A stretch of 45,912 nt of DNA from IMG/VR virus record IMGVR_UViG_3300032085_001567, positions 1 through 45,912 of that record, one strand, 5' to 3'. Source of the DNA: a virus. Every line of letters begins with the position of its first letter. Within the stretch, counting starts at the first letter, position 1. The notes under the pieces were generated by a model. That model made no database searches and was not told the DNA's origin. It saw only the letters and a list, made by a program, of their open reading frames with translations. Shown here in pieces: positions 1 to 45,912 of the stretch. A program made the translations under genes and the position numbers.

Positions 1-263
1 TGCGCGAGGTTGACGAGATGATCGCCACGGTCAGCGAATGCCTCCCTGGCGGCTATCGTGACCGGTGCGAGTGCGGTGCGGCCATAGGCAATGACGATCC
101 CGTATTCGCCGACGACGATGGTGATCTGGCTTGCCAGATATGCGCCACCCCGACGCCCAAGCCGCTTCGTGGCCACACCCGGGCCCAAGCCGAGGCCCGC
201 GAGATCATCGCCGATGACGGCATCGTCCTGAAATCCCCCAACCAGGAAAGCGAACACGCATGA
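1..263 (+). CDS. Hypothetical Cys-rich protein, 3' part (joins 45698-45912)
   Basis: This is the continuation of the gene that starts at 45698. Because the first and last 91 bases are identical, the two pieces join in frame to give a protein of about 128 residues. The part here contains a C-x-C-G pair followed about 20 residues later by C-x-x-C (CECG ... CQIC), a spacing that suggests a small zinc-binding module. The C-terminal third is Ala/Arg/Glu-rich. Its stop overlaps the start of the next gene (ATGA at 260), indicating translational coupling. No family was recognised. An internal ATG at 18 exists, but the open frame continues upstream across the join. Confidence 0.7.
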   Translation, partial: REVDEMIATVSECLPGGYRDRCECGAAIGNDDPVFADDDGDLACQICATPTPKPLRGHTRAQAEAREIIADDGIVLKSPNQESEHA

Positions 264-718
264 GCACCGCCAAGAAAGCCGAAGGCTACAAGTCGAACAC
301 GTACAACGACGAGGACATGGCAGCCGTCATCGCCGAGATCGAGGAAATGCGCGAGGAGAAGGCCGACATCATGGCCACGGCGCGCGGCAAGGCCATGAAC
401 GTCACGAAGCGGGAAAAGAACCGCATCAAGATGGCCAAGCAGGAACTGGGCATTCCCTCCGATATCCTCACCACGCTGCTCAAACAGCGTGAGCTTGAGC
501 GCAAGATGGAACGGCTGGCCGAGGGCGTGTCTGACGACATGATCGAGGTCTACGAGGACGCGGCCAAGAGCTTCGGCCTGTTTGCCGATACCCCATTGGG
601 CGAGGCCGCTGTTGCCGCTGCCCAGAAAGCCGCAGCGCAAAGCCGTGAGGCCCATGAAGCCGAACAGGCAGAGGGACAGGCCGCGCTCGATGAACTCGCC
701 AAGGGTGCGGTTCACTGA
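260..718 (+). CDS. Helical hypothetical protein, possibly GapR-like
   Basis: The 152-residue protein is almost entirely charged and helical. Residues about 20-60 form a Glu/Lys-rich segment resembling a coiled coil, and residues about 85-110 have a conserved-looking helical block (DDMIEVYEDAAKSFGLF). The layout vaguely resembles the alphaproteobacterial GapR/DUF2312 DNA-binding family, but I see no diagnostic motif, so this is only a suggestion. It starts inside the stop of the previous gene, and its own stop overlaps the RuvC-like gene, so it belongs to the replication operon. An accessory DNA-binding role would fit that context. Confidence 0.7.
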   Translation: MSTAKKAEGYKSNTYNDEDMAAVIAEIEEMREEKADIMATARGKAMNVTKREKNRIKMAKQELGIPSDILTTLLKQRELERKMERLAEGVSDDMIEVYEDAAKSFGLFADTPLGEAAVAAAQKAAAQSREAHEAEQAEGQAALDELAKGAVH

Positions 719-1260
719 TGCATTCAATCCTCGCCCTCGACCTCAGCAAGACGAGCACGGGCTTTGCCTTCGGGCGACCCGATGGTCGCCCCGCAACCGG
801 CTCCAAGAGCTTCGGCACGCCGCAGCACGAAGACCATGAAGTCGGGGCGAAGGCTCTAACCTGGCTATCGAACCAGATCGCTGTGATGCAACCCGATATC
901 GTTGCGATCGAGGCGGCATGGGAAGGCAACGGCCAGCATTCGGCGCACACATCGTCATTGCTGCTCGGGCTGCAGTTCCTCGTGCAGACCGTGGCGTTCA
1001 TCAAGACAGGTCGCCGGCCAATCCTCGTGAAGGTTGGCGCAGCCCGCAAGACCCTTACCGGACGCGGATCATACCCTAAAGGCGAAGCAAAGCCCGCTGT
1101 GCAGGCGGAATGCCTTCGCCGGGGGTGGATGGATACGGACACGCTTCAAGCCGATGCTGCAGACGCTCTGGCCGTCTGGTGCCACGTCGCAGCCGAGCAG
1201 AACCCCCAACTCAAATACGCCGAGGCCATCAAGGCCCGCCCGGCGCTTATGGAGGCGTAG
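718..1260 (+). CDS. RuvC-like Holliday junction resolvase
   Basis: The 180-residue protein has an RNase H-like fold signature. A first strand, LALDLSKTSTG, carries Asp8. A second acidic strand, DIVAIE, ends in Glu65. A C-terminal helix, ADAADALAVW, carries Asp146 and Asp149. This D/E/D/D pattern and the length fit phage RuvC-type crossover junction endonucleases, which resolve branched DNA made during replication and recombination so that packaging can proceed. It sits directly before the methyltransferase and upstream of the primase-helicase. The start follows the previous gene by an ATGATG overlap. The family is fairly secure; the exact substrate is inferred. Confidence 0.8.
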   Translation: MHSILALDLSKTSTGFAFGRPDGRPATGSKSFGTPQHEDHEVGAKALTWLSNQIAVMQPDIVAIEAAWEGNGQHSAHTSSLLLGLQFLVQTVAFIKTGRRPILVKVGAARKTLTGRGSYPKGEAKPAVQAECLRRGWMDTDTLQADAADALAVWCHVAAEQNPQLKYAEAIKARPALMEA

Positions 1261-1263
1261 CCC

Positions 1264-2115
1264 ATGGCGAAGCTCACCAAAGCCCAGGCCAAGGCCCATG
1301 ATCAAGCGTGTGAGCTTCTGAAAAAGGATTGGCTCAATCACGACGAGCGCCTGTTCGTCATCGACAATTGGCAGGAGAGCGCGACCCACATCAATAGCTC
1401 TGCGGGCGCATTCTTCACCCCGATCGAGCTTGCGCGGCACCACGCTATTGAGCTGCAGCAATTGAGCGGGCGCGTGATCGACCTTTGCGCCGGTATCGGA
1501 TCTTTGTCCTTCGCTCTCTGGGAGCAGTCCTACTACCAACGCGAGAGCCTTGAGATCGTCTGCGTCGAGATCAACCCGGCCTATTCCGAGGTGGGCAAGA
1601 AGCTCCTGCCCGAAGCGACATGGATCGTCGGAGATGTGTTCGATGTCCTGGACATGGGCCTTGGTCGCTTCCATGCCGCGATCAGCAATCCCCCTTTCGG
1701 CGCCATCAAGCGCAGCAAGAACGCGCCGCGATACACGGGCAGCGCCTTCGAGTTCCACGTCATCGATATTGCAGCGCACATGGCCGACTTTGGCGTGTTC
1801 ATCTTGCCCCAGATGTCGGCGGGCTTCGAGTTCAGCGGCAAGCCCTGCTATCGGCGCCAAGAGAGCGGCAAGGCGTTCGATTTTCAGCAAAAGACTGGCC
1901 TGCATTTCGAGGCTGGCTGTGGCGTCGATACCGCCATGTTCAAGGATCAATGGCGCGGCGTCTCGCCCATTTGCGAGATCGTGTGCGTCGATTTCGATCA
2001 AGACGACGTCCAAGAGCCTGCCCAGCCCGTAGCGCCCGCCGTCGAGCGCAAGGCAGAGCCCGGCCAGCCATCAACCGGAGAATCCCAGCTATCGCTTTTC
2101 GGAGATGCAGCATGA
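1264..2115 (+). CDS. N6-adenine DNA methyltransferase with C-terminal clamp motif
   Basis: The 283-residue protein carries a GAFFTP segment (48-53), the SAM-binding motif I DLCAGIG (73-79), an acidic motif II strand (VCVEIN) and the catalytic motif IV NPPF (142-145). This identifies a gamma-type N6-adenine methyltransferase, related in layout to HsdM or TaqI-like enzymes rather than the CcrM class, which has DPPY. No restriction partner is adjacent, so it is probably an orphan enzyme protecting or marking phage DNA. The last residues read QLSLFGDAA; QLSLF matches the bacterial beta sliding clamp consensus QL[SD]LF. Recruitment to replicating DNA is therefore a reasonable inference. The target sequence cannot be read from the protein. 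Confidence 0.85.
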   Translation: MAKLTKAQAKAHDQACELLKKDWLNHDERLFVIDNWQESATHINSSAGAFFTPIELARHHAIELQQLSGRVIDLCAGIGSLSFALWEQSYYQRESLEIVCVEINPAYSEVGKKLLPEATWIVGDVFDVLDMGLGRFHAAISNPPFGAIKRSKNAPRYTGSAFEFHVIDIAAHMADFGVFILPQMSAGFEFSGKPCYRRQESGKAFDFQQKTGLHFEAGCGVDTAMFKDQWRGVSPICEIVCVDFDQDDVQEPAQPVAPAVERKAEPGQPSTGESQLSLFGDAA

Positions 2116-2489
2116 GCCAGTGCAACGAGATCGGCGTCTATGAGCCCGACGAGCGGCTATCCCTCTCGCGCCCTGTGAAGAACTGGCGGGGCGGACCTCT
2201 TGGCGAAATCCGCCTCGCCAATCTCGGCACCCACTGGATTTGGGCAACGTCATTCCAGTTGTGGAGCGGAGACTGCTGGGGAAGTTCGTCGCCGCTGATG
2301 GACGTGGATCACACGCCCCACACCAATCACCGCGCCCCGACGCGGGAGACAGCCATAGAAGCCGCCAGTGCCCGTCTTCGCAAGAGCCTGTCCGATCGCG
2401 CCACGTCCTGCCGTGACGCCCGCGCTGTTATCGAATGGCTCGACACGCTTGTTCCCGATCAACTCGACCTGTTTGGAGCCGCAGCATGA
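2112..2489 (+). CDS. Phage hypothetical protein with C-terminal QLDLF clamp motif
   Basis: I chose the ATG at 2112, which overlaps the methyltransferase stop (ATGA), rather than the much longer open frame upstream that shadows the methyltransferase. The 125-residue product is Trp-rich in its first half and has a helical block (TRETAIEAASARLR) in its second. The C-terminus is QLDLFGAAA, nearly the same tail as the preceding methyltransferase. QLDLF is an exact match to the beta-clamp consensus. The function of the main domain is unknown; small phage proteins with this Trp-rich layout are usually annotated as hypothetical. Association with the replication clamp is inferred from the motif alone. 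Confidence 0.75.
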   Translation: MSQCNEIGVYEPDERLSLSRPVKNWRGGPLGEIRLANLGTHWIWATSFQLWSGDCWGSSSPLMDVDHTPHTNHRAPTRETAIEAASARLRKSLSDRATSCRDARAVIEWLDTLVPDQLDLFGAAA

Positions 2490-3433
2490 CCATCGACATC
2501 ATAGAGGCCGCAAAGGCCGATCGTCAGACCAAGCTCGACCAGATCCTCGCGCTCAAGCTCGACGTGATCGAGATAGACCAGTTCATCGCCAAGGCCCGCT
2601 CATATGCGGGAGATGGCGAAACCGAACCGCAGCCGCCAGTAGCTCCTGATCAGCTTGCAGAGGTGAATACGGTTGCGCAGGGGGGTGATAGAGAGCCGAT
2701 CGCGGCTGGTGCATCCCCCGAACCCATCACCACCATTACCCAGCCCGCCACGAAATACGAACGCGTCCTTGAAGCGCTGCGCAAGAACCCGAAGGCCAAT
2801 GCACGAGCGCTGGCGACCATTTCTGGATGCACGATCTCGACGGCAAAGGTTTATCTTTTGAAGGCGCGGGGCGAGATCGCGGACGAACGGGCTCATGCGG
2901 CGCCGGAGTCTGCCACGCCTGCTACTAAGACGAAGAAACAGATGATCTTTGACGCCCATCAGGGACACCCCGACTGGTGGGCAGAAAAGATTGCCGACGA
3001 AACCGGCATCGCTCTTGCGACGGTGCGCAGCTATGCGAGCGGGTTTAAGCTCAAGCTCCCGCCCAAACCATCGGGAGGGCAGAGCAAGGCCACGAAGGCA
3101 ATCCTGGCCACAGGGAAGCCGCAGGAGGCCAAAAAGCCGGTTGTGCAGGCAGTAGAGGCTAAAGAGCCAGAAACCCGCCCCACGATCCCCAATGAGCCGA
3201 TACGACCCGTACACAACGTGGTTCGTCAGCGGCCCAAGGGAACCATGTTCCGGCTGAGAAACGAGGATGGGCTTTTCCTCCATTGCGACCTGAACGCGAT
3301 GATCCGCAAAGGTCTGCGGTTTGTGGGCAAGCACGAATACCCATGGGAGGGGAGCGAGCGCCAGCTCTTGGCGGTCCGCAAGATGCTCCCGGCAACGATC
3401 GATCTGCGCGAGGAGGTAATCACCAATGGCTAG
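2486..3433 (+). CDS. DNA-binding protein with two HTH-like segments
   Basis: The start at 2486 overlaps the previous stop. The product has 315 residues. Two separate helix-turn-helix-like blocks can be seen, one near residues 90-130 (KANARALATISGCTISTAKVYL) and one near 155-190 (EKIADETGIALATVRSYAS). They are joined by Ala/Pro/Lys-rich linkers, and a compact C-terminal domain follows from about residue 245. The layout suggests a sequence-specific DNA-binding protein of the replication operon, possibly an origin-binding or regulatory protein. I do not recognise the family. It is followed, with overlap, by the GcrA homologue. Confidence 0.7.
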   Translation: MTIDIIEAAKADRQTKLDQILALKLDVIEIDQFIAKARSYAGDGETEPQPPVAPDQLAEVNTVAQGGDREPIAAGASPEPITTITQPATKYERVLEALRKNPKANARALATISGCTISTAKVYLLKARGEIADERAHAAPESATPATKTKKQMIFDAHQGHPDWWAEKIADETGIALATVRSYASGFKLKLPPKPSGGQSKATKAILATGKPQEAKKPVVQAVEAKEPETRPTIPNEPIRPVHNVVRQRPKGTMFRLRNEDGLFLHCDLNAMIRKGLRFVGKHEYPWEGSERQLLAVRKMLPATIDLREEVITNG

Positions 3434-3869
3434 GCCGTGGACACAGGCGCAGCAAGACGAAGCCGCCGATCTTTATCGCAAGGGCTACAGTTCATCTCAG
3501 ATCGCGGGACAGATCGGGCGCACCCGAAACAGCGTCATCGGTCGCCTGAGCCGCGACGGGGTCATGGGCAACGCCAACAAGGCCCGTCGGACCAACCGCC
3601 AATCGGCAATGAAGGCAGAGCGCACCCACACCAGGCAGACCAGCAGCCCTTTGCGCGCCAACCCGGATTCGGACGGGGTGAAGCTCCTCGCCGCCAATGT
3701 CTGGAAGCCGCTCCCCGGAACGAACCCCGTTCCTCTCGAACAGGTCGATGGCTGCCGCTGGCCTTTGGGCGAGACCAGGGATGACACGTTTTGCATGTGC
3801 AACGCGCCCAAGGTCGAAGGCTCGAGCTATTGCCCCACGCACAAACGAGCTTCGGAGCCGCGCCTATGA
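3426..3869 (+). CDS. GcrA-family cell cycle regulator homologue
   Basis: The N-terminal block (residues 5-45: SSSQIAGQIGRTRNSVIGR) matches the GcrA helix-turn-helix pattern. The C-terminal block has GCRWPLG followed by Cys110, Cys123, Cys125, Cys136 and His139, matching the C-terminal sigma-interacting, metal-site-like region of GcrA. Host GcrA binds RNA polymerase holoenzyme and activates promoters containing methylated GANTC. At 147 residues with both ends conserved, the phage copy looks intact. It probably redirects host RNA polymerase or tunes phage promoters (inference). Its neighbourhood, close to a phage adenine methyltransferase, is suggestive, although that enzyme is not of the CcrM class. 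Confidence 0.85.
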   Translation: MARPWTQAQQDEAADLYRKGYSSSQIAGQIGRTRNSVIGRLSRDGVMGNANKARRTNRQSAMKAERTHTRQTSSPLRANPDSDGVKLLAANVWKPLPGTNPVPLEQVDGCRWPLGETRDDTFCMCNAPKVEGSSYCPTHKRASEPRL

Positions 3870-4051
3870 TCGAAGCCGTCACCAAACCCCGCGACATGAA
3901 GCGCGCAATCCGTCGCGCCATTCACCGCATCGAGCGCCAGATGGACGAGTGCAATCGGTATCGGCCCGATCCCGTGCTGGAGCAAGAGGTCGAGGACCTG
4001 CGCGAAACCCTCTCGTTTATCGACCGCCATTCTGTCGAGGCAACGGCGTGA
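3866..4051 (+). CDS. Small helical hypothetical protein
   Basis: A 61-residue protein starting at the ATG that overlaps the gcrA-like stop (ATGA). It is basic at the N-terminus and acidic toward the C-terminus, and is predicted from composition to be helical throughout. There are no cysteines and no membrane segment. Start/stop overlaps on both sides and the consistent operon frame support it as a real gene. Function unknown. Confidence 0.6.
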   Translation: MIEAVTKPRDMKRAIRRAIHRIERQMDECNRYRPDPVLEQEVEDLRETLSFIDRHSVEATA

Positions 4052-4266
4052 GCAATGACGTGCCCACACATTGGAAGGTGAGAGCCTTGCGCCGACATAT
4101 CAAGTCCTGTGAGGACGCGGTGTGGTTTCAGGAGCGTCATGGCGACTTCAAGAGCCATGAGGCGGCCAAGGCATTGCTGCGGACGTTCAAGGCCATCCTT
4201 GCTGATTACGAGGCCCAGAAGATCGAGGAAGGTCTTCAGGGGCACAGGAGGGCGGCAAATGGCTGA
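4048..4266 (+). CDS. Small hypothetical protein with GTG start
   Basis: The reading frame is best started at the GTG at 4048, which overlaps the previous stop (GTGA), giving a 72-residue basic helical protein. The longer open frame upstream is a shadow of the GcrA-like gene. Its end overlaps the primase-helicase start at 4259. The run of one-base and four-base overlaps here argues for translational coupling. No domain was recognised. Confidence 0.6.
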   Translation: MSNDVPTHWKVRALRRHIKSCEDAVWFQERHGDFKSHEAAKALLRTFKAILADYEAQKIEEGLQGHRRAANG

Positions 4267-6613
4267 GCGCTTCACCGATGCCTATCTGGACGAACTGCGC
4301 TCCGCCCTGCCGATCACGCGCCTTGTCGGCGAATACGTCACGTATGAGGCAGGGAAGGGCCGCGAGGGCGATCAGTGGGCGTGTTGCCCGTTCCACGGCG
4401 AAAGCACGCCCAGCTTCCACGCCACCGACGACAAGCAGTCCTATCATTGCTTTGGGTGCGGCGTATCTGGCGATCACTTCAAGTTCCTGATCGAAAGCCA
4501 GGGCATGACGTTCCCCGACGCGGTCAAGACCGTCGCCGAGCTTGCGGGCATTCCATTGCCAGAGGGCGTCGATAACACTAAGGGGCCGGCGCGGGCACCG
4601 GAACACCCCAGAGCAGAGAAAGCGCCGCCACAGCCTTCCGCTGTGCGCGAGAAGCGTGTTCTGGTCGAAGCCTACCCCTACACCGACAATGACGGCGGGA
4701 TGCTTTATGAGGTTTGCCGCATCCAGATCAGGATGCCGGATGGCTCCTGGGCGCGGACCAAGGACGGCAAGGGCACATGGAAAGATTTCCGGCAGCGCCG
4801 CCCTTCCGGTTTACCTGATGGGTCAAAGGTGTGGGGATTGCGCGAGGGCGAATATATCCGCCCCGGGCCCGGCAAGGATTGGTCGCCGTGGGACCAGCGC
4901 AAAGCTGATGAATGGCCCGACCATGAAAGCCGGTGGTTTGAGGGCGTGGACCACACGATCTATCGTCATCCCGAGGTAGAGATTGCCATAGCCGAGGGGC
5001 GCCCGGTGATTATCACCGAAGGCGAAAAGGACGCCGAGACAGTCGAGGCCCTTGGCTTCACCGGCACCACGAACAGTTCTGGCTCCAAGCACTGGAATGA
5101 TACACATGCGGCTTGCTTCAAGGGCGCCGACGTCATCATTGCTCTGGACAATGACGTGGCCGGGGATCGCTCCGAAAAGATCGCCCGATCGCTGAAGGGC
5201 CTCGCCCGTCGAATCCGGGTTCTTGACTTTGCCAAGATCATCGAGGGCTTCCCCGAAAAGGGCGACATCACCGATTGGGTTGAGAAGTTCGGCGGCACCA
5301 CAAATGAGCTGGAAAAAATTATCGTGGGGTTGCCGGACTGGCGCCCACAAAAGCCGGTAGGATTCGGCGGCCGCGCCTTTTCAGACATTTCCGACAAGCC
5401 GATCGAGTATGACTGGCTGATCAAGAACCTTGTCGAGCGCAACGGTGTCGTGATCCTGGCCGGCGAAAAACAGGCGGGCAAGACCTTCGCCGCTCTCGAT
5501 ATGGGCATGAAGGTGGCCAGAGGGCTCCCCTACGGTGGAAAGAAGACCCGGCAGGGCGTCGTGATCCATCTGGCCATTGAGGACGGCAGGGGCGTCCGTA
5601 TGCGGGCCGAGGGGTATCGCCGGTTCAACGACATCAGCCCCGATCAGGACATTCCCTACATCGTCATGGACCGCGAATTCTCGCTGATGAGCGACGACGC
5701 GGTGAACAAGCTGATCCAGATCGCGCGGGAATGGGCCGAGTATTACGGCCTGCCCGTAGAACTGATCATCATCGACACATGGTCGGTCGCCACTGAAGGG
5801 CTCAACGAGATCGACGGGGCCGAGGTCGGCAAGGTGCTGGCCCGCATAAACCGGCTCAAGGACGAGACAGGCGCCACGATCTGCCTTGTCCACCACATGA
5901 ACGCATCGGGCTCAAGGGTTCGCGGCCACACCTCGATCGAGGCCAACGTGTCGAACGTGATCGAGATCAAGCCCGCCATGACCATCCCTGACAATCGCCG
6001 GGATCAACCCCGGCCAATCCTCGATGCCCAAGGGCGGCACGTCCGCTATGTCACGCTGACCAAGAACAAGAACGGGCTCAACAATATCAAGTGGAAGCTC
6101 TCGCTCGAGGTGGTGCATCTGGGCATAGACACAGACGGGGATGCGATCACCACTTGCGTGTGCGTTCCCGTAGCCAGAAATGAGGCGCAGCCGCCGAAAG
6201 AGCGCCGGTCGCTGTCTCCGGACCAAAGGCTGGTTTACGACGCTCTCATGGCCGCTCTGGAGGACAAGGGCACCGATATGCCGGCCGGGGTCAGGGCAGG
6301 GCCGCAGGTCAAGCGCGCCGTGTCGCAACCCGATTTCGTAGCCTATGTCCGCAAGCAGATGAACTTCACCGCGCCAGAGGATGAGATCGAGGCCCGGAAC
6401 AAGGAACTCGGCGCCTTCCTCAAGCGCACCACCATCAGTCTCATCAATGCCGGGTACATGGGCAGGGACAACGACAAGAAGGTGGTCTGGAGCCTCGGCC
6501 GGCAGGTGCAAGAGCCTGAGCCGCCACGAGACGATCCAGAACCGCCCCCGTCACTCCCCGATGATGTGAAACGCGAAATGGAGGGCACGCCCAATGACGA
6601 ACCGCCCTTCTGA
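4259..6613 (+). CDS. CHC2 zinc-finger primase / RecA-like helicase fusion
   Basis: I start this at 4259 (MAERFTDAYL), giving 784 residues. Residues 40-70 contain a CHC2 primase zinc site (Cys43, His46, Cys64, Cys67). A Toprim-type domain follows near 250-300, with EGEKDAE and the acidic DND motif. A P-loop ATPase domain then shows Walker A GEKQAGKT near 400 and Walker B LIIIDT near 500, as in AAA_25/RepA-type helicases. The protein should prime and unwind phage DNA at the fork, like T7 gp4 or P4 alpha in principle. The Pro-rich acidic C-terminus could be a contact tail. Its end overlaps the next gene by 20 bases. Confidence 0.9.
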   Translation: MAERFTDAYLDELRSALPITRLVGEYVTYEAGKGREGDQWACCPFHGESTPSFHATDDKQSYHCFGCGVSGDHFKFLIESQGMTFPDAVKTVAELAGIPLPEGVDNTKGPARAPEHPRAEKAPPQPSAVREKRVLVEAYPYTDNDGGMLYEVCRIQIRMPDGSWARTKDGKGTWKDFRQRRPSGLPDGSKVWGLREGEYIRPGPGKDWSPWDQRKADEWPDHESRWFEGVDHTIYRHPEVEIAIAEGRPVIITEGEKDAETVEALGFTGTTNSSGSKHWNDTHAACFKGADVIIALDNDVAGDRSEKIARSLKGLARRIRVLDFAKIIEGFPEKGDITDWVEKFGGTTNELEKIIVGLPDWRPQKPVGFGGRAFSDISDKPIEYDWLIKNLVERNGVVILAGEKQAGKTFAALDMGMKVARGLPYGGKKTRQGVVIHLAIEDGRGVRMRAEGYRRFNDISPDQDIPYIVMDREFSLMSDDAVNKLIQIAREWAEYYGLPVELIIIDTWSVATEGLNEIDGAEVGKVLARINRLKDETGATICLVHHMNASGSRVRGHTSIEANVSNVIEIKPAMTIPDNRRDQPRPILDAQGRHVRYVTLTKNKNGLNNIKWKLSLEVVHLGIDTDGDAITTCVCVPVARNEAQPPKERRSLSPDQRLVYDALMAALEDKGTDMPAGVRAGPQVKRAVSQPDFVAYVRKQMNFTAPEDEIEARNKELGAFLKRTTISLINAGYMGRDNDKKVVWSLGRQVQEPEPPRDDPEPPPSLPDDVKREMEGTPNDEPPF

Positions 6614-6986
6614 GGAACAGCTTCACATGTTCGGCGGCGAGCCGGAAAGGCTTGGGCACCCGCTTTTCACGGAACGCTGGAACAACCGCAAAGCCTTCTG
6701 GATCGGCGTGCATGTCGGCCACGGCCTGTCTGCCCCTGCGATCGAGAAAGCCCTTGGCGAGCAGGACACGGCCAATACCATCGCCCATATGGTCAACTTC
6801 TGGGGCTACAGGCTCGATGGTGATCAGCATACCCACGCAAAGCTGCGCATTCCGCTTTCGGCGAAGCACCGGACGCTGCATGCGAGTGAGGCACTGGCAC
6901 GGGACATGACACTGCCGGAGCTGTGCCAGCAGATACTCGAAAATGTCGCGAGAGACGATCTATGGAAGGCGGTAATCGACCAATGA
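6594..6986 (+). CDS. Hypothetical protein, clamp-like motif plus GcrA-like HTH
   Basis: A 130-residue product whose start lies inside the primase-helicase gene (20-base overlap). Near the N-terminus it carries QLHMF (residues 9-13), a degenerate version of the beta-clamp motif seen in two upstream genes. Residues about 30-65 contain a helix-turn-helix-like stretch (GHGLSAPAIEKALGEQDTAN) with the same spacing as the GcrA DNA-binding helix. The remainder is unrecognised. A DNA-associated role in the replication operon is plausible but inferred. Confidence 0.65.
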   Translation: MTNRPSEEQLHMFGGEPERLGHPLFTERWNNRKAFWIGVHVGHGLSAPAIEKALGEQDTANTIAHMVNFWGYRLDGDQHTHAKLRIPLSAKHRTLHASEALARDMTLPELCQQILENVARDDLWKAVIDQ

Positions 6987-7495
6987 CCACCAACACCCTC
7001 GACCGCCCCAAGACTCGCCAGTGGGACGCCAAGAGCGTCAGAGATGCACTGGCACAAGCCTTCCGCGTCCTAAACGCAACAACCGGCCCCGTGGGTCACA
7101 AGCGTCTTAAGGCGGCTATGCCCGATTATGAATACAGCAAGGCGGACATTCAGGAGCAAAAGCTGATGGAGGTCGAGGCGCAAAGGAAGGGTGAAACAAC
7201 CGTCCGCAAGCGCCTCCTGGCGCGGATCAAGCCTAACAGCCATGAAATCAGCAGATCCGACCTCGTGCTGTTTGGCAAGGGCGATCAAAAGGCATGGCTC
7301 AAGCTGGTGAGCGCATACCCCGACCATCGCCGCATTCTCATTGCCGCCGCCAAGGGACAGGCGAGAGGCCTCAGCGGGCGAAAGGTAGCGGAGCGGCTTG
7401 GGATGCCCTTGGCGACATTCCAACGCCACAGGGACTTCGCTGCGGGCCTAATCGCCAAGCACCTCAACGAGCGCGAGATTGAAGCATGGCGCTGA
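6983..7495 (+). CDS. HTH-containing hypothetical protein
   Basis: The start at 6983 overlaps the previous stop (ATGA); the longer frame upstream is a shadow. The 170-residue protein is basic, and its last 60 residues hold a helix-turn-helix-like stretch (GLSGRKVAERLGMPLATFQR) with an adjacent recognition-type helix. The N-terminal half is charged and unrecognised. Being near the end of the replication operon, it could be a late-gene regulator (inference). It overlaps the next gene by 10 bases. Confidence 0.65.
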   Translation: MTTNTLDRPKTRQWDAKSVRDALAQAFRVLNATTGPVGHKRLKAAMPDYEYSKADIQEQKLMEVEAQRKGETTVRKRLLARIKPNSHEISRSDLVLFGKGDQKAWLKLVSAYPDHRRILIAAAKGQARGLSGRKVAERLGMPLATFQRHRDFAAGLIAKHLNEREIEAWR

Positions 7496-7836
7496 CGGCG
7501 CACGAAAAGAAGATTGTCATACTGATCCGTTTGCGCGATGGTGACAGGATCGTGAGGCAGAGGCCAAGCGAGTGCGGGACTTTCCCCGATGCGGCATGGA
7601 CGCTAAAGGGGCCACAAGCCAAGGTCTGGCTGAGCACGCTGAAATGGCTTGAGCGCCATGGCATGATCGCCGAGAGTATCCAGCCCGCATCCCGTGAAGA
7701 ACGCGACGGCTCCAAGATGACAGATGAGCGGATGCGCATTTATTACCAGCGTGAGCTTCGGCATCGGATCTACGCAATCACCGAAAAAGGACGCAAGTGG
7801 CTTGATACAGTGCCTTGGTATCAACCGGTGACATAA
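7486..7836 (+). CDS. Hypothetical protein, possible winged-helix fold
   Basis: A 116-residue protein, the last of the contiguous early rightward operon. Two hydrophobic helices near residues 42-60 (AKVWLSTLKWLERHGMI) and a C-terminal RIYAITEKGRKWL stretch resemble the end of winged-helix transcriptional regulators, where ITEKGRKW matches the pattern before the wing. DNA binding is a guess from this pattern only. The 10-base overlap with the previous gene supports the start. Confidence 0.55.
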   Translation: MALTAHEKKIVILIRLRDGDRIVRQRPSECGTFPDAAWTLKGPQAKVWLSTLKWLERHGMIAESIQPASREERDGSKMTDERMRIYYQRELRHRIYAITEKGRKWLDTVPWYQPVT

Positions 7837-7953
7837 ACCCAATTGGACTTAGTGGGTCAAAATCAGCGATATAACGCGTGTTCTTGATAGGCTGGACGAA
7901 CTGTCGGCCAATCACCAGACTGGAAAGTCTATCCCACATCGAAAGGACTGCCC
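7837..7953. other. Short spacer with possible promoter -10 element
   Basis: No gene is visible here. A near-consensus -10 hexamer, TATAAC, lies at 7870-7875, but no convincing -35 is found 16-18 bases upstream. If it is a promoter it would need an activator, as phage late promoters often do. The small gene at 7954 has a good Shine-Dalgarno sequence (AAAGGA) just before its ATG. Confidence 0.25.
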
Positions 7954-8184
7954 ATGCGACGTTCATACTTCGCCGTGTTCCTTGCTGCCATCGTGTCGCT
8001 CTTTGCGGCTGTGCTGCGCATCCCCTTCATCGATCACCGCACCCACCTCGATCTGCAGGGCGCCGCTGTCGATGCCAAGTCGCCGACCATGCTTAAGCGC
8101 GCCAAGGCATTCGTGTCCCGCGCCTTCGCCCATGACCGGTATTCCGGCGGCCGCTTCGACCTGGTGCGAAGTACCATCGCCTGA
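7954..8184 (+). CDS. Small protein with N-terminal membrane or signal segment
   Basis: A 76-residue protein with residues 5-25 hydrophobic (YFAVFLAAIVSLFAAVL) after an Arg-Arg start, which fits a signal peptide or single membrane anchor. The remainder is basic and short. A clear Shine-Dalgarno (AAAGGA) precedes the ATG. It lies alone between the replication and packaging modules, inside the inverted repeat pair. No family was recognised; it could be a moron or a small envelope-acting protein. Confidence 0.5.
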   Translation: MRRSYFAVFLAAIVSLFAAVLRIPFIDHRTHLDLQGAAVDAKSPTMLKRAKAFVSRAFAHDRYSGGRFDLVRSTIA

Positions 8185-8204
8185 CAGCTTAGATTGAATA
8201 TCAA

Positions 8205-8235
8205 CCGGCCCGCCATTGAGCGGGTCGGCCTGTTT
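8205..8235 (+). terminator. Probable intrinsic terminator of the early operon
   Basis: CCGGCCCGC (8205-8213), a six-base loop, then GCGGGTCGG (8220-8228) form a nine-pair stem with one G-T pair. The tail is CCTGTTTCT, T-rich but interrupted. This would be a moderately strong terminator between the early rightward operon and the packaging genes. Confidence 0.5.
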
Positions 8236-8239
8236 CTCC

Positions 8240-8266
8240 GGGGTATCGAGGTAGGCTCGACACCCC
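8240..8266. other. Second strong hairpin, no T tract
   Basis: GGGGTATCGAG (8240-8250) and CTCGACACCCC (8256-8266) pair at 10 of 11 positions around a five-base loop, only 11 bases after the preceding hairpin. There is no T tract, so it is not a classical terminator. It could be an RNA processing or stability element, or a protein-binding site near the packaging genes. Confidence 0.45.
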
Positions 8267-8326
8267 CGACAAGTAGGTAGCCAGCGGACGGGCAGAGCGT
8301 TCGCACCAATTGGGTTTGAGGCAGGC

Positions 8327-8665
8327 ATGATCAAGATACTCAAGCCCAGGCTCAAGCCAATAGCCCCAAGGCTCAAGGCAAAGCCAGTGCACGAGACACC
8401 CCGCCTACGTGGCAGGGCAGGCATGGAGCAGAGAGACCGCCGCCTACAGCGCACCGACTACCTCTGCGAAATGTGTCAGGCATCAGGTCGCATCACCATC
8501 GCCACCGTAGTGGACCACATCATCCCTCTGGCTCATGGCGGATCAGACCAAGACATCAACACCCGCAACCTCTGCGATGACCACCACAGACAGGTGACGG
8601 CAGAGCAGTTCGGATTTGGCAAGACCACAACACCAGACAGATACCGTCCCAAGGGCAGCAAATAG
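8327..8665 (+). CDS. HNH endonuclease next to terminase
   Basis: The 112-residue protein has a basic N-terminus, a CEMC pair near residue 48, then the HNH core VVDHIIPLAHGG, an Asn about 12 residues on, and a final CDDHH. This is a small phage HNH nuclease. In HK97-like phages an HNH protein beside the terminase stimulates terminase cutting at the packaging site, so a packaging role is likely (established for the family, inferred here). It is followed by about 100 non-coding bases and then the small terminase. Confidence 0.85.
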   Translation: MIKILKPRLKPIAPRLKAKPVHETPRLRGRAGMEQRDRRLQRTDYLCEMCQASGRITIATVVDHIIPLAHGGSDQDINTRNLCDDHHRQVTAEQFGFGKTTTPDRYRPKGSK

Positions 8666-8765
8666 CTGACCGGGGGGGTGATTGAAAGTCTGAAAGCCCC
8701 GGTTTCTGGACACCCGCGGCACACTCACTGACATATTTTTTATTCTCACCTTGGAATTTGACCCC

Positions 8766-9191
8766 ATGGCCGGAAACAAAAACAGCGGTCGGCATGAGTT
8801 TCAGCCGAGCGATGAGGACCGTGAAAAGGTCCGGGTTCTCAAGGCTGGCGGCATGAGCATGGAAGCGATTGCCGAAGCCGTGGGGATTTCAGAGCCAACG
8901 CTGCGCAAACATTTTTCTTCCGAGCTCGATCGGGCGACCGCCAAGGTGCGGGCAGAGGTGCTGATGGCGCGGTTTCGCTCTGCCATGGGCGGGAATGTTT
9001 CGGCCCAGAACAAGATGCTCGAACTTGTTGGCGCGTCGGCTGCCGATGACAAGGTGAACGCTCGCGGCAAGAAAGCCGAGCCCAAGAAGGGCAAGAAAGA
9101 GGAGCAGATGGAGGCGGCGGAGAGTGTTGCCAGTGGCGACAAGTTCGCGCCCCCGTCCGGTCCCCGTCTGGCCGTCAATAACAGCAAATGA
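8766..9191 (+). CDS. Terminase small subunit (putative)
   Basis: I prefer the ATG at 8766 (MAGNKNSGRHEF) over an in-frame TTG at 8751, because this opening is typical of small terminase subunits. The 141-residue protein has a helix-turn-helix near residues 28-50 (GGMSMEAIAEAVGISEPTLRK) that would recognise the packaging site, then a helical oligomerisation region and a Lys/Glu-rich tail. Its stop overlaps the start of the large subunit. The position before the large terminase supports the call strongly, although the family is diverse. Confidence 0.8.
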   Translation: MAGNKNSGRHEFQPSDEDREKVRVLKAGGMSMEAIAEAVGISEPTLRKHFSSELDRATAKVRAEVLMARFRSAMGGNVSAQNKMLELVGASAADDKVNARGKKAEPKKGKKEEQMEAAESVASGDKFAPPSGPRLAVNNSK

Positions 9192-10945
9192 CACCCACAT
9201 GGTCGACCTCCTGCCCCGGATGGGAGGAGCGGATTGTGGCGCGGGAAAGCCTCGTGCCGATGGAGCCGCTGTTCCCCGATGAGGCGGACGCGGCCCTGGC
9301 CGTGTTCAAGTCGCTCAAGATGGTCGACGTCGCGGGTCAGCCCACGTTTGGCGAGGCTTGCGATGAGTTCGTGTTTGACTTCGTGCGGGCCGTGTTCGGG
9401 GCCTATGATGCGGAGACCGGGCACCGGCTGATCGAGGAGTTCTTTTTGCTCATCAGCAAGAAGAACGGCAAGTCCACGATCGTCGCCGGCATCATGCTCA
9501 CGGCGCTGATCCGCAACTGGCGAGACAGTCAGGAGCTCTTGATCCTGGCCCCGACGCGCGAGGTCGCGGACAACTCGTTTAACCCGGCTGCCGACATGGT
9601 GGACGCGGACGCCGATCTAAAGTCGCTGTTGCACGTCAACCGCAACCTCAAACAGATCAAGCACCGCACCAAGGGCGCCGTTCTCAAGGTGGTGTCGGCG
9701 GATTCGAGCACATCGGCGGGTAAAAAGGCCGCATTTGTGCTGATCGAGGAGCTTTGGCTGTTCGGCAAGAAGGCCAGCGCTGCGCAGATGCTTCAGGAGG
9801 CCACGGGCGGTCTGATATCGCGGCCCGAGGGCTTTGTAATCTACATCACGACGCAATCTGACGCGCCACCGGCGGGCGTATTTCGGGAGAAGCTGGACTA
9901 TGCCCGCAAGGTGCGGGATGGGCTGATTGACGATCCGCGGTTCTTGCCGGTGCTGTATGAATTCCCGGCGGCGATGATCGAGGCCCGGGAATACGAAGAC
10001 CCGGCCAATTTCTACGTGACGAACCCCAATATCGGGCGGTCGGTGCGCAAGGAATGGCTGGAACGCAAGTTCGGTCAGGTGAAATCGGGCGAGGACGAGG
10101 AAGGCGACACCATCCAGTCGTTTCTCGCCAAGCATCTCAACGTCGAGATCGGCTTGAACCTTCGGGCTAATCGCTGGGCCGGCGCCGATCATTGGGAAGC
10201 CGCTGAGGACGAGGAGTTGGCCGCGCTGCCACACTGGCAGGCGCTCGACAGGCTGTTGAAGCGCTGCGAGGTGGTCACGGTTGGCGTTGACGGTGGCGGG
10301 CTGGACGATTTGTTCGGCCTCGACGTTCTGGGACGCGAGCCCGGCGAAATCGAGGTCGAAGTTGAGATCGAGGAAGGGCGGATCGAGACGAGGCGCATGA
10401 AGCGCTGGCTCGCTTGGTCCCATGCTTGGTGCCACAAGGGCGTGCTGCAGCGCAGGAAGTCCATAGCGCCCATCCTGCAGGATATATCGAAAGCCGGGGA
10501 GCTGACCATTCTCGACCAGCCTTTGGGCGATGTGGCGTCCATTGTGGGCCATATCGAGCGCATCAAGTCCATGGGGAAGCTGGGCGGGGTAGCGGTCGAC
10601 GCCGCGGGCCTTGGCGAGATGGAAGATGCCCTCGACGAAGTGGGCATCACACAGGAATCGGGTTTGCTGGTCGCCGCGCCTCAGGGTGGCTGGATGATGT
10701 CGAGCATCAAGGGCGCGGAGCGACGGCTGGCATCTGGGCTGCTCAAGCACTCAGGCGGGCCGCTGATGCGCTGGTGTGTGCCCAATCTCAAGATTGAGCC
10801 CACGGCCACCGGCATCCGGGCAACGAAACAGACGGCGGGTGACGCCAAGATCGACCCCGCCATGGCGATGTTCAACGCGGTGACGCTGATGTCCCGCAAT
10901 CCCGAGGCTCACCGTGAGCTCGAATATCAAATGCTGATCGTCTGA
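9188..10945 (+). CDS. Terminase large subunit (HK97/Terminase_1 type)
   Basis: The 585-residue protein is the ATP-driven DNA packaging motor. A deviant Walker A, SKKNGKST, lies near residue 90, a Walker B-like FVLIEELW near 185, and the nuclease-domain aspartates in VGVDGGGLDD near 365. Length and order fit Terminase_1 proteins of HK97-like siphoviruses. It cuts concatemeric DNA and drives it through the portal (established). Its start overlaps the small subunit, and a strong Shine-Dalgarno separates it from the protease gene after it. Both domains look complete. Confidence 0.93.
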   Translation: MTPTWSTSCPGWEERIVARESLVPMEPLFPDEADAALAVFKSLKMVDVAGQPTFGEACDEFVFDFVRAVFGAYDAETGHRLIEEFFLLISKKNGKSTIVAGIMLTALIRNWRDSQELLILAPTREVADNSFNPAADMVDADADLKSLLHVNRNLKQIKHRTKGAVLKVVSADSSTSAGKKAAFVLIEELWLFGKKASAAQMLQEATGGLISRPEGFVIYITTQSDAPPAGVFREKLDYARKVRDGLIDDPRFLPVLYEFPAAMIEAREYEDPANFYVTNPNIGRSVRKEWLERKFGQVKSGEDEEGDTIQSFLAKHLNVEIGLNLRANRWAGADHWEAAEDEELAALPHWQALDRLLKRCEVVTVGVDGGGLDDLFGLDVLGREPGEIEVEVEIEEGRIETRRMKRWLAWSHAWCHKGVLQRRKSIAPILQDISKAGELTILDQPLGDVASIVGHIERIKSMGKLGGVAVDAAGLGEMEDALDEVGITQESGLLVAAPQGGWMMSSIKGAERRLASGLLKHSGGPLMRWCVPNLKIEPTATGIRATKQTAGDAKIDPAMAMFNAVTLMSRNPEAHRELEYQMLIV

Positions 10946-10957
10946 AAGGACACCACC

Positions 10958-11581
10958 ATGCAGAACCGGGCCTATTCGGTCCTCACGGTGAAAGCCGTTG
11001 AGGAAGGGAAGCGTATTATCCGGGGCATAGCCACCACGCCGAGCGTGGATCGGGTAGGCGACGTGATCGAGCCCTTGGGCGTGAAGTTCAAGAACCCGCT
11101 TCCGTTGCTCTGGCAGCACAAGCACGATGCACCGATAGGCCATGTCAAATTCGAGAAGCCCACTGCGAAGGGCATCGAGTTCGAGGCCGAATTGCCGGTC
11201 GTCGAGGAGGAAGGCACCCTTCGCGACCGCATCGAGGAGGCTTGGCAGTCCATTAAGCTGGGGTTGGTCAAGGCCGTATCGATAGGTTTCCGGCCCATCG
11301 AATACAGTTTCATCGACAATGGCGGAGTCAAGTTCTCGGAAGTGGAAGTGTTCGAACTTTCTGCCGTCACAATTCCCGCAAACGCAGACGCGGTGATTTC
11401 CGCCGTCAAATCCATCGATGCCCAGTTGCGCGCCGAAGAAGGCGTGCCTGAGCCCGAAACTCCAGAACCTCCCGAACCTGCCGCGTCCGGCAAATCTGTT
11501 CGCGTGGTCAAGCTGGAAGACCCTGCCCGCGATCGGGCGAAACCCTTTGTCATTCGCTCAATCCGGAGACCCGAAAAATGA
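10958..11581 (+). CDS. HK97-type prohead protease (U35)
   Basis: The 207-residue protein shows the family's opening RGIATTPSVDRVGDVIEP, a histidine region WQHKHDAPIGH (His54 or His56) and the nucleophile-type serine in KAVSIGF (Ser108). It matures the capsid by removing the scaffold-like N-terminus of the capsid protein. A Pro/Glu-rich linker and a basic tail follow from residue 145; the tail may target it into the prohead. A clear AAAGGA Shine-Dalgarno precedes the ATG, and the stop overlaps the capsid gene start. Confidence 0.9.
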   Translation: MQNRAYSVLTVKAVEEGKRIIRGIATTPSVDRVGDVIEPLGVKFKNPLPLLWQHKHDAPIGHVKFEKPTAKGIEFEAELPVVEEEGTLRDRIEEAWQSIKLGLVKAVSIGFRPIEYSFIDNGGVKFSEVEVFELSAVTIPANADAVISAVKSIDAQLRAEEGVPEPETPEPPEPAASGKSVRVVKLEDPARDRAKPFVIRSIRRPEK

Positions 11582-12963
11582 GCAAATATGCAGAACAGAT
11601 TGCTGCTTACGAGCAGAAGCGCGCGGCCATTGTCGGCAGCATGGAAGCTATCATGTCCAAGGCTGCGGAGGAGGGCACTACGCTCGACGCCGAACAGCAG
11701 GAAGAATATGACGGCTTCGAGCAGGACATCGAGGCTATCGATGCCCACCTGAAACGCCTCAACACTATGGAAAAGGCGACGGCGGCAACCGCCAAGCCCG
11801 TTGCGGGCAAGAGTGGCGCAGAAGGGACGGCTACCCGTACCGGTGTCGCTCCGGCACAGGTGCAGGTCAAGAAGAAGGAAGCCCCTGGCGTCCGCTTCGC
11901 CCGCATCGCCAAGGCCAAGGCCGTGTCCAAGCTGGACAATGAATCGGCTGCTTCGGTTGCCGAACGCATGTACGGTGCGGACAGCGAAACTGTGGCCGTC
12001 TTGAAGACTGCGGTTGCTGCTGGTTCCACTGCGTCCGAAAACTGGGCCGGTGCGCTTGTTGGCGAGGAAACTTCGGCTTACGCCGACTTTGCGGAGTTCC
12101 TGCGTCCCGCGACGATCCTTGGCAAGTTCGGCAACAACGGCGTTCCCAATCTTCGTTCCGTTCCGTTCCGCGAACCTTTGATTTCGCAGACTGGCGGCGG
12201 ATCGGGCTATTGGGTCGGTGAAGGCAATGCCAAACCGCTTACCGCTTTTGACTTCGAGCGCACCACGCTTGAGCCGTTGAAGGTGGCGAACATCGCCGTG
12301 CTGACGGAAGAAAACATCCGCAGTTCGGCACCGAGTTCGGAACTGATCGTCCGTGATGCTCTGCGCGATGCCCTTACGGCAACGCAGGACACCGCGTTCA
12401 TCGATCCCACCAACTCGGGTTCGGCTGGAGTTCGTCCGGCGTCGATCACCAATGGGGCCGCAGCCGTGGTTTCGACGGGCACCGATGCCGACGCTATCCG
12501 CCTTGATGTTCGGGCGCTGTTCCAGAAGTTCATCGATGCAGACAACCCGCCCGAGAATGGCGTGTGGATCATGTCCACTGCCAATGCTTTGGCGTTGTCG
12601 ATGATGACCAACGCTCTGGGCCAGCGCGAATTCTCCGGCATCACCATGGCCGGCGGTACGTTCGAGGGGATGCCAGTCATCGCTTCGCGCTATGCCGGCA
12701 CCAGTGTTGTGCTGGCGAACGCTTCGGACATTTACGAAGCGGACGATGGTGCGGTGAACGTTGACATGAGCCGCGAGGCTTCGCTCCAGATGGACGACAA
12801 CCCGGACAACCCGACCACTGCGACCACTGTCATGGTGTCGCTCTGGCAGCGCAACCTTGTCGGCCTGCGTGCTGAGCGGGAGATCAACTGGAAGCGCCGC
12901 CGGGCGTCTGCCGTCGCCTATCTCACGGGCGTCGCGTGGGGCGGCGCTGTCCCTGCGTCTTAA
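11578..12963 (+). CDS. HK97-family major capsid protein
   Basis: The 461-residue protein begins with about 80 residues of Glu/Ala-rich coiled coil (the delta domain that acts as scaffold) and a low-complexity Ala/Thr/Gly region near 65-105 where protease cleavage probably falls. The HK97-fold body follows (FAEFLRPATILGKFG, NIAVLTEENIRSS, GMPVIASRYAG). It forms the icosahedral shell. It is followed by an intrinsic terminator, as is common after this highly expressed gene. Codon use is the most regular of the window. The cleavage position is not assignable by eye. Confidence 0.93.
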   Translation: MSKYAEQIAAYEQKRAAIVGSMEAIMSKAAEEGTTLDAEQQEEYDGFEQDIEAIDAHLKRLNTMEKATAATAKPVAGKSGAEGTATRTGVAPAQVQVKKKEAPGVRFARIAKAKAVSKLDNESAASVAERMYGADSETVAVLKTAVAAGSTASENWAGALVGEETSAYADFAEFLRPATILGKFGNNGVPNLRSVPFREPLISQTGGGSGYWVGEGNAKPLTAFDFERTTLEPLKVANIAVLTEENIRSSAPSSELIVRDALRDALTATQDTAFIDPTNSGSAGVRPASITNGAAAVVSTGTDADAIRLDVRALFQKFIDADNPPENGVWIMSTANALALSMMTNALGQREFSGITMAGGTFEGMPVIASRYAGTSVVLANASDIYEADDGAVNVDMSREASLQMDDNPDNPTTATTVMVSLWQRNLVGLRAEREINWKRRRASAVAYLTGVAWGGAVPAS

Positions 12964-12980
12964 TGGCGTGATTGATCTTT

Positions 12981-13010
12981 GGGGTGGGCGGTTCGCTGCC
13001 CGCCCCTTTT
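12981..13010 (+). terminator. Intrinsic terminator after capsid gene
   Basis: GGGGTGGG (12981-12988) pairs with CCCGCCCC (12999-13006) around a short loop and is followed by TTTT. An alternative register, GGGCGG/CCGCCC, also forms. It lies 18 bases after the capsid stop and probably attenuates rather than fully stops late transcription. Confidence 0.75.
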
Positions 13011-13032
13011 GCTGTTGTGAAAGGAACGCCCG

Positions 13033-13329
13033 ATGGTTCGGCTGATTGCTACCAAATCGATGTCCTACAATACCCGGCGCCTGATGCCCGGTGATGAATT
13101 TGACGCGAAGGATCGAGACGCGCGCATTCTGGTGGGTATCGCGAAGGCGCGGCGCGTGCGTGAGCCGGGGGAAGTCCCGTCGCCGCCCGAAAGCCTGACC
13201 CAGAAAGCATCTGGCGGTTCTGATGACTTGAGCGCCCTTCGCGCCGAGTATCAGGAGAAGATGGGCAAACGACCGTTCAATGGGTGGGATGCTGAAACGC
13301 TCAATGCCAAGATGGCCGAGGCCGATTGA
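13033..13329 (+). CDS. Phage head-region hypothetical protein
   Basis: A 98-residue protein. The N-terminal part (LMPGDEFDAKDRDARILVGI) resembles short phage proteins found after the capsid gene. The C-terminal 30 residues (LRAEYQEKMGKRPFNGWDAE) form a small helical module also seen in many phage head proteins. A role in head completion is inferred from position only. A Shine-Dalgarno (AAAGGAACG) precedes the start, and its stop overlaps the next ATG. Confidence 0.7.
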   Translation: MVRLIATKSMSYNTRRLMPGDEFDAKDRDARILVGIAKARRVREPGEVPSPPESLTQKASGGSDDLSALRAEYQEKMGKRPFNGWDAETLNAKMAEAD

Positions 13330-13616
13330 TGACAGAGCAGGGGATAACCAATCTCGGGCCGGTCCCCGAGGGGATGACATTCCTTGAGGCGACAAAGGCT
13401 GTTGCCCCCCTGCGCAAATACAAGATCAACCCGCGCCATCATTCGGGACGCCTGACGGTGTGCGAAACCCAGCGCGAGATTTGGCGCATCGCCGAAACCC
13501 TACCTGAGCCTGAACGCAGCAAGTTGCAGCTATTGGCCGGGGCATCATTCGATTATGGGAAGCGCATGGATGCGCGGCTTAAAGAACTGAAGGCGCGCTG
13601 CACATGCTTCGGGTAA
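13329..13616 (+). CDS. Hypothetical protein of head module
   Basis: The ATG at 13329 overlaps the previous TGA, giving 95 residues. The protein is basic with a helical C-terminus ending in Cys-Thr-Cys. No family was recognised. It overlaps the glycosyltransferase-like gene by a dozen bases and is likely translated with it. Confidence 0.6.
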   Translation: MTEQGITNLGPVPEGMTFLEATKAVAPLRKYKINPRHHSGRLTVCETQREIWRIAETLPEPERSKLQLLAGASFDYGKRMDARLKELKARCTCFG

Positions 13617-14530
13617 TGACTTGGTTCTGGCAGCAGCCGGAAGGCCGCGCCACATATACCGCCGATCATGTGAACATCTGGGCCGCAATGGTTCGGCGTC
13701 ACCTGACGATACCGCACCGGCTAGCCGTTGTTACGGACGTTCCGGGCGATTATGGCGATTTGGAAGTCATTGAGCCGCCCCGTGATTTTGAGGACGTTCG
13801 CATACCCACTTGGGGGCCGAGCTTCCCGCAATGTTTGCGCAGACTGGCCATGTTCGCGCCCGATGCCGGAGAGCGGTTCGGAGAGCGGTTTGTGTCAATG
13901 GACATGGATTGCGTTGTTTCGGGCAATCTCGACGTGCTGTTCGATACAAATGTGGATTTCAAGATATACGCCGGCACGTCATCCGCGCGGCCCTACAACG
14001 GTTCGATGGTGATGATGACGGCTGGCGCAAGGCCACAGGTCTATACTGAGTTTTCACCAGAGGGCGCGGTCGAGGCAGGTAAGCAGTTTGTTGGCTCCGA
14101 TCAGGCATGGATTAGCTATTGCCTTGGCTGGGGGGAGCAAACCTGGGGGGCAGATGACGGGGTGCTTTGGTACGGCTCGAGTCGTAATGCCAATTCCCCG
14201 GAGCACAAGCTGATGTTCTTTCCGGGCAGCCCGAAGCCGTGGGCGCTGGCCGAGGCCGGTTCTAACAAGTTTGTGTTTGAGAATTACCGGGGAGAGCGGG
14301 CAGGTCGGTGCCTTGTTCTCGGCTACGGCCCGACGCTATGGGCGGATGCGGAAAAGGCGTTTGAGGACGGGACGTTTGAGGCCGTGATTTCATCGCCGGA
14401 AGCGGCCAAACACTGGCCCGGCGATATTCTCGCCATTGCTCGCGACGATCTGCACGCGGAACGGCTGGCGCATATGCACGGATTTGATGAGATCGGTTTC
14501 TGCGGTCGGAGTGAAAGGGAAGCGGCATGA
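13604..14530 (+). CDS. GT-A type glycosyltransferase-like protein
   Basis: The 308-residue protein opens with TYTADHVNIWAAMVRRHL and has a nucleotide-sugar and metal-binding DxD motif in SMDMDCVVSGNLD (Asp100, Asp102), the hallmark of GT-A transferases such as family 8. Later blocks (GSDQAWISYCLG, FPGSPKP) fit the acceptor half. Starts at 13604 or 13616 are both possible; the latter overlaps the previous stop. It lies between the capsid and portal genes, so it may glycosylate virion proteins or host surface glycans (inference). Substrate unknown. It ends with an ATGA overlap to the portal. Confidence 0.8.
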   Translation: MLRVMTWFWQQPEGRATYTADHVNIWAAMVRRHLTIPHRLAVVTDVPGDYGDLEVIEPPRDFEDVRIPTWGPSFPQCLRRLAMFAPDAGERFGERFVSMDMDCVVSGNLDVLFDTNVDFKIYAGTSSARPYNGSMVMMTAGARPQVYTEFSPEGAVEAGKQFVGSDQAWISYCLGWGEQTWGADDGVLWYGSSRNANSPEHKLMFFPGSPKPWALAEAGSNKFVFENYRGERAGRCLVLGYGPTLWADAEKAFEDGTFEAVISSPEAAKHWPGDILAIARDDLHAERLAHMHGFDEIGFCGRSEREAA

Positions 14531-15873
14531 AGGTTTTTGGTCTCCCCGTTCCATTCACCGGCCAGCGCAAGGCGCTGAACTCTGTTGACGGGAATCGCGG
14601 CTGGTGGCCGATTATCCGCGAGGCAAATACCGGAAACTGGCAGAGAAACGTCGAAGTGAAGGCCGAAACCGCGCTTTCATTCCATGCGACCTTCGCCTGC
14701 CAGACTTTGATTGCCTCCGATATCGCCAAGCTGCGCATTAAGCTGGTTCGTCAGGACGCCAACGAGATCTGGACTGAGGTGGCGAACGGAGCCTACACCC
14801 CGGTTTTGCGCAAGCCCAACCATTTCCAGAACCGCATTCAATTCGTTGAAAGCTGGGTTCTGTCCAAGCTCCAGAGCGGCAACACTTACATCCTCAAGCA
14901 GCGCGACGGGCGTGGGGTCGTGACCCGGCTCTATGTGCTCGACCCTAAACTGGTTGTGCCGCTCGTGTCGGACTCGGGCGATGTGTTCTATGAACTGCAA
15001 ACCGACAAGCTGGCGGGCGTTGACGATCGGCTTGTCGTTCCGGCACGTGAGATCATCCACGACCGTTTCAATTGCTTTTTCCATCCTCTCGTGGGGCTTT
15101 CCCCGATCTTTGCCAATGGGCTGGCCGCAACTCAGGGTCTCTCGATCCAGAACAACTCGACGGTGTTTTTCCAGAACGGTTCGCTTCCTGGCGGCATTCT
15201 CACGGCTCCCGGCCATATCGAGGATGCGACTGCCGAGCGCCTGAAAACGTCATGGGAAGAAAAGTTTGGCGGCAAGAACCGTGGCAAGGTCGCCGTTCTT
15301 GGCGATGGCCTCAAATTCGAGGCAATGGCCACCAAGGCCGTGGACGCCCAGCTAATCGAGCAGCTTAAATGGTCTGCTGAGGTCGTTTGCTCGACCTATC
15401 ACGTCCCGCCCTACAAGATCGGGATTGGCCAGCAGCCGACGCATAACAACGTCCAGTCGCTCAACATCGAGTATTATTCCCAGTGCCTCCAAGTGCTGAT
15501 CGAGAGCATTGAGCTATGCCTTGATGAAGGGCTGGCGACCGGCGAGAAGCTAGGTACGGAATTCGATCTGGATAACCTGCTGCGCATGGACAGCGTGACC
15601 CAGATGGACGTTCTCGAGAAGTCCAAGGGCAAGCTGACGGTCAACGAGCAGCGGAAACGGCTCAATGTATCGCCCGTCGAGGGTGGGGATACCGTATATC
15701 TCCAAGAGCAAGATCATAGCCTCGCGGCATTGTATGCGCGCGACACCGGCCCCGACCCGTTCGGCAATGGCTCGTCCCAGGAAGGTGAGGCGCCGTCTCC
15801 GGCTCCCGAACAAGAGCAGTCGTTCAGCCCGAAATATGTCAAGGCATTGTTTGCCCGCAGAAAGGCAGCCTGA
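14527..15873 (+). CDS. HK97-family portal protein
   Basis: The 448-residue protein has portal signatures: VLRKPNHFQNRIQFVESWV, GNTYILKQRDGRG, a DRFNCFFHPLVGLSPI segment, and VCSTYHVPPYKIGIG followed by the Asn/Gln-rich NVQSLNIEYYSQCL stretch of the crown helices. It forms the dodecameric entry ring for DNA and the connector to the tail. The gene order capsid, glycosyltransferase, portal is unusual, since in HK97 the portal precedes the protease. Start and stop both overlap neighbours. Confidence 0.92.
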   Translation: MKVFGLPVPFTGQRKALNSVDGNRGWWPIIREANTGNWQRNVEVKAETALSFHATFACQTLIASDIAKLRIKLVRQDANEIWTEVANGAYTPVLRKPNHFQNRIQFVESWVLSKLQSGNTYILKQRDGRGVVTRLYVLDPKLVVPLVSDSGDVFYELQTDKLAGVDDRLVVPAREIIHDRFNCFFHPLVGLSPIFANGLAATQGLSIQNNSTVFFQNGSLPGGILTAPGHIEDATAERLKTSWEEKFGGKNRGKVAVLGDGLKFEAMATKAVDAQLIEQLKWSAEVVCSTYHVPPYKIGIGQQPTHNNVQSLNIEYYSQCLQVLIESIELCLDEGLATGEKLGTEFDLDNLLRMDSVTQMDVLEKSKGKLTVNEQRKRLNVSPVEGGDTVYLQEQDHSLAALYARDTGPDPFGNGSSQEGEAPSPAPEQEQSFSPKYVKALFARRKAA

Positions 15874-16664
15874 TGGATTTGCAGGAAGCGTTTGACCAAG
15901 GCTTTGAGGCCGTCCGCGAATATGTGGACGATGCCTTTGCCGCGCTCGAGAAACGACTTGACGCAATCGAAGCCCGCCAGCCCGAGAAGGGCGAACCGGG
16001 CCAAGACGGCAAGGACGCCGACCCCGAGGTCGTGGCCGCTATGGTGAGCGATGCCGTGGGAAAGGCTGTCTCGTCAATTCCTGCGCCGCAGGACGGCAAG
16101 AGCGTGACGGTCGAGGACATAGCGCCGCTGATTGAGGAAAGCGTCTCTGCGGCCATTTCTGAGGCCGTGAAGGCGATACCAGTTCCCAAGGATGGCAAGG
16201 ACGGGAAAGACGGACGCGACGGCCTCGATGCTGTTACGCCCATTCTCAAGGACGGCGTGCTGATCTTCACCATGTCGGATGGCTCGGTGAAGGAAGTGGG
16301 CAAGGTTGCAGGCGCCGATGGCAAGGACGGCTCGAACGGCAAGGATGGTCGTGACGGGTTCTCGTTGGAACATTTCGACGCCACCTTGATGAAAGACGGG
16401 CGCACGATCCTCCTGACGTTCGAGCAGGGCGACATGACATTCAAGGCCGAGATGGGCGTGCCGGCGATGATTTACCGTGGCGTCTACAAGGAAGGGCAGG
16501 AATATGAGCGCGGCGACACGGTAACGTGGGGCGGCTCACTCTGGCATTGCGATGCGGATAAAACCGTCGAGAAGCCCGACAGCGTGCAACGGCACTGGAC
16601 CCTTGCCGCCAAGAAAGGGCGGGATGGCAAAGCGGGCAAAGACCCCGTGAAGGCGGGGGCATAA
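15873..16664 (+). CDS. Collagen-like structural protein with carbohydrate-binding-like end
   Basis: The 263-residue protein starts with a helical region, then shows Gly-X-Y runs (GEPGQDGKDADP near 43, DGKDGKDGRDG near 108, and a longer run with GADGKDGSNG near 145), which would form short collagen-like triple helices. Residues about 205-250 (YRGVYKEGQEYERGDTV ... GSLWHC) resemble a CBM5/12-type aromatic module. Such proteins occur as trimeric fibres or decorations on alphaproteobacterial phages. It lies between portal and connector genes, so it may decorate the neck or head (inference). It overlaps the portal stop by one base. Confidence 0.75.
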   Translation: MDLQEAFDQGFEAVREYVDDAFAALEKRLDAIEARQPEKGEPGQDGKDADPEVVAAMVSDAVGKAVSSIPAPQDGKSVTVEDIAPLIEESVSAAISEAVKAIPVPKDGKDGKDGRDGLDAVTPILKDGVLIFTMSDGSVKEVGKVAGADGKDGSNGKDGRDGFSLEHFDATLMKDGRTILLTFEQGDMTFKAEMGVPAMIYRGVYKEGQEYERGDTVTWGGSLWHCDADKTVEKPDSVQRHWTLAAKKGRDGKAGKDPVKAGA

Positions 16665-16666
16665 CC

Positions 16667-17014
16667 ATGTCGCTTGTCACGATCGCCCAGGTGAATGCCG
16701 CCTTGAGACTCGACCTCCAAGGCACGGCACCTGATTTCTCCGCCGATGAACGGACGGCGGATATCCTGCTCAAGATCGATCAGGCCGAAGATATCGTTTT
16801 GGACTTCATCCAGCCCAAGCCCGATCCGGCATGGGATGCATCCACGGTTCCCGGCAGGGTAACAGCCGCCATCATTCTGGCCGTCAGTTGTTTGCTCGAC
16901 GATACCGAGGAAAAGCTGGCGATGCTTAGCGGTCTGTCCGGGATGACTGGTAACGACCCCCGAAACCCGATTGCGGCGCTGCTCTGGCGGCTGCGCGATC
17001 CCAGCATGGCGTGA
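16667..17014 (+). CDS. Head-tail connector (gp6-like)
   Basis: The 115-residue protein has the helical pattern of HK97 gp6-type connectors, with an N-terminal TIAQVNAALRLDL and a central KIDQAEDIVLDFI helix, followed by AAIILAVSCLLDD. These proteins form the ring under the portal. The place directly before the head-closure gene fits. The family assignment is by pattern and position. Confidence 0.75.
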   Translation: MSLVTIAQVNAALRLDLQGTAPDFSADERTADILLKIDQAEDIVLDFIQPKPDPAWDASTVPGRVTAAIILAVSCLLDDTEEKLAMLSGLSGMTGNDPRNPIAALLWRLRDPSMA

Positions 17015-17021
17015 GGCTGGA

Positions 17022-17246
17022 ATGACAACGGGACGACGCGTGCGATTCACGGCCGACTTCGATTACAAGCCGACACCGCAATCCACAATCGCCTACAGAG
17101 CGGGGCAGACGGCGTTCGTGCGCAAGGAATGCGCCGAACGGGCGATTAAACTCGGTCGCGCCGTAGCGCTCGCTTTCAAGGAACCGACTGCTGGTGTGGC
17201 GGCGACAATTGCAAAGCGCTCACGCAGAAAGAAATCCAATGGCTGA
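17022..17246 (+). CDS. Small basic hypothetical protein of neck region
   Basis: I use the ATG at 17022, giving 74 residues, because the upstream extension overlaps the connector gene. The protein is strongly basic at its C-terminus (RSRRKKSNG) and has no recognised motif. It overlaps the head-closure gene by eight bases. Its constant position suggests a head-tail joining accessory. Confidence 0.55.
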   Translation: MTTGRRVRFTADFDYKPTPQSTIAYRAGQTAFVRKECAERAIKLGRAVALAFKEPTAGVAATIAKRSRRKKSNG

Positions 17247-17607
17247 TGCTGAACGTCGCCATGGCGCCCTTCGCGAGCGTCTGCACTTCCAGAAGCGCGG
17301 CGACGGCGATGATGGCATGGGGACGGTGATACCCGGCATCGGTGATTTCGAAACCGTGTTCACCGCCTATTCCGGGATGCGCCCGCGCACCGGTGGCGAG
17401 GAAGTGACAGCGGCCCGTCTGGCTGGTCGCCAGCCCTATGTCGTCACGGTTCGCAACAGCAGCCAGACCCGTGCCGTCACGACGGCGTGGCGTTTGGTCG
17501 ACGCACGGAACGAAAACCGCATATTTGCCATCTCGTCTCCGCTTGCGGACCCGGATGGTAAGAACCAATGGCTGGAATTTATCGCCACGGAAGGCGAGGC
17601 ATCCTAA
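17239..17607 (+). CDS. Head-tail adaptor / head closure protein
   Basis: The 122-residue protein matches the phage head-tail joining family (SPP1 gp16-like, Phage_H_T_join): a short N-terminus, RERLHFQKRGDGDDG, then beta strands with YSGMRPRTGGEEV, a conserved AARLAGRQPYVVTVRNS block and a C-terminal strand. It closes the head channel and attaches the tail. It abuts the next gene with no gap (TAAATG). Confidence 0.82.
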   Translation: MADAERRHGALRERLHFQKRGDGDDGMGTVIPGIGDFETVFTAYSGMRPRTGGEEVTAARLAGRQPYVVTVRNSSQTRAVTTAWRLVDARNENRIFAISSPLADPDGKNQWLEFIATEGEAS

Positions 17608-18039
17608 ATGGCAACGCGAATACAGGGCGTTGACCGCCTGAAGCGCAAATTGCGCCGGTTCCCCGATGCAGCGCGGGAGGAAATCGCCAAGGCGATGGAG
17701 CAGAGCGCCAATGAGATCGTGGCTCTCATGAAGTCGCTGGTGCCGGTTGATACTGGCGACGCACAAATGTCGATCAGTTGGACATGGGGCGATGCGCCGA
17801 AAGGCAGCATGGTTCTGGGCAAGGTGCGGCAGGGCGGCAAGGGCGCTGGAAACCTGGTCATAACGATATTTGCTGGCGGCGGTGAGGCTTTCTACGCCCG
17901 GTTCTTGGAGTTCGGCACGAAGAACATGCCCGCCCATCCGTTTTTCTATCCCGCATGGCGCGCACTTCGTCGTCGCGTTCGGGGGCGCACGACGCGGGCC
18001 ATCAATAAATCCGCCAAGCGTATTGCCGCTGGAGGCTGA
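17608..18039 (+). CDS. HK97 gp10-family tail completion protein
   Basis: The 143-residue protein has the gp10-family layout: GVDRLKRKLRRFPDAAREEIAKAM, VPVDTGDAQMSI and the characteristic FYARFLEFGTKNMPAHPFFYPAW block. Members sit at the head-tail interface. The basic C-terminus is usual. The gene starts immediately after the adaptor stop. Confidence 0.87.
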   Translation: MATRIQGVDRLKRKLRRFPDAAREEIAKAMEQSANEIVALMKSLVPVDTGDAQMSISWTWGDAPKGSMVLGKVRQGGKGAGNLVITIFAGGGEAFYARFLEFGTKNMPAHPFFYPAWRALRRRVRGRTTRAINKSAKRIAAGG

Positions 18040-18042
18040 CCC

Positions 18043-18474
18043 ATGGATGCCAGCTATGAACTGATCCTCGCAGCCATAAACCGGCTGCGGGCAACCGCTG
18101 CGGTGACGTCTTTGGTCGGGGTCAAGATATACGACCGCGTGCCAGAAAAGCAGGATGGCACGCCGAATGTCACCAGCCCATATGTCAGCATGGGGCCGAC
18201 CACCACGATCCCGGACGATTACGATTGCGTCGACGGCGAGGAGATCACGTTCCAGATCGATGCGTGGTCATGGGGCGGCGGGGAAGCCTATGGCAGCGTA
18301 GAGGTTCGCAAGATTTCAGACGCCATCAAGAGAGCTTTGCACGACGCTGACCTCACGCTAGCGAACAATGCGCTTGTGAGCATCCAGCATGAGTTAACCC
18401 GAATACTTCGCGATCCAGACGGCATAACCAACCATGCCGCCATCCAGTTCACCGCCACGGTGGAAACGCCCTGA
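18043..18474 (+). CDS. Tail terminator-like protein (DUF3168)
   Basis: The 143-residue protein has the DUF3168 pattern: KIYDRVPEKQDG, SPYVSMGPTT, ITFQIDAWSW and a KISDAIKRALHD helix. Proteins of this family cap the tail tube at the head end. Position after the gp10-like gene and before the tail tube gene is as expected. It is followed by an intrinsic terminator. Confidence 0.85.
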   Translation: MDASYELILAAINRLRATAAVTSLVGVKIYDRVPEKQDGTPNVTSPYVSMGPTTTIPDDYDCVDGEEITFQIDAWSWGGGEAYGSVEVRKISDAIKRALHDADLTLANNALVSIQHELTRILRDPDGITNHAAIQFTATVETP

Positions 18475-18483
18475 ACTCAACCC

Positions 18484-18505
18484 GGCCGCATCGAGCGGCC
18501 TTTTT
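18484..18505 (+). terminator. Intrinsic terminator before tail tube gene
   Basis: GGCCGC (18484-18489), loop ATCGA, GCGGCC (18495-18500), then TTTTT. This is a textbook intrinsic terminator, placed just before the Shine-Dalgarno of the tail tube gene; it probably adjusts late transcript levels. Confidence 0.8.
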
Positions 18506-18520
18506 CATGGAGATATGACC

Positions 18521-18964
18521 ATGGCCCAGGCCACAACCATTCGCGGCGGCAAAGTCCGCGTTTTGCTCGAAACCGAGACCCCTGGCGAATATGCGGCGCC
18601 TTGCGGGTTTACGTCCAAGTCCGTGACGCTCACCAAGGGGCTTGAGGAAGTCCAGGTTCCCGATTGCGACGATCCCGACAAGGTTGATTGGGTGGGGCGG
18701 GATGCCGTCTCGCTGTCGATCGGCGTGAGCGGAGAAGGTGTGCTTGCCGTGGAATCCGGCGAAACTTGGCTCGATGCTTGGGAAAGCGTTGAGAGCGTGG
18801 GGGCGAAAATTGAAATCGAGTTCCCCGCCAAAACCATCACCTACACCGGGAAGCTGCACGTTGAATCGCTTGAGCTTGGCGCTCCGAACGGTCGGCGTGT
18901 GACGAACAACGTTTCGATGCAGTCCGACGGCGAGATGGTCCGCACCGAGACCGCGGCCAGCTAA
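18521..18964 (+). CDS. Major tail (tube) protein
   Basis: Two nearby ATGs exist; GGAGA ending at 18513 is correctly spaced for the ATG at 18521 and too close to that at 18515, so I use 18521 (147 residues). The sequence is beta-rich (GKVRVLLETETPG, KSVTLTKGLEEVQVPDCDDPD, VDWVGRDAVSLSIGVSGEGVL), as in phage tail tube proteins of the gene-transfer-agent type. It forms the tube around the tape measure. Its stop overlaps the chaperone start (TAATG). Confidence 0.82.
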   Translation: MAQATTIRGGKVRVLLETETPGEYAAPCGFTSKSVTLTKGLEEVQVPDCDDPDKVDWVGRDAVSLSIGVSGEGVLAVESGETWLDAWESVESVGAKIEIEFPAKTITYTGKLHVESLELGAPNGRRVTNNVSMQSDGEMVRTETAAS

Positions 18965-19347
18965 TGAGCCGCGATGCAAGCGTAACGCTAGCCTGGGCGG
19001 ACGGGGAATACACCTTTCGCTTTGGCTGGGGCCAGCTAATCGAGCTTCAAGAGCAATGCGACGCGGGGCCGTTCGTCATCCTTGATCGCCTGACGCGCGG
19101 CACATGGAAAGTGGGAGATATTTCCCACACCATCCGGCTTGGCCTGATCGGTGGGGGCACTGCGCCTTCCGACGCTCTGAAACTCACGCAGCGGTACGTT
19201 GAAAGCCGGCCGCCCCTTGAAAATGTCATGCTCGCGCGTGGCATTCTCGGTGTTGCTTTGCAGGGGGCGTCGGATGAAGTGCCGGGGGAAGCGGACGGGG
19301 AGGCGGCGAACGATACGACGACCTCCCCAACGGAAAGTTCCGAATAG
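18964..19347 (+). CDS. Tail assembly chaperone 1 (GTA TAC-like)
   Basis: The 127-residue protein matches the GTA family tail chaperone (TAC_11 type): GEYTFRFGWGQLIELQEQCDAG, ISHTIRLGLIGGG, then a low-complexity Glu/Ser/Thr tail. Such chaperones coat the tape measure before tube assembly. In many tailed phages this gene is read through by a -1 frameshift into the next. The -1 frame is open here from 19278, and a G5 run lies at 19284-19288, so a fused product is likely. Confidence 0.82.
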   Translation: MSRDASVTLAWADGEYTFRFGWGQLIELQEQCDAGPFVILDRLTRGTWKVGDISHTIRLGLIGGGTAPSDALKLTQRYVESRPPLENVMLARGILGVALQGASDEVPGEADGEAANDTTTSPTESSE

Positions 19348-19373
19348 CCCCGATCTATGGCGCAGGCGCTGCA
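19278..19373 (+). other. Probable -1 ribosomal frameshift region
   Basis: The -1 frame has a TGA at 19275-19277 and is then open through 19610. In the chaperone frame the codons CCG GGG GAA cover 19282-19290; a -1 slip on the five-G run lets tRNA-Gly re-pair with GGG exactly. The -1 frame upstream of the next ATG encodes protein-like sequence, DLPNGKFRIAPIYGAGAAMG, rather than noise. No downstream pseudoknot was worked out. Confidence 0.55.
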
Positions 19374-19610
19374 ATGGGGTTCACCCCGCAGCAAGTCAAC
19401 GACATGTCCATGTGGCAGTTCTTCGCTGCGCTGAACGGCTATATCGCGGCCAACACTCCCAAGGGCAGTGAGAAGCTAAGCGAGAAAGAGGCCGACGACC
19501 TGTTCGACTGGATCGAGCGGGACGTGGTCGCGGGCACGTTGCGAACGCAGACCTACTGGCTGGACGGCGACAAACTGGTGCCGTGGCGGGTGGTGGAGTT
19601 TGAGGTTTAG
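19374..19610 (+). CDS. Tail assembly chaperone 2 (C-terminal part)
   Basis: From the ATG at 19374 this encodes 78 residues (GFTPQQVNDMSMWQFFAALNGYIAAN), the pattern of the second tail chaperone of alphaproteobacterial siphophages and GTAs. The protein-like sequence extends upstream in frame to 19278, so it is probably made mainly as a -1 frameshift extension of the preceding gene. It has no good Shine-Dalgarno of its own. The tape measure gene follows after a 350-base interval that holds an antisense gene. Confidence 0.75.
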   Translation: MGFTPQQVNDMSMWQFFAALNGYIAANTPKGSEKLSEKEADDLFDWIERDVVAGTLRTQTYWLDGDKLVPWRVVEFEV

Positions 19611-19921
19611 GGCTGGAATACACTTTCCGGCAGACACGCAATTGATCCAGTCCCTAGGCGTTCGCTGTGAATTCCTAGGGCTTCCGCCACAGCAGTGTTG
19701 TCGGCTTTTCGCCTGTCGCACTCGGATCGCGACAAGCCACGCGCAACCTCAGTTTCGTCGTTCCCGGCGGCGTGTACCAAGCGAAACGTTTCGGGTGAAC
19801 TTGCTTGAGACCCTGACTGTTCAGTGTCCCTGTCTGGATCGTCGACAAATGATCCGAGAATACCCAAGCCGCCAACAATAGCAATGATCGCGACCCAAAG
19901 ATTGGTGGAATCTTTCGCCAT
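19607..19921 (-). CDS. Antisense membrane-anchored protein within tail operon
   Basis: On the minus strand an ATG at 19921 preceded by a good Shine-Dalgarno (AAAGGGG) opens a 104-residue frame. Residues about 6-26 form one membrane segment (NLWVAIIAIVGGLGILGSFV), followed by an acidic linker and a region with RSECDRRK and a final CLPES that resembles small secreted phage proteins. The longer frame upstream shadows the tape measure gene. The placement, opposite to every neighbour, and the membrane anchor suggest a moron or lysogenic-conversion gene (inference). No obvious promoter was identified. Confidence 0.65.
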   Translation of the reverse strand: MAKDSTNLWVAIIAIVGGLGILGSFVDDPDRDTEQSGSQASSPETFRLVHAAGNDETEVARGLSRSECDRRKADNTAVAEALGIHSERLGTGSIACLPESVFQP

Positions 19922-19960
19922 TTGGCGCCCCTTTTCAATCCCCCTGCGTAGGTAAGCATA

Positions 19961-22162
19961 ATGGCAACCGATGTCGAGCGCCTTGTCGTTTCGCTTGAGG
20001 CGAGCATCACCAAGTACGAACGCGCCATGAATAAGGCGCTCGGCCAGACCAACACCACAACCCGCCGCATAGAATCTCGTTTTGATGCGATGAACCGCCG
20101 GGTATCGGCAGGTTTTGGTGGACTGCAGCGCGGCATCGCAGCGGCGTTCGCAGGCGTGGCTGCGACAAGGGGCGCAACACAACTTATCGACGCCGCCACG
20201 CGGATCGAAAATAGCCTCAAGGTTGCCGGCTTGGCTGGTGAAGAACTGAGCCGGGTTTACGACAGCCTGTTCGCCTCTGCCCAGCGCAACGCCGCACCGA
20301 TCGAGAGCCTTGCGACCCTCTACGGGCGGCTGGCCATCGTCCAGAACGAGCTCGGCGCCAGCACCGAAGAAATGTTGTCCTTTACGGACAACGTCGCGGT
20401 TGCTCTGCGTGTGGCTGGCACGGATGCTCAATCGGCATCTGGTGCGCTGTTACAGCTTAGCCAGGCCATGGGTTCGGGCGTCGTTCGTGCTGAAGAATTC
20501 AACTCGATACTCGAAGGCGCACTGCCGATCGCGCAAGCCGCTGCGGCAGGGCTTGAGGAGGCCGGTGGTTCGGTCGCCAAGCTGCGTCAGCTTGTGGTTG
20601 ACGGCAAGGTTTCGTCGGAAGCGTTTTTCCGCGCTTTCGAGGCTGGCTCCGTCGTCTTGCAGGACAAAGTGGCCAACGCGGAACTGACGGTCTCTCAGGG
20701 CTTCGTTCGACTGCAAAACGTGCTTATCGATGTCGCCAAGGAGATGAACGAGGGTTCGCGGGTTAGCGGCGCGCTCACCGACGGCCTGGATGGCTTGGGT
20801 AAAGTCGTGCAGGACGTGGCCGCGTTCGCCGAAGCGGCGGTCGGGCCGATATCGAACATGGCTTCGGCACTTGGCAGCGCCTCTGATGCCATCCGCACAT
20901 TCATCGAACGCGGTGCTGCGCTAAACGGTTTGGACCAGATTGGTGCCAATGCGGCGCGGTGGATTAACGACCTACAGATTCCCGGCCTCGTGGCCGGCTC
21001 TTCACGGGCAGGAAACGTTCTAAGCGGATCGTTCGACGCGATTGGCGGAGATTCTGCCATTCAGGATGCCGCCGACCGCATAGCCGAAGGACTGCGCGAC
21101 GGGATCGAAAACATCCCACAAATCACGGTGAATGGAAACGGCGCCCCAGTGCCTCCGCCTCGACCGGAGGGGCTTGGAACACCGGGACTCGGTGGGCGGG
21201 TAAACCCAATCACGCTGGGGGATTACCCCGTAGGCGGGGCAGCGGGGCGAGGCTCCGGCTCCTCTGGCGGCGGCGGCTCTGCCAACGCCTACCAGCAAGC
21301 TATCGCCGCCCGTGAAAAGGCCATCCAGCAGCTTGCCATGGAGGCTGCGCTTACGCGGCAAGCCACGCTTGCAAACAACGACCACGGGTTCTCCGTTGAG
21401 CGCCTGCGGGCGCAAATGGAACTCGAGAACGCTGCGATTGAGGCGGGTCTGGCGCTCACGCCGGAGCGGCGAGCCGAGATCGACCAGTTGTCGGAAAGCT
21501 ATGCACGGGCAAGCGCCAATGCCGAAGCGATGGCCGCGGCGCAACAACTGGCTGAGCAGGCTTTCGATGATCTGGCATCAGCGGGTCGCAACGCGCTGGA
21601 CACGATCATTGACGGATTTCTTGAGGGAAGGGACGCCGGAGAGATTTTCAACACGGTCCTAAAAGACCTCGCCAAGAACCTGATTAACATCGGCCTTAGC
21701 CAGCTTGGTGGCGGCATACAGGCCAGCGGGTTCAACCCGTTCGGTTTTCTCGGTAGCCTGTTTGGATTCGCGGGTGGTGGATACACCGGCCCGGGCGGCA
21801 AGCACCAGGTGGCCGGCATCGTCCATGGCGGCGAATACGTGTTCTCCAAAGAGGCAACGCAGCGCGCCGGCATTGGCAATCTCGACGCCATGCACCGATC
21901 GCTCAAGGGTTACGCCAATGGCGGCTATGTTGGTGCAATTCCCCGCATGCCGGGCTCTGCGACTCCACAAGCCCTCACCGTTCGCATCGTATCCGATGAC
22001 GAGAAGTTCTCGGCCTTTGTCGAGGACAAGGCGGGCCGTGTGGTTGCGCAGTCGGCCCCCACGATTGTTGGGGCAGCTGTGGGGCGGGCGAACAAATCCG
22101 CACCCGCCGCCATGGCGAGACACCAACAGCAGCGCGCCGGTTCTGACTACCGGATAATGTAG
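19961..22162 (+). CDS. Tape measure protein
   Basis: The 733-residue protein starts with the tape measure domain (LVVSLEASITKYERAMNKALG, FASAQRNAAPIESLATLYGR, GVVRAEEFNSILEGALP). It continues with an Ala-rich helical region, a Gly/Ser/Pro-rich segment near 390-440, a helical region, and a C-terminal Gly-rich part with GGYTGPGGKHQVAGIVHGGEYVFS, a motif often found at tape measure C-termini. It sets tail length; at about 1.5 angstrom per residue the tail would be near 110 nm (rule of thumb). Confidence 0.9.
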   Translation: MATDVERLVVSLEASITKYERAMNKALGQTNTTTRRIESRFDAMNRRVSAGFGGLQRGIAAAFAGVAATRGATQLIDAATRIENSLKVAGLAGEELSRVYDSLFASAQRNAAPIESLATLYGRLAIVQNELGASTEEMLSFTDNVAVALRVAGTDAQSASGALLQLSQAMGSGVVRAEEFNSILEGALPIAQAAAAGLEEAGGSVAKLRQLVVDGKVSSEAFFRAFEAGSVVLQDKVANAELTVSQGFVRLQNVLIDVAKEMNEGSRVSGALTDGLDGLGKVVQDVAAFAEAAVGPISNMASALGSASDAIRTFIERGAALNGLDQIGANAARWINDLQIPGLVAGSSRAGNVLSGSFDAIGGDSAIQDAADRIAEGLRDGIENIPQITVNGNGAPVPPPRPEGLGTPGLGGRVNPITLGDYPVGGAAGRGSGSSGGGGSANAYQQAIAAREKAIQQLAMEAALTRQATLANNDHGFSVERLRAQMELENAAIEAGLALTPERRAEIDQLSESYARASANAEAMAAAQQLAEQAFDDLASAGRNALDTIIDGFLEGRDAGEIFNTVLKDLAKNLINIGLSQLGGGIQASGFNPFGFLGSLFGFAGGGYTGPGGKHQVAGIVHGGEYVFSKEATQRAGIGNLDAMHRSLKGYANGGYVGAIPRMPGSATPQALTVRIVSDDEKFSAFVEDKAGRVVAQSAPTIVGAAVGRANKSAPAAMARHQQQRAGSDYRIM

Positions 22163-22177
22163 GGCGCAGGGGCAGCA

Positions 22178-22900
22178 ATGGCAGATATAACTCACTGGCC
22201 TGCGGCGCTTCTAGCTCCGCAGTCGTCCCCGTTTGACCTCCGCCCGTTCAGCAGATCGGGCGGTCGGTCGCTTGGCGGCATTTCACGCACGGCGCGCTCT
22301 GATCGTGGCTATTGGGCCGGCAGTTACAACGGCATCGTGTTTCGCCGCACGAATTTCGACGCGCAGCGCACGTGGAACGCGTTGCGCGTTGCGTTGGGTG
22401 GCTCGGCTGGGCTGGTCGCTGTGCCAGTCTGCTCGACCTCGCTATGGGCAGGGATGGGCATATCGAGTTTTGCGCCGGTCGAAACCACGCACGACGACGA
22501 CACGCTGTTCGACGACGATACGCCCTATGTGCAGGGCAATGTGCAACTTGAGATGGCATCTTATGCCGCTCTCGGAGCAACGGTGGTCACGCTGCGGCTG
22601 GTCGACCTGGAGAACGTCAGCGGCGTGCGGTTTTCCTACCAGCACGCCATGTACGAAACGGGCCGCGTTCTGTCGCAACCTACGGCGAATACCTACCAGG
22701 TTGAGGTTTTCCCCGCCATTCGCGCGCCGATTCCTGCCGACGCCATCCTTGAAGCTGAGCGGCCAACGGTGCTGTGCCATCTGGCCAGCGATACCGAAAT
22801 GGACCGCGATCCCGGCGTGACGGGCACAGGCAGGCCCAGCGTGGGGTTCGTGGAGGCGGTAGATTACTGGAACAATTTGGCGTTGGGGATTGAGGATTAG
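22178..22900 (+). CDS. Distal tail / minor tail protein
   Basis: The 240-residue protein follows the tape measure gene and is beta-rich with many Trp and Tyr residues (WPAALLAPQSSPFDLRPFSR). It fits the position of a distal tail protein that joins the tube to the tip. An AGGGG Shine-Dalgarno precedes it. The assignment rests mainly on gene order, as the sequence is not one I recognise closely. Confidence 0.65.
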   Translation: MADITHWPAALLAPQSSPFDLRPFSRSGGRSLGGISRTARSDRGYWAGSYNGIVFRRTNFDAQRTWNALRVALGGSAGLVAVPVCSTSLWAGMGISSFAPVETTHDDDTLFDDDTPYVQGNVQLEMASYAALGATVVTLRLVDLENVSGVRFSYQHAMYETGRVLSQPTANTYQVEVFPAIRAPIPADAILEAERPTVLCHLASDTEMDRDPGVTGTGRPSVGFVEAVDYWNNLALGIED

Positions 22901-22903
22901 GGC

Positions 22904-23473
22904 ATGGCGATCAAATCCATTCGCGTCCTTGCCCTGATGGAGTTCCCATCAAAGACCATCCGCTTGTGGGATGGGGCCGGACCCTATCTCGACCCCGACG
23001 GTGAAATCTGGACCGGCTGCGCCATCAATGACGGGCTCGACCAGATCGAAAGCGCGCTCAACGGCGAGGCGTCGACTCTCACCTTGAGCCTGTCCAGTCT
23101 GGACCCTCGCGTGTCCGAACTTGCTTTCACCGACCTCGAGGCGGGGAATGTCATCGGGGGCAGGGTGCAAATCCTGATCCAGCCTTGCGACGAATGGGAC
23201 CAGCCGGTCGGTGACGCGGAAGTGCGCTTTACCGGCACCATCGACAATATGCCGATGGACGACACGGTGAGCAACGACCAGATCGTTTCCACGGTCACGC
23301 TGGAAATCACCAATCGGTTTGACCTGCGGACGCTGGTGAGTGGCGCGGTTCTGTCCGATGTCGATCAGCGGGCACGGTCGGCCGTTCTTAATCCGGGCGG
23401 CACAGCTGACAAGTTTGCGGAACGCATTCCGGGTCTCGCCGACAAGAGCATTGTATGGCCCCGGTTTAGCTAG
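22904..23473 (+). CDS. Minor tail protein (DUF2163-like position)
   Basis: The 189-residue protein starts four bases after the previous stop. It is beta-rich (TLTLSLSSLDPRVSELAF, VRFTGTIDNMPMDD) and similar in layout to phage tail tip hub proteins of the DUF2163 neighbourhood. A baseplate or hub role is inferred from its place between the distal tail protein and the peptidase-like protein. Confidence 0.6.
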   Translation: MAIKSIRVLALMEFPSKTIRLWDGAGPYLDPDGEIWTGCAINDGLDQIESALNGEASTLTLSLSSLDPRVSELAFTDLEAGNVIGGRVQILIQPCDEWDQPVGDAEVRFTGTIDNMPMDDTVSNDQIVSTVTLEITNRFDLRTLVSGAVLSDVDQRARSAVLNPGGTADKFAERIPGLADKSIVWPRFS

Positions 23474-23481
23474 GAAACACC

Positions 23482-23628
23482 ATGAATCGCGAAACCCTTC
23501 AATGGGCCGTGTTTTGCGCGGTCCTTGTACCTCTGTTTGTGTTCGGCCCGGGGACGGCGGCGCTGCTGGCCATGTCTTTCTGCGTGGGTCTTGTAGCGCT
23601 GGCTGACCGGTCGGAACGCCATGGGTAA
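23482..23628 (+). CDS. 48-residue small membrane protein
   Basis: A short gene beginning with ATG at 23482 after GGAAAC. The product is mostly hydrophobic, with two possible membrane spans (AVFCAVLVPLFVFG and AALLAMSFCVGLVALA) and a charged C-terminus. It overlaps the next gene start by eight bases, which supports it as real. In a tail-tip operon it could be an inner-membrane protein involved in DNA entry or exclusion (speculation). Confidence 0.55.
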   Translation: MNRETLQWAVFCAVLVPLFVFGPGTAALLAMSFCVGLVALADRSERHG

Positions 23629-24151
23629 CTGGACACGCCACGACACCCGCGCGCTGATTGAGTCCGCTGCGGATCACCCGATAATCACCAAACGGGTCGT
23701 CCAAACCATCCGCCGGCACCATCACGAGCCCGGCCTGGTCGAACGTATGGCGCGATTGGAGATGTTCGTCCTGGAAACGGACTTCCAGCCGCATGTGTGG
23801 GGGCAGGCGGACTGCTCACTGGCTATGGCCGATTGGGCGATGGCGAATGGCTATCCCGACAGCGCCGATGATCTGCGCGGCATCTATGCGACCGAACAGG
23901 AATGCAGGGCGCTCCTCGCAGCCCGTGGCGGACTTGTTGCGACGGTCGGCGCTTGCGCCTCGAAACTGGGGCTGGCCAGCCTGCACGAGCCGGAATTTGG
24001 CTGCATCGCGGTCGTCGGCTCGCCTCACAATCCTGACCGGCAATGGTCGGCCATCTGGAACGGCCATCGCTGGCTAATTCGCTGGGCGGAAGGCGGCAAG
24101 GCCAGGTGGGTGCCATTCAACGCCATGACGCTCGCCATGTGGCGGATTTAG
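23621..24151 (+). CDS. DUF6950-like tail protein, possible Cys peptidase fold
   Basis: The 176-residue protein has WGQADCSLAMADWAMANGYPD, where DC-S matches the nucleophile motif of NlpC/P60-like proteins, and a later GCIAVV strand. Phage proteins of this kind sit before the tail fibre gene, in the place of the lambda K-type peptidase. They may cut peptidoglycan during DNA entry. The catalytic His is not securely identified, so activity is uncertain. Confidence 0.7.
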   Translation: MGNWTRHDTRALIESAADHPIITKRVVQTIRRHHHEPGLVERMARLEMFVLETDFQPHVWGQADCSLAMADWAMANGYPDSADDLRGIYATEQECRALLAARGGLVATVGACASKLGLASLHEPEFGCIAVVGSPHNPDRQWSAIWNGHRWLIRWAEGGKARWVPFNAMTLAMWRI

Positions 24152-24188
24152 CCCCGCAACCATTAGCCCCGCAGTTCAAGGACATTCC

Positions 24189-26243
24189 ATGCCACAAGCA
24201 CTTGCTGGGGCTATCCTCCCCTATGTCATCAGTGCCATGGGCGCGCTTGGCTTTAGCTCTGCTGCGATCATCGCGTCGGCGGTCGCTATTTCGACTGGCC
24301 TTGCTTATTTGGCGATTGGTGCGGCAGCTTATCTGCTGAGCGCGGCATTCAAGCCCCCTACGCCGGAAACGCCGAAGCCCGAGGACGGGAAGTATAACCT
24401 CAAGCAGGCTGTCCCGCCGCTGGTCTATGTGCTGGGCAAGGTTAAGAAGGGTGGCGACTATGTCTTTCTGGAGGAAAAGGGCGGCACCGCTTATCACATT
24501 ACGGTTTGGGCCGCGCACCACATCAAGGGCTTTACGGAGCACTGGCTGCACGATGAAAAAGTGACGCTGAACGGCAGCGGCGTTGTCACCAGCCCCAGCC
24601 ATTTTAGCTCTAAAGTTCGCCTGTTCTGGCGTCACGGGTTCGCTGCCTCGACCGCTTACAGCCATATCGTTTCGGCCTTTCCATCGATATGGACCAGCGG
24701 CCATCGCGGCGATGGGCTGGCAACCGTTGCTATGAATGTCTCCTCGGTCGCGGCAGAGAGCTATCAGAAGGTTTTTCCCTTCGGCATGCCGCAGCACACG
24801 GCTGTCGGCGAGGGGCACGATCAGCTTATCGACCCCCGCACCGACACAGCGGGCTATTCGACCAATCTGGCGATCTTTCGCTATTGGCACCTGACACACC
24901 CGGTCGGCGGAAAGCTCACCCGTGACGACATGCACGACGATGACTGGGGCAACGCCGCGGACGTGTGCGACGAAGACGTAACCAACCGCACAGGTGGCAC
25001 CGAAAAGCGCTATCACGGCGGGTTGTGGTTCCGAGCGAATAACGACCCGGTGCAAGTTGGTCGCGTCATGGATCAGGCCGCCGAACTCGTGCTTTACGAG
25101 CGCGCTGACGGCAAGGTTGGGGTTCACGCCGGCGAGTATGTCGAGCCAGACGTTCGGCTGACGGCCAACGACATTATCTCGCTCAGTTATGATCCGAACA
25201 AGCGCCGGTCCACCAATGTTCTGGCCGTGCGCGGTCGCTACACAGACCCCGGCAAGGGATGGGTAACGGCTGACGCTGCCATTTATGGCGTGCCGTATCC
25301 GACCGATGATGAGCGCACCAAGACAATCGAGAACCAGGCGGTTCAAAAGCACAACCATATGGCCCGCATGCAAAAGCTGGCCTTCATCAGGGCCAATGCG
25401 CCACGGGTGCGGATTGTGGCTCATTACGAACCCGCTCGGCAGGTTCCGTATCGCCGGTTCATCAAGGTCCACCTGCCGACCAAGCTATCCGAGGCGGTGA
25501 TTGAGATTACCGGCCGCCCGTCGCTGTCGCTGCGCAATCTGACCTATGAATTCGAGGGCATTGTTGTGCCTGCGAATATGTATGCCTTCAATGCCGCGAC
25601 GGAAGAGGGCGCGCCCGGCGAAAACATCACTCCGGTTGCGCGTGAAGACGTGCCTGCGCCGGAGGGTTTTGGCGTCACGATCCAGACGGAAACCGTAAGC
25701 GGCGGAAGTTCCGCGGCGTTCGGCGAGGCAACGGTCAGTTTTCAAAACGAGACATTCCAGTACGAGCTCGAATGGCAAAAAACGTCCGGTGGCGAAATCC
25801 AGCAAACGCTTGGCGTGGTCGAGGAACTGACCGTCCGCACGCTCTATCTGGCGGATGGTGTCGAATACCGCTTTCGGGCCAGAACTTGGTCCGCAGGGAC
25901 GGCTTCAGAATGGACCGATTATATCATTCGCACAGCAACAGCAGACCCTACCGTACCCGGCGCACCCGGAACGGTCAGCGCTGTTGGTGGGACTGGCGAT
26001 ATCGCGTTCGAATGGACCGCCCCGAACAGCGCAAACTATTTCGGCGCACGGCTCTACATCAACACGATCGACAGCTTTGGCAGCGCTACGCTGATCGGAA
26101 CTGAGTACGGTGCACCAAGCGCCGTTGATGGAGCGACAATCGCAGGCATCGCGCCCGACAGCTACTACGGCTGGGTCGTGTCCATAAACGGATCGGGCGT
26201 CGAAAGCTCACCCACACCTACCGGGCTTGTAACGGTCACCTAA
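24189..26243 (+). CDS. Central tail fibre / host specificity protein (J-like)
   Basis: The 684-residue protein begins with a hydrophobic region (residues 5-52) and then the tail-tip core common to lambda J-type proteins of alphaproteobacterial phages (PPLVYVLGKVKKGGDYVFLEE). The C-terminal 200 residues are beta-rich, with two fibronectin-III-like repeats (YRFRARTWSAGTASEW and YYGWVVSINGSGVES). It forms the tail tip and contacts the host. An intrinsic terminator follows. Confidence 0.82.
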   Translation: MPQALAGAILPYVISAMGALGFSSAAIIASAVAISTGLAYLAIGAAAYLLSAAFKPPTPETPKPEDGKYNLKQAVPPLVYVLGKVKKGGDYVFLEEKGGTAYHITVWAAHHIKGFTEHWLHDEKVTLNGSGVVTSPSHFSSKVRLFWRHGFAASTAYSHIVSAFPSIWTSGHRGDGLATVAMNVSSVAAESYQKVFPFGMPQHTAVGEGHDQLIDPRTDTAGYSTNLAIFRYWHLTHPVGGKLTRDDMHDDDWGNAADVCDEDVTNRTGGTEKRYHGGLWFRANNDPVQVGRVMDQAAELVLYERADGKVGVHAGEYVEPDVRLTANDIISLSYDPNKRRSTNVLAVRGRYTDPGKGWVTADAAIYGVPYPTDDERTKTIENQAVQKHNHMARMQKLAFIRANAPRVRIVAHYEPARQVPYRRFIKVHLPTKLSEAVIEITGRPSLSLRNLTYEFEGIVVPANMYAFNAATEEGAPGENITPVAREDVPAPEGFGVTIQTETVSGGSSAAFGEATVSFQNETFQYELEWQKTSGGEIQQTLGVVEELTVRTLYLADGVEYRFRARTWSAGTASEWTDYIIRTATADPTVPGAPGTVSAVGGTGDIAFEWTAPNSANYFGARLYINTIDSFGSATLIGTEYGAPSAVDGATIAGIAPDSYYGWVVSINGSGVESSPTPTGLVTVT

Positions 26244-26266
26244 CCTTCCGCACCATTTCGTTGCGC

Positions 26267-26294
26267 GGCCCCTTTCGAGGGGCCTTTTCTTTTG
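26267..26294 (+). terminator. Intrinsic terminator before tailspike gene
   Basis: GGCCCCT, loop TTCG, AGGGGCC (26267-26284), then TTTTCTTTT. A strong stem with a stable UUCG-type loop and a good T tract. The Shine-Dalgarno of the tailspike gene follows directly. Confidence 0.85.
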
Positions 26295-26303
26295 GAGAAC
26301 ACT

Positions 26304-28748
26304 ATGGCTTTGACGCCCCGTTCGGTCTTTCGCCGCTTTGTCACCGATGGCGTTTCGTCCAGCGGTAAGCACAAACCGTCCAAGGATGAAATCATCCAGC
26401 TTCTGAATACTCTCTTGGGCGTGTCGCGTGGTGGGTGGGTCGTTGCTGCGACAAAGTCTGCGCTGGACGGCATCACGCCTGAGAACAGCACCGACGGCGG
26501 TGTGGTTCTGGATGACGCCACGGCCAGCAACAATGGCTACTATCAGCGCTCGGGCAGCACCTGGGTTCGGGAGCGTGGCTTCCCCGATACCTTTGCGCAA
26601 CTCGTGGACATCGCTGGAACCGCCAATGCCGTAACTGCCGGCGTGAGCGCCGGCGTTTCGCCGGCCGATATCTCGCTTTTCCAGTTCACGCCTGAATCGA
26701 GCAATACCGGCGCCATGACGCTCTCGATTGCAGGCGGCACGGTCAAGCCTCTTGTCGCGTTCGATGGAACAGCACTGGCTGCAGGCTATGTGCAGGCCGG
26801 CGCTCCGGTGCTGTTCTATGATGATGGCGAGGGCAATTACCGCCTGTTTCTCGATCATCGCTTTCAGTTGCTTTCGGCAGAGACGCTGGCGGCGCGAGAT
26901 ACGGCGGTTGAGGCGCGGGGCAAGTCCGAAGAATGGGCCGAAAAGCCCGAAGACGAGGAAGTCGAGCCTGGCAGGTATTCTGCGCTGCATCATGCGGCGA
27001 AGTCGGCAGACTCGGCCGCTGCCGCGGGGCAAATCGTCCTGACCGATGTGAAAGATTTCGGTCTGATCGTTGATAGCTACGCCGATGCGGAAACGCTTCT
27101 GCCGTCGCTGCCGGAGGGGCAGAATGTGCAGGTAACGGCGGACGAAACCCTGGGTAATGCAAGGGTGGCTTATTCGGTGATTTCGTCGGCGCTTTCGATC
27201 GTCGAAATCGGCTCGATTTCCACACCGACTGCATTGTTCGCTTCGACCAAGACGTATTTGGGGCCGGTTGGTCAAATCCTGAGCGCTGGCAACCACCGTT
27301 ATGCGATTGCCGATCCGGGGGCGTCGGATCATCACCGCACCAATGCGGGCGGGGTGAAGTTTTACGTCTTTTCGTCATTCGGAGCAGATGGCACGGTATT
27401 TGATGCCGACGCATTCGGGGCTCTTGGCGAGGCTGACGATCAGCCGACATTGCAAGCCGCCATTGATGTAATTGAGGCGAATGGCGGCGGCACGCTACGC
27501 CTTGCGCAGAATGTCAATGTCGCCACGCCTCTGCAGGTGACGGGGAGCCGCGTTCGGATTGATGGTTATGGCGTTCGATCAGAAAACGATGGTCCCGTAA
27601 AGATCACCAAGGCTAGCGGATTTACTGGTGATGCCGCGGTGATCGTGGGCAATGGCACAGACACCGTGACTGGATTTGAGGCGTCCCACATTTTTGTCGA
27701 TGGGAACAGTCAGGAGGGTGATGGTTGGATATTCCAGAAGATCAGCACCCTCACGCTCGATGAAGTCATGTCACAGTACAATGAGGGCTGGGGCATGGTG
27801 TTCGACGGCACATGGATTACCAAGGCTACGGGCTGCTCGACGCGCTTTAATGGCGTGAGTGAGGTTGGTGGTGGCGGTGTCTTGCTGCGTTGCGACATTC
27901 GGGCCGTGTCCAACTTCTGGGCACTTAGCTGGGTTTCAAACCAGAACAACAACCACAACATGCTTTGGACGGCCAACGATGCGGATGCCCACTCGCGCCC
28001 AGTCGGAATTTACTTTTACGGCGGCATCCTTGAACTGCCGCAGGATGGCGAGGACACCACGGCTCTTGTCGAAATCCAGGCGTGCGACAGATCGGCTTTC
28101 TTCGGGGTGCATTTCCCGCAGGAAATCGACGTGGCCGCGCCTTCGATTATTCTCGGCTCCGACAGCGCGATCCATAACATCGATGGCTTGGCCTTCAACT
28201 CATGCTATTTCCAGCACAATGAGGCCGGCGCGTTCGCAGTCGTGACAAAGGATAATATCGACAACGTCACGTTCGTTTGCCCGATCGACAGCACGATAAC
28301 GTCGAAGTTCCTCGATGCCACACTGACGACCACTGGCAAGATTATGATAATCGGGGGTGACGTTGACCCCAGCTTGATCACGGACCCCAATGGCGTGGTC
28401 AGTGCGCTTGGTGGATTCGGCGTCCAAATAGGGCTAGTGTACGGCACGGGCGGCGGTCAGCTTCTGATCGATCCGCGCAAGGCCAGCACTACCGTCAAAG
28501 TGGCCTCACGCGATGCAAGCGGAACCGAACGGTCGTTCAACCTCGGCACAGGCACGGACAGAAACCTACTGACGCTGAACGATATTTTCTTGCGGTCGAT
28601 CCCCCAAGCTTCAGCGCCGACAAACCCAAATACCGGAACGCTTGCGATTGCTGATCGGGTGAATTGGGACCCTGCATCTGTGGGGTCTGGGACCGCCTAT
28701 GTGGTTTGGTATAACGGATCGGCTTGGCGGCGAATTAACGAGCAGTAG
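26304..28748 (+). CDS. Tailspike with right-handed beta-helix
   Basis: I use the ATG at 26304, correctly spaced from GGAGAA. The 814-residue protein has an N-terminal attachment part (to about residue 210). From about residue 365 it has the pectate-lyase-3-type opening VFDADAFGALGEADDQPTLQAA, followed by many short strands typical of a right-handed beta-helix. The C-terminal end (GTAYVVWYNGSAWRRI) resembles a trimerisation or binding tip. Such tailspikes bind and often cleave surface polysaccharide. A depolymerase activity is inferred; catalytic residues were not located. Confidence 0.82.
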   Translation: MALTPRSVFRRFVTDGVSSSGKHKPSKDEIIQLLNTLLGVSRGGWVVAATKSALDGITPENSTDGGVVLDDATASNNGYYQRSGSTWVRERGFPDTFAQLVDIAGTANAVTAGVSAGVSPADISLFQFTPESSNTGAMTLSIAGGTVKPLVAFDGTALAAGYVQAGAPVLFYDDGEGNYRLFLDHRFQLLSAETLAARDTAVEARGKSEEWAEKPEDEEVEPGRYSALHHAAKSADSAAAAGQIVLTDVKDFGLIVDSYADAETLLPSLPEGQNVQVTADETLGNARVAYSVISSALSIVEIGSISTPTALFASTKTYLGPVGQILSAGNHRYAIADPGASDHHRTNAGGVKFYVFSSFGADGTVFDADAFGALGEADDQPTLQAAIDVIEANGGGTLRLAQNVNVATPLQVTGSRVRIDGYGVRSENDGPVKITKASGFTGDAAVIVGNGTDTVTGFEASHIFVDGNSQEGDGWIFQKISTLTLDEVMSQYNEGWGMVFDGTWITKATGCSTRFNGVSEVGGGGVLLRCDIRAVSNFWALSWVSNQNNNHNMLWTANDADAHSRPVGIYFYGGILELPQDGEDTTALVEIQACDRSAFFGVHFPQEIDVAAPSIILGSDSAIHNIDGLAFNSCYFQHNEAGAFAVVTKDNIDNVTFVCPIDSTITSKFLDATLTTTGKIMIIGGDVDPSLITDPNGVVSALGGFGVQIGLVYGTGGGQLLIDPRKASTTVKVASRDASGTERSFNLGTGTDRNLLTLNDIFLRSIPQASAPTNPNTGTLAIADRVNWDPASVGSGTAYVVWYNGSAWRRINEQ

Positions 28749-28752
28749 GGCG

Positions 28753-28926
28753 CTATGCCTTATCAGAAGCCAGTTCTCGAGCGCCGCCTTCATCCTCTGG
28801 AACCGGGCCGCGACCACCGGCTGTGAACATCAAAACCCCAATTGTCGCAGCGGCGCCGAACATCGTGCCGCCGATAAAGATCAAGAGTGCCATGCGAGCC
28901 ATCCCAAAAGTTGTTTGCGACGGCAT
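28753..28926 (-). CDS. 57-residue antisense small membrane protein
   Basis: Read from the minus strand ATG at 28926 this gives 57 residues with a membrane segment (MALLIFIGGTMFGAAATIGVLMF) and a hydrophilic acidic C-terminus (PVPEDEGGARELASDK). It is too short for a 60-residue ORF cut-off. No good Shine-Dalgarno was seen, and internal ATGs at residues 9 and 12 are alternatives. It is the second gene found antisense to the late operon, between tailspike and endolysin. Function unknown; a moron or lysis accessory is possible. Confidence 0.5.
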   Translation of the reverse strand: MPSQTTFGMARMALLIFIGGTMFGAAATIGVLMFTAGGRGPVPEDEGGARELASDKA

Positions 28927-29107
28927 TTTTGAGGGGCGTGTTGATAAATGTCAAGAAAGACGCGGTTTGTTGGGTCAATCTTGTGCGGCGCCGGCTGCTG
29001 GGTGCAACAGCAACCGACGCCTTACCACGATTGTCGCGACACATGTGGTGGCCCCGCATAGCATGTAGTCAATCTTTACGGTAGCCCCTCGAGCGCATAC
29101 CTAACCA
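28927..29107 (-). promoter_or_regulatory. Non-coding spacer with weak leftward promoter candidate
   Basis: No convincing gene is seen. On the minus strand TTGACA (28954-28949) lies 17 bases before CAAAAA (28931-28926). The -35 is perfect but the -10 is poor, and it would start transcription within the 57-residue gene, close to its internal ATGs. This is the only promoter candidate for that gene. Confidence 0.3.
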
Positions 29108-29127
29108 GCCGCCTTCGGGCGGCTTTT
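29108..29127 (+). terminator. Intrinsic terminator before lysis genes
   Basis: GCCGCC, loop TTCG, GGCGGC (29108-29123), then TTTT. A compact stem with a stable tetraloop. It separates the tailspike transcript from the lysis cassette. Confidence 0.75.
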
Positions 29128-29150
29128 CATGCCCATCAACAGGTGAACCA

Positions 29151-30122
29151 ATGAACTTCGTTGGAACGGGGCGCCGCCTTGCGCAGGGCGACGTTGGCGA
29201 TGCTGCGCGCGCCATCGGAATCGAGACGGCGGTGCTTTTGGCCTTTATCGAGGTCGAGGCGGCGGGCAGGGGGTTCGATGGCAAGAACCGGCCCAAGATG
29301 CTTTTCGAGCCGCATGTGTTCTATCGCAACCTTTCGGGCGCGCTGCGCGATCGGGCCGTGGCGCTGGGGCTGGCCTACGCCAAATGGCGGTCGGGGAATT
29401 ATCCCAGCGACAGCTATCCCCGCCTGACGCAAGCTGTCGGCATCGCAAAAGAACCGGGCTTGAAATCGGCATCGTACGGGCTGCCGCAGATCCTCGGTGA
29501 GAACCACCGGGCGGCGGGGTTCGCATCGGCCGAGGCGATGGTCAAGACCATGATGCAAGGCGAGCGTGAGCAGCTGCTGGCCATGGTGACGCTGCTCAAG
29601 GATTGGGGGCTTGATGCCCTATTGCGCGGCAAGGATTTCACAAAGCCCGAAAGCTGGGTGCCGGCGGTCAAGCGCTACAATGGCTCGGGATACGCCACGC
29701 ACAATTATCATGGCCGGATCGCTGCTGCCTATATCAAGCACACCCAGGGCGAGCGCATGACCCCGCCGGCAACCTCCGTTCTCGTTTCGGGGATGAAGGG
29801 CGAGGCGGTTCACAATCTGCAGGCCGATCTTGCCGCGCTGGGGTTCGACCCTGGTCCTGTCGATGGGCGCTTCGGTCCATCCACAGATGCAGCGGTGCGC
29901 GCATTCCAATCGGCTGGCGGGCTCAAGGTCGATGGCAAGGTTGGCCCCGCCACGCTCAAGGCCCTTGCCGCCGCTCTCGAAACTCAGGACGGCGACAAGT
30001 CTCCCGCCCCACCCGAATGGCCCGAGACGCGCAAACCCCGCTCTCCGATCAAATCTGGCGGTCTTATCGCCATCCTCGTAGGGGCCGCCATCTTGGTGGC
30101 CTTTTTCATTTTTGGACACTGA
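29151..30122 (+). CDS. Endolysin: N-acetylmuramidase + PG-binding + C-terminal TM
   Basis: The 323-residue protein has an N-acetylmuramidase domain (about residues 10-195; early Glu in AFIEVEAAGRGFDGKNRPKML, then SYGLPQILGENHRAAGF). A peptidoglycan-binding_1 domain follows near 208-270 (GEAVHNLQADLAALGFDPG). After a Pro-rich linker there is a hydrophobic C-terminal segment, GGLIAILVGAAILVAFFIF (about 302-320). It degrades the cell wall at lysis. The C-terminal membrane anchor is unusual for an endolysin and may hold it at the inner membrane until holin triggering (inference). AGGTGA precedes the ATG. Confidence 0.88.
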   Translation: MNFVGTGRRLAQGDVGDAARAIGIETAVLLAFIEVEAAGRGFDGKNRPKMLFEPHVFYRNLSGALRDRAVALGLAYAKWRSGNYPSDSYPRLTQAVGIAKEPGLKSASYGLPQILGENHRAAGFASAEAMVKTMMQGEREQLLAMVTLLKDWGLDALLRGKDFTKPESWVPAVKRYNGSGYATHNYHGRIAAAYIKHTQGERMTPPATSVLVSGMKGEAVHNLQADLAALGFDPGPVDGRFGPSTDAAVRAFQSAGGLKVDGKVGPATLKALAAALETQDGDKSPAPPEWPETRKPRSPIKSGGLIAILVGAAILVAFFIFGH

Positions 30123-30137
30123 AAAAAGGAAATCACC

Positions 30138-30494
30138 ATGTTCTCGTTTCTCGCCGGTCTGGCCGGCAATGTTGTTCTGGGCTGGGCAGGTCGCCGCGTC
30201 GTTGAGGTCGGCGGATGGCTCACCACCATCATCGGCTTTATCGCGATGCTGCCTCCGGAGCATCAGGACACGCTCACCGCGCTTCTGATGGGGCAGGGCG
30301 GCGGCCTGTCGATCGCGGCCTACTTCGGCCTTGCGGCCTACCTCTGGTCCCAGATCATGAGCTTCCGCTCCACTGTGCGGCCCCACGTCACCACGAGCAC
30401 CAAGAGGAAGCTCAACGTGCCGGTTCTGACTGAGGAACAGGCGCGATCGATGACGGGGTACTCTGGTCCCATCGTAGATCGGTCTCGCCGCTGA
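30138..30494 (+). CDS. Holin-like membrane protein
   Basis: The 118-residue protein has hydrophobic segments near residues 3-16, 25-40 (GGWLTTIIGFIAML) and 50-72 (GGGLSIAAYFGLAAYLW), then a basic hydrophilic C-terminus. Placement directly after the endolysin, 15 bases downstream with GGAAAT as Shine-Dalgarno, supports a holin role. The family is not identified more closely. Confidence 0.7.
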   Translation: MFSFLAGLAGNVVLGWAGRRVVEVGGWLTTIIGFIAMLPPEHQDTLTALLMGQGGGLSIAAYFGLAAYLWSQIMSFRSTVRPHVTTSTKRKLNVPVLTEEQARSMTGYSGPIVDRSRR

Positions 30495-30555
30495 CACTCG
30501 CCGGTCGCGCTTCACGGCACGGCCCGCCTTCTACTCCAGAGTTCGCCGGGGCCAA

Positions 30556-30921
30556 ATGACTGACGACACCACCCAAAGAGATATCGGCCGCCTTGAGGGA
30601 AAAGTTGATGCTCTGATCAAGGCCGTCGAGGAACAAGGCCGGCAGTCCAGCGCAAGCCGGAAAGCCCTCTATGAGCGCGTCGGGGCGATCGAGTCCGACA
30701 TCAAGATCAGCGCAGGTATAGATGTTCAGGTTCGGCAAAGGCTCGATGCTTTCGAGATACGCATCGACCAAGAGATAAAGCCCACGATTGACGAGGTGAA
30801 GCGCTGGAAAATCACCGGTATGACAGTGCTGTCCATGGTCGGCATAGCGGGGGCATCGCTCGGGGCGTTCATCATGTGGGGCTGGGAGGTGATCATCAGC
30901 AAGTGGAACGGTGGGCCATGA
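30556..30921 (+). CDS. Coiled-coil protein with C-terminal TM (lysis accessory)
   Basis: The 121-residue protein has heptad-like helices through residues 8-80 (GRLEGKVDALIKAVEEQ) and one membrane helix near 93-113 (MTVLSMVGIAGASLGAFIMWGW). Layout resembles DUF1515 or XhlA-type proteins found in phage lysis cassettes. A role with holin or in membrane disruption is inferred from context. Confidence 0.7.
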   Translation: MTDDTTQRDIGRLEGKVDALIKAVEEQGRQSSASRKALYERVGAIESDIKISAGIDVQVRQRLDAFEIRIDQEIKPTIDEVKRWKITGMTVLSMVGIAGASLGAFIMWGWEVIISKWNGGP

Positions 30922-31088
30922 TCACCTGCCCATGCTGCCAGCGCGAGGTTGAGGACTGGCGCCCATGGAAGGTCTCGGGCCGCTTGCTCATCACATGGCA
31001 CTGCAAGGGCGTTGCCTACACTGCGGAGGCCGATTTCGTCGTCACCGTCATTCGCGAGGGCCTGCGCCTCATTCGTCCGGTTGACTGA
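30918..31088 (+). CDS. 56-residue CxCC protein
   Basis: The ATG at 30918 overlaps the previous stop (ATGA). The 56-residue product begins MITCPCCQREVEDW and has one later Cys, so a zinc site is possible but incomplete. It is the last gene of the late operon. Its 3' end overlaps the convergent leftward gene by 20 bases. Confidence 0.5.
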   Translation: MITCPCCQREVEDWRPWKVSGRLLITWHCKGVAYTAEADFVVTVIREGLRLIRPVD

Positions 31089-31236
31089 TCTCCATATCGG
31101 CCCGTCGCAGGTTCTGGGCCAATGAGAGTAGGGCGGCATAAACCGTCTCCCGGTCCCATCCTGCCTCTATGGCTGTGTCGATCGCCTGCCTGATGTCGCG
31201 CTCCATGGCTTCCTCACAAGCCAGCACATCATCCAT
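31069..31236 (-). CDS. 55-residue protein, paralogue of the next gene's C-terminus
   Basis: A minus-strand gene with a perfect AGGAGG Shine-Dalgarno before its ATG at 31236. The product (DIRQAIDTAIEAGWDRETVY ... ) matches the C-terminal part of the upstream neighbour, which has HIRQTAFKAGWEPEAIYAAI. This suggests a duplication followed by truncation. It is the last gene of the leftward operon and is too short for usual cut-offs. Function unknown. Confidence 0.7.
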   Translation of the reverse strand: MDDVLACEEAMERDIRQAIDTAIEAGWDRETVYAALLSLAQNLRRADMEISQPDE

Positions 31237-31245
31237 TCCCGCCTC

Positions 31246-31662
31246 CTATCTTTCGCCGCGCGGGCCTCTCCCCATGGCCTTACGGTCAAACTCTGCCATG
31301 TCATCGGTCCATTTGTGAATAGCGGCGTAGATCGCTTCTGGTTCCCATCCGGCCTTGAACGCGGTCTGGCGAATATGGGCCAGCGATCCGGCTATCGCAT
31401 CGAGGCACGCATCGGGCAGGGCTTCGGTATCATCTGGCGGGGGCTGGATCGTCATGTTGGCAATAAAGCTCTCCCGCTCATCCTCCAGCACCAGAAGTTT
31501 CCCCACGGCCTCTTTCACGAGCTTGCGCAGCGCAACATAGTCCTGCCATGCCTCCGGGGTGGCCTTGCGGTGCTCCTCGGCCTTCCTGCGGGCCAGCTCG
31601 AGCTTGGTCACGAACTCGCTGGGTACTCTGTTGCCGATGGTCCATAGGCGATCTTCTGGCAT
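31246..31662 (-). CDS. Hypothetical helical protein
   Basis: A 138-residue charged helical protein at the end of the leftward genes. The C-terminal 45 residues share the IRQ-AGW-E-YAA pattern with the smaller downstream gene. The N-terminal 70 residues are Lys/Glu-rich and may form a coiled coil. The gene lies between attP and the late operon end, a place where lysogeny-expressed cargo is often found. No family was recognised. Confidence 0.65.
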   Translation of the reverse strand: MPEDRLWTIGNRVPSEFVTKLELARRKAEEHRKATPEAWQDYVALRKLVKEAVGKLLVLEDERESFIANMTIQPPPDDTEALPDACLDAIAGSLAHIRQTAFKAGWEPEAIYAAIHKWTDDMAEFDRKAMGRGPRGER

Positions 31663-31806
31663 GGAGCGTGTCCTCCGTCCTCTGTCGTGGCTCAGGACGG
31701 GCGTTTATGCCATGGGCGGCACTGTGGGCGCTAGGAGATGTTTCGACGCTGTGTGAGAACGTCTGGCGAACCTGTTTTGCACAACGCGGAAAATGTTGTG
31801 CAACTC

Positions 31807-31835
31807 TTCCCAAATCAGAAACCCGAAAGTATAGG
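31807..31835 (+). promoter_or_regulatory. Candidate promoter for the tRNA-Leu half
   Basis: TTCCCA (31807-31812), a 17-base spacer and TATAGG (31830-31835) would start transcription near 31842, about seven bases before the first tRNA base. Each hexamer matches four of six consensus bases. In a lysogen this promoter would drive the restored tRNA gene. Confidence 0.45.
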
Positions 31836-31848
31836 GAATGCCTGCGTT

Positions 31849-31889
31849 GCGGGCGTGGTGGAATGGTAGACACACAGGACTTAAAATCC
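31849..31889 (+). tRNA. tRNA-Leu(UAA) 5' half (attP core, not a full tRNA)
   Basis: The segment starts with acceptor strand GCGGGCG, then the leucine-type D arm GGTGGAATGGTAGACAC, then the anticodon loop CTTAAAA (anticodon UAA) and part of the anticodon stem (TCC). After 31889 the expected complementary stem and the 3' half are missing, so this is a fragment carried by the phage for integration into a host tRNA-Leu gene. It is the 5' half, whereas phages usually carry the 3' end. Confidence 0.8.
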
Positions 31890-31985
31890 GTGTTCTGATC
31901 TGCTTAAAGTCCAGCAATTCCGGTCGCCTCAGCAAATCGGTTGTGTAACTCGTTCCGTATTTGTCCGACCGAAAACGATGCAATC

Positions 31986-33062
31986 CTAGTCGTTTTGCAC
32001 AACGTTTTTGCGTGTGAAAATGTCGATCAAAGTGGCCTGGCGTTCGACGTGCCGGGTGTAGTGACGGCCCATGGCGCGCGACTTGTCCCCCAGCGCGTCT
32101 GCCACTTCCTCATCGCCGTATCCCCTACGGCGAATGCTCGCTGCGAACGTCACTCGCAAGCCATGGAGCGTGCACCCCTTTCGAATCTTCCCATCCTTCT
32201 TTAGCGTTTTCAGCCAGTCGCTCACCGCCTTTTGCAGGTTGCGTTCGCCCTTATAGGGCGCACCCCCGCTATGGGTGCAAACGTGCACCGATGTCCGCTC
32301 GAGCGCGGCCAGATATTCCTTTGTCTCGGGCGCGGCCGGGAACCAGACCGGCTCCCCGTTTTTGCGGATGACCATGCGGAACGCCTTGCCGAACTGTGGA
32401 TCCGAAACATATTCGCCCCAGAGCAGAGCGGCGCATGTCTGTCCCCGAAATCCCTGATAGCGGGCCAGCGTCAGAATGGTCTTTATGTGCCGCGGAGCTT
32501 CACTGAGCGCGGTTTCCACTTCCTCGGGCGTCCATTCATGGTTGGCGTTCTTGTCGGCTTTGTGGAGCTTCTCGACGCCCCTGGCCGGGTTCGTGGCCAT
32601 CATCCCCACCTTGACCGCCTCGCTGAACATAGCCGAAAGGTTGCTGACGGCCTTGTCGGCAAAGCGTGGCCACTTGGCCTTGGATGCCTTGTTGCGCAGG
32701 CTATAGATGTCGGGCGGCGTCAGATCCGAGACATAGAAATCAAGCTCGGGCTCAAGAAAGCTGAACGTGTCTTCGTAATCGGCTTTGTGGGTATCGGATA
32801 GCGTTCCCCATCGCGGGCAGTCGCTCTTGAACCAGTCGATTAGCGCCCCGAGCGTGCCGGCATCATAGACCGGCTTGCGCTTGCGGTTCTTGGCAGCGAG
32901 ATAGAGGCGCTTGAACTCGTCGGTGTCCATGTGGCGCTGCAGATCGGCCTGATCACCATCAAGGCCGCGCACAAGTGTTTCGCCCGTGCTGCGCAGGGAG
33001 ACATACCATTTCCCTCGCGCACGGCGCTTGTTAAGCCCGGACAGCTTCACCCTTACCACCAT
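31986..33062 (-). CDS. Tyrosine recombinase integrase
   Basis: I prefer the start at 33062 (MVVRVKLSGLNKRRARGKWY), giving 358 residues; an upstream start would overlap the excisionase by about 130 bases. The first 60 residues form an arm-binding-like domain. The catalytic domain has Arg in QGFRGQTCAALLW, HGLR (about 299-302), ALGDKSRAMGRHY and the nucleophile Tyr at about 335. In the third conserved position LGD replaces the usual LGH, a variation seen in some phage integrases. It ends next to attP, as is usual. It integrates and, with the excisionase, excises the prophage. Confidence 0.9.
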   Translation of the reverse strand: MVVRVKLSGLNKRRARGKWYVSLRSTGETLVRGLDGDQADLQRHMDTDEFKRLYLAAKNRKRKPVYDAGTLGALIDWFKSDCPRWGTLSDTHKADYEDTFSFLEPELDFYVSDLTPPDIYSLRNKASKAKWPRFADKAVSNLSAMFSEAVKVGMMATNPARGVEKLHKADKNANHEWTPEEVETALSEAPRHIKTILTLARYQGFRGQTCAALLWGEYVSDPQFGKAFRMVIRKNGEPVWFPAAPETKEYLAALERTSVHVCTHSGGAPYKGERNLQKAVSDWLKTLKKDGKIRKGCTLHGLRVTFAASIRRRGYGDEEVADALGDKSRAMGRHYTRHVERQATLIDIFTRKNVVQND

Positions 33063-33300
33063 GTATGCGATCCCCGAACTTTCGGCGCGGGGAGTTTTGC
33101 CCGTTCGGGTCAAGAGAGGAAAGCCATTCGTCCAGCCTGGTGCGCAAATATCGGTTGCCATGTGTGGATTGCGTGAACTTCACGGGCTGAATCGTGCACA
33201 CCTCCTTGAACGTATCGACGGAAAGGCCGCAATATGCCGCCGCCGTTTTTTGGTCCATGGCTGCCGGCCAATAGGGCATGTGGTCTGTCTTGCGGCTCAT
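33031..33300 (-). CDS. Excisionase-like HTH protein
   Basis: The start at 33300 follows GGGAGGGTG and gives 89 residues. Residues about 15-50 (MDQKTAAAYCGLSVDTFKE) form a MerR/excisionase-type helix-turn-helix, with YLRTRLDEWLSSL as the wing-helix. Position directly before the integrase supports an excisionase or int regulator. The end overlaps the integrase start by about 30 bases, so the two are translationally linked. Confidence 0.75.
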   Translation of the reverse strand: MSRKTDHMPYWPAAMDQKTAAAYCGLSVDTFKEVCTIQPVKFTQSTHGNRYLRTRLDEWLSSLDPNGQNSPRRKFGDRIHGGKGEAVRA

Positions 33301-33301
33301 C

Positions 33302-33412
33302 TCACCCTCCCATAGCCCACTGGACCATCGGAAGCACGACCTCGAGGTAAAGCTGAACGGCAAAGATAATGCCCAGCCCGACGCACATGGCCCATATGAG
33401 GTTGCGGCTCAT
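33302..33412 (-). CDS. 36-residue membrane protein
   Basis: ATG at 33412 overlaps the stop of the upstream gene (ATGA), and the stop TGA at 33304-33302 is just before the excisionase ATG. The product is one membrane helix (WAMCVGLGIIFAVQLYLEVVL) with short ends. The overlaps on both sides make it likely to be real. Function unknown. Confidence 0.5.
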   Translation of the reverse strand: MSRNLIWAMCVGLGIIFAVQLYLEVVLPMVQWAMGG

Positions 33413-33603
33413 AGGCCCAGCCCCAGTAGCTTCCAGAACTCATTGTCACGCATGGCCGCATTGAGTCCGGCAAGCCCGCGCCCGATGCGCTCCCGCTGTT
33501 CCGTCCACTCAATTCTGGATTGAACCGTCGATTCTGATATGTTGTGACGACGCATGGCGTCAGTTATTTTCTCGCGCAAATCGCGTGTTTCAATCCGCGT
33601 CAT
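33409..33603 (-). CDS. Small basic hypothetical protein
   Basis: I use the ATG at 33603, after GGGGGCGG, giving 64 residues with helical, basic character (LREKITDAMRRHNISESTVQ) that could be a small HTH. It overlaps both neighbours. No family was recognised. Confidence 0.6.
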   Translation of the reverse strand: MTRIETRDLREKITDAMRRHNISESTVQSRIEWTEQRERIGRGLAGLNAAMRDNEFWKLLGLGL

Positions 33604-33944
33604 CACCGCCCCCCTTGTGACTTGCGGAGGGCGGCGATAGCTTCGGCACACGACTGAGCGGCGTATGACTGTGCCAGTATCAAGTCTGCACGATCAGTCT
33701 TGTCTTCCTGCCAAAGCCTGCTTCCTGTTTTGGCAAACTCATCGCATCGTGCAGCCGCTTCTTCCAGCCCTTCATCGCGACCTTGATTGCGGGCGGTGAG
33801 AATAAGCTGCGCGGTAATCCAGCGGCGATGATAGTGGTCTTCCGCCTTGGGGTGGCCGACCACGGCATACGTTTTGGCCCACACGTCTTTTGGGATACCT
33901 CTCGGTGCGCCCATCTCTTTCGTGTTCACTGCATCAGGCTTCAT
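33603..33944 (-). CDS. Hypothetical protein (113 aa)
   Basis: The ATG at 33944 overlaps the upstream gene's stop and is preferred over a start at 34115, which would shadow that gene. The product has a Trp/His-rich middle (HYHRRWITAQLILTARNQ) and a helical C-terminus. Such short proteins are common in phage leftward operons. Function unknown. Confidence 0.6.
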   Translation of the reverse strand: MKPDAVNTKEMGAPRGIPKDVWAKTYAVVGHPKAEDHYHRRWITAQLILTARNQGRDEGLEEAAARCDEFAKTGSRLWQEDKTDRADLILAQSYAAQSCAEAIAALRKSQGGR

Positions 33945-34219
33945 GCTGGCCACCTGTGCTCTTTCACCGTGACCCATTGTCCAATCCGAAGCCAGGTTAA
34001 TGGGTTTTTGGTCCGAGCAGCGGGTTCGTACCTCTTCTTCTTGATGACATGAATCCAATGAGGCCGGCTTTCGTCCGGCCAGCGCCCCTGCATAGTCTCT
34101 CCGCAGCGCGGACAAATGTCCGGCAAGAAAAATGGGGTTATGAAAGAACCATTGTCCTCTACGCGCTCAATTTTCCCGCATTCCGAGCATTCTGCGTAAT
34201 GCTTTTGGGTATAGGTCAT
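33941..34219 (-). CDS. Zinc-ribbon hypothetical protein
   Basis: A 92-residue protein with CSEC near residue 10 and CPRC near 36, a four-cysteine zinc ribbon, followed by a basic region. It may bind nucleic acid or another protein. It overlaps the MazG-like gene and its downstream neighbour. Confidence 0.65.
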   Translation of the reverse strand: MTYTQKHYAECSECGKIERVEDNGSFITPFFLPDICPRCGETMQGRWPDESRPHWIHVIKKKRYEPAARTKNPLTWLRIGQWVTVKEHRWPA

Positions 34220-35577
34220 GACTGCTCTCCCTGTTTGGCTGGCAGAGCGGCGAGGGCGGTGCGGAATGCAACAAGCGCCTCACTGACACGCTTGAAATCG
34301 TCGGGCTTCTGTTCCTCATGATCGGCGGATAGGTCATTCCCGTTCATCCAGTCGAACACCGCCTCTGCGGCTTCGAGGAATTCTTTCCCGTCATTTTCAA
34401 GCCGTTCCAGCGCCTCCGATAGTGTTGTGTTGAGAGCTTCGGAGATTTCGGCGCGCGATTGGGCCCGATCGAGCGCCCTACATGCCGCGAAATATGACCA
34501 CGCAGTAGGACGATGCCATACGTTCCCCTCGTCGTCGGTGTGTGTATCCTGATAATCCTCTAAGCGCCGTTCCGCCCGCTCTGCTCTTTCGTTGGCTGCG
34601 GTGAGGGTGACGAGGGCCTTAGATAGTGCCGGGCTTTCAAGGATGGTCTGAACTAGTTCCTCGGCGGTGTGCGAATGTTGCCATTTCTTGAACGCCCAAA
34701 GCAATTCGCCTTTGATCTGCTCCACCACCCCCATCTGCTCCCCGCTGGCAGGGGTTGGTGTGCGGCGCTCTGCCCTTGGGTCGCCACGGTAATAGTCGTC
34801 CTCGGGGGCGATCTTTACCCCTTCGTGCTTACCGGCGTCGGGGTGTGGGCCTTGATACCCTTGCCAAGTGTTTGCATGGTTCAGATAGTGCCACTGGCCC
34901 TTGTTGTCTTCGGCTAAATATCGCCCGCAATTTTCAAGGCGCGGTATCGTCCCACCTGTCACATCTCCCGGCTGATAATGTCGGGTTTCGAGGGCGGCAC
35001 GGGGCGATGATAGCCCGTGAACCTGATCGCCTTCGATGTAGAGGCGGATCAACATTGCCATTGCTTGCCTGATCTCGCCAACAAGCGCGGCGTGCGTTTC
35101 GCGCCCCTCGGCGCAATGAATAGCTGCCTTTACAACCTCGCCCGCTTCTTCCGCGACTTTTGATATAACGTAGTTTGGTTGCGGGAATTTCCGCATGGCT
35201 TTCTCAGCCTCGGCCAATGCGTCGAGGTAAAGCTCGTGGACCGCATCTTCGCCCTCCATCTGCCCCCCGCTGGCAGGGGTTGGGGGTTGGGTGGCGGCTT
35301 CCTTTAGGATCGCGTCTCGTATTTCAACCGCCATTGCTGGGACGCGGATCGAGGCCAATGCAAGGCGGCGCTTGTTCTCCTCCATGGCAATTTCTGCGGC
35401 ACGTCTCATCCCGCGCACATAGTCATCCGTCACCCCCTCATCATTGGCTGATAGGCGAGAGGGGGAGAGGGGCAGGCATCGAGCCAATATCTCATGCCCA
35501 AGGTCATAGGCCACGTCATCAACTCCATAGGAGCGAAGGATCGATGCCGCGCGCTCTTTCATCTCTGGTGTGATCAT
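34216..35577 (-). CDS. Modular protein with MazG-like pyrophosphohydrolase domain
   Basis: The 453-residue protein has an N-terminal helical part, a linker TQPPTPASGGQME (about 97-108), then a MazG/DUF550-like block (ISKVAEEAGEVVKAAIHCAEG and LVGEIRQAMAMLIRLYIEGD; EEAGE 143-147). MazG-type enzymes hydrolyse nucleoside triphosphates. A second linker, TPTPASGEQM, near 273-283 precedes a helical C-terminal half. The two linkers are near-identical in DNA, about 525 bases apart. The modular build suggests domain shuffling. Phages use such enzymes to alter nucleotide pools or alarmones (family knowledge; role here inferred). Confidence 0.7.
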   Translation of the reverse strand: MITPEMKERAASILRSYGVDDVAYDLGHEILARCLPLSPSRLSANDEGVTDDYVRGMRRAAEIAMEENKRRLALASIRVPAMAVEIRDAILKEAATQPPTPASGGQMEGEDAVHELYLDALAEAEKAMRKFPQPNYVISKVAEEAGEVVKAAIHCAEGRETHAALVGEIRQAMAMLIRLYIEGDQVHGLSSPRAALETRHYQPGDVTGGTIPRLENCGRYLAEDNKGQWHYLNHANTWQGYQGPHPDAGKHEGVKIAPEDDYYRGDPRAERRTPTPASGEQMGVVEQIKGELLWAFKKWQHSHTAEELVQTILESPALSKALVTLTAANERAERAERRLEDYQDTHTDDEGNVWHRPTAWSYFAACRALDRAQSRAEISEALNTTLSEALERLENDGKEFLEAAEAVFDWMNGNDLSADHEEQKPDDFKRVSEALVAFRTALAALPAKQGEQS

Positions 35578-35586
35578 GGTGCGCTC

Positions 35587-35766
35587 TTAATCTGGGATGA
35601 CTGGGGAAAGGTTGTATTCTCGCAAGGCTGCGGCGTAGCTTTCGGCGGTGTGCGCGTTTTTGTTGATTGCATCTTCGGGGGTCGCCCCGCGTCCAACTTC
35701 TTTGCGGACCCGCTCTAGGGTCGCCTTCGTTTCGTGATTGCTTTGGTCCATCCAACTATCGGTCAT
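35587..35766 (-). CDS. 59-residue hypothetical protein
   Basis: A minus-strand ATG at 35766 that overlaps the HNH gene's stop gives 59 residues, charged and helical (NHETKATLERVRKEVGRGAT). It is one residue under a 60-residue cut-off. The tight overlap supports it. No family was recognised. Confidence 0.6.
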   Translation of the reverse strand: MTDSWMDQSNHETKATLERVRKEVGRGATPEDAINKNAHTAESYAAALREYNLSPVIPD

Positions 35767-36149
35767 GATTGCTCCTGTGCTTCCCGCTTCGACAGAGGGC
35801 GCGTTGCTGATCGTTGCGGGGGCGCCTTAGCGAAGCCCCTGGATTGGAGTTTGCCGCGGCTGGGTGTCTTGAGGCCCGCCGTAACGATACGGTCCCTCTT
35901 GGCCTTGCTGGCGGCGTCTGTGGCGTCCTTTCCGGCCTTGCACTTGGTATGCGCCGGGCCAGTGTTTGCATCGTCGTCAGTGCCGCCCTGTGCCAGCGGA
36001 ATGCGATGCTCGATAAACCAGCCTTCGCCCTGCCTGATCTGGACGCCGCAATTCACGCAGATCCCGTTGTGAGCAAGGAATATCTTGGCCGCGCGGGCCT
36101 TGGTCATGGACCGGCGTTTGGTGTGGGGGATCATCTCAAGATTGGGCAT
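35763..36149 (-). CDS. HNH endonuclease, second copy
   Basis: The 128-residue protein has CVNC near residue 32, then IEHRIPLAQGG, an Asn about 10 residues later, and HTKC, the full HNH pattern. It differs in sequence from the terminase-linked HNH. It sits alone in the leftward operon, so it may be a free-standing homing-type nuclease or act in recombination. The basic C-terminal tail is Lys/Arg-rich. Confidence 0.8.
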   Translation of the reverse strand: MPNLEMIPHTKRRSMTKARAAKIFLAHNGICVNCGVQIRQGEGWFIEHRIPLAQGGTDDDANTGPAHTKCKAGKDATDAASKAKRDRIVTAGLKTPSRGKLQSRGFAKAPPQRSATRPLSKREAQEQS

Positions 36150-36348
36150 CGTTCCAACCTTGCTGGCTGAGCCGGAAAGTCGGCAGGTCCGTGTCCTCGA
36201 CCTCGAAAATCCGCTTCTTGGATTTCAACGATCGGAGGATGGCAACCGCGTCTGGATGATCGAGCGTTCCCGATGACGGGCAGTATGATCCGCCCAACTC
36301 GGCAATGCGGGAAACGATGGTGTGTTCGTCGGGGGTCAGCTTGCGCAT
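36136..36348 (-). CDS. Small winged-helix-like protein
   Basis: The 70-residue protein follows an AGGAGG Shine-Dalgarno. The C-terminal half (AVAILRSLKSKKRIFEVEDT) and the final FRLSQQGWND resemble the wing of winged-helix proteins. DNA binding is a guess. It overlaps both neighbours by about 13 bases. Confidence 0.6.
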   Translation of the reverse strand: MRKLTPDEHTIVSRIAELGGSYCPSSGTLDHPDAVAILRSLKSKKRIFEVEDTDLPTFRLSQQGWNDAQS

Positions 36349-36758
36349 GCGGCCTCCTGAGCGATCAGGGCCTTGAGCATTGCCTTGATGATCGCCAGCG
36401 GCGCCGTAGGCGCCTCACTGCGTGGCTCGGATATCCATGAGCCAATCGACGCTTCGGAGAACATGCCATAGTCGTGAATGTTCAACTGCCAGTTGGAGAA
36501 CTTGCGGCTCACGAGGGCCTTTGATGCGTCGATAGATGCCGTATAACCCTTGCTGACTGCGGCGGGGTGATCCATCCAGCACTCATCGAACGGGGCGTGA
36601 CGGTGCTTGGCGAGCATCTGGCGGCCGAACTCGGGGTGATCCACGAAACGGATTTCGCGGTTCTCCATTTCAGCCTCAATCAGGAAGTCCAACTCCCGAT
36701 CCGGCCCCGTCGCCTTTTCCACGCGCTCCAGAAGCGCTTCCAGCTGTGCCTTATCCAT
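36336..36758 (-). CDS. Phage hypothetical protein with PAAVSKGYTASIDA-like block
   Basis: The 140-residue protein starts with a helical LEALLERVEKATGPDRELD pattern and contains KGYTASIDASKALV, a block common in phage proteins of unknown function. No function is known. The start overlaps the upstream gene. Confidence 0.7.
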   Translation of the reverse strand: MDKAQLEALLERVEKATGPDRELDFLIEAEMENREIRFVDHPEFGRQMLAKHRHAPFDECWMDHPAAVSKGYTASIDASKALVSRKFSNWQLNIHDYGMFSEASIGSWISEPRSEAPTAPLAIIKAMLKALIAQEAACAS

Positions 36759-36957
36759 GGTGCAATTCGCTCCTCAACTTAGCCGTGCACGCCTCTTTCA
36801 ACTGGCGCTCTAGCTTGCGGGTGGGTTTGTGCTGGCGCTTGGCCGTGGCAAATTTCGTGGCCAGATCATCAACTCCAAGCTCTGCCATGAAGGCCTTGCG
36901 ACGGCGCCAGGCTATCCAGCTTCTGATGGCGCGCTTCACTGTGCGGGAGATGTTCAT
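36751..36957 (-). CDS. Small basic hypothetical protein
   Basis: A 68-residue, very basic, helical protein (RTVKRAIRSWIAWRRRKAF). It overlaps both neighbours. It could bind nucleic acid through charge, but no motif is seen. Confidence 0.55.
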   Translation of the reverse strand: MNISRTVKRAIRSWIAWRRRKAFMAELGVDDLATKFATAKRQHKPTRKLERQLKEACTAKLRSELHHG

Positions 36958-37187
36958 GCGTCATCGTCCTCGCTATCGGGCGCGATACCGCCACGAGTGT
37001 TCCACGCCTTGATGGCTTCGGATTTGTATTCCTCACCGATATGGAAGCCGCATGTGTCGCACGAGATGTCCACCCACGCCTCGTATTCGCCAGCGGGATG
37101 CTTATCGTCAGCTGGGTACTCGCGCATTGTCTTGTCGACGTGCGGGGCCTCATTGCAGAACGGGCAGGGCAGAATTGTATCGGTCAT
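36954..37187 (-). CDS. Lar-like restriction alleviation protein
   Basis: The ATG at 37187 gives 77 residues with LPCPFCNEAP, ISCDTCGFH, and EAIKAWNTRGG, the CPFC...C-x-x-C...A-x-x-x-WN-x-R pattern of the Lar family. Lar of the Rac prophage modulates host type I restriction. Many phage proteins of this pattern are untested. An alternative start lies three codons upstream (37196). Confidence 0.75.
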   Translation of the reverse strand: MTDTILPCPFCNEAPHVDKTMREYPADDKHPAGEYEAWVDISCDTCGFHIGEEYKSEAIKAWNTRGGIAPDSEDDDA

Positions 37188-37188
37188 G

Positions 37189-37677
37189 TCAGGCATCCTC
37201 ATAAGCTGTGATCGGGGGAGAGGGCCGCCAGTCCAGTGACTTGTCCTCGGGGATGGTCAGTTCGACGCCCTGGGTGCTGAACTCGCGATGCACGGCGTCC
37301 AGATAGGCGGATAGCTGCTTGGTGTTCATGCGGCTGGTGACGGGGAGCGCGATCGGCTCCATCATGCAGGCGATCTTGAGGTCATAGGGCAAGGGCTTGA
37401 TCTGTTTGTCATAGACTTCGCGGAAGTGCTCATCGACCTCGCGCAGGATCGGCACGCCATAGTGCAACTTGCAATGGCCGCGCACGTGCTCGGGGCTTTC
37501 GAACGATCCCGGCAACTGCTCGGCAATCTCGCCCATCCACAAATGGATTAGGCGGTTCTGAGCGATCGACCTGCGCCCGCCAGTGCTGACGTTGACGGTG
37601 AACGGCGGCTCTTGCTTGGCGATGAATGCCAGCAAGCGATCCCGGTCGAACTCGTCCTCTACAATGCGCTGTGCCAT
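37189..37677 (-). CDS. NinB/Orf-like recombination protein
   Basis: The 162-residue protein has RRSIAQNRLIHLWMGEIAEQL, which corresponds to lambda NinB RSLDQNRKLW, and VTSRMNTKQLSAYLDAVHRE, which corresponds to the NinB TSRM segment. NinB (Orf) binds single-strand DNA and replaces RecFOR functions in phage recombination. It lies next to a Rad52-like annealase and an exonuclease, a coherent recombination set. AGGAGG precedes the ATG. Confidence 0.65.
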   Translation of the reverse strand: MAQRIVEDEFDRDRLLAFIAKQEPPFTVNVSTGGRRSIAQNRLIHLWMGEIAEQLPGSFESPEHVRGHCKLHYGVPILREVDEHFREVYDKQIKPLPYDLKIACMMEPIALPVTSRMNTKQLSAYLDAVHREFSTQGVELTIPEDKSLDWRPSPPITAYEDA

Positions 37678-37734
37678 GTGATCCTCCTGCGCATCTGGGG
37701 CGACGTTTCCGCCGTCCCCCGACCTGCGCTGGTG

Positions 37735-38409
37735 TTAAGCGTTTTCCGGCTGTCTCTGGCTTTTCAGTTCCGCGATGCGATTGTTGATTTCGCCCACGAG
37801 GTTTTCACGCCAGTCTGCCGGGAAGTCGGCCTTGCTGATCTCGCCCCAGATCGCCTCAAGATCGGGCTGCGATCCGGCTTCCCTGATGCGCTTCTCGAAC
37901 GCGGTGTAGGCGGGGCGGCTGTCTGCCTTGGATGGCTTGCCTTCGGCGGGCGCGGTTCCGTTGCCCGCGTATTCGGCCTTCATGTCGTTGACGTATTTGT
38001 TGTCATCAAACATGCCCATGTGAACGTCAGCGCCGACGCCGATCATCTTCAAGGCATTCGTGATCGCGTCGGTGAAAGCCTTCTTGAAGGCTTCATCATC
38101 GGAGCGGACGCCGGTGCTGAACTTGACGACAGCCTTGTCACCACCGACGCCATAGACCGTTTTACGGTCCTCGCCGTACCAGACGGAGGCGGTGCAGAAG
38201 ACGAGGGTTTCATCCCCGGCCGGAACGACTTGGAACGATGGCTCACCAATGCCCCACCCGGTCCCGCACGGGCCGAATTCTTCTGTCATGCGGCGATAAG
38301 ACCACATCGGCTTGATGGCAGTTCCTTTGAACCCGCCGCCACGCGTGAATGCCTTTGTGTGCGCCGGGTCGGTCTTGCCCAGCTTGTCCCAGAGTTCGGT
38401 GTTGCTCAT
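37735..38409 (-). CDS. Rad52-like single-strand annealing protein
   Basis: The 224-residue protein has an N-terminal fold with AIKPMWSYRRMTEEFGPCGTG, a central beta region and AFTDAITNALKMIGVGADVHMG, matching the helix and loop (EAVTDALKRALR-FG) of Rad52-type annealases. It would promote annealing of complementary strands during phage replication. The C-terminal 60 residues are hydrophilic. The exonuclease upstream overlaps its start, the usual pairing of nuclease and annealase. Confidence 0.72.
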   Translation of the reverse strand: MSNTELWDKLGKTDPAHTKAFTRGGGFKGTAIKPMWSYRRMTEEFGPCGTGWGIGEPSFQVVPAGDETLVFCTASVWYGEDRKTVYGVGGDKAVVKFSTGVRSDDEAFKKAFTDAITNALKMIGVGADVHMGMFDDNKYVNDMKAEYAGNGTAPAEGKPSKADSRPAYTAFEKRIREAGSQPDLEAIWGEISKADFPADWRENLVGEINNRIAELKSQRQPENA

Positions 38410-39080
38410 GCGACTTCTCCCATGGCGTGAAGCATCTTGAGATGAACCTGGCGGACGCGTTCAACGTCCTGCCGGCAGTATTCGGTGATGGCGGGGTAAT
38501 CTGCCGCCGCCCAAAGGTCAGCGATCATGGAACCGTCGATATTGCCCTTGCCGGGTAAGCCCAGCGCCTTGCACAGATTGTCCAAGCTGATGGTTTCGCG
38601 GGCACCTGCCCACATGGCCATGGTGTCATGGACCTCTTGGGACCAAGGCTTTGGATCTCTGGGGAACCAAGCTGGCATCCTGACGCCAAGAACAAACGCG
38701 CGCTGCCAAAGAAACCGGATATCGAACCCGGCCACGAAATGGCCAACGATCACCGGGCGTTCATACCCGCCGGGCTTGCCCTGCTCGATCATCTTGAACA
38801 CCTGGCCGAGCAGATCGATTTCATCGGCACCAGTGACCGCGGTCGTTTCTTCATGGCCCCATGCCCAGCCAATGCAGCACACCTTGCCGTACGCGCCGTT
38901 CAGGGCGGTCTTAGACACTGCCTCGGCAACCAGTGCGGGCTTCTTGTCCTTCTCCCAGGCGGCGATTGTCTCGGCTTTGGAGATGTTTCCCGGCGGCGTG
39001 ATCGACTTCTCGATCTCGGCAATCATCGCCTCATCGGTCGTGGGCAGGGTTTCGATATCGAGGTAAAGGTACTGGGCCAT
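38406..39080 (-). CDS. DnaQ-like DEDD 3'-5' exonuclease
   Basis: The 224-residue protein has YLDIETLP (Asp8, Glu10; ExoI), VGHFVAGFDIRFL (ExoII) and YCRQDVERV (ExoIII, Tyr-x3-Asp), so it is a DEDDy exonuclease. It probably generates or trims strands for the adjacent Rad52-like annealase. Its stop overlaps that gene's start (ATGA). Confidence 0.82.
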   Translation of the reverse strand: MAQYLYLDIETLPTTDEAMIAEIEKSITPPGNISKAETIAAWEKDKKPALVAEAVSKTALNGAYGKVCCIGWAWGHEETTAVTGADEIDLLGQVFKMIEQGKPGGYERPVIVGHFVAGFDIRFLWQRAFVLGVRMPAWFPRDPKPWSQEVHDTMAMWAGARETISLDNLCKALGLPGKGNIDGSMIADLWAAADYPAITEYCRQDVERVRQVHLKMLHAMGEVA

Positions 39081-39290
39081 TTATGCGGCCTCCTCTTGCG
39101 CCTCAGGGGAGGGCAGGCGGTCGGCAAACACATCGCGCCATGCCAAGTGCCGGGCAGCGCCTTCACGCAGCCGTGCGGCTTCCTGTGCGTCTCCATCCGC
39201 CTCGTATTTGTCAGCCGTGGCATTGAGGCCGGCAGCGGCGCGCTCACAGGCATCGCGGCATGCTTGGGGATCGAGGAACCTGGCGCTCAT
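39081..39290 (-). CDS. Small Ala-rich helical protein
   Basis: A 69-residue protein rich in Ala, Arg and Glu (ACERAAAGLNATADKYEADG). It overlaps the gene before it and abuts the exonuclease (TAAATG). No function is suggested. Confidence 0.6.
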   Translation of the reverse strand: MSARFLDPQACRDACERAAAGLNATADKYEADGDAQEAARLREGAARHLAWRDVFADRLPSPEAQEEAA

Positions 39291-39487
39291 GCTGCACGTC
39301 CTTTCTTGAGCTTCTGTTCCAGCTCGATTGCTGTGTTGATGTCGGAGAGAGGCGGGCCGTAACCGGCGCGCTTGTTCTCAATGGCCTCGTCAATCAGGGC
39401 CTTGAGGGCGTCCATGTCGCCGGCTTTGGCCAATGCCTTTGCCTTCTGCGAAAAGAACACCAGCATGGGGTCGGAGCAGGTGCCCAT
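39287..39487 (-). CDS. Small hypothetical protein (66 aa)
   Basis: I use the ATG at 39487, which overlaps the stop of the upstream micro-gene (TGATG), instead of a start at 39574 that would shadow it. The product is helical (KALAKAGDMDALKALIDEAI). No family was recognised. Confidence 0.6.
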   Translation of the reverse strand: MGTCSDPMLVFFSQKAKALAKAGDMDALKALIDEAIENKRAGYGPPLSDINTAIELEQKLKKGRAA

Positions 39488-39609
39488 CACGCCCACCCAA
39501 GAGACTGGAACACAGTCTCCCCGTGACGCCATTGGAAGGCGAACCACATCACCAGAGCCAGCCCACCACCACATGCAAAGGCGGATATGAGGGTGTTGCG
39601 GAGAGTCAT
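39487..39609 (-). CDS. 40-residue membrane protein
   Basis: ATG at 39609 overlaps the SpoU-like gene's stop (ATGA), and its own stop overlaps the next ATG. The product is a single membrane helix (SAFACGGGLALVMWFAF) with a short C-terminus. It is below ordinary cut-offs, but the coupling on both sides supports it. Confidence 0.55.
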   Translation of the reverse strand: MTLRNTLISAFACGGGLALVMWFAFQWRHGETVFQSLGWA

Positions 39610-40118
39610 GCCGTCATTCCCAGATCAGCGTTGCGAAGCCCACGCGCCTGACGATCAGCCTTGGCCATCCGGTCGTAGAGAATGACGTTGACCGTGGCCG
39701 CGAGGTTCATGCACGAGCGTGTCGGCACCATCACGCGATGCGGGCACCAGTCGAGATGCCGGGCGCCAAGCGTCCCATCTTCCGGGCCGAAAATGTAGAA
39801 GGCGCGGGCCGGATGCTGAAAGGACGGCAGCGGCACAGCGTCATCGACCAAATCGACCGCGACAGGAATGGCATCGAACGGGATCACGTCGCGCAAGCTG
39901 CCAGGGCGCAGGACGGGCAAATGACGCCAAGCCCGTGGAGTGTCGGCGGCATGGCGAACCGGGCTTCTGTCGCCCTCTATGGCCACCATGGCTGCGCTGT
40001 AGCACCAAGCGGCGCGCAAGACGCTCCCGACATTTGCCTTGTCCTTTGGCCTCACTAGCCCAATAGCGGAGAACCCACGCCTACTTTGCGTTGCGGTCGC
40101 ATGCTTCTGCTCAGTCAT
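39606..40118 (-). CDS. SpoU/TrmH-family RNA methyltransferase
   Basis: The 170-residue protein has all three SPOUT motifs: RPKDKANVGSVLRAAWCY (motif 1), FYIFGPEDGTLG (motif 2) and VPTRSCMNLAATVNVILYD (motif 3, the knot). Family members 2'-O-methylate tRNA or rRNA with SAM. A phage copy could adjust host translation or guard tRNA (inference); the substrate cannot be read here. The C-terminus is short and basic. Confidence 0.85.
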   Translation of the reverse strand: MTEQKHATATQSRRGFSAIGLVRPKDKANVGSVLRAAWCYSAAMVAIEGDRSPVRHAADTPRAWRHLPVLRPGSLRDVIPFDAIPVAVDLVDDAVPLPSFQHPARAFYIFGPEDGTLGARHLDWCPHRVMVPTRSCMNLAATVNVILYDRMAKADRQARGLRNADLGMTA

Positions 40119-40440
40119 TTGTGTTCTCTGTCTGGTTGGAGGGGGAGGGAGGCGCCGGGAGGGGCATCCAGTGTGTGAAATCGGTCGCTTCGTAGAAATC
40201 GCCCCGATCGATCAGGCCGTCGGCGTCATCGCGCCCTTCATCGCTAAAGGGGTCATAGACCTCATCCGGCCACACCCATGCCGCGTCCCCGTCGTCGAAC
40301 CCATGCCAGCGTCCAAAAATGAGCGGAGCGCGGGTTCCGAATTCAGCGGGCGCGCGCCAAAGCTGTACCCACGATCCGTCCTTCGGCGCTGTCTCGATAG
40401 ACTTCCACTCGACCATCACGCTGTTGAATCTCTCAGTCAT
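40111..40440 (-). CDS. DUF551-like phage protein
   Basis: The 109-residue protein has WKSIETAPKDGSWVQLW at the start and DFTHWMPLPAPP at the end, the pattern of DUF551-type phage proteins. Its function is unknown. It may start at residue 9 (MVEWKS). It overlaps both neighbours. Confidence 0.75.
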   Translation of the reverse strand: MTERFNSVMVEWKSIETAPKDGSWVQLWRAPAEFGTRAPLIFGRWHGFDDGDAAWVWPDEVYDPFSDEGRDDADGLIDRGDFYEATDFTHWMPLPAPPSPSNQTENTND

Positions 40441-40711
40441 GGTTCCACCCGTTCAGATGCGCTTTCTCGTGGCGCAGGATGATGTCTCGATTGGCGCCCG
40501 TGAGCGTGTTGAGAATGAAGATCGCGTTCAGCGATCGGTACGTGCAGGCGTAGGGCACTCGGCCTCCTGCATACTGGCCAGACCGGCAGACGATCTTGAG
40601 CATCGGGGCCGAAAACTCGGTGACGGTGTAAGCTTGTCTCGGCTCGTAATCGAACTGTGCCGGCGGCATGAACGATGCCAGAGAGGCCGCTATTGCGAGG
40701 GAGGCGATCAT
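40433..40711 (-). CDS. Secreted HExxH protein (putative metallopeptidase)
   Basis: The ATG at 40711 gives 92 residues with a signal-like N-terminus (MIASLAIAASLASFMPPAQ). The C-terminus is HEKAHLNGWNHD, where HEKAH matches the zinc HExxH motif and a further His lies near the end. Cys pairs in the middle could form a disulphide in the periplasm. A periplasmic metallopeptidase or zinc-binding role is plausible. The small size makes enzymatic activity uncertain. Confidence 0.65.
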   Translation of the reverse strand: MIASLAIAASLASFMPPAQFDYEPRQAYTVTEFSAPMLKIVCRSGQYAGGRVPYACTYRSLNAIFILNTLTGANRDIILRHEKAHLNGWNHD

Positions 40712-41163
40712 GCTACGCTCCGAACACAAACGGCGTCGGGGTCGGGCCTGTTGAGCTTCGCCAGTCGGGCGGCGCGTTTTTCGTCCCCAGCTTTGCGTCT
40801 GGCGCGTTCGGCGTTAGGGTTGAACTCGTCGTATCCGAACTGGATAAAGCCCAGATCGGCATGACCGATGGTTTCGGTCCATTCGTCCCAATCGCTCGGA
40901 ATGTTCGTGGTGCCGGCGTAGTGCTCCGCCATGGCTTCCCAGACAAAGAAGGTGATATCGTCACGGATCCAATTTTCGCTGGACAGGAGAATGACCTTCA
41001 CCATGTAGGCGTCGGTGAACTCCACTATCTCAAGCTGTTCGAACAGGACGGATGGATCAGCGGTCACGAACTGCGCCGCTCCGTCGAACTCGATCACGTA
41101 CGAGCCGTAAACGGTCGAAAGCGGGTGCGTTACCATCGCGTCTTTTCCGGTCTGGAGTGTCAT
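40708..41163 (-). CDS. Hypothetical protein (151 aa)
   Basis: An acidic protein with a basic C-terminal 35 residues (ERARRKAGDEKRAARLAK). GGAGG is well spaced before the ATG. The central part is Trp/Phe-rich. It overlaps the HExxH gene start. No family was recognised. Confidence 0.65.
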   Translation of the reverse strand: MTLQTGKDAMVTHPLSTVYGSYVIEFDGAAQFVTADPSVLFEQLEIVEFTDAYMVKVILLSSENWIRDDITFFVWEAMAEHYAGTTNIPSDWDEWTETIGHADLGFIQFGYDEFNPNAERARRKAGDEKRAARLAKLNRPDPDAVCVRSVA

Positions 41164-41194
41164 CGTCTTTGCCTCCGGTGAGGGGATGGGGGTG

Positions 41195-41443
41195 TCAGGG
41201 CGTGTAGAGGTTGTTCAGGTGGCCAGCGAAGATAGAGACAAAGCCCCAGTCGCCGGCTTGTGGCCCATCAGCAGGGTCGGCACTGATCTCGCGGCCAGTG
41301 TCTTCGGCAGCGATCTGTATCGCAGCGTCGATGGCATCCTCTGGCGTTTCGGCTACGACATGACCCATCCACGTTCCGGAATAACCGTTGTCCTCGGCTT
41401 CGACGTAATCGGGGCATTTCAAAATCACGGTGTAGTCGGTCAT
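41195..41443 (-). CDS. First gene of leftward operon, hypothetical
   Basis: GGAG is spaced correctly for the ATG at 41443, giving 82 residues (TVILKCPDYVEAEDNG). It begins about 100 bases after the leftward promoter and is therefore the first product after induction. First genes of such operons often antagonise host functions, but no evidence for that is seen here. No family was recognised. Confidence 0.65.
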   Translation of the reverse strand: MTDYTVILKCPDYVEAEDNGYSGTWMGHVVAETPEDAIDAAIQIAAEDTGREISADPADGPQAGDWGFVSIFAGHLNNLYTP

Positions 41444-41544
41444 CCGGCGCTCCATCTGTGGTGAGAAGATCGGCCCGGTAGGGCGATCGGTTCTCGGGGT
41501 GAGGCGATCTGCTGAAAGCGTCTTCGGCCTCGCTGGTGTTTCTC

Positions 41545-41573
41545 GTTATCGCAGATGACATGATGCGTGTCAA
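41545..41573 (-). promoter_or_regulatory. Leftward early promoter (PL-like)
   Basis: On the minus strand TTGACA (41573-41568), a 17-base spacer and GATAAC (41550-41545) form a good sigma-70 type promoter. One operator copy (41556-41572) covers its -35 and spacer and another (41571-41587) abuts it, so CI should repress it. Confidence 0.78.
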
Positions 41574-41628
41574 CATAATTCATGTCAGAGAATTACACAG
41601 CCGATAGAGCGTGACATTTTGCGTGTCG
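41556..41628. promoter_or_regulatory. Operator cluster OL (three 17-bp sites)
   Basis: Sites at 41556-41572 (TGACATGATGCGTGTCA), 41571-41587 (reads TGACATGAATTATGTTG on the minus strand) and 41612-41628 (TGACATTTTGCGTGTCG) share the pattern TGACA-N7-TGTNA. Two more copies lie between cI and cro. They are the expected targets of the CI repressor and probably Cro. Confidence 0.75.
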
Positions 41629-41636
41629 GAATTTTC

Positions 41637-41665
41637 TTGACAAACGTTTCCCGCGCGGAGATAAG
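41637..41665 (+). promoter_or_regulatory. Rightward promoter for the structured leader
   Basis: TTGACA (41637-41642), 17 bases and GATAAG (41660-41665) predict a start near 41672. An operator copy ends nine bases upstream of the -35. A GANTC sequence (GACTC, 41665-41669) overlaps the end of the -10, the kind of site GcrA responds to in the host. Confidence 0.65.
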
Positions 41666-41671
41666 ACTCTG

Positions 41672-41832
41672 GGGTTAGCGACAAGCCTTGAGCGTAGCGA
41701 AAGGTTTGGAGCGGGTGGTAAGCGCGCTTTACAGCGCTTCCACGAACTCAGAGACAGAGGCTCTTGCCGTAACCTCTCAGTTCTGAGCCGCGCGAGAGAA
41801 AGCGCCGTTCAGGCGCGCTTTAGGAGGCGTCT
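41672..41832 (+). ncRNA. Structured leader or small RNA
   Basis: Four hairpins lie in about 160 bases: AAGCCTT/AAGGTTT (41683-41707), AAGCGC/GCGCTT (41720-41739), a two-part stem CTCAGA...AGAGG/CCTCT...TCTGAG (41747-41787), and GCGCC/GGCGC (41802-41816) whose 3' arm leads directly into the AGGAGG of the next gene. GCGCGCTTTA occurs twice (41722-41731 and 41813-41822). It could be a regulatory leader for the 44-residue gene or an independent RNA. Confidence 0.5.
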
Positions 41833-41967
41833 ATGATCTGTGAGATTTGTCGCCGAATCGGCCTCTGGCGAGCCTACCGAAACTTCTATCGCGTGTTTCA
41901 ATGGCCAGATGGCTATGGCGACCAGTGGGGTTCGTTCTGGCGCTGTGTCGTGCTGGGCAGGGATTAA
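41833..41967 (+). CDS. 44-residue protein after structured leader
   Basis: A perfect AGGAGG precedes the ATG at 41833. The product (MICEICRRIGLWRAYRNFY ...) has a CEIC pair, five Trp residues and is basic. It is the only gene of the CI-repressible rightward transcript before the convergent gene, with which it shares a TTAA stop overlap. It is below usual ORF cut-offs. A regulatory or toxic small protein is possible; no family is known to me. Confidence 0.6.
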   Translation: MICEICRRIGLWRAYRNFYRVFQWPDGYGDQWGSFWRCVVLGRD

Positions 41968-42299
41968 TCCCAATCTTCGTCGCGCCGGGACTTCCATGTC
42001 GGATGCTGGCTCATGATCTCGTAGAAGTTTTGCCCCATCGGGGCCGACCCAAGCGAAAAGTCCTTACCGATCTGAAAGGCAGAGACCTTGAATGTCTTGT
42101 CGGTTTTCCAGATCATTTCTGCGATTTCACCGGCATCAAAATCCGTAACGACGCCGAAAGCGACGTAGGCATCCCCGCCCATCACTGGCGCGACCAATGA
42201 ACCCAACCCGGCCTTGATACGCTCCATTTTTCGCGGGAACGTGCTGTCTTTCGTGTTGGCGCCGATCAGCACCAGGTAGCGCCCAAATCCCTCGGCCAT
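41964..42299 (-). CDS. Hypothetical protein downstream of cI
   Basis: A 111-residue protein with GGGGGAGAG before its ATG. It contains a beta-rich start (GRYLVLIGANTKD) and alternating strands and helices. It lies in the cI transcription unit, so it may be expressed in the lysogen, for example as an exclusion or conversion function (inference). Confidence 0.65.
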   Translation of the reverse strand: MAEGFGRYLVLIGANTKDSTFPRKMERIKAGLGSLVAPVMGGDAYVAFGVVTDFDAGEIAEMIWKTDKTFKVSAFQIGKDFSLGSAPMGQNFYEIMSQHPTWKSRRDEDWD

Positions 42300-42308
42300 C
42301 TCTCCCCC

Positions 42309-42509
42309 TTACTGGCTATCCGCATCGTTATCGTTGACGCTCGTGACCGTGCCAGTCTCAAAGCCCACGGCGGCAAGAACCACGTCCACCTCATCGAGGT
42401 AGCTTTCCCAGAGCGGCTTGCCGTCCATCTTGGCATCGGGAGGGTGGCCATGGAGATCGCATAGAGCACGGGCGGCCAGCTCACGTGGGTCTTTTGGCTT
42501 TCTCGGCAT
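42309..42509 (-). CDS. Small hypothetical protein in cI unit
   Basis: The ATG at 42509 follows AGGAGGGGG and gives 66 residues with ALCDLHGHPPDAKMDGKPLW, a short pattern rich in His and Pro. It follows cI by 17 bases and so is likely co-transcribed in the lysogen. Function unknown. Confidence 0.65.
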   Translation of the reverse strand: MPRKPKDPRELAARALCDLHGHPPDAKMDGKPLWESYLDEVDVVLAAVGFETGTVTSVNDNDADSQ

Positions 42510-42526
42510 ATCCCCCTCCTGAATGG

Positions 42527-43225
42527 CTATAGCGGTCGCACCACATGCTTGACCTTGGCCACGATCCTGATTTCTGCGTCCATCTGGTAGGGATCGTCTT
42601 TCAGGACGATCTCCTTCTGCCACGCCGGATCGTCCGATTCGGGCATCAGCACCAGCTCGTCGCCGCGTTGCAGTAATCGTTTTGCGGTCACCTCGCGTAA
42701 CGCGCCCTGGTCCCGAATTTTCTCCACGATCACCACGTCCCTGTGATGGATCTCGACGCCAGACGTGATGTCGAGGCAGACAAGATAGGTGCCGTCAGGT
42801 GCCAGCCTGTTTATCGATGGCCCCTTCACCTTCAGGGCATAGGTGAATTGTTTCATGCCCTCAGGAACGGCCAGCCCGTCGAGCCAGTCGTCTATTTCGA
42901 GATCATCGAGGAATGGAACGGTTTCGAGCCATTGGCCGGCAGCGACCTCGCCTCGCACCGGAATGCGCATGGTCTTTGTGTGGTCAAAGCCTTCGGCGTC
43001 GGGGTGGCGGCTGGCATCATCGATTGTCCCGAACATAAGGTAGGCGGGCGATACCCGGAACGTTCGCGCATAATGCTGCGCCTGTTCATCGTTGAAGTCG
43101 TTCTGCCCGTTCTCGTGCGCCCGATAGGTCGACGCGCTCACCCCCAGCCTTTCGGCGGCGGCAAGGGTCGATTTGAACCCAGCGGCGAGGCGCGACTCCC
43201 GCAATCTGTCAGCTTTCGTGGTCAT
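42527..43225 (-). CDS. LexA-like CI repressor (HTH + S24)
   Basis: The 232-residue protein has an XRE helix-turn-helix (residues 6-66, TLAAAERLGVSASTYRAHENG) and a C-terminal S24 domain with the Ser nucleophile in KGPSINR (Ser137), Lys182 in TAKRLL, and a cleavable Ala-Gly at 96-97 (EVAAGQW). It holds the prophage silent and should self-cleave on RecA activation. There is no Shine-Dalgarno before the ATG, as with lambda cI from PRM. Five operators of one 17-bp pattern lie at three promoters nearby. Confidence 0.92.
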   Translation of the reverse strand: MTTKADRLRESRLAAGFKSTLAAAERLGVSASTYRAHENGQNDFNDEQAQHYARTFRVSPAYLMFGTIDDASRHPDAEGFDHTKTMRIPVRGEVAAGQWLETVPFLDDLEIDDWLDGLAVPEGMKQFTYALKVKGPSINRLAPDGTYLVCLDITSGVEIHHRDVVIVEKIRDQGALREVTAKRLLQRGDELVLMPESDDPAWQKEIVLKDDPYQMDAEIRIVAKVKHVVRPL

Positions 43226-43247
43226 GGCGCGACATTCGCAGAAGTCG

Positions 43248-43290
43248 TGACACGGATCATGTTGACATGACTGACACGAATGATGTAAGA
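43248..43290 (+). promoter_or_regulatory. PR promoter and OR operators
   Basis: TTGACA (43262-43267) and TGTAAG (43284-43289), 16 bases apart, form the cro promoter with a start near 43296. Operators TGACACGGATCATGTTG (43248-43264) and TGACACGAATGATGTAA (43272-43288) overlap its -35 and -10. The start is only about five bases before the cro ATG, so the transcript is nearly leaderless. Confidence 0.72.
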
Positions 43291-43300
43291 AATACGAACC

Positions 43301-43552
43301 ATGCAGACAGTTCGTGACATCATCAAAGCTCTCGGCGGTAACACCGCAGTCGGTCGGATCATCGGCAAAGGCCCCAGCACGGTCTCAGAAATGAGCCGTC
43401 GGGGCCGGATCGATGTCTCGTACTGGCCCGCGCTGGTCAATGCAGCGCCTGACACCGATTTGGCGGCGCGCGACAAGCGCGAAGCTTTCACGCTCACCAA
43501 TGACATATTGGTCGCGGCGCACCATGCCGAAGTCGAGGAGACGGCAGCATGA
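43301..43552 (+). CDS. Cro-like HTH regulator
   Basis: The 83-residue protein has IIKALGGNTAVGRIIGKGPS as its helix-turn-helix, of the YdaS/Cro type, and is divergent from cI. It lacks a Shine-Dalgarno and starts near the predicted transcription start. It should oppose CI and favour lytic growth (inference from place). It is the first gene of the long rightward operon. Confidence 0.82.
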   Translation: MQTVRDIIKALGGNTAVGRIIGKGPSTVSEMSRRGRIDVSYWPALVNAAPDTDLAARDKREAFTLTNDILVAAHHAEVEETAA

Positions 43553-43944
43553 GCGCCTTCCAGCCTGAACTCGGTCAAATGGCATTTGGTCAGCCGACGC
43601 AACAGTTTGACGTGCCGGAAATCCTTGAGGCCGTGTTCGACCGCATCGCCATAGAACTTAATCGGGTGATGTGGAACCGCGATCAGCAAGATTACGAAAA
43701 CCCTTTCAGCAACACCGGCAACCGCTTCGAGTGCGACACCTTCAAGGTGCATGCGTACGACTGGGGAAGCGATGACCAGCCGTGGAACTTCGCTTGGCGC
43801 GACCTTCGCGTGTCTTGGTACAAATGGATGGGACGCGGCATGTCCGCGAACATGGAGGTCACGCCCGACCTTGCCGCCCAGTGCCTGACCGAATGTCTCG
43901 AAGCGGTTCGCGCTCTCGATACCGATGGCGGTGAGGCAGCATGA
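43549..43944 (+). CDS. Phage hypothetical protein after cro
   Basis: The 131-residue protein opens with FQPELGQMAFGQPTQQFDVP, a common start of phage proteins of unknown function, and has a Trp-rich middle. It overlaps cro and the next micro-gene. Function unknown. Confidence 0.72.
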   Translation: MSAFQPELGQMAFGQPTQQFDVPEILEAVFDRIAIELNRVMWNRDQQDYENPFSNTGNRFECDTFKVHAYDWGSDDQPWNFAWRDLRVSWYKWMGRGMSANMEVTPDLAAQCLTECLEAVRALDTDGGEAA

Positions 43945-44036
43945 CCACCATTCTCCTCATATCCATATCCCTCGGCATTCCCACCACCATGATTGTGCTG
44001 GCCCGTATGGCTGGCGCGCTGCGGGGGTCTATCTGA
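43941..44036 (+). CDS. 31-residue membrane protein
   Basis: ATG at 43941 overlaps the previous stop (ATGA), and the stop overlaps the next ATG. The product is one hydrophobic helix (ILLISISLGIPTTMIVLA). The double overlap supports it. Function unknown. Confidence 0.5.
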   Translation: MTTILLISISLGIPTTMIVLARMAGALRGSI

Positions 44037-44176
44037 TGCCCCAAGAGCTTTTGGACCACATCAACGCCAAGCACCGCCGCAACACCCAGGCCCAGATCAT
44101 CATAGGTCTGCTCATGGGAGCGCTCCTGGTCGCAACGGGGGCGTGGGTCATGTTCTCGAAGGGATGGTTGGCATGA
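44036..44176 (+). CDS. 46-residue membrane protein
   Basis: ATG at 44036 overlaps the previous stop. The product has a polar N-terminus (residues 1-20) and one membrane helix (IIIGLLMGALLVATGAWVM). It overlaps the next gene at 44173. A small inner-membrane protein made early; role unknown. Confidence 0.6.
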   Translation: MPQELLDHINAKHRRNTQAQIIIGLLMGALLVATGAWVMFSKGWLA

Positions 44177-44484
44177 GCGCGTGGGCAGCAAAGGGCGTCA
44201 AGTGCGTCTGCATCAAGCGCGACCGGTGGGAAGTGCTCCAGTACGACCCGCTCGACGCTGTGCGGCCAAAGCCTGCTTACAATGAGGTTTGCGTCATCAC
44301 AGATGTCGTGACGGACATCTGTGGCGACTGGCTCCTGCTCAAAGGCTACGACCAAGCCCATCACTGGCATGCGTCCTGTTTCCGGCCCCTGACAAAGCAG
44401 GAGGAGGACTTGGCGACATTCAGCGTTATCGCATCGGACGCTCAAAACTCAATCCACGTTTCAGAACCGGAGGTCGTTTCCTGA
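44173..44484 (+). CDS. Hypothetical protein (103 aa)
   Basis: The ATG at 44173 overlaps the previous stop. The product has CVCIKRDRWEVL near its start and CFRPL later, and a beta-rich middle (EVCVITDVVTDICGDWLLLKG). It resembles short phage proteins with SH3-like folds, but no family was identified. Confidence 0.6.
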   Translation: MSAWAAKGVKCVCIKRDRWEVLQYDPLDAVRPKPAYNEVCVITDVVTDICGDWLLLKGYDQAHHWHASCFRPLTKQEEDLATFSVIASDAQNSIHVSEPEVVS

Positions 44485-44882
44485 TGCTCCGCTTCGCTGG
44501 CCATACCTATGCACACCACCACAACGGCAACCGCGCCGTTCGTGTGCATGGGCCTGTCCAGAATGGTTCTGGGCAGGATTTTGGAAACCGGTCCGCCGCA
44601 AGGCGTGTGTTTCCGACGATGTCGATAACTGGCCCGGGCTTCGGCTCGGGCGCTCTTTCCAGTTTCAGATCGGGTCGTGTGTCCTCCCTCGCGATCCGCA
44701 TGGCCAGGGGCGCTGCCCCCAACCTCCCGGCGTCTCTGGCCAGCCTTTTCAACAATCTCCGCAACGATCGATCCGATCTGTCGCGGCTCCCGGTTTGGCG
44801 CGCGTCTCGCTGCCTCGCCGGCAAGGAATTCCTCCAGCGGAAGCATGAGTTGCTTGGCGGCATTTGCGCTTCGGCTGGTCAT
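44442..44882 (-). CDS. Antisense hypothetical protein in early right operon
   Basis: AAAGGTGA precedes an ATG at 44882 on the minus strand. The 146-residue product starts with SANAAKQLMLPLEEFLAGEA, which looks like natural protein, followed by IGSIVAEIVEKAGQRRREV; the second half is less convincing. QLMLPL resembles the hexapeptide type of clamp motif, but weakly. A rightward frame from 44484 to 45005 with its own Shine-Dalgarno (GGAGG) covers the same bases; only one is likely real. Confidence 0.45.
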   Translation of the reverse strand: MTSRSANAAKQLMLPLEEFLAGEAARRAPNREPRQIGSIVAEIVEKAGQRRREVGGSAPGHADREGGHTTRSETGKSARAEARASYRHRRKHTPCGGPVSKILPRTILDRPMHTNGAVAVVVVCIGMASEAEHQETTSGSETWIEF

Positions 44883-44997
44883 CGTCGTCACCTTTCGTGT
44901 GTCCGTTCTTCCAGTGCTTCAACAAAAGCACGGAAGGCATTCCACGATGGCGAAAAAGCATCCCACGAATCTGGACAATCGTCCCAGGAGCGAAGCC

Positions 44998-45345
44998 ATG
45001 TCTGATGTAACGGCTGCTCGGAACATCATTGACGAAATCTGGCCCCTCGACGCCACGCCGCGCAAGCGCGTGATCGGGGCAGCATTTGAAGCCGTGAAGC
45101 GTGTCGAGCGCGGACTTCCGAAAGACGAAATCCGCCTTCGCAAGCGTCAGTGGACGGAGCGCCGCGTGCGCTCAATCGTGGACGAGGAGGCGGGAAGGAT
45201 CGACGCATATGAGATGCGCGACCTTGAGCAAATGGCAATCCAAGAGGCCCGCGATGCACTCCGAAAATCCCAAGACCGTTCCGCGCGGCTGGCGTCGTTT
45301 CTTGCCCGTTCTGCTGCGCGTGCGTCTGGCGAAGTGGCTGATTGA
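44998..45345 (+). CDS. Helical hypothetical protein
   Basis: GGAGCG is well spaced for the ATG at 44998 (115 residues); 44947 is an alternative. The protein is charged and helical (VIGAAFEAVKRVERGLPKDE). It may be a DNA-associated accessory protein of the operon. No family was recognised. Confidence 0.65.
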   Translation: MSDVTAARNIIDEIWPLDATPRKRVIGAAFEAVKRVERGLPKDEIRLRKRQWTERRVRSIVDEEAGRIDAYEMRDLEQMAIQEARDALRKSQDRSARLASFLARSAARASGEVAD

Positions 45346-45433
45346 TACCGGCAACACATGGGGCGAGTGGATCGCCCCGGAGATCAAGGAGCATTACGAT
45401 GAACACCGCCAAAATACACTCGATCCACGTTGA
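45254..45433 (+). CDS. 59-residue basic protein overlapping its neighbours
   Basis: From ATG 45254 it reads RGWRRFLPVLLRVRLAKWLIDTGNTWGEW and overlaps the previous gene by 92 bases and the next by 35. The sequence is protein-like and covers the gap between those genes. The long overlap makes it less certain. Confidence 0.45.
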   Translation: MHSENPKTVPRGWRRFLPVLLRVRLAKWLIDTGNTWGEWIAPEIKEHYDEHRQNTLDPR

Positions 45434-45701
45434 GCAGGACAGTGCCAGGGTCAACCCCGGCGTGCTCCATCAGGACGTGCAGGACAAGCGCGAATCCGTA
45501 TCTGGCCGCATGACCTATGTGAACGGGCTTCGCCTTCGCAATGCCGACCGGCGCAAGGCGATCATGGCCGAACTGTCAGCCCTCGATCTTTCCGACAAGG
45601 CCCTCGACTCCGAGCGCGAGGAACTGATTGCGATTGACGACGCGCTTTCCGAGGAAGCCCGCAAGCTGGAGCGGATCATCGTTCGGAGGGCAGGGGAATG
45701 A
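45399..45701 (+). CDS. Hypothetical protein (100 aa)
   Basis: AAGGAGC precedes the ATG at 45399. The 100-residue protein has a short N-terminal strand and a helical C-terminal half with Leu/Glu heptads (LDSEREELIAIDDALSEEA). Its stop overlaps the start of the gene that crosses the contig end. Confidence 0.65.
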   Translation: MNTAKIHSIHVEQDSARVNPGVLHQDVQDKRESVSGRMTYVNGLRLRNADRRKAIMAELSALDLSDKALDSEREELIAIDDALSEEARKLERIIVRRAGE

Positions 45702-45912
45702 CCCGCGCACTGCAATCCCCCGACCCACTCACCCGCGAAATGATCGGGGAAGTCATGGACATGGGCGCCCGCGCCAAGGGCTGGCTCCGCAACCTTCCAT
45801 GGTCCCAGGCCGAGGCCGGAATGCGCGAGGTTGACGAGATGATCGCCACGGTCAGCGAATGCCTCCCTGGCGGCTATCGTGACCGGTGCGAGTGCGGTGC
45901 GGCCATAGGCAA
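45698..45912 (+). CDS. Hypothetical Cys-rich protein, 5' part (continues at 92-263)
   Basis: The ATG at 45698 overlaps the previous stop (ATGA). The frame is open to the window end and continues in frame at position 92, giving about 128 residues after circularisation. This part encodes a helical N-terminus (TREMIGEVMDMGARAKGWLR) and the first Cys pair. Confidence 0.72.
   Translation, partial: MTRALQSPDPLTREMIGEVMDMGARAKGWLRNLPWSQAEAGMREVDEMIATVSECLPGGYRDRCECGAAIG
45822..45912 (+). repeat. 91-bp terminal overlap identical to bases 1-91
   Basis: The last 91 bases equal the first 91 exactly, and a gene reads through the join in frame. This indicates a circular or circularly permuted sequence, probably an assembly overlap rather than a natural terminal repeat. 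Confidence 0.92.

Follow-up and report, generated by a model that had tools for sequence, protein, structure and literature searches.

We consider it probable that a methyltransferase and the small protein encoded next to it (ORF2) in a viral genome both end in genuine DnaN-binding motifs held by selection at the protein level, with the methyltransferase most likely tethered to the host clamp, where it would methylate phage DNA during copying and where ORF2 would be recruited too. The window, meaning the whole stretch of DNA analysed, is an IMG/VR record of 45.9 kb (45,912 nucleotides) that encodes an integrase and an S24-type repressor, and it is therefore taken to be a temperate tailed phage or a prophage. 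Both genes belong to an early operon on the plus strand, which encodes a RuvC-like resolvase, the methyltransferase, ORF2, a DNA-binding-like protein, a GcrA-like regulator, a primase-helicase and more small proteins (Table 1).

The methyltransferase ends in QLSLFGDAA and ORF2 in QLDLFGAAA (within ...PDQLDLFGAAA). A further pentapeptide, QLHMF, lies near the start of a third protein of the operon, and the peptides of the record that bear the motifs are GESQLSLFGDAA, the terminal peptide of the methyltransferase, VPDQLDLFGAAA and PSEEQLHMFGG. The original prediction had described both tails and the position of QLHMF exactly. All three pentapeptides fit the clamp-binding pattern Q-aliphatic-x-[LM]-[FL]. 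Across the six reading frames of the 45.9 kb there are exactly two occurrences of QL[SD]LF, each adjoining the end of a real gene. Given the composition of the predicted proteins, 0.0005 proteins would be expected to carry QL[SD]LF within their last 12 residues and 0.012 at any position, versus two seen; for QLx[LM]F at any position the expectation is 0.13, versus three seen. These values are approximate, being drawn from ~14,000 aa of predicted proteins with a gene model that missed ORF2. In AlphaFold models both tails are predicted to be disordered, with pLDDT of ~50 over residues 251-283 of the methyltransferase and below 50 over residues 117-125 of ORF2.

Table 1. Positions of the genes and peptide features discussed, numbered along the window.
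Feature	Position	Strand	Basis
SAM-dependent N6-type methyltransferase, 283 aa, phrog_3820, motifs DLCAGIG and NPPF	1264..2115	+	profiles, AlphaFold
Predicted disordered linker joining the catalytic domain to the motif, ~residues 250-274	2011..2085	+	low pLDDT; unalignable in homologues
Clamp-binding-type motif QLSLF, methyltransferase residues 275-279	2086..2100	+	codons vary synonymously; shuffle test
GDAA and stop codon TGA (2113-2115): Shine-Dalgarno-like GGAG bases, ATGA overlap with next start codon	2101..2115	+	
ORF2, small protein without assigned function, 125 aa, no recognised fold	2112..2489	+	no Pfam/PHROG match
Clamp-binding-type motif QLDLF, ORF2 residues 117-121, disordered C-terminus	2460..2474	+	relatives; residues 117-125 pLDDT <50
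GAAA and TGA: again GGAG and ATGA overlap with next gene (2486)	2475..2489	+	
GcrA-like regulator, methyltransferase operon	3426..3869	+	Pfam GcrA 77.6 bits
Primase-helicase	4259..6613	+	Zn_ribbon_DnaG, Toprim, AAA_25
Protein without assigned function, 130 aa	6594..6986	+	no family match
Candidate N-terminal clamp motif QLHMF, residues 9-13	6618..6632	+	two relatives

The catalytic part of the methyltransferase is well defined. Residues 1-251 match the phrog_3820 profile (E 3.9e-101), the Pfam N6_Mtase score of 21.3 bits is above the cut-off, and the AlphaFold model (mean pLDDT 85.5) has a confident core over ~residues 1-249. In alignments of homologues, NPPF and D-x-CAG-x-G are invariant or nearly so. 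A fold search returned M.BseCI, HsdM subunits and CamA as the nearest solved structures, along with RNA methyltransferases, and no separate target-recognition domain was obvious in the protein. Judging from the predicted fold, DNA adenine is likely to be the substrate; since RNA methyltransferases match as well, this is not demonstrated.

Absence of the tail from homologues had been named at the outset as an observation that would refute the idea. When this check was run, homologues of both proteins were found to keep the tail, without its being universal in the methyltransferase family. Phage records, IMG/VR and GTDB genomes supplied the methyltransferase homologues, 141 of them distinct sequences with a definable tail after the domain; this set over-represents sequences related to the query, and its members are not independent of one another phylogenetically. 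The strict pattern Qx[SDNT][LM]F was present in 76 of the 141 tails (22 with QL[SD]LF and 54 others), versus a mean of 0.17 and a maximum of 2 when each tail was shuffled. Seventeen further tails have the looser Qxx[LM][FL], bringing the total to 93, versus a shuffled mean of 2.3 and maximum of 8. The linkers are variable in length and cannot be aligned, and the motif is kept after them. Its forms include QLSLF, QLDLF, QMDLF, QLNLF, QADLF, QASLF, QIDMF, QLALL and QMSLL, among which QADLF, QMDLF, QLNLF, QLALL and QMSLL match the degeneracy Q-aliphatic-x-[LM]-[FL] published for clamp ligands, in which QADMF is the internal motif of Pol III alpha (PMC11139829). Two tails finish in DLPLF, the pentapeptide through which Caulobacter MutS is recruited to the replisome (PMC8034640). 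Codons vary synonymously at all five positions of the motif, and we therefore infer that selection acts at the protein level. The tail is absent from methyltransferase homologues at seven loci and in Vibrio 13VV501A, in none of which a clamp was detected; since several such lineages are tailless, the tail appears to be dispensable for the enzyme.

The residues that follow the motif have a partly different origin. The codons GGA G.. GCN GCA TGA encode GxAA while giving a Shine-Dalgarno-like GGAG and an ATGA overlap with the next gene, so that GxAA is in part a nucleotide constraint. This arrangement follows both motifs of the record, and the ninth codon of the tail is GCA in 45 of 54 methyltransferase tails. 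It is thus conceivable that the tail serves mainly at the DNA level, as a ribosome-binding site with ATGA, or as a gene-end recombination cassette, the protein motif being incidental. For a cassette one can point to the minus-strand 75-aa protein of L192 (4857-4886), which has the terminal sequences of the ORF2 family (MSPICNEYGVYQA...LVPDQLDLFGAAA) at its two ends and a different middle between them. We regard such an explanation as barely tenable and largely refuted, because it accounts for GxAA only: the Q, L, S/D, L and F codons vary synonymously, the motif forms the very C-terminal end without GxAA in three homologues, and at three other loci it lies at the N-terminus. Many methyltransferase homologues also stop directly at the motif (QLSLF or QLALL followed by a stop codon). 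The earlier reading of a shared tail is refined accordingly for GxAA.

Other terminal peptides were seen in and around the methyltransferase family. Three homologues without QxxLF have a common terminal [AT]LDFGDW after differing linkers, which on sequence grounds is possibly a different docking motif. Some T4-like phages (RB16, RB43 and the phiM12 group) share the phrog_3820 catalytic domain and differ in having no DnaN-type tail; in RB16/RB43-type enzymes, from five loci, the variable linker is followed instead by a conserved terminal LFTFTIE, which may be a motif for the gp45 clamp of those phages. The RB16 proteins gp43, gp55 and gp33 terminate in SLNTLFGDDW, TLEMFL and TLDDFM. Small proteins neighbouring the methyltransferase at three loci (L059 1358-1663, L117 4829-5068 and L114 4825-5088) have the motif ends QLDMFWRAA, QLSLFK or QADLFDDLLG.

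ORF2 is a protein of fair model confidence (AlphaFold pLDDT 81.5) for which a search against solved and viral folds gave no significant match, and a genome search returned one weak, interrupted match only. All ORF2 relatives at 62-70% identity, together with the divergent L196 (40%), carry QLDLFG[AV]AA at the C-terminus. The Stenotrophomonas- and Xanthomonas-phage relatives, by contrast, are tailless at this end and begin with M(V)TLDQLDLF. The motif therefore switches ends while the domain stays recognisable, as would be expected under selection for a docking peptide.

The same tail was found on other viral proteins. Back-translated QLDLFGxAA followed by a stop codon was detected at 22 loci, and the QLSLF type at 7, in a scan of 2.9 million IMG/VR contigs; the permuted control QDLLFGxAA with stop gave 0 loci in the same scan. 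Because the GxAA-ATGA context was demanded, only one tail type is covered. The 29 loci include contigs that are nearly identical to one another. The carriers comprise phrog_3820, the ORF2 family, an HsdM-like N6_Mtase, several N6_N4_Mtase proteins and MethyltransfD12 (Dam-type), as well as a PAPS-reductase-like protein (assigned by resemblance, with no Pfam match) and several small proteins without known function. As for individual D12 methyltransferases, that of phage F116 ends in AQLDIFHDTKEPA with the motif QLDIF, that of Caulobacter phage Sansa ends in PQKDLFTHT with QKDLF, and QGQLF and QGYLF occur near the C-terminus in Synechococcus and Meiothermus phages; a Yersinia phage D12 methyltransferase was without a clamp-like terminal motif. 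PAPS-reductase-like proteins (L003 4579-5796; L209, L210) were seen with either an N-terminal QPTLF (Rhizobium phage N28_2) or a C-terminal QLTLFGAAA.

Taken together, the retention of the motif behind variable linkers, its change of ends in ORF2, its recurrence on unrelated methyltransferases, the predicted disorder of the tails and the empty permuted control give strong comparative support to the original prediction that clamp recruitment has been selected, in the absence of binding data. Recruitment need not mean targeting of methylation. The tails could block or remodel host replication via the clamp, in the manner of the Caulobacter clamp-binding toxin SocB, which inhibits replication elongation through its clamp motif (PMC9690074), and ORF2 might be a clamp-occupying inhibitor. 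ORF2 lacks a recognisable enzyme fold and bears QLDLF, the pentapeptide reported to bind the clamp most strongly (PMC11139829). It shares with SocB the usual DnaN-binding motif, without binding data of its own, and differs in having no family or fold match to any known protein. We nevertheless think inhibition unlikely, as the presence of the motif on several methyltransferase families better fits the tethering of an activity, and inhibition would also block the replication of a phage that lacks a clamp of its own.

A further possibility is that the xAA end is a ClpXP degron resembling a tmRNA tag, so that the tail sets the lifetime of the protein besides, or instead of, its location. Host tmRNA tags include ANDNYAEARLAA, ANDNNAKEYALAA and similar sequences. 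Terminal AA occurs in 76 of the 141 methyltransferase tails, and ANDN in 40, nearly always directly before the clamp motif (shuffled mean for NDN, 0.4). Outside this particular methyltransferase family, 36 of the 76 ANDN occurrences in the fetched loci lie within 13 residues of the C-terminus; 32 of these 36 ends finish in A, with a commonest spacing of 8 residues after ANDN, which is the tag length, and each of ten permuted tetrapeptides gave only 0-3 such C-terminal cases. DNA methyltransferases (MT-A70, C5, N6_N4) made up 8 of 10 ANDN-ended proteins checked, a share that is biased, the loci having been fetched around methyltransferases and several of the proteins being orthologues. For the two proteins studied here we hold this reading to be very unlikely: neither tail contains ANDN or qualifies as tmRNA-tag-like, many homologues stop at the motif, and the AA is in part forced by GCATGA. 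As a separate observation, many proteins of Rhizobiales phages, DNA methyltransferases being frequent among them and ten of the loci serving as examples, end in ANDN plus ~8 residues finishing in AA or VA and resemble the host tmRNA (ssrA) tag ANDNYAEARLAA. A broader proposal, which we put forward tentatively and with low confidence, is that tailed phages convergently fuse clamp motifs to many unrelated DNA-methyltransferase families for replication-coupled methylation, and that Rhizobiales-phage tails add ANDN...AA degrons by which unclamped enzyme would be destroyed by ClpXP.

The third protein, which opens with MTNRPSEEQLHMFGG, does contain QLHMF where it had been reported, and the role of this peptide as a clamp motif is plausible and weakly supported. 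No match to the protein was found in 385 genomes, and its two IMG/VR relatives are 80 and 75% identical: L015 keeps QLHMF, and L016 has QLGMF in a changed N-terminus. The L016 relative directly precedes a methyltransferase that, by resemblance, is D12-type and ends in QLTMFGAAQ. With only two relatives to compare, the putative clamp motif is suggestive only.

No DNA polymerase or clamp was recognised among the tested proteins of the record, and there was no PF00712 match to a DnaN-type clamp (the gp45-type PF02916 was not covered, and the record is possibly incomplete). In the absence of a recognisable DnaN, we infer that the host DnaN is the likely target. Many Rhizobiaceae-phage relatives encode their own DnaN, and T4-like relatives encode a gp45-type clamp. 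In own-DnaN phages the second position of the motif is mostly A, P or H in place of L, and a Leu to Ala change at this position of a consensus peptide lowers affinity ~40-fold (PMC11139829). The tail is absent from the T4-clamp phages RB16, phiM19 and phiN3; Ochrobactrum phage OC gave no PF02916 match. A rule relating possession of a clamp to the tail was considered and rejected, as the own-DnaN phages form one clade, with TM3_3_14B (own DnaN, QLSLF) as an exception, several phages without a detected clamp are tailless, and at most one event is involved. The primase-helicase terminates in ...GTPNDEPPF, and proteins of related loci end in DDDIPF, WEDIPF or DDIIPF; these ends resemble the C-terminal tip of SSB, another replisome docking peptide.

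The alphaproteobacterial regulator GcrA is a reader of adenine methylation that responds to m6A at CcrM sites, and a GcrA-like gene lies third downstream of the methyltransferase in the same operon. The methyltransferase might thus mark phage or host promoters for this regulator, the clamp tether only restoring the mark soon after replication. At one related locus a frame resembling GcrA, by sequence resemblance only, precedes the ORF2 homologue. Set against this, the target sequence of the methyltransferase is not known and GcrA-like genes are widespread among alphaproteobacterial phages, and we rate a role in GcrA marking as distinctly unlikely.

Tethering for methylation during replication remains a reasonable inference in the absence of binding or methylation data. 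By this mechanism the methyltransferase would be held on the host sliding clamp via its flexible tail and concentrated on newly replicated DNA. Phage DNA would be methylated while it is copied, and the inferred benefit to the phage may be protection from restriction, the marking of sites, or both. ORF2 on the same clamp could be accessory to this process or a modulator of the replisome.

Clamp motifs on mobile-element enzymes are already known. Transposases with a C-terminal QLxLF bind DnaN, one of them alphaproteobacterial, and the motif likewise lies at varying positions in transposase homologues (PMC4549789). Like those of IS transposases (e.g. Acidiphilium IS1634), the motifs described here would represent convergent acquisition of a host-clamp motif by an enzyme of a mobile element, at variable positions; the transposases catalyse transposition and their binding has been shown by experiment, whereas the activity here would be methylation. 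Established DnaN partners (Pol III alpha, Pol IV, MutS, Hda) have the same QL[SD]LF or Q-aliphatic-x-[LM]-[FL] motif in a disordered terminus, whereas here its carriers are methyltransferases and small proteins of phages, without binding data. The proposed principle, a methyltransferase tethered to a sliding clamp, is that of DNMT1 and PCNA, although DNMT1, a C5 enzyme of eukaryotes that carries a PCNA-binding motif, has no relation in sequence or target. We found no report of a clamp motif on phage methyltransferases in the open-access literature (subscription literature was mostly not covered), and a 2024 review of the beta-clamp does not mention methylation enzymes (PMC11139829).

Looking ahead, if the proposal is true, phages position modifying enzymes at the polymerase clamp and thereby modify DNA during its synthesis. 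This would offer a mechanism for early and uniform protection of phage DNA and a prokaryotic parallel to DNMT1-PCNA. The resulting rule, that any phage protein with a terminal QLxLF should be a clamp binder, could give roles to small uncharacterised phage proteins, and the tails would form a collection of naturally occurring clamp ligands, of relevance to antibacterials directed at the clamp.
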